Below are positions 1 to 32,837 of a stretch of DNA of 32,837 bases, one piece after another. The DNA is from Halococcus salsus. Its GTDB lineage: Archaea; Halobacteriota; Halobacteria; Halobacteriales; Halococcaceae. Both the position numbers and the translations under genes were made by a program. The notes below the pieces were generated by a model that searched no databases, was not told where the DNA came from, and saw only the letters and a program-made list of their open reading frames with translations. Where the stretch lies: the NCBI RefSeq assembly GCF_009900715.1, contig NZ_JAAAJC010000005.1, forward strand, positions 148,266 through 181,102, read 5' to 3'. The stretch's first letter is position 1, and every line of letters starts with the position of its first letter.

Positions 1-72
1 TGAGTCAGGGCTATAAAAACCCGATACCGTTATGCGTCGTTCAGACCGTTCAGCCGGCCGCATCGCCGAAGG

Positions 73-98
73 CGACCGATATCGGTCGTTTGAAACGA
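73..98. promoter_or_regulatory. Overlapping palindromes upstream of the HIT gene
   Basis: CGACCGATATCGGTCG (73-88) is a perfect 16-bp palindrome. It runs directly into TCGTTT-G-AAACGA (86-98), a second perfect inverted repeat. A TATA-like TATAAA lies at 12-17 and a GCAT-TT-ATGC element at 156-165. No convincing gene occupies positions 1-221. Closely packed palindromes in a leader region suggest an operator, but no regulator is identified and the gene to the left is outside the window. Confidence 0.35.
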
Positions 99-221
99 TC
101 TTCGTGGTGTACCGTTCCAGCGAAGAACGATGAAACGGTCGTGAACGGCCAAAAAGCATTTATGCATGAAACAGTCCGGCGGGAAACGAGCGACTAAACG
201 GGGGGAGGGAGTACGCCACGC

Positions 222-764
222 ATGGACCAGGTGTTCGCGCCGTGGCGCATCGAGTGGGTCGAACGCGACGAGGAGTCCGCGGGCTGTGCGTTCTGTGAAC
301 TCCCGGAGCGCGACGACGACCGCGAGGCGCGGGTCGTCGCCCGGAGCGAGCACGCGTTCTGTCTCCTCAACAACGCACCCTACAACCCGGGGCACGCGAT
401 GGTTATCCCCTACCGCCACACCGGCGACTACGCGGCCCTCGACGAGGCCGAACTCCTCGACCACTCGCGACTCGTGCAGCGGACGATCCGCGCGGTCGAA
501 GCGGGGCTCGACCCCGACGGACTGAACACCGGGATGAACCTCGGGGATGCCGCCGGTGGGTCGATCGGCGACCACTGTCACACCCACGTCGTCCCGCGGT
601 GGGCGGGCGACACCAACTTCATGCCGGTGACGAGCGACACGAAGGTCATCGTCGAGGCGATCGACGACACCTACGGCCACCTCCGGGCGGCCTTCGCGGA
701 CCAGGACGGGACGACCGACCGGGGAACGGACGAGGCGGTCGTCGTCGAGACCGAGACACCCTGA
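222..764 (+). CDS. HIT-family nucleotide hydrolase/phosphorylase (Ap4A-type)
   Basis: This 180-residue histidine-triad protein should cleave or phosphorolyse dinucleoside polyphosphates or related nucleotides in the cytoplasm. The triad HCHTHVV is visible with H118, H120 and H122, preceded by GMNLGDAAGGSIGDH. An N-terminal CAFC (22-25) and the block PYNPGHAMVIPYRH are typical of the Ap4A phosphorylase-like FHIT subgroup, for example the mycobacterial type. The acidic C-terminal tail (about 160-180) is ordinary halophilic decoration. The ATG at 222 has a purine-rich GGGGAGGGAG stretch upstream. The CDF gene follows 53 bp downstream on the same strand. The fold and active site are clear; the exact substrate is inferred. 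Confidence 0.9.
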   Translation: MDQVFAPWRIEWVERDEESAGCAFCELPERDDDREARVVARSEHAFCLLNNAPYNPGHAMVIPYRHTGDYAALDEAELLDHSRLVQRTIRAVEAGLDPDGLNTGMNLGDAAGGSIGDHCHTHVVPRWAGDTNFMPVTSDTKVIVEAIDDTYGHLRAAFADQDGTTDRGTDEAVVVETETP

Positions 765-817
765 CACGTTCGCGGACAGTCGAAGCGGCTTTGGTTCGCG
801 CTCGCCGAGTTTCGGGT

Positions 818-1783
818 ATGGAGCGTGCGGCGGCGGTCAGGCGGATCGGGCTGGTGGTGCTGGGGGCGAACGTCGTCCTCGCCGCCGCGAAGGGCTGGGT
901 CTGGCTCGACACCGGCAGCCTCGCGGTCGGCTCCGAGGCCGTCAACAGCCTCATCGACGCCGCCTACGCCACCGTCGTGCTCGCCGGACTCTACCTCACC
1001 ACCCAACCGCCCGACAGCCAGCACCCCCACGGCCACGAGCGGATCGAGCCGTTCGTCGCGCTCGCGATCGCGCTCGCGATCTTCCTGACCGGCGGGACGA
1101 TCCTCTGGGACTCGGTGACGGCCATCGTTTCGGGTGCGACGACGGCCACCGAGAGCCCCGCCGCGCTCGTGGTGCTCGCCGCCGCCGCCCTCGTCAAGTT
1201 CGGGCTCTACCGGTACTGCCTCGCGGCGGGCCGAACCCACGACTCGCCCGCGCTGACCGCGACCGCGCTCGACAACCGCAACGACATCCTCACCGCGAGC
1301 GCGGCGTTCGTCGGGGTCCTCGGGGCTCGCTTTGGCTTCCCGATCCTCGACCCGGTCGCCGCCGCCATGGTCTCGGTGGGGATCCTCATCACCGGCGTCG
1401 AGGTCGTTCGGGACAACGTCCCGTACCTCATCGGCGGGGCACCCTCGGACGAACTCCAGAGTACGATCATCCGGCGCGCGCTCGCCCACCCCGACGTCGA
1501 GGGGGCCCACGACGTCATCGCCCACTACGTCGGCCCGGAGATCGACGTCAGCCTCCACATCGAGGTCGAGGGCGACCGCACCCTCTCGGAGGCCCACGAC
1601 ATCGAGAGCGCGGTCGTGGCGTCGATCCGGGCGCTCGACGCGGTCGACGACGTCTTCGTCCACGTCGACCCGAAGGAGCTCGGCGAGTGGAAGGTCGACC
1701 CCGAGACCGATCGCCTCGTCCACGGGGCCGACACGCGACCCACGAACGGCGACGACCCGACCCCCGACGGCGTTCGCGAGTAG
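818..1783 (+). CDS. Cation diffusion facilitator (CDF) metal efflux protein
   Basis: A 321-residue cation/H+ antiporter of the CDF family: hydrophobic helices in the first ~210 residues, then a cytoplasmic ferredoxin-like regulatory domain (about 215-295, with the DVEGAHDVIAHYVGPEIDVS block). The signature GSLAVGSEAVNSLID is at 33-47 and the interhelix HPHGHERIEPF at 69-79. The positions matching the transport site read N43/D47 in helix 2 and D152/D156 in helix 5, which differs from the D-D/H-D site of zinc transporters such as YiiP. The ATG at 818 is chosen because the reading frame upstream only shadows the HIT gene. The metal cannot be stated; the altered site may indicate a metal other than zinc. 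Confidence 0.9.
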   Translation: MERAAAVRRIGLVVLGANVVLAAAKGWVWLDTGSLAVGSEAVNSLIDAAYATVVLAGLYLTTQPPDSQHPHGHERIEPFVALAIALAIFLTGGTILWDSVTAIVSGATTATESPAALVVLAAAALVKFGLYRYCLAAGRTHDSPALTATALDNRNDILTASAAFVGVLGARFGFPILDPVAAAMVSVGILITGVEVVRDNVPYLIGGAPSDELQSTIIRRALAHPDVEGAHDVIAHYVGPEIDVSLHIEVEGDRTLSEAHDIESAVVASIRALDAVDDVFVHVDPKELGEWKVDPETDRLVHGADTRPTNGDDPTPDGVRE

Positions 1784-1825
1784 CCGCGTCGGGACCCGAG
1801 GGGCTCACGAGCGGGTAACGACGCG

Positions 1826-1833
1826 TTTAAACC
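1826..1833 (+). promoter_or_regulatory. TATA box of rps19e
   Basis: TTTAAACC lies 23-30 bp before the ATG at 1856, the spacing expected for a leaderless haloarchaeal transcript. No ribosome-binding site intervenes. Confidence 0.6.
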
Positions 1834-1855
1834 GCCGGATGAGCGTTTCGTATGT

Positions 1856-2311
1856 ATGGCAACTCTCTACGACGTTCCGGCGGACGCGCTGATCGAGGCG
1901 CTCGCCGACCGGCTCGCGGACGAGGTCGAACAGCCCGACTGGGCGCGCTTCACGAAGACCGGCACGGGCCGCGAACTCCCGCCCGAACAGGACGACTTCT
2001 GGGCGACCCGCGCGGGGAGCCTCCTCCGTCGGGTCGCGGTCGACGGCGAGGTCGGTGTCGACCGACTCACCACCGCCTACGGCGGCTCGAAGGGCGGTTC
2101 GAACCGCTACCAGGTCGCGCCCGCCCGGGCGACCGAGGGGAGCGGCAAGATCATCCGAACCATCCTCCAGCAGCTCGAAACGGCCGGCTACGTCGAGACC
2201 GCCGAGGGCGAGGGTCGACGCGTCACCGCCGAGGGCCGAAGCCTCCTCGACGAGACCGCGGGCGACGTGCTTTCCGACCTCGACCGGCCGGAACTCGAAC
2301 GCTACGCCTGA
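1856..2311 (+). CDS. rps19e: 30S ribosomal protein S19e
   Basis: This 151-residue protein is the archaeal/eukaryotic-type small-subunit protein S19e, required for 30S maturation. It matches the family over its whole length: MATLYDVPADALIEALA at the start, PDWARFTKTG, the DDFWATRAGSLLRRVAVDG block, YGGSKGGSNRY, then the winged-helix end with ILQQLETAGYV and a basic-containing GRRVTAEGRSLLD. The length is normal. The start is supported by the TATA box at 1826-1833. It is followed by a short T-run and then the convergent membrane-protein gene. Confidence 0.97.
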   Translation: MATLYDVPADALIEALADRLADEVEQPDWARFTKTGTGRELPPEQDDFWATRAGSLLRRVAVDGEVGVDRLTTAYGGSKGGSNRYQVAPARATEGSGKIIRTILQQLETAGYVETAEGEGRRVTAEGRSLLDETAGDVLSDLDRPELERYA

Positions 2312-2322
2312 ACGAAGGGAAC

Positions 2323-2327
2323 TTTTT
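2323..2327 (+). terminator. Poly-T terminator after rps19e
   Basis: A run of five T residues stands 12 bp past the stop codon, in otherwise GC-rich DNA. Short U-tracts suffice as terminators in many archaea. Confidence 0.4.
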
Positions 2328-2377
2328 CGACCGCTGTTTCTCACGATCTCCGACGAGTGGGTACAGTACGGTTCGGC

Positions 2378-2785
2378 TCACGACGACCGCGTTCGGCCGC
2401 GCCGGAGGTAGGTGATGGCGACGGCGAGCGCCGCGAGCGCCTGGAACACGTACCCCACCACGACGAGCAGCCCGGCGGGACTCCCCGGACCGGTCGTCGT
2501 GACCAGATAGGTCCCGAACGGCACCGCCCACTGACCGCCGACCGCACAGATCGCCAGGAGGTCGACCCAGCCCTTGAATACCTCGTCGAGCACCATCCCG
2601 TAGAACAGCACCGCGAGCGACCCGACCAATAGCGCGGTCGGGATCGTACCGAGCCAGCCGGGGACCGACTGCGCGCCACCGTAGAGGATCGGGTCGCGGA
2701 GGAGTGCAGTGTAGGACTCGACGACGAACCCGACGGCTAACCCGACGAATCCAGACAGGCGAAGGAGATACGAGAATCGACTCAT
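2378..2785 (-). CDS. Four-helix membrane protein, unknown function
   Basis: A 135-residue protein with about four hydrophobic segments (roughly 7-27, 44-65, 73-95 and 104-127) and a basic end, RRGRTRSS. I do not recognise a family. It begins 24 bp after the stop of the Tat-exported protein on the same strand, so the two are very likely cotranscribed, and it may be that protein's membrane partner. It has none of the catalytic residues expected of a signal peptidase. The ATG at 2785 is the only sensible start. Confidence 0.75.
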   Translation of the reverse strand: MSRFSYLLRLSGFVGLAVGFVVESYTALLRDPILYGGAQSVPGWLGTIPTALLVGSLAVLFYGMVLDEVFKGWVDLLAICAVGGQWAVPFGTYLVTTTGPGSPAGLLVVVGYVFQALAALAVAITYLRRGRTRSS

Positions 2786-2809
2786 GGGAATGGGACGAAG
2801 TCGAGGTAG

Positions 2810-3526
2810 TTAGACTGCGGTGGTTCCTTCGTCGTCGGCGGCGCTCGCCTCGGCGTTCGAGGAGGTTATCTCCGCGGTGACGGTGCCGTCGGGGTTCGTG
2901 ACCTCGACGGTGAACGAGATGGTGGCCTCGGCCGCGTCGACGGACGTCCCGCCGATGTTCGTCGTCCCGGACGAGGTGAGCCGCAGCGTGACGTCCTGGC
3001 TCTGGGAAGCACCCTGCGCGACGTCCGTCGGGAAATCGCTGGTCGTGATGTCCGTGCCGTCAATGATCGAGAGCGGCGCACACGTCACGGTCGCCGTCCC
3101 GTCGTAGTTGCTCATGTCGTCGGCGTCGAACAAGCTGATGGCGCTTGCGCTCGCGTCTACGACGCCCGTCTCGGAGTAGACGGTGTGAGTCGCGCCCCCG
3201 ACGTCGGCCACGAGGTCGAAGTCGAAGCCGGAGACACCGCCACCGAAGTTGGCCCAGTCGAGGGCGAACACCGGGGCGACGGTGACGTCCGTCACCTCGC
3301 CGGCGTTGGTCGTCACGGGGACGACACCCTCACCGTTCTCCTCGAAGGTGCTCGCCGCGAGCGAGGGCTGGGTTCCGTACCAGAGCCCGAGTCCGGCGAG
3401 CGCGGCCACACCGATCGCCCCAGCCGTCCCCTTCATCAGGTGTCGGCGGGTGAAGAACGTCGTCGGTTCGGTCGATTCGTCGTCGGATCCGGTGCCATCG
3501 AACTGAAATGCTGCTTCGTTGCTCAT
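2810..3526 (-). CDS. Tat-exported surface or secreted protein, unknown family
   Basis: A 238-residue protein. An acidic N-terminus is followed by FFTRRHLMKG (twin arginine at 27-28) and a hydrophobic stretch AIGVAALAGLGLWYG, which is a Tat-type signal. The mature part is rich in Thr, Ser, Asp, Val and Gly, with alternating patterns suggesting a beta-sandwich (for example TISFTVEVTNPDGTVTAEI at about 203-221), and ends in an acidic tail. There is no lipobox, so it is either released or held by an uncleaved signal anchor. It heads a two-gene unit with the membrane protein at 2378-2785. Its function is unknown; a structural surface or filament role is only a guess. The TatC genes at 16.8-19.9 kb would supply the export machinery. 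Confidence 0.8.
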   Translation of the reverse strand: MSNEAAFQFDGTGSDDESTEPTTFFTRRHLMKGTAGAIGVAALAGLGLWYGTQPSLAASTFEENGEGVVPVTTNAGEVTDVTVAPVFALDWANFGGGVSGFDFDLVADVGGATHTVYSETGVVDASASAISLFDADDMSNYDGTATVTCAPLSIIDGTDITTSDFPTDVAQGASQSQDVTLRLTSSGTTNIGGTSVDAAEATISFTVEVTNPDGTVTAEITSSNAEASAADDEGTTAV

Positions 3527-3622
3527 TGTTTCCCTCTACAGCGGCTGATTCATCCACACAACCGCGTTGGTCCAGCAAAAACCGCTTGTGGTTTAACTGG
3601 CTACCAGTACGAACGGATACAC

Positions 3623-3637
3623 TAAACATATATTTTT
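3623..3637 (-). promoter_or_regulatory. AT-rich promoter region of the Tat-exported protein
   Basis: The interval 3527-3737 holds no gene I can support. It is notably AT-rich, and TAAACATATATTTTT gives a strong TATA-like element reading leftward about 100 bp before the ATG at 3526, implying a leader of roughly 70 nt. A small palindrome ACTGG-CTA-CCAGT (3596-3608) lies inside the would-be leader. Confidence 0.4.
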
Positions 3638-3737
3638 CTAAACGTTTCTCAACGATGGTTCAGTTGTTCGTCTCGGAAGACGAGAAGTGTAGGGAGCCGC
3701 CGACGACGTCGTTTCGCGACCGGCGCGAGGCGTTCCC

Positions 3738-4283
3738 TCACCAGGGTTCGCTCTTGAGTCCGGCACGGTAGGCGATGAAGTTGGTGCCGAGGTGGAGCAG
3801 CGGGGTGAGGACGAGCACGACGACGAGTACCGGCGGGGTGAACGTCGCCGCGAACCAATCGAGCGCGGCGAGCGCGGCGAACACGAGGCTGCCGACCACG
3901 AAGTCGTACTGGTCGAGGCCGGGAAAGGCCGCGCCGCGTTCGCGTCCCGTGCGGCGTTTGAGCCCCGACGCGGCGATGTCGCCGACCATCGCGCCGAACG
4001 GGAGCGCGACCATCACCAACGGCGGGAACGTCGGTATCGAGAACCCGGTCGCGCCCGCGACCGTCGGCGCGAGGGCGTTGAGGACGAGCGCGACCACCGC
4101 GCCGGCGAGGGTGCCGACGGCGGTACCCCGCCAGGTCTTGCCGTCGCCGAGGAGTCGGGCCCCACCGAGGGTGCGGCCGCCGTCGATCGGTCGGCCGCCG
4201 CCGGCGAGGACCGCGGCGTTGTTCGGGACGTAGGCCGGCCCCATAGCCCAGATGGCGACGACGATGGTCTCGACGAGGCTCAC
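3738..4283 (-). CDS. carS: CDP-archaeol synthase (CDP-2,3-bis-geranylgeranyl glycerol synthase)
   Basis: This 181-residue integral membrane enzyme transfers CMP from CTP to the unsaturated diether phospholipid precursor, the step before polar head groups are added to archaeal lipids. Family marks are AYVPNNAAVLAGGGRPIDGG (17-36), the GDGKTWRG block (46-53), PFGAMVGDIAASGLKRR and the DQYDFVVG box near 125. About five transmembrane segments are evident and the length is normal. Translation starts with GTG at 4283; a leftward TTAAAG TATA element around 4304-4315 at leaderless distance supports this choice. Confidence 0.95.
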   Translation of the reverse strand: MSLVETIVVAIWAMGPAYVPNNAAVLAGGGRPIDGGRTLGGARLLGDGKTWRGTAVGTLAGAVVALVLNALAPTVAGATGFSIPTFPPLVMVALPFGAMVGDIAASGLKRRTGRERGAAFPGLDQYDFVVGSLVFAALAALDWFAATFTPPVLVVVLVLTPLLHLGTNFIAYRAGLKSEPW

Positions 4284-4365
4284 GGCTTCGAGTCGCCGCG
4301 CGGGACTTTAATTCCCGTGGTCCGGGGAACGATACGCCTTTGGCGCTTTGGCAAAATTTGCAGGC

Positions 4366-5199
4366 ATGATCCCACCGATCGCGAACCGGTTCGTCGCTGG
4401 CGAGACCCACGAGGCGGTCGTCGACCACGCCCGCGAACTCGAAACCCACGGGGTCCGAAGCATCTGCAACCTCCTCGGCGAACACTACACTGCCCCCGAG
4501 CCCGCGGCCGCCGACCGCGACGCCTACCGCTCGCTCCTCGACGCGATCGCCGCCGCCGACGTCGGCGCGTGTATCTCGGTCAAACCCTCGCAGATCGGGC
4601 TCGACGTCTCCGAGGACTGCTTTCGCGACAACTTCGAGCAGATCGTCGACCACGCCGAAGCGAGCGGGACGTTCGTCTGGCTCGATATGGAGGACCACTC
4701 CACGACCGACCCCACGCTCGACGCCTACACCCACCACGCCGACGAGTACGAGCAGGTCGGGGTCTGCGTCCAGGCCAACCTCAAGCGCACCCCCGAGGAC
4801 CTCCGTCGGCTCGCCGACTCCCCCGGCAAAGTCCGGCTGGTGAAGGGGGCCTACGACGAACCCGGCCACCTCGCTCACCGGGGGCGTGCGCAGGTCAACG
4901 ACGCCTACCGCGAGTGTCTCGATATCATGTTCGAGCGCTTCGACGACGGCATCGCGGTCGCGAGTCACGACGCCGCGATGGTGAAACACGCCGTCGACCG
5001 CCACGAGGAGTACGGCACCGACTTCGAGATCCAGATGCTGATGGGGGTCAGAAACGAGGTCCAGTACGACCTCGCCGACCGCTACGACGTCTGGCAGTAC
5101 GTCCCCTACGGCGGCAAGTGGTTCTCGTACTTCTCGCGCCGGGTGATGGAGCGCCGCGAGAACCTCACGTTCGCCCTCCGTGCGCTGGTCGGTCGATAG
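4366..5199 (+). CDS. Proline dehydrogenase (FAD-dependent)
   Basis: A 278-residue single-domain proline dehydrogenase of the short PutA-barrel type. It oxidises proline to pyrroline-5-carboxylate and passes electrons to the membrane quinone pool. Visible landmarks are the barrel strands with SVKPSQIGL, FVWLDMEDHSTTD, CVQANLKRTPED, VRLVKGAYDE (Lys and Glu of the active site), FEIQMLMGVR and the C-terminal YFSRRVMERREN, whose two arginines bind the proline carboxylate. The ATG at 4366 (MIPPIANRF) is chosen over the in-frame TTG at 4348. No P5C dehydrogenase is in the window. It is divergent from carS. Confidence 0.93.
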   Translation: MIPPIANRFVAGETHEAVVDHARELETHGVRSICNLLGEHYTAPEPAAADRDAYRSLLDAIAAADVGACISVKPSQIGLDVSEDCFRDNFEQIVDHAEASGTFVWLDMEDHSTTDPTLDAYTHHADEYEQVGVCVQANLKRTPEDLRRLADSPGKVRLVKGAYDEPGHLAHRGRAQVNDAYRECLDIMFERFDDGIAVASHDAAMVKHAVDRHEEYGTDFEIQMLMGVRNEVQYDLADRYDVWQYVPYGGKWFSYFSRRVMERRENLTFALRALVGR

Positions 5200-5238
5200 G
5201 GGAAGCGCTGATAACGCTTCCCGCGTATCTTCGACCGA

Positions 5239-5841
5239 ATGACTTCCCTGCGCCGTGACGCCACGAGCGGCCTGGTCGTGCTCGTCCCGATCATCGTCAC
5301 GCTCTACGTTCTCGCTTTCATCTACCGGACGATCGCCGGGCTCCCGCTCATCGAGACCATCGAACCCTCCTGGGTCCGGGTCCCGCTCACTTTGCTGGTG
5401 TTCGCGGCGCTCGTGCTCGCCATCGGCTACCTGATGCGCACCGCGAGCGGCCCCCTCGTCGAGGAGGCCATCGACGGCGTGATGAACCGGGTGCCGGGTC
5501 TCCGGGTGGTCTACAACGCCTCGAAGATGGGGGTCGAAACCGCCGTCACCGGCACCGGCGACCTCCAAGCCCCGGTCAAACTCGAGACCTGGGAGGGCCT
5601 CCGGATGACGGCGTTCAAAACCGGCACCCGGACCGACGACGGCCGCGACATCCTCTTTTTACCCACCGCCCCCAACATCACCACCGGCTTCGTCATCGAG
5701 GTCACCCCCGACCAGTACGAGGAGACCGACGAACGCGTCGAGGACGCCCTCACGCGCGTTTTGAGCGCGGGTTTCGGCGAGGCCGACGAATCAGGCCTCT
5801 CGCCCGCCGGCCGTACGCCGTCGCCGACCGACGACGACTAA
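5239..5841 (+). CDS. DUF502 family membrane protein
   Basis: A 200-residue member of DUF502. Two transmembrane helices (about 9-31 and 47-67) precede a soluble domain containing the family blocks MNRVPGLRVVYNASKMG and FLPTAPNITTGFVIEV. The C-terminal 20 residues are polar and low in complexity. DUF502 proteins occur widely in bacteria, archaea and plants, with links to membrane trafficking only in plants, so no prokaryotic function is assigned. It starts 39 bp after the proline dehydrogenase and could be cotranscribed. The stop is immediately followed by intergenic repeat copy A. Confidence 0.88.
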   Translation: MTSLRRDATSGLVVLVPIIVTLYVLAFIYRTIAGLPLIETIEPSWVRVPLTLLVFAALVLAIGYLMRTASGPLVEEAIDGVMNRVPGLRVVYNASKMGVETAVTGTGDLQAPVKLETWEGLRMTAFKTGTRTDDGRDILFLPTAPNITTGFVIEVTPDQYEETDERVEDALTRVLSAGFGEADESGLSPAGRTPSPTDDD

Positions 5842-6207
5842 ACCCCACCTTTTGCTGCGGTCGCTCACTTCGTTCGCTCCCTGGCAAAATGTGGATCAAA
5901 AGCCGTCGTCACCCCCTGCGGGGGTTCCTCGGCCCGCTCGCTCCCTCCGGTCGCTCGCGGTGGGATCACTACTCTCTCCGCAACCGCCAACCGCTCCAGC
6001 ACCGCACCGCCGAAGCCCTCAGTCGCTCGTTTCACTCGCTCCTTCGCCCTTCATCCACCAGGAGAGCACCGCTCTCCTGCGCCTCGGCTCGCTCCCGCTC
6101 GCCGAGACACCAAGCCCACAACCACATCGCGGCCGCACTACAGCCGCCGGCCGCGGCCGCACCGCGCCCGCTGGCCGCAGAGCGGCCACGAATCCCTCGA
6201 AAAGCAG
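5842..6207 (-). repeat. Modular intergenic repeat, copy A
   Basis: This is a non-coding 366-bp gap between convergent genes. Read on the minus strand it contains the hairpin AGGAGAGC-GGT-GCTCTCCT, the core GGATGAAGGGCGA (6044-6056), a variable insert built around GCGAGTGAAACGAGCGA, the second core GAGGGCTTCGGCGG (6007-6020), a TAGTGATCCCACCGCGAGCGA segment, and a right-end module CTTTTGATCCACATTTTGCC (within 5873-5902) that is identical in copy C. It ends beside the DUF502 stop with CAGCAAAAGGTGGGG. The part nearest sufU (about 6110-6207) shows only GC-rich low-complexity sequence. Confidence 0.8.
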
Positions 6208-6627
6208 CTACTCGGTTTTGGTCTTCTCGATGCTGGTCTTCTCGCCCCGGTAGATCGCCGCGCCGTCCTGGGCCACCATCTCCACGAGCACCGCACACTT
6301 GACTCGCATCGGGCTGATGTCCACACCCAGGAGGTCGATCACGTCGTCGCGGTCCAGCTCGTCGAGCTCGTCGAGGGTCATCCCTTGGAGTTCGCTCGTG
6401 AGCATGCTCGCGCTGGCCTGGCTGATCGCACAGCCGTCCCCGCGGAACGCCGCCCGCTCGATGGTCTCGCCGTCGTCGTCGAGCTCGATGTCCACCGCGA
6501 TCTCGTCGCCACACATCGGGTTCTCGCCGATGTGTGAGAAGGTGGGCTCGTCGAGCTCGCCGTAGTTCCGCGGGTTCTTGTAGTGATCGAGTATCTGCTG
6601 ACGATACATGTCCGAACCCATGCTCAT
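6208..6627 (-). CDS. sufU: SufU/IscU-type Fe-S cluster assembly scaffold
   Basis: A 139-residue U-type scaffold that receives sulfur from the adjacent cysteine desulfurase and helps assemble or relay Fe-S clusters. The three ligand cysteines are present in NPMCGDE, RGDGCAISQ and VKCAVLVEM, as is the N-terminal MYRQQILDHYKNPRN signature. The ATG at 6627 (MSMGSDMY) is preferred; 6621 is an equally possible in-frame start. It follows sufS by 45 bp on the same strand, which places the pair in one transcription unit. Confidence 0.93.
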   Translation of the reverse strand: MSMGSDMYRQQILDHYKNPRNYGELDEPTFSHIGENPMCGDEIAVDIELDDDGETIERAAFRGDGCAISQASASMLTSELQGMTLDELDELDRDDVIDLLGVDISPMRVKCAVLVEMVAQDGAAIYRGEKTSIEKTKTE

Positions 6628-6672
6628 AGTGAACCCGAGTAGGCCTGTCCGACGCAAAAGGATTCCGGGGGT

Positions 6673-7920
6673 TCAGCCGAACAGCTGCCGCGCGTCGTCG
6701 ATGGCCTCGATGAGTTCGTCGACCTCTTCCTCCGTGTTGTAGAGGTAGAACGATGCGCGGGCCGAGGCCGCCGTCCCGAGCACGTCGTGGAGCGGCTGGG
6801 TGCAGTGGTCGCCCGGTCGGATGGCGACGGCGTGGTCGTTCATGATGCTCGCGAGGTCGTGGGCGTGGACCCCCTCCAGATTGAACGAGACGAGGCCGGC
6901 GCGTTCGTCCGCCGGCGGCCCGTAGACCTCGATGTCGTCGAACTCGTCCATCCGGTCCATCGCGTACTCCACGAGCTCGCGTTCGTGGCGCTCGATCCGT
7001 TCGAGACCCACGTCGTCGAGGTAGTCGGCGGCCTCGGCGAACCCGATGGCCTCCGCGATGGGCGGCGTGCCCGCCTCGAACTTCTCGGGCACCTCGGCCC
7101 ACGTCGTCCGGTCGAAGGCGACCTTCCGCACCATTCCACCGCCGTACATGAACGGCTCCATCGCCGCCAGCAGGTCCTCCTTCCCGTACAGACCGCCGAT
7201 ACCCGTCGGCCCGCACATCTTGTGCCCCGAGAAGGCGTAGAAGTCCACGTCGAGCGCCTCGACGTCGACCCGCTGGTGTGGCACGGCCTGCGCGCCGTCG
7301 ACGAAGATGAAACTACCGTGGTCGTGGGCGACCTCGGCGAGGTCGGCGATGGGGTTGATCGTCCCGAGGGTGTTCGAGACGTGCGTCACCGAGACCATCT
7401 CGGTGTCGTCGGTGATCAGCTCCTTCGCGTGGTCCATGTCGAGCCGACCCGCGTCGTCGATACCGATGAACTTCACGTCGGCTCCGGTGCGCTCGGCGAT
7501 CTGTTGCCAGGTCACCAGCGCGGAGTGGTGTTCCATCTCCGAGAGCACTACCTCGTCGCCGGGGCCGAGCTCCCGGAGGCCCCACGCGAAGGCCACGAGG
7601 TTCAACCCCTCGGTGGTGTTCTTCGTGAAGACCATCTCCGAGCGCCCGCCCGAGGCCCCGACGAACTCGGCGAGCCGGTCGTGGGCCTCCTCGTAGGCCA
7701 CCGAGGACTCCTGACTCAAGTGATGGATCCCGCGGTGGACGTTGGCGTTCGTCCCCCGGTAGTAGTCGCTCATCGCGTCGACCACCCGGTCGGGGGTCTG
7801 GCTCGTGGCGGCGTTGTCGAGGTAGACCACGCGCTGGCCGTCGCCGACCTCGCGTTCGAGGATCGGGAACTCGCTTCGAAGCCGTTCGACGTCGAGCGGT
7901 TCCTCGGTTTGCGTACTCAT
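6673..7920 (-). CDS. sufS: SufS-type cysteine desulfurase
   Basis: This 415-residue PLP enzyme of the group II (SufS/CsdA) class removes sulfur from cysteine for Fe-S assembly. The N-terminus reads FPILEREV and VYLDNAATS. The PLP lysine is K234 in FSGHKMCGP, the active-site cysteine is C373 in RPGDHCTQPLHD, and HHLSQESSVAYEEAH is the expected early block. The length is normal. The start is the ATG at 7920 (MSTQTEEPLD); the upstream in-frame codons lack family similarity. It is followed by sufU and preceded by a small membrane-protein gene on the same strand. Confidence 0.95.
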   Translation of the reverse strand: MSTQTEEPLDVERLRSEFPILEREVGDGQRVVYLDNAATSQTPDRVVDAMSDYYRGTNANVHRGIHHLSQESSVAYEEAHDRLAEFVGASGGRSEMVFTKNTTEGLNLVAFAWGLRELGPGDEVVLSEMEHHSALVTWQQIAERTGADVKFIGIDDAGRLDMDHAKELITDDTEMVSVTHVSNTLGTINPIADLAEVAHDHGSFIFVDGAQAVPHQRVDVEALDVDFYAFSGHKMCGPTGIGGLYGKEDLLAAMEPFMYGGGMVRKVAFDRTTWAEVPEKFEAGTPPIAEAIGFAEAADYLDDVGLERIERHERELVEYAMDRMDEFDDIEVYGPPADERAGLVSFNLEGVHAHDLASIMNDHAVAIRPGDHCTQPLHDVLGTAASARASFYLYNTEEEVDELIEAIDDARQLFG

Positions 7921-7972
7921 TGGCCTCGTTACGCTCCCGAGGCGGAACATTCCTTCGGTCGGTTCGACGTGC

Positions 7973-8119
7973 TCAGAGCACCCGTCGGGACATCACGACG
8001 AGCCCGACCACGAGCAGTCCGATCCCCCAGTAGAGCGAATCGTAGGGGGCGACCTTGAGCAACAGCGTGACGATACCCGAGGTGAACAGCGACCAGCCGA
8101 TGGTCGTCGAGTAGCTCAT
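7973..8119 (-). CDS. 48-residue two-helix membrane protein
   Basis: An ATG frame starting MSYSTTIGWSLFTSGIV and ending GLVVMSRRVL, with two hydrophobic helices joined by a short VAPYDSLYW loop. Codon use matches its neighbours. A leftward CCTTATCC TATA element at 8142-8149 sits 23-30 bp before the start, as for leaderless haloarchaeal genes. It ends 52 bp before sufS on the same strand. The family is not recognised; it may be a small membrane adaptor or simply a neighbour. Confidence 0.7.
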   Translation of the reverse strand: MSYSTTIGWSLFTSGIVTLLLKVAPYDSLYWGIGLLVVGLVVMSRRVL

Positions 8120-8241
8120 GTCCGTACACACGCCGGTCGACGGATAAGGGCTGAGCCGGCATTCACAAGCGCTCGCGACACGGAACCACCGCTCGGCGAA
8201 CGGCCGGAATCCCTTTTCGGCGTCGCCTCGAAACCGAGGGT

Positions 8242-8499
8242 ATGCAGACGTGGGTCGCGCTCGTCGAAGCGGTCGACGCGGAGTTCCAGAACCTCCAGGA
8301 GCTCGCCTCGCTCTGGGGTGACATCAGTCTCGAACTGGAGGACGTCGACGCCGAACTCGCGGACACCTACGCCCTCCTCGGGCGCTACGACTTCCTCGTG
8401 GTCTTCGAGGTCTCGACGGCCGCCGCCCGCCACGGGCTCGACATGGACACGATGGAGGGCGTTCCGATAGAGGAGTTCGGTGCGCTCGTCGGCGAGTAG
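8242..8499 (+). CDS. GYD domain protein
   Basis: An 85-residue single-domain protein of the GYD family, an alpha/beta ferredoxin-like fold of unknown role. The diagnostic LGRYDFLVVFE segment lies at about 47-57, preceded by a helical region and followed by a short helix ending EEFGALVGE. The stop abuts the stop of the convergent DUF424 gene with no intergenic DNA. The start ATG at 8242 is 122 bp from the divergent small membrane gene. Confidence 0.8.
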   Translation: MQTWVALVEAVDAEFQNLQELASLWGDISLELEDVDAELADTYALLGRYDFLVVFEVSTAAARHGLDMDTMEGVPIEEFGALVGE

Positions 8500-8793
8500 C
8501 TACCCGAGCCGCAACAGCTGGGCGTGGGCCGTCCCGCCGAGGTCGAGGACGTTCCCCTCCTCGACGAACCCGTGCTCGACCGCGAGGTCCACCGATTCGG
8601 CACCCACGATGTTCGCCACGCGGGCACGCGCGAGACTCGCCACCACCCGGTCCTCGTCGGCGGGCTCGCCGTCGTAGAACTCCTCGGTGACCTCGAACGG
8701 CACGCCGTCGTTGTCGAAGGTCTCGCCGAGGACGGCCTCGTCACACACCGAGACGAGACGCCCCTCAGGCGTTTCGCGCTCGTTGACGATCAC
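8500..8793 (-). CDS. DUF424 family protein
   Basis: A 97-residue archaeal DUF424 protein, with LVSVCDEAVLGETF near the N-terminus, the EEFYDG segment, and a C-terminal ANIVGAESVDLAVEHGFVEE-type block. No biochemical role is established. The start is GTG at 8793: it lies inside the last codons of the TPR gene (29-bp overlap) and follows a GAGGAGGAA purine stretch that can act as a ribosome-binding site, so translation is probably coupled to the TPR gene. No ATG fits. Confidence 0.82.
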   Translation of the reverse strand: MIVNERETPEGRLVSVCDEAVLGETFDNDGVPFEVTEEFYDGEPADEDRVVASLARARVANIVGAESVDLAVEHGFVEEGNVLDLGGTAHAQLLRLG

Positions 8794-9526
8794 GGACGAG
8801 TTCCTCCTCGGCCTGTTCGCGAAGCTCGCGGGCCTCCTCGGCCACCTCCTCCGCGCGGTCGTCCTGACCGGTCTCCTCCAAAGCACGCGCCTTCTCCTCA
8901 AGCACCTCGGCGTTTCGGAAACCCAGCCGGAGCGCGTTGTCGAAGTTGTTGAGTGCCTCCTCGGCGAGCCCGCGTTCGAGCAGGAAGAAGCCCCGGTTGT
9001 ACCAGCCCTGAGCGAAGCGGTGGTCGCGCTCGACCGCCCGCTCGGCGTGGTCGAGCGCCTGTTCCGTCTGGCCGCTCTCCCAGAGCGCGTAGGCCAGGTT
9101 GGTCTCGGCGCTCGCGGCGTGCTCGGAGTCGGCGTCGAGCGAGAGCGCCTCCTGGTAAGCCCCGATGGCGGCGTCGTACTCCTCCAGCTCGGCGTGGGCC
9201 GCGCCCTTGTTGACCCACGCCTCCTGTTCGAGGTGGTCGTCCTCGGCGAACCGTGCGGCACGCTCGAAAGTCTCGGTGGCCTGTTCGTACCGGTTGATCT
9301 CGATGTAGCTCAGGCCGACGTCGATGAGTTCCTCGACGTCGACGTCGCCAGCGATCTGGCGCTCGTCGAGCAGGTCCGAGAGCACGCGCGAGTCCACCGG
9401 GTCGACCTCGCTCGGGTCGACCGCGAGTTCGGGCGGGTCGAGGTCGAACCCCTCGGGGTCGGAAAAGCCCTCACCCTCCGAGAACGGGTGCGAACCACCC
9501 TCTCGTTCGTCGTCAGGGTCAGTCAT
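8765..9526 (-). CDS. Tetratricopeptide-repeat protein
   Basis: A 253-residue soluble protein. The first ~45 residues are acidic and disordered (many Asp, Glu, Pro). Residues about 65-235 hold roughly five TPR units, for example LIDVGLSYIEINRYEQATETF, AWVNKGAAHAELEEYDAAIGAY, AETNLAYALWESGQTEQALDHA and GWYNRGFFLLERGLAEEALNNF. A charged coiled tail, EEARELREQAEEELVRDRQR, ends the protein. TPR arrays are protein-docking surfaces; the partner is unknown. The gene overlaps DUF424 by 29 bp, indicating a two-gene operon. Confidence 0.9.
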   Translation of the reverse strand: MTDPDDEREGGSHPFSEGEGFSDPEGFDLDPPELAVDPSEVDPVDSRVLSDLLDERQIAGDVDVEELIDVGLSYIEINRYEQATETFERAARFAEDDHLEQEAWVNKGAAHAELEEYDAAIGAYQEALSLDADSEHAASAETNLAYALWESGQTEQALDHAERAVERDHRFAQGWYNRGFFLLERGLAEEALNNFDNALRLGFRNAEVLEEKARALEETGQDDRAEEVAEEARELREQAEEELVRDRQRARNA

Positions 9527-9579
9527 GGCCTGGCCTACGGGACGACCCCGATTAAGGCCTACGGCCTGTTACGCACTCC

Positions 9580-10131
9580 ATGCGACTGTTCGTCAGCGTC
9601 GGTCTCGACGGCCTCGAGGAGGCGATCGCCACCGTACAGGACCCCCTCACGGACGCGGGCGGGATCCGCCTCACGGACCCCGACCACGTTCACGTCACGC
9701 TGAAGTTCCTCGGCGAGATCGACGGATCGCGCGTTTCGGACCTCGTCGACGCCCTCGAAACCGCGGTCGGGGAGAGCGACGTCGACCCGTTCACGACCGA
9801 GTTCGGCGGGCTCGGCGCGTTCCCGAGCGCCGAGTACATCCGGGTGGTCTGGGTCGGCGTCCGCACGGGTGGCGACGACCTCACACAGCTCCACGAGGCC
9901 ATCGAACGGAAGACGGTCGACCTGGGATTCGACCCCGCCGACCACGCGTTCACGCCGCACGCGACGATAGCTCGAATGGACCACGCCGGCGGGAAGGAAC
10001 GGGTGCAGCGCGCGCTCCGCGAGACCGACCCGACCGTCGGGACCCGCGAGGTCGATTCCATCCGTCTTACCGAGAGCGTGCTCACCGACGACGGTCCCGA
10101 GTACACCACCGTCGAGCGGTTCGAGCTGTAG
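9580..10131 (+). CDS. thpR: RNA 2',3'-cyclic phosphodiesterase (2H family, LigT-like)
   Basis: A 183-residue 2H phosphoesterase that opens 2',3'-cyclic phosphate ends of RNA. Both catalytic HxTx motifs are present: HVTL at 38-41 and HATI at 127-130, at the usual spacing. The start MRLFVSVGLD is canonical, and GATTAAGG at 9549-9556 is a TATA element at leaderless distance. The tail of an unrelated minus-strand frame runs antisense through the whole gene. Confidence 0.95.
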   Translation: MRLFVSVGLDGLEEAIATVQDPLTDAGGIRLTDPDHVHVTLKFLGEIDGSRVSDLVDALETAVGESDVDPFTTEFGGLGAFPSAEYIRVVWVGVRTGGDDLTQLHEAIERKTVDLGFDPADHAFTPHATIARMDHAGGKERVQRALRETDPTVGTREVDSIRLTESVLTDDGPEYTTVERFEL

Positions 10132-10647
10132 TCGCGAGCGCTCGGGGTCGGTGGTCTCGAAACCGGGCATCGCATCGAGTTCGATATGCGTGACAGTACG
10201 CGGGGTTAAGTCGAAGACCGCGCGAGCGACCTTTCGGCCGAGTCGGTTCAATTTATCCCCGTCGATGTCGTCCTCGCTAATGTAGTAGCCTCGGAGTGGC
10301 GGAAGGCCTGGATCAACCTCGCGGAGCCACGGCTCCGTGTGGTCACTTTCGAAGAAACACCACGGGAACATCTCGATCGACGCGATCGCGTTCTCGGCCT
10401 GTGACTTACTGTTGTACGTGTCGCGCTCGACGCCGTTCTCGTGATCGACGACCCACTCGTGGCCCCGGAGATACCGTTCAGCAGGAACCGGCCACTCCAC
10501 TTTGTGGTCCGGGTGGCTGTGTTCGGCGGGTTCGAAGTCGTACGCAGCGCTGCTGTGGGGTTCGAATACCCAGGCCGTATCGCACGCCATACACTCGACG
10601 ATCAGCGCATCGTCGTCGACATCGAGGTCGTCGAGGGAACGAACCAT
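10132..10647 (-). CDS. Unrecognised protein with no stop of its own, 3' end probably lost
   Basis: From ATG 10647 (MVRSLDDLDVDDDA; an alternative ATG lies at 10662) the frame encodes about 172 residues up to the thpR stop, with convincing composition: ECMACDTAWVFEP (a CxxC), a His-rich stretch HSHPDHKVEWPVP, WCFFESDHTEPWLREVDPG, GYYISEDDIDGDKLNRLGRKVARAVFDL. No stop follows; the frame continues antisense through all of thpR to 9559, where it no longer resembles a protein. The segment is less GC-rich by eye than its neighbours. I read it as a transferred gene whose 3' end is missing. The family is unknown. It is divergent from the MFS gene. Confidence 0.5.
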
Positions 10648-10747
10648 ACCCCCACGTCGCATCGGTCCGCCATCCGCTTTGTGTTGGTTCTGGAGGTGTG
10701 TTGGGCGGATCACTACGTTCATACGCTGTTCGAACGGATCCGGACGA

Positions 10748-11971
10748 ATGCAGACGTCCCCCAACTCGATCGAACGCCGGCTCGCGACGACCGGCGGGGG
10801 GCTCCGCGGCGACGGCCGCGGCTGGACGCTCATCGTGGTCGCCGCCGGCTGGTTTCTCATCCTCGGCGGCCGGTATCTCTTCCCCGAGATCCTCCCCCAC
10901 ATCCGCGCGTACTTCGCCGTCAGCAATGCCACGGCGGGGCTCGCGATCACGGTCGTCTGGGCGGCCTACGCGCTGATGCAGTTCCCCGCCGGGGCCGCGG
11001 CGGACCACCTCGGCGAGCGCACGCTGCTCGTGACCTGCCTCGTGGTCTCGGCCGGCGCGGTCGTCGCGGTGAGCCTCGCGCCCACCTTCGGGCTGTTCGT
11101 CGTCGGCTGTGCGCTGTTCGGTCTCGGGACGGGGCTCTACGGCCCGGCACGCGGGATGGTTCTCTCGGACGTCTTCGGCGACCGCGACGGCACCGCCATC
11201 GGTGCGACGCTCGCCGCCGGGAGCGTCGGGTCGGCGGCGATCCCGCTCGTCGCGAACACGCTGGTCGGCCCGCTCTCGTGGCAGACCACCGTCGCGCTCC
11301 TCGCGGTACCCTTCCTCCTCGTCGCGGTCGGGATCTATCGAGCGGTGCCACAGCGCACCCCGACCGATCCCCCGCCGCGCCCGTCGGTCCGTGGGGTCGT
11401 CCGCTCGCTCTCTACCGCCGTCTCACGGCGCTCCGCGACCGCCGTCGTCGCCGCGACCCTCCTGCTGTTCGTCATGCAGGGACTCTCGTCGTTCCTCCCG
11501 ACCTACCTGATCTCGGTGAAAGAGCTCTCGGGCGGGGCCGCGGCCGGCCTGTTCGCGCTCTTCTTCCTCTCCGGCGCGCTCACGCAGTCGATAGCCGGCA
11601 ACGCCGCCGACCGCCTCGGCGACCGGACGGTACTGCTCGCGCTCGCGTCGTTCGGCGTGGTGCCGCTCGCCGTGCTCCCGTTCGTCGAGGGTCTCGTGCC
11701 GCTCGCCGTTGTCACGATACTCCTTGGAACGCGGCTCGGACTCGACCCGGTGAGCAACGCCTACATCATCGCCGTGATGCCGCCCGCGGTCCGCGGGATG
11801 GCGTGGGGCTTCTTCCGAACGCTCTTTTTCTTCCTCGCGGCGACCGGGTCGACAGTGGTTGGAGTGTTCTTCGACTACGGTCTCCGCGACGAGGTGTTCT
11901 TCGTTCTCGCTGGTATCACCGCGCTCGGGGCCGCCTGCTACGTCTACCTGCCAGCGCGGGATGCCGTCTAA
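10748..11971 (+). CDS. MFS transporter
   Basis: A 407-residue major facilitator superfamily transporter with about 12 transmembrane helices. The duplicated cytoplasmic loop motif is seen in both halves: ADHLGERTLL after helix 2 and ADRLGDRTVLL after helix 8. The second half also has the RLGLDPVSNAYIIAVMPPAVRG loop. The start is the ATG at 10748 (MQTSPNSIERR); the frame continues upstream but only antisense to the divergent ORFan. The substrate cannot be inferred from the sequence or neighbours. Confidence 0.9.
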   Translation: MQTSPNSIERRLATTGGGLRGDGRGWTLIVVAAGWFLILGGRYLFPEILPHIRAYFAVSNATAGLAITVVWAAYALMQFPAGAAADHLGERTLLVTCLVVSAGAVVAVSLAPTFGLFVVGCALFGLGTGLYGPARGMVLSDVFGDRDGTAIGATLAAGSVGSAAIPLVANTLVGPLSWQTTVALLAVPFLLVAVGIYRAVPQRTPTDPPPRPSVRGVVRSLSTAVSRRSATAVVAATLLLFVMQGLSSFLPTYLISVKELSGGAAAGLFALFFLSGALTQSIAGNAADRLGDRTVLLALASFGVVPLAVLPFVEGLVPLAVVTILLGTRLGLDPVSNAYIIAVMPPAVRGMAWGFFRTLFFFLAATGSTVVGVFFDYGLRDEVFFVLAGITALGAACYVYLPARDAV

Positions 11972-12029
11972 GTGTCGACATCGGGTGAACCCACAAAAGA
12001 GCTACAAGTTAGTCGGCTGCAGGCCAGTC

Positions 12030-12218
12030 ATGTGGCTGACCGCCGTGATAGTTTTTCTGCCGGGAACGCTCTGTATCGCTCGTTCGTACAGCGCGAGAAC
12101 GGGGCGCAGAGCGTTTCTACGGATAACGGGAGTGCTGTTGCTTCTCGTCGGGGTGTTCGTCTACAGCGCGGTGGGTGCTCCTGGACCGACCACTCCGTCG
12201 GGAATGCCACATCCGTAG
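12030..12218 (+). CDS. Small two-helix membrane protein (62 residues)
   Basis: An ATG frame with two hydrophobic helices (about 1-17 and 29-49) separated by a basic loop, RSYSARTGRRAF, and ending in a Pro-rich tail. It lies 58 bp after the MFS gene on the same strand and ends 31 bp before the convergent pdxS stop. No family is recognised. The basic loop and paired helices favour a real protein, but codon use is less GC-biased than neighbours, so the call is tentative. Confidence 0.45.
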   Translation: MWLTAVIVFLPGTLCIARSYSARTGRRAFLRITGVLLLLVGVFVYSAVGAPGPTTPSGMPHP

Positions 12219-12249
12219 ATCCGTCCACAAAGTACCGACGAAAACGGGA

Positions 12250-13158
12250 TTAGACGCCGCGGCCCTGCAGCATCTCCTCTTCGGGGAGATCGGCGTTCGC
12301 GTCACCTTTCATCCCTTTCCCCGTACTGGTCGCGATCCGGGCGAGTTTCTCGGGGTCGTCCCAGGCGTTGGTGGCCTCGACGATGGCCTCACCCATCGCC
12401 TCGGGGTTCTCGGCCCCGAAGATGCCCGACCCGACGAAGATACCGTCGCAGTCGTGGTGCATCATCAGCGCGGCGTCGGCGGGGGTGGCGATGCCGCCGG
12501 CGGCGAAGTTCACCACGGGCAGGCGACCCGCTTCGGCGGTCTCGTGGACGAGGTCGGCGGGAGCTTCGATCTCGCGGGCGTAGGCCTCGCGCTCCTCGTG
12601 ACTCATTCCTTCGAGCTTGCGGATCGCGCCCTTGATCGTCCGCTGGTGGTAGACGGCCTGGTTGACGTCGCCGGTGCCGGCCTCGCCCTTCGTCCGGATC
12701 ATCGCTGCGCCCTCGCCGATTCTCCTGAGGGCCTCGCCGAGGTCGCGTGCACCGCAGACGAACGGCGCGGTGAAGTCGCGCTTGTCGATGTGGTAGTCGT
12801 CGTCGGCGGGCGTGAGGACCTCCGACTCGTCGATCATATCGACGCCGACCGCTTCGAGGATCTGGGCCTCCTTCGTGTGACCGATCCTGGATTTGCCCAT
12901 CACCGGGATCGAGACCTCCTCGATGATCTCGGAGATGTCGGCGGGATCGGCCATCCGGGCGACGCCGCCGCGCTTTCGGATGTCGGCGGGGACGGCTTCG
13001 AGCGCCATCACGGCCACCGCGCCAGCGTCCTCGGCGATCCGTGCCTGTTCGGCGTTCACGACGTCCATGATGACGCCGCCCTGCTGCATCCGCGCGAACC
13101 CGCGCTTGACGAGTTCGGTGCCGCGCTTGAGGTCTTCGAGATCGGTCTCCTCGGCCAT
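12250..13158 (-). CDS. pdxS: Pyridoxal 5'-phosphate synthase, PdxS subunit
   Basis: This 302-residue TIM-barrel lyase makes PLP from ribose 5-phosphate, glyceraldehyde 3-phosphate and ammonia. The ammonia comes from the glutaminase PdxT, which is not in the window. Family blocks include [38 protein letters not shown], the catalytic lysine in [10 protein letters not shown], the second lysine in [11 protein letters not shown], and [13 protein letters not shown]. The start is the ATG at 13158. The SufS enzyme in this window is one of its PLP consumers. Confidence 0.97.
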
Positions 13159-13257
13159 GGTGGGTCTACCGTCCGGATTCACTTAACCCTCGTCTTCGGC
13201 GAGTCAGGGGATACCACGACCGCTACCGTTTTGCCACGCCCGCTCGACCCCCGCACA

Positions 13258-13983
13258 ATGGCCGAAGCAGGCGGTGCTGGTGCGCTGGGTCGGTTCCTCG
13301 ACGGGTCGATACCCGACCGCGAGGCGCTGCCGTGGTACGTCGCGCCGGTGCCCGCTATCCTCGAAGACCTCGGGCTTCGGCTCGCGTGGCTCGTCGTCGC
13401 CGTCAACCTCGCAGGTACCGCTTTCGGCTTCTGGTACTACCGCTTCCAGTTCGCGTTCGAGCCGTTGGCGGCGTGGCCGGTGGTCCCCGACAGCCCCATG
13501 GCGACCCTGTTCATCGCGCTCTCGATCGCCGCCTGGAAGCTCGGCCGGTCGAACGAGCTGCTCGACATGCTCGCCTTCTTCGGCTGTCTCAAACTCGGCT
13601 TCTGGACGCCGTTCACCCTCCTGGCCTTCCACGACGCCTTCCTCGCGAGCACCCCGCTCTGGCTCTATCTATTCCTCTTCTTCAGCCACCTCGCGATGGC
13701 CGTCGAGGGGTTCGTGATCCACCGCTACAGCGACTTCTCGGTCTGGGCGGTCGCTATTGCCCTCCTCTGGTACGGCTTCAACGACGTCGTGGACTACTTC
13801 ATCCCGATCGTCGGAACGACCCACCACACACAGCTGCCGGGCCAGTACGTCGTCGGCGGCGTCATCCAGCACGTCTGGCCGGTCCACCGGGTCGCCGCCG
13901 CGGGCGCGGTGGTGCTCACCATGACGATCACGTTTCTGGCGCTCACGACCCGGATCGAGAAGTTGCAACGCGCCGATAGCTGA
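13258..13983 (+). CDS. DUF1405 family membrane protein
   Basis: A 241-residue integral membrane protein of family DUF1405, with about six or seven helices. Characteristic blocks are NLAGTAFGFWYYRFQ, the AWKLGRSNELLDMLAFFGCLKLGFWTPF region, a His-containing AFHDAF, FFSHLAMAVEGFVI and YGFNDVVDYFIPIVGTTHHTQLP. The role of the family is not established. It is divergent from pdxS with a 99-bp gap, and the Orc gene starts 43 bp downstream. Confidence 0.88.
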   Translation: MAEAGGAGALGRFLDGSIPDREALPWYVAPVPAILEDLGLRLAWLVVAVNLAGTAFGFWYYRFQFAFEPLAAWPVVPDSPMATLFIALSIAAWKLGRSNELLDMLAFFGCLKLGFWTPFTLLAFHDAFLASTPLWLYLFLFFSHLAMAVEGFVIHRYSDFSVWAVAIALLWYGFNDVVDYFIPIVGTTHHTQLPGQYVVGGVIQHVWPVHRVAAAGAVVLTMTITFLALTTRIEKLQRADS

Positions 13984-14026
13984 GACCGCCGAAGGGTTGA
14001 AGCCGCCCGCGAGCGTGGTGAAAGTG

Positions 14027-15145
14027 ATGGCGGACGATGGGATGCTCTCGTGGGACGAGTCGGTCTTCCGTGACGAACACGTCTTCGAGGTCGACTACCT
14101 CCCCGAGACGTTCCACCACCGCGAGAATCAACTCAACGGGCTCCAGTACGCCCTCCGGCCCGCGGTCCGTGGCTCGCGCCCGCTCAACGCGATGGTTCGC
14201 GGCCCACCCGGAACGGGGAAGACCACCGCGATCCAGAAGCTCTTCGCCGAGCTCGACGGCCGGCGTGGCGTGAGAACCGTCAGAGTCAACTGTCAGGTCG
14301 ATTCGACCCGCTACGCCGTCTTTTCACGGATCTTCGAGGCGATCTTCGAGTACGAACCGCCCGCGAGCGGGATCTCCTTCAAGAGCCTCTTCGAGCAGAT
14401 CGCCGACCACCTCACCGACGAGAACGAGGTTCTCACCGTGTGTCTCGACGACGTGAACTACCTCTTCTACGAGGGCGAGGCCTCCGAGACCCTCTATTCG
14501 CTTCTCAGAGCCCACGAGACCCACGCCGGCGCGAAAGTCGGCGTTCTCTTGGTTTCCTCGGACCTCGACCTCGACGTGGTGGCCGAACTCGACAGTCGCG
14601 TCCAGAGCGTCTTTCGCCCGGAAGAGGTGTTCTTCCCGGCCTACGGCGAGAACGAGGTGGTCGACATCCTCGACGAGCGGGTGCGGCGCGGCTTCCGTGA
14701 GGGGGTGGTGGGGCCGACGGTTTTGGATCGGGTCGCCGAACTCACCGCCGGCACGGGCGACCTCCGGGTCGGGATCGACCTCCTGCGGCGCGCGGGCCTC
14801 CACGCCGAGGGTCGCGCGAGCGAGCGCGTCGAGGCCGAGGACGTCGAAGCCGCCTACGAGAAATCGCGTCACGTCCACCTCTCACGGCGGGTGCGCGGGC
14901 TCACCGACTCCGAGCGCGCGCTGCTCCGTGTCGTCGCCGAGTACGACGGCGACCGCGCGGGTGACGTCTACGAGGCCTTCCACGACGAGACCGACCTCGG
15001 CTACACCCGCTACTCCGAGATCGTCAACAAGCTCGACCGGGTAGGCCTCATCGAGGCCACCTACACCACCGTCGAGGGTCGCGGCCGCTCGCGCGAGCTC
15101 TCGCTGGCCTACGACGCCGACGCGGTTCGTGACCGGCTGTCGTAA
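14027..15145 (+). CDS. Orc1/Cdc6-family replication initiator paralogue
   Basis: A 372-residue AAA+ protein of the archaeal Orc1/Cdc6 type. The N-terminus MLSWDESVFRDEHVFEVDYLPE is typical of haloarchaeal paralogues. Walker A GPPGTGKT is at 59-66. The Walker B strand is VCLDDVNYLF with D141-D142, so Asp replaces the usual catalytic Glu. Sensor-like LLVSSDLDLD and a lid with LRVGIDLLRRAG follow. A C-terminal winged helix (about 295-372) should bind DNA. The ATG at 14027 is chosen over an in-frame TTG at 13997. No clear origin-recognition boxes are seen nearby, so it may not be the initiator of a local origin. Confidence 0.92.
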   Translation: MADDGMLSWDESVFRDEHVFEVDYLPETFHHRENQLNGLQYALRPAVRGSRPLNAMVRGPPGTGKTTAIQKLFAELDGRRGVRTVRVNCQVDSTRYAVFSRIFEAIFEYEPPASGISFKSLFEQIADHLTDENEVLTVCLDDVNYLFYEGEASETLYSLLRAHETHAGAKVGVLLVSSDLDLDVVAELDSRVQSVFRPEEVFFPAYGENEVVDILDERVRRGFREGVVGPTVLDRVAELTAGTGDLRVGIDLLRRAGLHAEGRASERVEAEDVEAAYEKSRHVHLSRRVRGLTDSERALLRVVAEYDGDRAGDVYEAFHDETDLGYTRYSEIVNKLDRVGLIEATYTTVEGRGRSRELSLAYDADAVRDRLS

Positions 15146-15458
15146 TAAAACAGCATTTTCTGAAGGTCTCCTCTATAGAAAACGTGGTAGAAATTGTTAA
15201 CGATTGAACCAGATATCTACAGTAACCGCTGTTCAAAACTATCGAGTTGAATTTTCACAAGAGACATCACAGACGCTCTTATTCAAATTCGGTTATGACC
15301 GGTGCAGAGTGACGCTACAGCTAAAGAGACGTTGTAGCGACGAGGTTCTATCAAACCAACCGTGGGACATCAATTTGAATAGAGCCTGAATAGAGGGGGC
15401 GTAGATCAAAATAACCCCGAAGAATTTTAATTGAGCGCCGCTTATTCAATCACAAGCG
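15146..15458. other. AT-rich non-coding start of a foreign island
   Basis: GC drops abruptly by eye after the Orc stop and recovers near 16,750. This stretch has no supportable gene. It holds an inverted-repeat element (15275-15385) and the promoter of the Fic gene: TTTTAATT at 15425-15432 lies 27-34 bp before the Fic ATG. Confidence 0.7.
15275..15385. repeat. Short inverted-repeat element, MITE-like
   Basis: GCTCTTATTCAAATT (15275-15289) is mirrored by AATTTGAATAGAGC (15372-15385), with a single unpaired base. The 111-bp unit contains an internal hairpin, CGCTACA (15313-15319) against TGTAGCG (15333-15339). No target-site duplication is obvious. It could be a miniature transposable element, the remnant of an insertion sequence, or a regulatory structure for the Fic gene. 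Confidence 0.45.
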
Positions 15459-16736
15459 ATGATCGACGGGTATGATCTCCCGGACGAAGCACCTGGAGAA
15501 TATATTCCTCTCCGTGAAGATAGAGGATTAGCAAAAGCGTATCGACCGAACCCCCTCCCTCCGAAATTAGCTGTCTCTTCTGAGATAGTAGAAGAGCTAA
15601 CGTCAGCAGCATATGCGTTGGGCCAGTTAGATGGAGTCGCAGGCGAGGTTGAGCAACGTAATGCTATTTTCAGCTCTTTTGTCTACAAAGAAGCTGAACA
15701 ATCGTCGCAAATTGAAGGAACTCGTGTGACGGTTTCCGATATTCGTCGTTACGAGATGGGTGCTGACAAAATCGAACAGCTCGAAGCATCCGAAGACGAG
15801 CTTGATGACATCCGCGAAGCAAAAAACTATATTCAGGCACTCAGCGAGGGTATAAGCCACTTCAACGAAGTTGGCAGAAGTTGGAAAAATATTGATCAAT
15901 CCCTACTCAAATCGATCCATGAGACACTCATGGTTGGTGGTCGGACCGATGAAGACGATCTTATGCCTGGTGAATTTCGTTACGATCACGGCGATTTCGT
16001 GGTGATCAAAGAAGAAGAAAGTTGGAAAAAGCCGATTCGATTTGTTCCGCCCAAACCCAACATGGCACATGCTGATTTAGATGCACTCATTGAGTACATT
16101 CAAAGCGGTGGTGATTATCCAACACTTATCGATATTGCACTCATACACTATCAGTTTGAGACGATTCATCCATTTCGTGATGGTAATGGACGGGTTGGGC
16201 GATTGCTGATCATTCTGCTTTTGATCAGCGGAGATACGCTAGCTCACCCCGTGTTATACCTCAGTTCATACTTCAGGCAGTTTCGTGACCAATATACCGA
16301 TTTGCTGTTGAATGTTTCAGAGAAGGGGGTGTGGGAAGAATGGATCCTCTTTTTCTTAACAGGAATTCGTCGGCAGGCAGAGGAGGCATTCGTTCGTGCA
16401 AAACTACTTCTAGTGCTTCGTGATCGGTACAAAACAACGTACGCTACTGCCCCAACATCCGTGAGTCGTCTCACTGAGGGGCTTATTTCTAAACCATACT
16501 TCTCTGTTAACGAAGCTGCAGAAATGATGGGAATGACATATCAATCAGCTAGCAACGCTATTGAGCAGCTCGTTGCCGATGGTCGTGTACGACAATTCAA
16601 TGATCAACGGCGTAACCGAATATTTGAAGCTATTGACGTCACCGCGATAATAGAATATGATTATGCACAGTTGCCAGAGCCACGGGATGTCGTTGACCGG
16701 GATACAGTAGACCTTCCTTTAGATATCGGCCCTTGA
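15459..16736 (+). CDS. Fic-family protein (AMP-transferase type) with N-terminal inhibitory motif
   Basis: A 425-residue Fic protein. The Fic-N domain carries SSQIEG (82-87), matching the [S/T]xxxE[G/N] inhibitory motif, whose Glu (E86) blocks ATP in self-inhibited Fic enzymes. The catalytic motif HPFRDGNGRVGR is complete at 237-248 (H237). A winged-helix region (about 350-400, FSVNEAAEMMGMTYQSASNAI) follows, so DNA binding is likely. Such enzymes usually transfer AMP from ATP to protein hydroxyls. Base composition is far lower in GC than all neighbours, a sign of transfer. No separate antitoxin gene is seen, which fits in-cis inhibition. The target is unknown. Confidence 0.93.
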   Translation: MIDGYDLPDEAPGEYIPLREDRGLAKAYRPNPLPPKLAVSSEIVEELTSAAYALGQLDGVAGEVEQRNAIFSSFVYKEAEQSSQIEGTRVTVSDIRRYEMGADKIEQLEASEDELDDIREAKNYIQALSEGISHFNEVGRSWKNIDQSLLKSIHETLMVGGRTDEDDLMPGEFRYDHGDFVVIKEEESWKKPIRFVPPKPNMAHADLDALIEYIQSGGDYPTLIDIALIHYQFETIHPFRDGNGRVGRLLIILLLISGDTLAHPVLYLSSYFRQFRDQYTDLLLNVSEKGVWEEWILFFLTGIRRQAEEAFVRAKLLLVLRDRYKTTYATAPTSVSRLTEGLISKPYFSVNEAAEMMGMTYQSASNAIEQLVADGRVRQFNDQRRNRIFEAIDVTAIIEYDYAQLPEPRDVVDRDTVDLPLDIGP

Positions 16737-16769
16737 TTCAAGTGAAGGTCAACAATCCCATGTTGCAGA

Positions 16770-17570
16770 TCATTCGGTCCACCGGAGCAAGAGGAGCGTC
16801 CCCTCGAACAGCGTGATCATCGTCGCGGCGACGATGATCGGGGCCATCCCGGTCGGGTCGGGGCTGAAGAGGAAGGCGACCCCGATGAACGTCCCCCAGA
16901 AGTAGAGCCGCTTGCTCGCGAGCCACGCCCGCGTCGTGATCCCCATCATGATCGCGAGCATCACGAACAGCGGGATCTGGAAGACGAGCGCGAAAAAGCC
17001 CATCAACAGCGTCATCAGCCCGAAGGTCTCGGTGAGGCCGAACGCGATGTTCGCGGCGGCCTCGGAGTAGCTCAGGAAGTAGGTGAAGATAACGGGCAAG
17101 ACGACCAGGAAGGCGAACGCCACACCCACGACCGCGAGCACGAGGCTCGCCGGCACCGACGCGATGTAGTAGCGGCGCTCGCGGGGGTAGAGCCCGGGGC
17201 GCATGAAGGCGTAGGTCTCGTAGACGAAGAGGGGCAGCGCCACCACGAAGCCCGCGAGGGTCGAGACCTTGAGCCGCGCGAGGATCAATCCGAGCGGGTC
17301 GTAGACCCGGGGACACGCCGCCACGTCGGCGGGCGCGTCCGGACAGAGCTGGGCCGAGCCGGGCAGCAGGGAGTACCAGATGAAGTTGATGAGGTCGTCG
17401 GCCACGAGGAAGACGACGCCCGAGACCAGCGCCATTGCCACGAGCACCACCCCCAGCCGCTTTATCATCTCCTCGATGTGGTCGGCGAGCGGCATCTCGG
17501 CGTCGTCGAGCGGCGCGTTCGACTCGCTCGATTCGTTCGTGACGCCCCCTGTCCCCGTCGATTCCGCCAT
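16770..17570 (-). CDS. tatC: Sec-independent translocase TatC, single-domain (TatCo type)
   Basis: A 266-residue TatC, the receptor for twin-arginine signal peptides. A disordered acidic N-terminus (about 1-25) precedes the conserved PLADHIEEMIKRL (27-39), whose Glu and basic residues match the signal-binding site. FMRPGLYPRERRYY is the second signature, and FLFSPDPTGMAPIIV marks the last helices. Six helices are expected. In haloarchaea this single TatC works alongside a fused double TatC, here encoded divergently 104 bp away. No tatA gene is in the window. Confidence 0.95.
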   Translation of the reverse strand: MAESTGTGGVTNESSESNAPLDDAEMPLADHIEEMIKRLGVVLVAMALVSGVVFLVADDLINFIWYSLLPGSAQLCPDAPADVAACPRVYDPLGLILARLKVSTLAGFVVALPLFVYETYAFMRPGLYPRERRYYIASVPASLVLAVVGVAFAFLVVLPVIFTYFLSYSEAAANIAFGLTETFGLMTLLMGFFALVFQIPLFVMLAIMMGITTRAWLASKRLYFWGTFIGVAFLFSPDPTGMAPIIVAATMITLFEGTLLLLRWTE

Positions 17571-17674
17571 CGTATGGTCGATGGTCGCGTGGGGGTTGTA
17601 AGCCTTCTTCTCCGGCCGGGCGCGGGAGACAAGATTGATAACGACGAGTCGGCTATCCGCGTCGAAGGAGAGAG

Positions 17675-19906
17675 ATGTCCGGAGCCGTCGACGAGGACGT
17701 CCGCCGGTCGGTTGCGCGCGGACGGGAAACCCTCGGCGCGATGTTGTCCGCCGCCCAGACCCATCTCCAGAAGGTCGCCATCGTCTTCCTGATCGGCTTT
17801 CTGGGTTCGTTCTACGCGCTCTGGCTCTACGTCTGGGACCGCCTCAAGACCGACCTCTTCGCCCCGCTCCCGCCCCGAATCGCGAGCCAGACCTCCGTCA
17901 ACGCCATCACGCCGTTCGACGTGCCGTTGCTCCAGGCGAAGATCGCGCTGGTGGTCGGCGGGCTGGTCGCGCTCCCGCCCTTGCTCTACTACTCCCGGGA
18001 CGCCCTCGACGAACGCGGCTACTGGCCACACGTCAGCGCCGGCTGGAAGGTCGGCGTCATCCTGCTGGTGAGCGCGCTGTTGTTCGTCGTCGGTGTCGCG
18101 TACGGCTACTTCGTCTTCTTCCCGCTGATGTTCGAGTTCCTCGCGACCAACGCGGTCAACGTCGGCTTCGAACCCCACTACTCGATCGTCTACTGGGCGC
18201 AGTTCATCCTCCTGCTCTCGGCCTCGTTCGGGATCGCCGCCCAGCTCCCGCTCGCGATGACCGGGCTCAGCCTCACCGGCGTCGTCCCCTACGAGACCTT
18301 CCGCGACAAGTGGAAGTACGCGATCGTCGGGGCGTTCGCTTTCGGCGCGCTGTTCTCGCCGCCCGACCCCTTCACCCAGGTGCTCTGGGCGGTCCCGATC
18401 ATCGTGCTCTACGCGCTGAGCCTCGGTTTCACGAAGATCATCGTGACCTTCCAGCGCGGTGGGAGCGCGGTCTCCGTTCGGGACGTGGCGCGCGCGCGCT
18501 GGCGGCCGGTGCTCGGGGTCCCGGTGGTCGTCACCGGGCTGGTCGCGGGGGCCATCGCCCTCGGTGCCGGTGGCTACGTCAACCAGCTCCTGTTCAGAAC
18601 CCCGTACTTCTCGCCGTCCGACCCCCTGTTCGTCTACATCGGCCCGCTGTTCGGCCTGCCGCGCGACGCCGCGATCGCGCTGGTCGGGCTCGTTCTCTTC
18701 CTGTTCGTGCTGTCGGTCACGTTGGGCGTCGTCACCTACCGGGCGGTCGCGGTCGCCGCCGAGTCCGCCCCGGGCCGTCCGGGTGCGCCGGCGTCCATCG
18801 ACGTCGCCGAGCTCGACGAGGCCGGCGTCCGGGCCGCGCCCCCGGAGGTGTTCACCGCGATGAGCGAACAGGAGGCCACCGCTCAGGCCAGCATGGCGAT
18901 GAGCGACGGCGATCCGAACAAGGCCCAAGCGGTCCTCGACCGCTTCGACGCCGCGAACGCCGCCGACGGCGACGACCGGCTCGATGCCGACGAGGACACG
19001 GGTGAACCGGGAGCCGCGAACGAACCGGCGGACGAAACGAACGACTTCAGCGACCGGCTCACCCGGACCACGACCGGGGTGGTGGACGCGTTCACCGCCG
19101 AGGAGACCACCGAGGACGACATCGGGGGCTACTACTACGACATCACGTTCGTGCTCAACAGCCTCCGGTCGCGGGCGTTCCTCATCCTCGGGCTGTTCAT
19201 GGCGGTGCTCGCCGGAACGTTCATCTGGCTCTCACAGGGTGGGATCGGTGGGATCCGGGCGGACTTCCTCTCGCGTCTCCCCGCCACGGTCCGGCCCGAA
19301 CAGGTCGGCGTCGTCGAGCTCCACCCCGTCGAGGCGTTGGTCTTCGAGATAAAACTCAGTACGCTCTTCGCGGCGATCGTCGTGCTCCCGCTGGTGCTCT
19401 ACTACGCCTGGCCCGCCCTCCGCGAGCGCGGCCTCGCGGGCGGGGACCGACGCGTCCTGTTCCTGTGGGGCGGCGCGCTCCTGGCGAGCCTCGTCGGCGG
19501 GATCGCGGCCGGCTATACGACGATCGCTCCCACCGTGATCTCGTGGCTCACGGCCGACGTGGTCGGCGCGAACATGGTGGTGGCCTACCGGATCAGCGCG
19601 GCCGGCTGGCTGGTCTTCTTCACCACCGCGGGTATCGGCCTGCTCGCGATGATACCGGTGACGATGCTGCTGTTCCACCGCGCCGGGCTGGTCCCCTACC
19701 GCGGGATGCGCAACCGCTGGCGCGAGGTGACGGTGGGCGTGTTCGCGTTCACCGCCTACGCCTCGCCGCGCGGCGTGTTCATGATGTTCATCCTCGGGAT
19801 CCCCGTGATGGTCTGTTACGGGCTCGGCCTCGCGCTGCTCTGGATCTACACCCTCGGCGGGCGACGCACCACCCAGCGCCGGGACCAGCGCGAGAGCGCC
19901 GACTGA
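17675..19906 (+). CDS. Double-domain TatC (TatCt type)
   Basis: A 743-residue protein carrying two TatC modules. The first occupies about 20-280, with the FSPPDPFTQVL end signature. Extra helices follow around 290-320 and 340-370, then an acidic linker (about 385-480, many Asp/Glu/Ala). The second module (about 490-735) has ALRERGL, PYRGMRNRWREVTVGVFAFTAYASPRGVFMM as its end. Up to 14 helices are expected. Such TatC fusions are known only in haloarchaea, which send many secreted proteins through Tat. The ATG at 17675 has a GAAGGAG ribosome-binding site. It is divergent from the single TatC. Confidence 0.94.
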   Translation: MSGAVDEDVRRSVARGRETLGAMLSAAQTHLQKVAIVFLIGFLGSFYALWLYVWDRLKTDLFAPLPPRIASQTSVNAITPFDVPLLQAKIALVVGGLVALPPLLYYSRDALDERGYWPHVSAGWKVGVILLVSALLFVVGVAYGYFVFFPLMFEFLATNAVNVGFEPHYSIVYWAQFILLLSASFGIAAQLPLAMTGLSLTGVVPYETFRDKWKYAIVGAFAFGALFSPPDPFTQVLWAVPIIVLYALSLGFTKIIVTFQRGGSAVSVRDVARARWRPVLGVPVVVTGLVAGAIALGAGGYVNQLLFRTPYFSPSDPLFVYIGPLFGLPRDAAIALVGLVLFLFVLSVTLGVVTYRAVAVAAESAPGRPGAPASIDVAELDEAGVRAAPPEVFTAMSEQEATAQASMAMSDGDPNKAQAVLDRFDAANAADGDDRLDADEDTGEPGAANEPADETNDFSDRLTRTTTGVVDAFTAEETTEDDIGGYYYDITFVLNSLRSRAFLILGLFMAVLAGTFIWLSQGGIGGIRADFLSRLPATVRPEQVGVVELHPVEALVFEIKLSTLFAAIVVLPLVLYYAWPALRERGLAGGDRRVLFLWGGALLASLVGGIAAGYTTIAPTVISWLTADVVGANMVVAYRISAAGWLVFFTTAGIGLLAMIPVTMLLFHRAGLVPYRGMRNRWREVTVGVFAFTAYASPRGVFMMFILGIPVMVCYGLGLALLWIYTLGGRRTTQRRDQRESAD

Positions 19907-19993
19907 CGAACGAAGGGCTCATTTTCGCGTGGCGTCCGCTTCGGTTGTGACCACGACACGCCGCAGACGACCCGCTCGCCGTGGGAGGCACGG

Positions 19994-20728
19994 GTGAGCG
20001 AGACCGCCGACGCGTCGAGGGTCGGGCGCGCGTCCACGATTCAGGTCGCCCTCGTCGCGCTCTTCACGACCGCGCTCGTGACCGCCCAGCTCACCGCGAC
20101 CAAGATCCTGGGCTTTCCGATCCCGGTCTCGCTCCCGGTGACGGGGGCGGAGCTGATACTGCCCGGCGCGTCGCTGGCCTACGCGCTCACCTTCCTCGCC
20201 TCCGACTGTTACGCCGAACTCTACGGTCGCCGCGCCGCCCACGCCCTCGTCACCGTGGGGTTCGTGATGAACCTCGTGCTCCTCGGCCTCGTCTGGACGA
20301 CGATCGCCGCACCCGCCGCCGCCTCCAGCGTCGACCCCGCCCAGTTCGCGACGGTGCTCGGCGCGAGCACCAACGTCGTGGTCGGGAGCCTGCTGGCCTA
20401 CCTCGTGAGCCAGAACTGGGACGTCTTCGTCTTCCACCGGCTCAGGAGCTACACCGACGGCCGCGCGCTCTGGCTCCGGAACATCGGCTCGACCGCGACC
20501 AGCCAGGCGATCGACACCGCGATCTTCGTCGGGGTCGCCTTCTACCTCGCCCCGCAGCTCCTCGGGGTCGGCAGCGTGCTCCCCGGCTCGGTTCTGATCG
20601 GCCTCGCGGTCGGGCAGTACCTCCTCAAACTCCTGATCGCGCTGTGCGATACGCCCGTGGTCTACGCCATCGTGGGCTACGCGCGCTCGCGGGCCGACGC
20701 CGGCGAGCCACGACCGAGCGCCGACTGA
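19994..20728 (+). CDS. Queuosine/archaeosine precursor transporter (VUT/YhhQ family)
   Basis: A 244-residue membrane protein of the VUT family, with about six helices and the family blocks LTATKILGFPIPV, LTFLASDCYAELYGRRAA, SQNWDVFVFHRLRS and LWLRNIGSTATSQAIDTAIF. Bacterial members import preQ0/preQ1. In archaea preQ0 leads to the tRNA base archaeosine, so salvage of a deazapurine is the likely role (inferred). The start is GTG at 19994 with a clear GGAGG six to seven bases upstream. It is separated by 87 bp from the double TatC. Confidence 0.9.
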   Translation: MSETADASRVGRASTIQVALVALFTTALVTAQLTATKILGFPIPVSLPVTGAELILPGASLAYALTFLASDCYAELYGRRAAHALVTVGFVMNLVLLGLVWTTIAAPAAASSVDPAQFATVLGASTNVVVGSLLAYLVSQNWDVFVFHRLRSYTDGRALWLRNIGSTATSQAIDTAIFVGVAFYLAPQLLGVGSVLPGSVLIGLAVGQYLLKLLIALCDTPVVYAIVGYARSRADAGEPRPSAD

Positions 20729-20744
20729 GTCGGAAACTCGAAAC

Positions 20745-21308
20745 TCAGTTCGTGGGGTCGCACCAGGTGTCGGCGGCGCGGGCGGCGAGTCGGGCGACCC
20801 GCAGTGGTTCGGGTCGACCGCCTTCGGGGGTGAACCCTCGAACCACGTCGTCGGCGTCGTCGTCCGAGCAGCCGACGTTCCGGACGAATACGGTCCCGTC
20901 GTCGAGCGCGAGCTCGTGGCGTGGCGGGAGGTTTCGGTAGATATCGAGCCGGCTGTCGAGCGCCGTGCCCGAGAACGCCTCGCGGAGCGGGGGTTCGAGC
21001 CCCGGACTCGCCTCGAAGGAGACCGAGAGCACGGGTCGTTCGGCGGTGCGGTGGATTCGAGAGAGGTCGAGGAGGTTGAACCAGGCGGGCGCGATACCCG
21101 CGATCAGGAGGTAGCGGACGTCCTCGCGGTCGAGCGTCGAAAAGAGGTCGATGACAGCGGCGGTGGCGTCGGTGCCGCCGACGGTACAGGAGCCGAACGC
21201 GAACCCGTCGACGGCGCGGTCGGCGCGGACCACACAGCCCGCGAGCGTGCTCCGGTCGTCGTCGCGGGCGGACGCGGCGACCCCGAGCGCACGGGTCCCG
21301 GTCTTCAC
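20745..21308 (-). CDS. DUF99 family protein
   Basis: A 187-residue member of archaeal DUF99, a family with endonuclease V-like fold. The start MKTGTRALGVAAS, the central FGSCTVGGTDATAAVIDL and VRYLLIAGIAPAWFNLLDL blocks, and a C-terminal LRVARLAARA helix fit it. No activity has been assigned. The start is GTG at 21308, overlapping the stop of the DUF5786 gene as GTGA, so translation is probably coupled. Confidence 0.85.
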   Translation of the reverse strand: MKTGTRALGVAASARDDDRSTLAGCVVRADRAVDGFAFGSCTVGGTDATAAVIDLFSTLDREDVRYLLIAGIAPAWFNLLDLSRIHRTAERPVLSVSFEASPGLEPPLREAFSGTALDSRLDIYRNLPPRHELALDDGTVFVRNVGCSDDDADDVVRGFTPEGGRPEPLRVARLAARAADTWCDPTN

Positions 21309-21475
21309 TCCTCTTTGATGTCCTCGAGCCTGTCGAGGAGTTCGTCGTTCGACGCGCCGAACTCGAAGCTGACCTCGCCGGCGTGGGCCGCCTCCTCGGT
21401 TTCGAGGCTCTCGTCGAGGTCTTGGTCGTAGTCCTGGCTCGATTGCTCGGACTCATCGTAGCTACCGAATCCCAT
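21305..21475 (-). CDS. DUF5786 family small acidic protein
   Basis: This 56-residue protein starts MGFGSYDESEQSSQD and ends GASNDELLDRLEDIKEE. It is conserved in haloarchaea as DUF5786, with an acidic centre and a C-terminal amphipathic helix. No function is known. It precedes DUF99 with a 4-bp overlap, so the two form an operon. The start at 21475 is fixed by the invariant MGFGSYDESEQ. Confidence 0.85.
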   Translation of the reverse strand: MGFGSYDESEQSSQDYDQDLDESLETEEAAHAGEVSFEFGASNDELLDRLEDIKEE

Positions 21476-21568
21476 ACACGACGATATGAAGTCCTCATTG
21501 AAAAGTCGTTTGTCAATTTTCGAACCATCGCCGGCAGGCTGAAAGGCCCGCCGCGCCGACCCAGGGGC

Positions 21569-22180
21569 ATGGCGATCACCAACGTCACCGAGGGCGCGGA
21601 CACGTTCACCGCGAACGTGTTTCTGGTCGAGGGCGCGCGAAACGTCCTGGTCGACGCCGGTGCGATGGCCGGCGTCGAGGACCGGGTGGCCGAGCACGTC
21701 GACGACCTCGATGCGGTGGTTCTGACCCACCAGCACGGCGATCACGTCGCGGAACTCGACGCGGTGCTCGACGCGTTCGACGCCGACCTCCTCGCATATG
21801 GCGATCATCCACGCCGAACCGAGGCGATCGACGACGGTGACACGGTCGAGATCGGCGACGAGTCCTTCGAGGTCGTCCACACGCCGGGCCACGCCGACGA
21901 CCACGTCTCCCTCCTGTCGGAGACGACGATCTTCTCGGGCGACGTCGTGGTCCACGACGACGGCGCGTTCGACGACGGGAGCTTCGGTCGAACGGACATG
22001 GCCGGTCAGTCCCGTGAGGAACTCATCGAGAGCATCCGACGGATCCTCGACCGACTGCCCGACGGCGTCGAGCGGATGTACGCCGGCCACGGCGGCGAGT
22101 TCCACGGTGACGTTCGGAGCGTGATCGAGCGCGCGCTCGAACGCGCCGAGCGGCGCGAGCCGAAGTATCCCGACGAGTGA
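21569..22180 (+). CDS. Metallo-beta-lactamase-fold hydrolase
   Basis: This 203-residue MBL-fold enzyme has all zinc ligands: THQHGDH at 53-59, H104 in VVHTPGH, D125 in FSGDVVV and H174 in YAGHGG. This is the glyoxalase II-like branch of the superfamily. It is short and has no extra C-terminal domain, so the substrate (thioester, lactone or other) cannot be told. The ATG at 21569 is chosen because it begins the conserved first strand. It is followed by repeat copy B and a terminator. Confidence 0.88.
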   Translation: MAITNVTEGADTFTANVFLVEGARNVLVDAGAMAGVEDRVAEHVDDLDAVVLTHQHGDHVAELDAVLDAFDADLLAYGDHPRRTEAIDDGDTVEIGDESFEVVHTPGHADDHVSLLSETTIFSGDVVVHDDGAFDDGSFGRTDMAGQSREELIESIRRILDRLPDGVERMYAGHGGEFHGDVRSVIERALERAERREPKYPDE

Positions 22181-22238
22181 CCGGCGGGTCGGTCGCGGTG
22201 GAGCCGCGGCCGCCGGGCGGTTGCGGTGCGGTCCTTGC

Positions 22239-22410
22239 GTCTCGCCGAACGAACGTGAGCCGAGGCTCAGGAGAGCTGTGCTCTCCTGGCGGATGAAGGG
22301 CGAGTGAACGCCGAAGGCGTGAGCGAGGGCTTCGGCGGAGGCGGTGGCGGTTGCTGTGCGGTTGGTAGTAGTTGTACCGCGAACGAGCGAAGCGAGTGAG
22401 CGGCCCTTTT
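22239..22410 (+). repeat. Modular intergenic repeat, copy B
   Basis: It begins with a GTCTCG..GAGCCGAGGC segment shared with copy A. Next comes the hairpin AGGAGAGC-TGT-GCTCTCCT (22269-22287), core GGATGAAGGGCGAG (22291-22304), the insert TGAACGCCGAAGGCGTGAGC with an ACGCC/GGCGT stem, and the second core GAGGGCTTCGGCGG (22325-22338). It ends with a diverged TAGTAGTTGTACCGCGAACGA segment. Unlike copies A and C it lacks the TTTTGATCCACATTTTGCC module; a strong terminator stands there instead. The preceding bases 22181-22238 are GC-rich filler. Confidence 0.8.
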
Positions 22411-22419
22411 TAGTCCAGG

Positions 22420-22473
22420 TTTTTGGGCGGGGGTTGAGGGCCGCGAAGCGGCCCGATTCCCCCGCCTAAAAAA
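22420..22473. terminator. Bidirectional terminator hairpin between MBL and PCNA genes
   Basis: TTTTTGGGCGGGGG (22420-22433) pairs with CCCCCGCCTAAAAAA (22459-22473). An inner perfect stem GGGCCGC-GAA-GCGGCCC occupies 22438-22454. The outer arms give a T-tract on either strand, so it can stop transcription from both convergent genes. Confidence 0.75.
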
Positions 22474-22481
22474 GTGGGTGT

Positions 22482-23225
22482 CTAGTCCGACTGGATGCGC
22501 GGCGCGAGCATGTAGGTGACACTCCCTTCGGCTTCGGCGATGTCGAAGTGGAGCTTGACGGGGAACTCCTCGCCGAGGTCGAGGGTGACCTCCGCGTCGC
22601 CGGGGATCGCCTTGTTCATGTCCTTCAGGTAGTCGAGCGAGAAGAGCGAGTGGGCGGGGCCGGCGGTGAGGTCGATGAGGTCGTCGTTGTCGAGCTCGAA
22701 GTGGACGTCGTCGGTGTCGCCCTCGGCGTCGACGTAGAACTGCTCGTCGGCCTCGTTCACGCCGAGCGCGATGTGGTCGGAGACCATGTCGGCGGCCTTC
22801 ACCGCGCGATTGATGTCGCGGCCTTCGAGCACGATCGTCGCGGGGAGGTCGAGGTCGGGGATGTCGGGTTCTTGCCGGATCGAGTCGGGGTCGATGAGCG
22901 CGAGGGTGTACTCCAGCCCGTCGATCGAGATGTGGAGTTTCCGGGTCTCCTCGTCGAGTTCGAGGTGGACGAGGTCGTCGCCACCCGCCATCCCGGCGAT
23001 GTCCTGGAGGCGCGAGAGGTTGACCCCGATGACCCCGCCGTCGGCCTCGTAGGACTCGAAGGCGGTGGCCGAGAGCGTGAGGTCGACCATCCCCACGTTC
23101 GCGGGGTCCACCGCCCGGATCTCGACCTGATCCTCGTTGAGGTGGAGCTTACACTCTTCGACGAGGACGCTCACCGAGTCGAGGGCCGTCCGCAGGGTCC
23201 CCGCGCTCACGATCGCGTTGAACAT
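22482..23225 (-). CDS. pcn: DNA polymerase sliding clamp (PCNA)
   Basis: A 247-residue archaeal PCNA, the homotrimeric ring that holds polymerases, ligase and FEN1 on DNA. The start [22 protein letters not shown], the first-domain [13 protein letters not shown], the interdomain connector around [21 protein letters not shown], and the second domain's [26 protein letters not shown] are all present. The length is normal. The surface is very acidic, as in other haloarchaeal clamps. A TATA element lies at leaderless distance. Confidence 0.98.
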
Positions 23226-23246
23226 GACCGCGGTACGAACAGGCAG

Positions 23247-23256
23247 CTTATAAAAG
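23247..23256 (-). promoter_or_regulatory. TATA box of pcn
   Basis: CTTTTATAAG, read on the minus strand, is centred 26-27 bp before the PCNA ATG at 23225, indicating a leaderless transcript. Confidence 0.7.
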
Positions 23257-23310
23257 ATGCGCGTTCGCTCCCAGGCCCATCGTATCGAGGACCGAAACCG
23301 ATTTACTGTT

Positions 23311-23324
23311 TTAGGCAGGCCTAA
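23311..23324 (+). promoter_or_regulatory. Iron-box palindrome (DtxR/SirR-type operator)
   Basis: TTAGGC-AG-GCCTAA is a perfect inverted repeat ending 4 bp before the ATG at 23329. A TATA-like TTTACTGTTTTA (23302-23313) lies directly upstream and partly overlaps it. The half-site TTAGGC resembles sites bound by iron-responsive DtxR/IdeR-family repressors. Its place over the transcription start of a siderophore-binding lipoprotein fits iron-dependent repression. Confidence 0.65.
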
Positions 23325-23328
23325 CGAC

Positions 23329-24639
23329 ATGGTGAATGATCCCTCGACTGACGGGACGGTGTCACGGCGACGGTGGCTGCGGTCCGGTGCGGTGGTGCTC
23401 GGCGGCGGGCTGCTCGCTGGCTGCAGTAGCGGTTCCGGCGGTGAGGGCGGAAACTCGACGAGCGGGGACGCGGGGGCCGGAACCGACGCAACCAACGGCT
23501 CGGGATCGAACTCGGGAACGGACACGTCCGGGGCGGCGGGGACGGCGGAGTCGACCCAGTCCTCGGGGACGTCGGGGTCGTACTCGGTCTCGATGGCCCC
23601 CGCGGGCGAGGTGAGCTTCGACGGCGTTCCGGAGGAGGTCATGGTCTACAGTCTGTACGCCGCGGATTCGATGGTCGCGTTCGGTGCCGGCGACGCCGTG
23701 AACTCGCTCGGGTTCAGTGCGGAGGCCGGCGGGAACACCCTCAGCGCGTACTACGAGCGTCTCGACGGCGTCTCCTTCGACAGCAGCGGGCTCCAGCAGC
23801 TCAACGAGGGCGGGTCCAGTGGCATCAGCGTCAGCAAGGAGCTGTTCTACGAGCTCGATTCGGACCTCCACCTCATCGATCCTGCACTCGTCGTCTCGTT
23901 CGACGGCTGGAGCCAATCCGACGTGACGGAGATCCAGAACAACGTCGCCCCGTGGTTCGGCAACAACTACAGCCGCGACAACACTCAGCCACCGAAACCC
24001 TACCGGAGCGACTACCAGTACTACACCCTCTGGGAGATCGCCGAGAAGATCTCACGGGTCTTCCAGCAGCACGAGCGGTTCCAGCGGCTCGCGTCGATCC
24101 ACGACGACCTCGTACAGCGGATCCGGTCGAACCTCCCGCCGAAGAGCGAACGACCCGCGGTGGCCGAACTCCTCTTCATGGACGGGACGTTCTACCCCTC
24201 GAAGATCAACAGCCCCGGCTTCGGGAACGCCCACGTCAGACCGCTTCAGGCCACCGACGCGTTCGTCGCGAGCGACATCGAGTACGGGACCTCCTACGAC
24301 TTCGAGCAGATGCTCGAGGTCGACCCCGACGTCATCCTCCACCAGTACGGCATCGCCTCGTACTACGACGTCGGCGACATCCGAAACACCCTCGAAAACG
24401 ATTCGGTGGCGAGCAACATCACGGCCGTACAGAACGACCGGGTCTACCCCTCGGGCGACCCGACCCAGGGCCCGCTGATGAACCTCTTCCAACTGGAGAT
24501 GACCGCCAAACAGCTCTACCCCGACCGGTTCGGCGAGTGGCCCGACTACACCAGTGGGGATCCCTACCCCGAGATCCCGAAAGGCGAACAGCTGTTCGAC
24601 CGCACGAAGGTGGCGAATATCGTTACTGGAAACAACTGA
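23329..24639 (+). CDS. Ferric-siderophore-type ABC substrate-binding lipoprotein
   Basis: A 436-residue solute-binding protein. SRRRWLRSG is a Tat motif (arginines 13-15), and LLAGC sets a lipidated cysteine at C32, so it is exported folded and anchored as a lipoprotein. A Gly/Ser/Thr-rich tether (about 33-90) leads into a two-lobed periplasmic-binding domain of the FecB/BtuF type, with [31 protein letters not shown] and [11 protein letters not shown]. The nearby iron box supports iron-complex uptake. No permease or ATPase is adjacent, so it must share a distant transporter. A heme or cobamide ligand is an alternative. Confidence 0.88.
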
Positions 24640-24696
24640 GGACCCAAAGGACCCGCGAACCGGGATCCACAAGCGTTCCGGGTTCCGAGAGGGGGC

Positions 24697-25452
24697 ATGA
24701 GCGGCCGAGACGAGTACTACAACAAGGCGAAACAGCAGGGCTATCGTTCCAGATCGGCCTACAAGCTCCAGCAGCTCGACGAGACGGCGATCCTCTTCGA
24801 GGACGGCGACACCGTTGTCGACCTCGGGGCCGCGCCGGGCGGCTGGCTCCAGGTCGCCGCCGAGCGCGTCGGCACCGGTCGCGTGGTGGGCGTCGACCGC
24901 CAGCGGATCGAGTCGTTGGATGGGGTCGAGACCGTTCGCGGCGACCTCACCGACGAGGACGTCCAGGCGGACCTCGCGGAGCGGGTCGGCGAGGCGGACG
25001 TCGTGCTCTCGGATATGGCCCCGAACATGACCGGCGAGTACGACCTCGACCACGCGCGCTCGGTCTACCTCGCTCGGCAGGCGCTGGACGTGGCGCTCGA
25101 CGTGCTCGCACCGGGTGGCGACTTCGTGGCGAAGGTCTTCGACGGCCGGGACCTCGACGCGCTCGAAGCCGACATCGACGCCGAGTTCGAGTACGTCAGG
25201 ACCGTTCGCCCCGACGCCTCGCGCGACGAGTCCTCGGAACTCTATCTCGTGGGGAAGGGCCGGATGACCGCGCCGGTCGAGCCGGGCGACGAACTGGTGG
25301 TCACGATCACCGACACCGGCGACGAGGGTGACGGCATCGCGAAGGTCGAGGAGTACACCCTGTTCGTCCGGAGTGCCGACGAGGGCGAGGAGGTCGCGGT
25401 CCGGGTCGAGGACGTGAAACCCCGGTTCGGGTTCGCCGACCGACTCGACTAG
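24697..25452 (+). CDS. rlmE: 23S rRNA 2'-O-ribose methyltransferase RlmE with TRAM domain
   Basis: A 251-residue FtsJ-type SAM methyltransferase that modifies a uridine in the large-subunit rRNA. The K-D-K-E tetrad is K23 (AYKL), D106 (SDMAPN), K146 (AKVFDG) and E181 (SELYLV). The SAM loop DLGAAPGGW is at 42-50. A C-terminal TRAM RNA-binding domain (about 190-247, VEPGDELVVTITDTGDEGDGIAKVE) is the usual haloarchaeal extension. It begins 57 bp after the lipoprotein gene. Confidence 0.96.
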   Translation: MSGRDEYYNKAKQQGYRSRSAYKLQQLDETAILFEDGDTVVDLGAAPGGWLQVAAERVGTGRVVGVDRQRIESLDGVETVRGDLTDEDVQADLAERVGEADVVLSDMAPNMTGEYDLDHARSVYLARQALDVALDVLAPGGDFVAKVFDGRDLDALEADIDAEFEYVRTVRPDASRDESSELYLVGKGRMTAPVEPGDELVVTITDTGDEGDGIAKVEEYTLFVRSADEGEEVAVRVEDVKPRFGFADRLD

Positions 25453-25730
25453 GTGAAAGTGCGGGACACGGAGCCGTTCGGAGAGGGTTTTTCTCGGTTC
25501 GATTCGGTATCGGAGACGAGTCCCGACACAAACGAGAGACCGCCCCGCTACCGCACAGCACCGCCCCACGACGACCACACGCCTCCCCAGCCGACTCCGC
25601 TCCTCGCTCACTCGCCTTCGGCTCGTTCGCTTCGGTGCTCATCCCTCACACGGTGTCAGCGCTCGGCGCTCACCGTCGTTCGCGCCGACCGCGAGCGCGC
25701 GCCACGGTGGACGGTGAGAGCGCGATCCCG
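25453..25730 (-). repeat. Convergent gap with T-rich terminator and diverged modular repeat (copy E)
   Basis: No gene is seen here. GAGAGGGTTTTTCTCGG near 25481-25497 is a likely terminator for rlmE. On the minus strand the block 25541-25568 reads GGGCGGTGCTGTGCGGTAGCGG, matching the GCGGTGCTGTGCGG strings of copies C and D. Around 25585-25645 there is GGATGAGCACCGAAGCGAAC followed by GAGCCGAAGGCGAGTGAGCGAG, which is similar in style to the family inserts. The two cores are not intact, and module order differs, so membership is tentative. Confidence 0.4.
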
Positions 25731-26750
25731 TCACCGGTCGGCGAGGATGGCGGCGGTACCGCCGCCGATCACCGTCGGGAGGAAGTAGGTCGCGCCGCGG
25801 TGGATGGCGACGGCGGCGACGATCGTCGCCGAGGGGATGCCGCCGGTGGTCGCGCTCACGAGCGCGCCGAGGACGATCTCCACGCCACCCAGCCCACCGG
25901 GAAGCGGGGTGACGCCGGCCATCGCGCCCGCGGGGATCGCGACGAGCACCACGGCGGGCGGGACGGTGTAGCCGAGCGCGAACAGCGAGAGCCAGAGCGA
26001 GGTCGCGAGCCCGATCCACCCGAGCGCGGAGAACGAGAGCGCGAGCAGGAGTCCCCGTGGGTTGGTGCCGACGCGTTCGACGGCGGTGAAGAAGCCCTCG
26101 ATACGGCGTTCGAGCGCGTCCTCCGTCGGCGGGGAGACGCGCGGGAGCGCTCCCGAGACCCACCGGATCAGCGGTGTGAGTTTGTCCACGGCGGCGTGTT
26201 CGACCCGGTAGCGGTTCCGCCAGCCGAAGTAGGCCGCCGCGACCAGCAGGATGGCGAACGCGACCACGACGACCGCCACGAACTCGAGGTTCTGGCCGAA
26301 GGTGATCGTGGTGGCGAAGTAGCCCAGCCCGAGGAGCGCGAGCACGATCGAGGGGACGAAGTTGAGCGCGTCGACGCTCGCGATGGCGGCGAGACCGGTC
26401 TCGTACTCGCTGTCGGAGGCCCGCGAGACGAGCAGCGCGCTCACGGGTTCGCCGCCGGCCTGGCCGAACGGGGTGACGTTGTTGGCGAACGTCGCGCCGG
26501 CGAAGACGAGGACCGCGGAGGGTATCGTGATCGGCGCGCCGAGCACGCCGAGCACCGTACGAAGCGAGAGCCCCCAGGCGGTGAGCCAGCAGGTCGCGAC
26601 CACCACGATGACCACGAGCACGGGTGGGCTCGCCATCGAGAGGGCGGAGACGACGTCCCCGACGCCGACGAACCAGAGGAGGACGGCGAGCACACAGAGC
26701 GCACCCGCGAACCCCACGAGCGTGGTTCTGAGGTCGCCCTCGCGTATCAT
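25731..26750 (-). CDS. UPF0104 / lysylphosphatidylglycerol synthase TM-type membrane protein
   Basis: A 339-residue integral membrane protein of the UPF0104 (AglD/MprF flippase-domain) family, with about eight or nine helices. Markers are FAGATFANNVTPFGQAGGEP (the conserved N-N-x-x-P-x-x-G-x-G box near 72-91) and AGVTPLPGGLGGVEIVLGAL near the C-terminus. Members move or use lipid-linked substrates; the substrate here is unknown and no glycosyltransferase lies alongside. The ATG at 26750 (MIREGDLRTT) is chosen. It is divergent from thiL. Confidence 0.88.
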   Translation of the reverse strand: MIREGDLRTTLVGFAGALCVLAVLLWFVGVGDVVSALSMASPPVLVVIVVVATCWLTAWGLSLRTVLGVLGAPITIPSAVLVFAGATFANNVTPFGQAGGEPVSALLVSRASDSEYETGLAAIASVDALNFVPSIVLALLGLGYFATTITFGQNLEFVAVVVVAFAILLVAAAYFGWRNRYRVEHAAVDKLTPLIRWVSGALPRVSPPTEDALERRIEGFFTAVERVGTNPRGLLLALSFSALGWIGLATSLWLSLFALGYTVPPAVVLVAIPAGAMAGVTPLPGGLGGVEIVLGALVSATTGGIPSATIVAAVAIHRGATYFLPTVIGGGTAAILADR

Positions 26751-26850
26751 GTCGGTCGAACGACCGACCGTGGCATGAACCCTCCGAAACACGTCCGGTG
26801 GCGGGGTTTCCGACCGGACGGGTTTTGTCGCGGGCCGACCGATCCGGTCC

Positions 26851-27717
26851 ATGGACGAGCGGACGGCACTCGAACGCCTCGCCGGACGCCTCCCGGCCGC
26901 CGGCGACGACTGTGCGGTGGTCGAGGACCTCGTGCTCACCACCGACATGCTCCACGAGACCACGGACTTTCCGGGTGGAGTCACACGCTACACGGCGGGC
27001 TGGCGCGCGGTCGGCGCGTCGCTCTCGGACGTGGCAGCGATGGGAGCCAACGCCCGCGCCGCGCTCGCGGTCTACGCCGCCCCCGAGTTCGACGAGGGGC
27101 TCCTCGAATTCGTCGACGGCGCACGGGCCGTCTGCGAGGCGGTGGGGGCCTCGTACGTCGGCGGCGACCTCGACACCCACGAGGAGTTCACCGTCTCGAC
27201 GACGGCGGTCGGCCGCACGACGGACCCAGTCCCTCGCTCGGGCGCGAGGATCGGCGAAGCGGTCTGTGTTACGGGGAGCCTCGGGCGGAGCGGGGTAGCC
27301 CTTCGGCTGTTCGAGGCGGGCGAGATCGAGCGCGCGAACGACCTCTTTCGGTTCACCCCGAGAGTGGCGGCAGGACGGGCCCTCCGCCCGCACGCGAGCG
27401 CGATGATGGACGTCTCGGACGGGCTGGCGCGCTCGCTCCACCAGCTGGCCGACGCGAGCGGTTGTGGCTTCGCGGTCCGGACCCCGCTCCCCATCGACGA
27501 GTCGGTCGATTCGGTCGCCGAGGATCGGGAGGAACGACGCGAACTCGGGACCTTCTTCGGCGAGGATTTCGAGTTGCTGTTCACGGTTCCCGAGAACGAG
27601 TTCGAAGCCGCCCGAGATGCGACCGACGTGGCGGTCACGCGGATCGGGACGGTGGTCGAAGACGGGATTTCACTCGACGGCGAGCCACTTCCCGACCGTG
27701 GGTACACACACGGGTAG
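26851..27717 (+). CDS. thiL: Thiamine-monophosphate kinase
   Basis: This 288-residue enzyme phosphorylates thiamine monophosphate to the active diphosphate. It has AGDDCAVVEDLVLTTDML at the N-terminus (Mg/ATP site), a central YVGGDLDTHEEFTVSTTAVG, and MMDVSDGLARSLHQLA in the second half, with GEDFELLFTVPE near 231-242. The N-terminus is slightly shorter than bacterial ThiL but complete in motifs. The start is the ATG at 26851. It is followed by repeat copy C. Confidence 0.95.
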   Translation: MDERTALERLAGRLPAAGDDCAVVEDLVLTTDMLHETTDFPGGVTRYTAGWRAVGASLSDVAAMGANARAALAVYAAPEFDEGLLEFVDGARAVCEAVGASYVGGDLDTHEEFTVSTTAVGRTTDPVPRSGARIGEAVCVTGSLGRSGVALRLFEAGEIERANDLFRFTPRVAAGRALRPHASAMMDVSDGLARSLHQLADASGCGFAVRTPLPIDESVDSVAEDREERRELGTFFGEDFELLFTVPENEFEAARDATDVAVTRIGTVVEDGISLDGEPLPDRGYTHG

Positions 27718-27718
27718 G

Positions 27719-28095
27719 CAGCGGTCGCGGTGCGGCTGCGGTGCGGCCGCCGCGCGGTGGCGGTTGCGGTGCTCTCCTGGTGGATGAAGGGCGAGGCGGG
27801 AGTGCGAGTGAAACGAGCACCGCGAGCGGCGCGAGGTTCGACCGAAGGGAGAACCTCGGATGCGAACGGGGAACGGAGTGACCCGTGAGCGGAGCGAGCG
27901 CGCCGAGGGCTTCGGCGGTCGCGGTGCTGTGCGGTGGCGGTTGCGGAGGTGGTAGTGATCCCACCGCGAGCGAGTGAAACGAGCGAGCGGGCGCGAGGGT
28001 GACCAGCGGGAACCCGATGCGCTTTTGATCCACATTTTGCCAGGGAGCGAGTGAGCCGAAGGCGAACGAGCGACCGCAGCAAAAGGTGGGGACGT
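27719..28095 (+). repeat. Modular intergenic repeat, copy C (longest)
   Basis: The core GGATGAAGGGCGAG is at 27782-27795 and the second core GAGGGCTTCGGCGG at 27905-27918. They are 109 bp apart, and the insert is made of nested stems: GAGGTTC/GAACCTC, ACGGG/CCCGT and an outer CGGCGCG/CGCGCCG. Next come TAGTGATCCCACCGCGAGCGAG (27952-27973) and a right-end module TTTTGATCCACATTTTGCC (28023-28041) identical to copy A. It ends CGACCGCAGCAAAAGGTGGGG just before the hxlR stop. Only the right arm of the AGGAGAGC hairpin is kept. Confidence 0.85.
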
Positions 28096-28107
28096 GAAAG
28101 GTGGTTC

Positions 28108-28428
28108 CTAGAGCCAGTCGTCGGCCCAGGCCTCGACCTCGTCGAAGACCGGACAGAGCGCCGCGCCCTTCTCGGTGAGGCGGTAGTAGGTCGCGATCGG
28201 GGCGTCGGTCTCGGCGCGGCGCTCGACCAGCCCGGACTCCCGGAGGTCGTCGAGGACGCGCGAGAGGGTGCGGGCGTTGGCGTCGGTCGAGCGCTTGAGT
28301 TCGTTGAACCGCTGCTCGCCGTCGAGGAGTTCGTAGAGCACGACCAGTCGCCACTGCGAACCGATCTGGCCAAGCGATTCGACGACCGCACACGGCCCCT
28401 CCGTCGGGACGACCTGTTGTGATGACAT
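28108..28428 (-). CDS. HxlR-family winged-helix regulator
   Basis: A 106-residue HxlR/MarR-like repressor. C13 in GPCAVVESLG is at the position of the redox-reactive cysteine of HypR- and QorR-type members, and a second cysteine is C92. The HTH core is QWRLVVLYELLDGEQRFNELKRS through RTLSRVLDDLRESGLVERR, followed by the wing YYRLTEKG. It is divergent from the first doxX gene and probably controls this cluster in response to electrophile or redox stress (inferred). A TATATA element at 28464-28470 serves its promoter. Confidence 0.92.
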   Translation of the reverse strand: MSSQQVVPTEGPCAVVESLGQIGSQWRLVVLYELLDGEQRFNELKRSTDANARTLSRVLDDLRESGLVERRAETDAPIATYYRLTEKGAALCPVFDEVEAWADDWL

Positions 28429-28432
28429 CGTT

Positions 28433-28493
28433 GTTATCTGGTGGCTCCTATGTCCGCGAGCAGATATATAGGTTCGTATCGTAACCAGCTAAC
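28433..28493. promoter_or_regulatory. Inverted repeat in the hxlR/doxX promoter region
   Basis: GTTATCTGGT (28433-28442) is mirrored by ACCAGCTAAC (28484-28493), 9 of 10 positions matching. The arms flank the TATATA box at 28464-28470. HxlR regulators often bind such dyads near their own promoter. TATCGATA (28501-28508) is a smaller palindrome closer to doxX. Confidence 0.45.
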
Positions 28494-28549
28494 GTCGTGA
28501 TATCGATAGTACGATTCGACGAAATGACGTATCGACCGGTGATGAACGA

Positions 28550-28987
28550 GTGATCCCCCTCCAGACGGGGGCTTTCGACGCGGCGGGGGCCGGCGTGCTG
28601 TTTCTGGTCGCCCGGATACTCTTCGGCGGGGTGCTCGCGTACATGGGGATCGGACACCTCACGAACGCCGACGGACTCGCGCCCTACGCGGAGTCGAAGG
28701 GCATCCCGGCGGCGGGCGTGCTGGTGCCGTTCTCCGGTGGACAGCTGGTGCTCGGTGGCCTCGCGGTCGTCCTCGGCGTGTTTCCCACGCTCGGTGCGGG
28801 CGCGCTCCTCGTGTTCCTGGTCGTCTCGGCCGTCACCATGCACGACTTCTGGGCGGCACCCGACGACCAGCGAGGAAGTGAACTGACCGCCTTCCAGAAG
28901 AACGCGGCCCTCGCCGGCGGTGCGCTCGCGCTCCTCGCGCTGAGTGGCGTCGAGTGGCCGTACGCACTCGGTATCGGGCTGTTCTGA
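28550..28987 (+). CDS. DoxX-family membrane protein (first copy)
   Basis: A 145-residue DoxX protein with four helices: LFLVARILFGGVLAYMGIGHL near 17-37, LVPFSGGQLVLGGLAVVLGVF, ALLVFLVVSAVTMHDFW and a C-terminal helix. DoxX proteins are quinone- or thiosulfate-oxidoreductase-linked membrane proteins in several systems. The start must be GTG at 28550, because nearby ATGs at 28524 and 28542 lie in a frame that stops at 28551-28553. It is divergent from the HxlR gene. Confidence 0.9.
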   Translation: MIPLQTGAFDAAGAGVLFLVARILFGGVLAYMGIGHLTNADGLAPYAESKGIPAAGVLVPFSGGQLVLGGLAVVLGVFPTLGAGALLVFLVVSAVTMHDFWAAPDDQRGSELTAFQKNAALAGGALALLALSGVEWPYALGIGLF

Positions 28988-29041
28988 GGCGGTCACGGTC
29001 GGCCAGTGCCGTCTTTCGAGCGACGAATCGAGGTGCCCGCT

Positions 29042-29083
29042 CGGCGGGGGTGCTGACATCGATGTCAGCGGGTTACCCCGCCG
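29042..29083. promoter_or_regulatory. Nested palindrome between the two doxX genes
   Basis: GCTGACATCGATGTCAGC (29052-29069) is a perfect 18-bp palindrome. It is enclosed by CGGCGGGG (29042-29049) and CCCCGCCG (29076-29083), which also pair. There is no T-tract after it, which argues for an operator rather than a terminator. The rest of 28988-29188 shows no gene. Confidence 0.5.
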
Positions 29084-29188
29084 TCCACCAAGAGCTATGT
29101 AGGCCACACCCCTTCGGACCGTTGTGACGAATCTACAGATCCGAACGACCGGTATCGACGGCGAACAGCGTGGTGTGGAGGCCGACCG

Positions 29189-29566
29189 ATGAACGTGTTC
29201 TCGCGGCTCGGCCGGATCGTCTTCGGCGGCCTGCTCGCGTTCATGGGTCTCAACCACTTCCAGGACATGGAAGGGGCGATCGCCTACGCCGAATCCGAGG
29301 GCGTCCCGATGGCCGACAAACTCGTTCCGTTCTCGTGCGGCATGCTCGCGGTCGGCGGCGTCTGCGTCGCGCTGGGGCTGTTCCCCGTGCTCGCCGCGGG
29401 CGCGGTCATCGCGTTCCTCGCCGGCGTGACCCCCCAGATGCACGACTTCTGGAACTACGAGGAGGGCGAGGGCCAGCGCCAGGGCGAACGGATCAACTTC
29501 CTCAAGAACGCGGCGCTGCTCGGTGCGGCGCTCACCCTGCTCGGCAACGCGCTCGGCGACGACTGA
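29189..29566 (+). CDS. DoxX-family membrane protein (second copy)
   Basis: A 125-residue four-helix DoxX protein: RIVFGGLLAFMGLNHFQDM at the start, KLVPFSCGMLAVGGVCVALGLF, TPQMHDFWNY and a final helix AALLGAALTLLGNAL. It shares the GLLAFMG..H, VPFSxG and MHDFW motifs with the first copy, so the two are paralogues. The cysteines here (SCGM, GVCVA) are absent from the first copy. The start is the ATG at 29189. Confidence 0.92.
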   Translation: MNVFSRLGRIVFGGLLAFMGLNHFQDMEGAIAYAESEGVPMADKLVPFSCGMLAVGGVCVALGLFPVLAAGAVIAFLAGVTPQMHDFWNYEEGEGQRQGERINFLKNAALLGAALTLLGNALGDD

Positions 29567-29715
29567 ACCACGGGACGTCGGCGGACTTCTTTCGACCACT
29601 CACCACGTCTCCACAGCTCACAGACGGCGTGAGTAGTGGCGACGTGGGAACGAGGGGATCTCTCGACTTCTCTCGTGCGAGCGTCGCCGAGCGATTCACA
29701 TCTCGCCCAGAGGAG

Positions 29716-29722
29716 TTATTAA
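29716..29722 (+). promoter_or_regulatory. TATA box of the flavoprotein gene
   Basis: TTATTAA lies 23-29 bp before the GTG start at 29745, the leaderless spacing. It supports a separate promoter for the flavoprotein and its GTG start. Confidence 0.55.
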
Positions 29723-29744
29723 GACCGCCATCGTAGTTAATACC

Positions 29745-30731
29745 GTGACGGACAACAACGCTTCCGGTGGAGGACGTCCCGCGTACGACGTGGTCGTCGT
29801 CGGTGGCGGGCCAGCAGGTCTCAGCGCCGCGCTTCAGTTGGGGCGCTTGCGCCGTGACGTACTAGTTTGCGACGACGACGAGCCACGGAACGGGCCGGCC
29901 GACGAGGCCCACGGCTATCTGACCAGGGACGGTATCGGACCCACGGCGCTCCGTCGGCTGGGTCGCGAGGAGGTCGCCGGGTACGGTGGCGAGTTTCGAG
30001 ATGCCCGGGTGACCGCCGTCACGGAGGACGAACCCGGGTTCGCCGTCACGCTCGATACCGGCGAGACGGTCACGAGCGAGAAGATCGTCGTCGCGACCGG
30101 GGTGCGTGACGTGCTCCCCGAGACCGACGGCTTCGAAGCGCTGTGGGGGAACGGGGTGTATCACTGTCCCTACTGCCACGGCTACGAAGTCCGCGACGAA
30201 CCGCTGGGGGTCCTCATCAAGGACGAACACCCGCACCTACCCGACTACGCGAAGCTCATCTACAACCTGAGTCGGGACCTCGTCGTCTTCACCGATGGAA
30301 CGGACGTCCTCGACGCGGAGACGCGGTCGATGTTCACCGAGCGCGGTATCGCGATCGAGGACGAACCGATCATCGGGCTCGACGGCTCCGAGGACGGGCT
30401 CGAAAGCGTCTCCCTCGCGGACGGTCGTGACGTCGCTCGCCGCGCGCTCTTCTATCCGCCGCCGATGGAGCAACACAGTGAGCTTCCGGACCGACTCGGG
30501 CTCGACGTGAATCGGATGGGCGTTGTCGAGACGACGCAATCCCAGCACGGGTTCGGTTTCACCGCTGTTCCGGGTCTCTTCGTGACGGGCGACGCGTCCA
30601 GCGGCTATCCAGCCTCGATAGCCTCTGCCGTCGCCGATGGCTCCGTGGTCGGTGCGACCGTCAACATGGAGCTCTCACGGGAAGCCTTCGAGGACGTATC
30701 CGACCCCGCGAACGTCGATCCGGCGGAATAG
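29745..30731 (+). CDS. Thioredoxin reductase-like NAD(P)/FAD oxidoreductase
   Basis: A 328-residue flavoprotein. The FAD-binding dinucleotide fold reads VVVVGGGPAGLSAALQLG (16-33), and a redox pair C141-P-Y-C144 is set in YHCPYCHGYEVRD. The C-terminal FAD motif is GLFVTGDASSGYPASIASAVADG. This is the TrxB-like group that may serve a small-molecule disulfide or other acceptor rather than thioredoxin. An NADPH domain with a weak nucleotide motif occupies roughly 145-260. It starts with GTG. Together with HxlR and DoxX genes it forms a likely redox-stress cluster. Confidence 0.9.
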   Translation: MTDNNASGGGRPAYDVVVVGGGPAGLSAALQLGRLRRDVLVCDDDEPRNGPADEAHGYLTRDGIGPTALRRLGREEVAGYGGEFRDARVTAVTEDEPGFAVTLDTGETVTSEKIVVATGVRDVLPETDGFEALWGNGVYHCPYCHGYEVRDEPLGVLIKDEHPHLPDYAKLIYNLSRDLVVFTDGTDVLDAETRSMFTERGIAIEDEPIIGLDGSEDGLESVSLADGRDVARRALFYPPPMEQHSELPDRLGLDVNRMGVVETTQSQHGFGFTAVPGLFVTGDASSGYPASIASAVADGSVVGATVNMELSREAFEDVSDPANVDPAE

Positions 30732-30739
30732 GGGGAGCC

Positions 30740-31891
30740 TCAGACCACGACGCCGTTCGCGACGACCGTCTTCGGGGTCGCGTAGGCGCTCACGTCCTCC
30801 CGGGGGTCGCTATCGAGCACCACGCAGTCGGCGCGCGCACCCGGTTCGAGCCTGCCGACGTCGTCGAGCCCGAGCAGGTCGGCGGCGTTCACGGTCGCGG
30901 CCTCGAAGGTGGCTTCGGGGGACAGACCGTGCTCGACCATCCGTTCGAGTTCGGTGGCGGCGTCCCGGTGGTGGTTGAACGGCGTGCCGGCGTCGGTGCC
31001 CATCGCGATCGGGACCCCCGCGTCGAGCGCGTGGTCCCAGGCATCCTCGAAGGCCGCCGCGGCCTGTTCGGCCTTCTCGACCGCCCACTTCGGGATGCCG
31101 GCCTCGCTCCCGTTCTCGGTGATGCCGGAGAGCGCGGAGGCCGTCGGCACCCAGTAGGTGTCGTTCTCGGCCATCAGCTCGGCGGCCTCGCGGCCCATGA
31201 ACGTGCCGTGCTCGACGCTCGAAATCCCGGCTCGCACGGCGTTCTCGATCCCGCTCGCGCCGTGGCAGTGGGCGGCGGTCGGACGACCCTTCGCGTTCGC
31301 CGCGTCCACCAGCGCGTCGAGTTCGGCGGGCGACATCTCGAAGCCACCGATCTCGGCCCCTTCGGTGAGCACGCCGCCGGTGGCCATCGTCTTCACGACC
31401 GCCGCACCCTTCTTCAGCTGTTCGCGGACGGCCTTTCGGACTTCCGCGGGCCCGTCGGCCTCGCGACCGAACCAGTGGCCGTGCCCGCCGGTGATCACGA
31501 CCGGTGAGCCACACGGCACCACCCGCGGACCGGGGATGGAGCCGTCGGCGACCGCGTCACGGGAGTCGGGGCCGAGCGTGCCAGGCGAGCCGAGGTCGCG
31601 GACCGTCGTGACCCCGGCCTCGACCGTCTCGCGCAGGTTCTCCGCGGCGCGGTAGGCGAGCGTCGGGGTCGAGTCCGAGCGGACCGACTCGGTGTTCGGC
31701 CGGCCGTCCATCGCGATGTGGACGTGTGAATCGACGAGACCCGGCGCGACCACGTCACCGTCGCCGTCTATGACGGTATCCGGAGCCTCGGGAGCCTCCC
31801 CGACGTCCGCGATCTCGCCGTTCTCGATGGCCAGCGGTCCGTCCCGTGCGCCGTCGACGTCCACGACGGTCGCGTTCTCGATGACGAGCAT
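30740..31891 (-). CDS. Metal-dependent amidohydrolase (prolidase/imidazolonepropionase-like)
   Basis: A 383-residue amidohydrolase. The metal residues are HVH (56-58), a carbamylatable K167 in AVVKTMATGG, H208/H210 in AAHCHG, H228 in SVEHGT and D300 in GTDAGT. That set matches the binuclear prolidase-like branch. N- and C-terminal beta-sandwich strands (LVIENATVVDVDG; LEPGARADCVVLDSDP) frame the barrel. The substrate is probably an acylated amino acid or dipeptide, but this is inferred. The ATG at 31891 is chosen. It is convergent with the flavoprotein gene, 8 bp apart. Confidence 0.9.
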   Translation of the reverse strand: MLVIENATVVDVDGARDGPLAIENGEIADVGEAPEAPDTVIDGDGDVVAPGLVDSHVHIAMDGRPNTESVRSDSTPTLAYRAAENLRETVEAGVTTVRDLGSPGTLGPDSRDAVADGSIPGPRVVPCGSPVVITGGHGHWFGREADGPAEVRKAVREQLKKGAAVVKTMATGGVLTEGAEIGGFEMSPAELDALVDAANAKGRPTAAHCHGASGIENAVRAGISSVEHGTFMGREAAELMAENDTYWVPTASALSGITENGSEAGIPKWAVEKAEQAAAAFEDAWDHALDAGVPIAMGTDAGTPFNHHRDAATELERMVEHGLSPEATFEAATVNAADLLGLDDVGRLEPGARADCVVLDSDPREDVSAYATPKTVVANGVVV

Positions 31892-32064
31892 ACCACTCCT
31901 CCAGCGCACGCCGACAAAAGACCATAGGGCATGGGTGCGGGGTTCCCGGACACCGGTTCGGGTATCGGCAGTCGTATGCCGGCGTGCCCCCTCGGGTCGG
32001 TAGCTATGTCGGAGCAGTTCTGCCGAGCGCGGCGACTCGGGTGGCGCGTCGGGGGCGGTCGGCG

Positions 32065-32658
32065 ATGAAGCTCGACCCGGAGACGGTCGATTCGTTCTAT
32101 CGGACCCTCGCGGGAGCGGTGGTGCCGCGGCCGATCGCGTGGGTGAGTTCGGTGGCTGCGGACGGGGGACTCAATCTCGCGCCGTACTCCTTCTTCAACG
32201 TGGTCAACGTCGATCCACCGGTGGTGATGTTCGCACCGAGCGCGCGGCCCGGTCGGCCCGAGGGGCTCGCGGATTCGGCGCGCAACGCACTGGAGACCGA
32301 GGAGTTCGTCGTCAACGTCGTGACGGAACCGTTCGCGGAAGCGATGAACGCCACGAGCGCCACCCTCGCACCGGGCGAGAACGAGTTCGAGCACGCGGGG
32401 CTCGAAACCACGCCCTCAGAACGGGTCGACCCGCCCCGCGTCGCGGGGATCGAGGTCGCTTTCGAGTGCGAACTCTACGACGCCGTCGAGATCGGTTCGA
32501 ACACCATGGTGCTCGGCGAGGTCGTGCTCGCTCACCTCGCGGACGGCGTGACGACGGACGGTAAACTCGACGTGACGAAGGTCGACGCCGTCGGCCGGTT
32601 ATCCGGAAGCTACTACTGCCACACCGGCGACCGGTTTCGGATGGAACGGCCCGATTGA
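32065..32658 (+). CDS. Flavin reductase-like FMN-binding split-barrel protein
   Basis: A 197-residue protein of the flavin reductase/DIM6-NTAB domain. The block VVPRPIAWVSSVAADGGLNLAPYSFFNVVNVDPPVVMF (about 19-56) binds FMN. NALETEEFVVNVVTE and a C-terminal VGRLSGSYYCHTGDRFRM complete the fold. It could reduce flavin for an oxygenase or act as an FMN-binding sensor; no partner enzyme is adjacent. The ATG at 32065 is preferred over a GTG at 31984, which adds residues of no family match. The gap 31892-32064 shows no gene. Confidence 0.9.
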   Translation: MKLDPETVDSFYRTLAGAVVPRPIAWVSSVAADGGLNLAPYSFFNVVNVDPPVVMFAPSARPGRPEGLADSARNALETEEFVVNVVTEPFAEAMNATSATLAPGENEFEHAGLETTPSERVDPPRVAGIEVAFECELYDAVEIGSNTMVLGEVVLAHLADGVTTDGKLDVTKVDAVGRLSGSYYCHTGDRFRMERPD

Positions 32659-32837
32659 CGGCGGGGCGGCGGTTGCGGTGCGGCCGCCGTGCGGTGGCGG
32701 TGCTGTTGCTGGCGTTTTCCTGGCGGATGAAGGGCGAGGACGCGAAGCGTCCGAGGGCTTCGGCGGTGTGGTGCCGGAGCGGCTGGCGGTGCTGTGCGGA
32801 GGCGGGTTAGCGATCGTACCGCGAGTGAGGCCGGAGG
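32659..32837 (+). repeat. Modular intergenic repeat, copy D (cut by window end)
   Basis: The core GGATGAAGGGCGAG is at 32725-32738 and the second core GAGGGCTTCGGCGG at 32753-32766. The insert between them is the perfect hairpin GACGC-GAA-GCGTC flanked by C. It continues with GGCGGTGCTGTGCGGAGGCGGG and TAGCGATCGTACCGCGAGTGAGG up to the end of the window. The upstream arm is degenerate (GCGTTTTCCTGG). The orientation of the next gene is unseen. Confidence 0.75.

Follow-up and report, generated by a model that had tools for sequence, protein, structure and literature searches.

A modular intergenic element of Halococcus with two fixed cores and rapidly exchanged G-A hairpins, and its candidate role at transcript ends

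The stretch of DNA analyzed here (the window, 32,837 nucleotides) carries four copies of an intergenic element in which two fixed cores frame hairpins that differ from copy to copy. Folding takes place on the frame strand, and covariation bears out the hairpin pattern as a structure. The element lies close up to gene ends, preferentially between convergent genes, and it keeps its inherited place even as its hairpins are swapped. On balance we read it as a modular intergenic 3'-end and bidirectional terminator element with fast hairpin turnover, a reading that we credit slightly more than we doubt, with the terminator role suggested by the anatomy of the sequence.

Genomes and samples

Judged by sequence, the window is part of a Halococcus genome, because its pcna product is 92-93% identical to the H. 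morrhuae and H. thailandensis pcna products and because the frame is found in every genome of the same genus that was searched. We refer to the 3.52 Mb genome of the window as G000 and to its relatives as G007 and G003. An 800 kb portion of G000 contig 1, in which a home-made gene finder called 812 genes, served as an unbiased sample. The copies, which belong to one repeat family and in part to related genomes, are not independent observations, and so the counts given below overstate significance. Rfam gave no matches in the window.

Anatomy, copy number, and range of the element

The sequence-only reading had described four copies with two fixed cores, and all four are present. Core 1 (GGATGAAGGGCGAG) lies at 22291-22304, 27782-27795, and 32725-32738 on the plus strand and, with one mismatch, at 6043-6056 on the minus strand, while core 2 (GAGGGCTTCGGCGG) has perfect matches at 22325, 27905, and 32753 on the plus strand and at 6007-6020 on the minus strand. 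That reading gave the insert between the cores a length of about 14-109 bp, which agrees with the 14 bp of the copy at 32.7 kb and the 109 bp of the copy at 27.8 kb, and it was also right about a second variable stem in the right-end module. An optional hairpin left of core 1 (hairpin 0) and a likewise variable hairpin in module 2 had escaped it. The three complete copies (A, B, and C) all lie between convergent genes. The features of the four copies are as follows.

Copy A
6058-6106, minus: optional hairpin 0
6043-6056, minus: core 1 (GGATGAAGGGCGAA)
6021-6042, minus: insert 1, a GAA-loop hairpin containing three G-A steps
6007-6021, minus: core 2 (TGAGGGCTTCGGCGG), the T of which pairs with the A ending core 1
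5934-5962, minus: module 2 G-A hairpin
5845-5902, minus: terminal module, ending 3 nt away from the stop codon of the convergent gene (5239-5841)

Copy B
22241-22289, plus: optional hairpin 0
22291-22304, plus: core 1
22305-22324, plus: insert 1 (TGAACGCCGAAGGCGTGAGC), a G-A hairpin with a GAA loop
22324-22338, plus: core 2
22375-22403, plus: module 2 G-A hairpin, then CCCTTTTT (z -2.02)
22407-22477, plus: terminal module, TTTTTAGTCCAGGTTTTTG, hairpin 3, AAAAAAGTGG, 4 nt from the pcna stop (z -5.07)
22482-23225, minus: pcna, the right gene; the element behind it is kept across Halococcus

Copy C
26851-27717, plus: left gene, AIR synthase-related (PF00586/PF02769)
27718-27781, plus: G/T-rich GCGGT tract between the left-gene stop, which it adjoins, and core 1 (read directly)
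27782-27795, plus: core 1 (GGATGAAGGGCGAG)
27796-27904, plus: insert 1, 109 bp, nested G-A hairpins
27904-27918, plus: core 2 (CGAGGGCTTCGGCGG)
27962-27990, plus: module 2 G-A hairpin (CACCGCGAGCGAGTGAAACGAGCGAGCGG)
28022-28089, plus: terminal module, CTTTTGATCCACATTTTG, G-A hairpin 3, GCAAAAGGTGG (z -2.97 as RNA)
28108-28428, minus: right gene, HxlR-type HTH (PF01638), convergent

Copy D
32725-32738, plus: core 1
32739-32752, plus: insert 1 (GACGCGAAGCGTCC), 14 bp, a hairpin with a GAA loop
32752-32766, plus: core 2
begins near 32818, plus: module 2, cut by the contig end

Comparison of about 50 copies gave the full anatomy. The left part consists of a G/T-rich GCGGT tract, the optional hairpin 0, CCTGGY followed by core 1, insert 1, and core 2, and over all copies the 60 nt left of core 1 average 46% G and 10% A. 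After core 2 come a second G/T-rich tract, module 2 (ACCGCGA..GAGCGG around insert 2, i.e., TACCGCGA..GAGCGG), a spacer that often carries another hairpin, and a terminal module in which insert 3 is held by CTTTTGATCCACATTTTG..GCAAAAGGTGG or by TTTTTAGTCCAGGTTTTTG..AAAAAAGTGG. In copy C the terminal module has T-tracts on both strands, the minus-strand tract following the stop codon of the right gene at a distance of 18 nt.

The family extends far beyond the window, with about 50 copies in the genome. Core 1 has 49 exact sites there, nearly always within a full frame, and the pattern core 1-N{0,30}-core 2 occurs 40 times, against 0 occurrences of a reversed control pattern. This paired frame was found in all 10 Halococcus genomes searched, at 13-40 per genome and again with no match to the reversed control, and in none of the 50 other haloarchaea searched. 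Lone cores with up to 3 mismatches are not rare in the window, whereas the paired frame is. Among the core 1 matches in the 800 kb sample, 15 of 18 are intergenic, and the three genic ones are core 1 alone. At one place in G000 (L016/L017, contig 1, 1153880-1153980), the core 1-insert-core 2 unit is duplicated in tandem with an 87 bp period.

The inserts are hairpins built on a G-A grammar

The inserts had been taken to be self-complementary from the first four copies, and the pairing is indeed real, but plain complementarity is not sufficient to describe it. Parsing replaced perfect self-complementarity with a grammar in which Watson-Crick pairs are followed by a tandem 5'-GA/GA-3' step, usually two further Watson-Crick pairs, the next step, and so on up to a three-base loop. 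Symmetric hairpins of this G-A type account for 93 of 111 unique copies of insert 1, 56 of 59 of insert 2, and all 22 of insert 3 (138 distinct copies of the element), and the inserts outside this class are mostly long nested hairpins. The grammar is regular: the tandem mismatch steps are GA/GA in 307 of 310 cases, consecutive steps stand two pairs apart in 97 of 123, and the loop is GNA in 120 of 151, with a C-G closing pair in 105 of those 120. As 480 of 546 GA steps (88%) have the context Y-GA-R, we infer that the G.A pairs are of the sheared type. C-GNA-G DNA minihairpins and tandem sheared Y-GA-R motifs are very stable in vitro, and they share their loop type and mismatch context with the Halococcus inserts; to our knowledge, they have not been known as a genome-wide repeat grammar.

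Evidence for pairing comes from covariation. In an alignment of 44 distinct 21-mers, 98.6% of cells are paired, and 46 cells show double changes against 10.2 in shuffles; versions of the same structure that were slid out of register reach at most 48% paired. In the same alignment, the final R of core 1 and the Y that precedes GAGGGC (columns 4 and 18) covary. Covariation replaced folding energy as the pairing test for insert 1, since the expectation that the inserts pair beyond shuffled sequence is borne out by covariation and not by the folding energy of single copies: the four insert 1 regions of the window have z-scores of -1.2, -1.7, -0.7, and +1.4, which are not significant in GC-rich DNA. 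Complete terminal modules do beat shuffles in folding energy (z -2.97 for copy C and -5.07 for copy B). At Watson-Crick positions G.T combinations outnumber A.C combinations by 34 to 8 (p = 7e-5), and the frame strand is therefore the folding strand.

A census of two-step mismatches found 18 of the GA/GA type, all intergenic, and at most one of any other type save the reverse complement TC/TC. The corresponding one-step census over the genome sequence gave a signal swamped by coding periodicity. Our literature search, which left most subscription journals outside its scope, returned no report of haloarchaeal intergenic hairpin repeats or of a tandem G.A hairpin grammar. The passages searched in the RepRanger paper mention no haloarchaeal case, nor do those searched in a survey of 118,019 genomes, which excluded mismatched arms. 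If our reading is right, repeat finders that require perfect inverted repeats miss G-A hairpins.

The element abuts gene ends and has the anatomy of a terminator

The 800 kb sample has 27 convergent, 83 divergent, and 79 tandem gaps of at least 150 nt, so that convergent settings make up 14% of such gaps, and they hold 22 of the 50 G000 copies. In 37 of these 50 the right-hand gene has its end at the element; at long gaps in general the share of gene ends is 35% (p = 3e-8). Over all copies, the median distance from the end of the element to the stop codon of the right gene is 4 nt, with 82 of 88 within 30 nt; where the right gene points away, the element lies mostly 38-53 nt from its start codon. 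Of 133 copies, 60 have a left gene that is oriented away from the element, which leaves the folding strand with no obvious upstream gene, a finding that ruled out a pure 3'UTR model for the left gene. A forward gene stands on the right in 34 of the 133 copies, and 20 lie between divergent genes.

Hairpins and T-tracts have a fixed order in Halococcus loci, where T4 follows the hairpin 43 times and A4 precedes it twice. In many copies module 2 is directly followed by a T-tract on the same strand, which is the anatomy of an intrinsic terminator, and hairpin 1 has no T-tract after it. T-stretches serve as the motif for intergenic termination in Haloferax volcanii, where a single hairpin assayed in vivo stopped 59% of transcripts (PMC7237163). 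The likeness to the intrinsic and bidirectional terminators of that species (PMC7237163) lies in a hairpin followed by a T-tract after the stop codon and in T-tracts running both ways between convergent genes; the Halococcus element differs in its phased tandem G.A hairpins, its mosaic of several hundred base pairs, its two invariant cores, and its extra hairpins without T-tracts.

Three features make us favor the terminator reading: the hairpin-then-T-tract polarity, the position at the stop codon, and a T-tract directed at the opposite gene. Module 2 with its T-tract would act as a transcription terminator of the intrinsic type on the frame strand, while the T-tract of the terminal module, which faces the opposite gene a median of 4 nt after its stop, would terminate that gene. 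The element would thereby separate neighboring transcripts. What selection would maintain is the presence of a hairpin of the right type and not its letters, so that the inserts could be replaced quickly, whether through inversion of a loop, through exchange with another copy, or through ready-made two-hairpin cassettes entering the loops. This reading does not explain hairpin 1, the cores, or the copies whose left gene points away, and the two fixed cores may have a further function, for instance in protein binding or RNA processing. Should it be right, it gives a handle on transcript ends between convergent haloarchaeal genes, a weakly understood step in archaea.

Positions are inherited while hairpins are exchanged

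Orthologous sites show the element staying in place. Judged by eye, all 9 readable Halococcus pcna loci have the terminal module and 8 have the frame, allowing small changes in core 1, even though the left-hand neighbor varies between Halococcus subgroups. Twelve further G000 loci were searched in G007; 11 have clear orthologues (the twelfth, L003, has no more than a 78% match and is left outside the 11), and the frame is found in 10 of the 11. Both cores are kept at eight and one recognizable core at two (L008 and L019), and one locus, L029, has no element in G007. There the element is absent between the same convergent genes in both G007 and G003 (L344 and L343), and the joint is not clean. 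At the G003 site just a few bases separate the two stop codons.

The inserts behave differently. At 13 loci with both flanks matched between G000 and G007, where the coding flanks are about 92% identical, insert 1 is fully replaced at 9 and nearly kept at 4. Between G001 and G004 (95%), eight loci comprise two identical, three with 1-4 base differences, two replaced, and one (L239/L245) in which the stem is unchanged and the loop is inverted from GGA to TCC. Shared inserts also occur within a genome. This amounts to a natural experiment in which structure is kept and sequence is exchanged beside neighbors that are 92% identical, and the fast exchange of stems suggests that shape, not sequence, is selected. 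The suggestion of a selected RNA or DNA structure in the sequence-only reading finds support in covariation, strand asymmetry, and positional conservation. Its other suggestion, a mobile repeat that gains hairpin cassettes, is partly upheld by loop insertions at orthologous sites and by the absence at L029; the frame itself is mostly inherited.

New two-hairpin cassettes were seen inside the loop of a GA hairpin in three pairs, with the direction of gain judged from which state is shorter: L001 to L340 (in G007), L155 to L154 (insert 3), and L012 to L268 (insert 2). The cassette, GTTCG-stem-CGTGATGACG-stem-CGAAC, has a small stem vocabulary and recurs across haloarchaeal families, with examples at L379 (G000 contig 1, 105628-105685) and L154; both stems are paired in 24 of the 27 distinct cassettes in the loci examined. 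It is quite possible, if short of probable, that the host maintains the frame and that the inserts are small mobile cassettes targeting hairpin loops, much as SMR-A does in PATE palindromes, an account compatible with the terminator reading. The three before-and-after pairs and the class-wide recurrence of a cassette with paired stems speak for it, but it does not account for most of the short inserts, which are single hairpins, and the inner stems differ too, so that the cassettes are not one sequence family. We know of no enzyme that would carry out such insertions. SMR-A of Haloquadratum is similarly short, makes no target duplication, and inserts inside palindromes (PMC3119063); compared by description, it differs in being about 110 bp with a conserved sequence, whereas the cassettes are about 56 bp with variable stems.

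G-A hairpins in other haloarchaea

The hairpin type reaches far beyond the frame. The pattern GAGCGA-N-CGNAG-N-GAGCGA occurs in 269 of 292 Halobacteria genomes and 72 of 77 genera, with a reversed control at mostly 0-3, and it is nearly absent from other classes of the phylum. With the center left unconstrained, both central positions pair in 26 of 79 matches outside Halococcus, where 4.9 are expected, mostly as C(GNA)G. CCGCGA..GAGCGG-TTTT matches in 55 of 97 genomes, and most of the matches listed fold as a GA hairpin. The mirror pattern, an A-tract and then the hairpin, is found in 27 of 97 genomes, nearly all of the matches listed being non-hairpin, and it has 0 matches in the three Halococcus genomes searched. 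Of 26 GA hairpins in loci drawn mostly from other genera, 19 are downstream of the left gene in the sense direction (p = 0.03).

A broader account, which we hold tentatively as possible and no more, is that a factor of its own, acting for instance in RNA processing or termination, reads a class-wide haloarchaeal hairpin grammar as structure, and that ready-made hairpins are actively inserted or swapped into loops, with structure conserved and sequence turning over faster than in the neighboring genes. If our reading is right, much haloarchaeal intergenic DNA is under one readable structural rule with non-Watson-Crick G.A pairs.

Other explanations and known repeat families

We consider it unlikely that the element is primarily a mobile single-stranded DNA repeat of the REP, PATE, or IS200/IS605 sphere, its hairpins recognized by a Y1-type transposase and any host function secondary. 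The roughly 50 copies per genome, the L029 element missing at orthologous sites, and a strand specificity that fits a single-strand intermediate agree with it, as do the near-terminal, IS605-like palindromes of Haloquadratum PATEs (PMC3119063). The genome has one Y1 transposase gene, and G-A-rich hairpins also lie inside CTCAAG..GTAGG hairpins close to it (L333 near 1330-1400) and at similar sites in other genera (L292, L299, and L300 near 1500), all of which are possibly transposon ends. Positions are mostly inherited, however, with the pcna element persisting across the genus, and there is no sharp boundary or target rule, the neighboring stop codon setting the end. In a Y1/RAYT check, both cores were absent from the Y1 locus, which counted against a remnant of IS200/IS605. 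No IS605 end was matched to the Halococcus cores; G-A hairpins are common to IS200-like loci and the cores are not.

Known families each share some of these features, and none fits in full. REP and BIME repeats likewise have tens of intergenic copies with imperfect palindromes, mosaic modules, and a preference for gene 3' ends, but the letters of REP palindromes are conserved, while in Halococcus the stems can be exchanged and constancy is confined to the frame and the G-A grammar. No conserved palindrome of REP type with a GTAG or CGTC tag was found, the stems being wholly different between copies with no common tag at the hairpin foot. PATEs of Haloquadratum walsbyi (PMC3119063) are also haloarchaeal, palindromic, heterogeneous, and numerous and lack terminal inverted repeats; they differ in being IS605-related, strain-specific insertions (PMC3119063), whereas the Halococcus frames are mostly at fixed inherited sites.

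It is rather improbable that the element has no function and is intergenic DNA homogenized by gene conversion, with hairpins arising from template switching. Such an origin would suit the fast insert turnover and the sharing of inserts within a genome, but template switching yields Watson-Crick arms and not phased GA/GA steps with covarying doublets, and both the tight position at gene ends and the class-wide polarity towards T-tracts tell against it. A double-stranded cruciform or protein-binding palindrome is highly improbable despite the inverted repeats between genes and the DNA-level event of the L239/L245 loop inversion, because G.A steps form pairs on a single strand and G.T outnumbers A.C where equality is predicted, an asymmetry that speaks against a cruciform with equal pairing of both strands.

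Two further hairpin arrangements were observed. Identical G-A hairpins form tandem arrays with periods of about 71 and about 103 bp in two other haloarchaea (G294 contig 1, 2846403-2846705; G067 contig 2, 11095-11319). Another conserved hairpin family, shared between genera, has a TAT-GA hairpin-ATA center flanked by complementary arms (L286, L289, and L298 near 1500).
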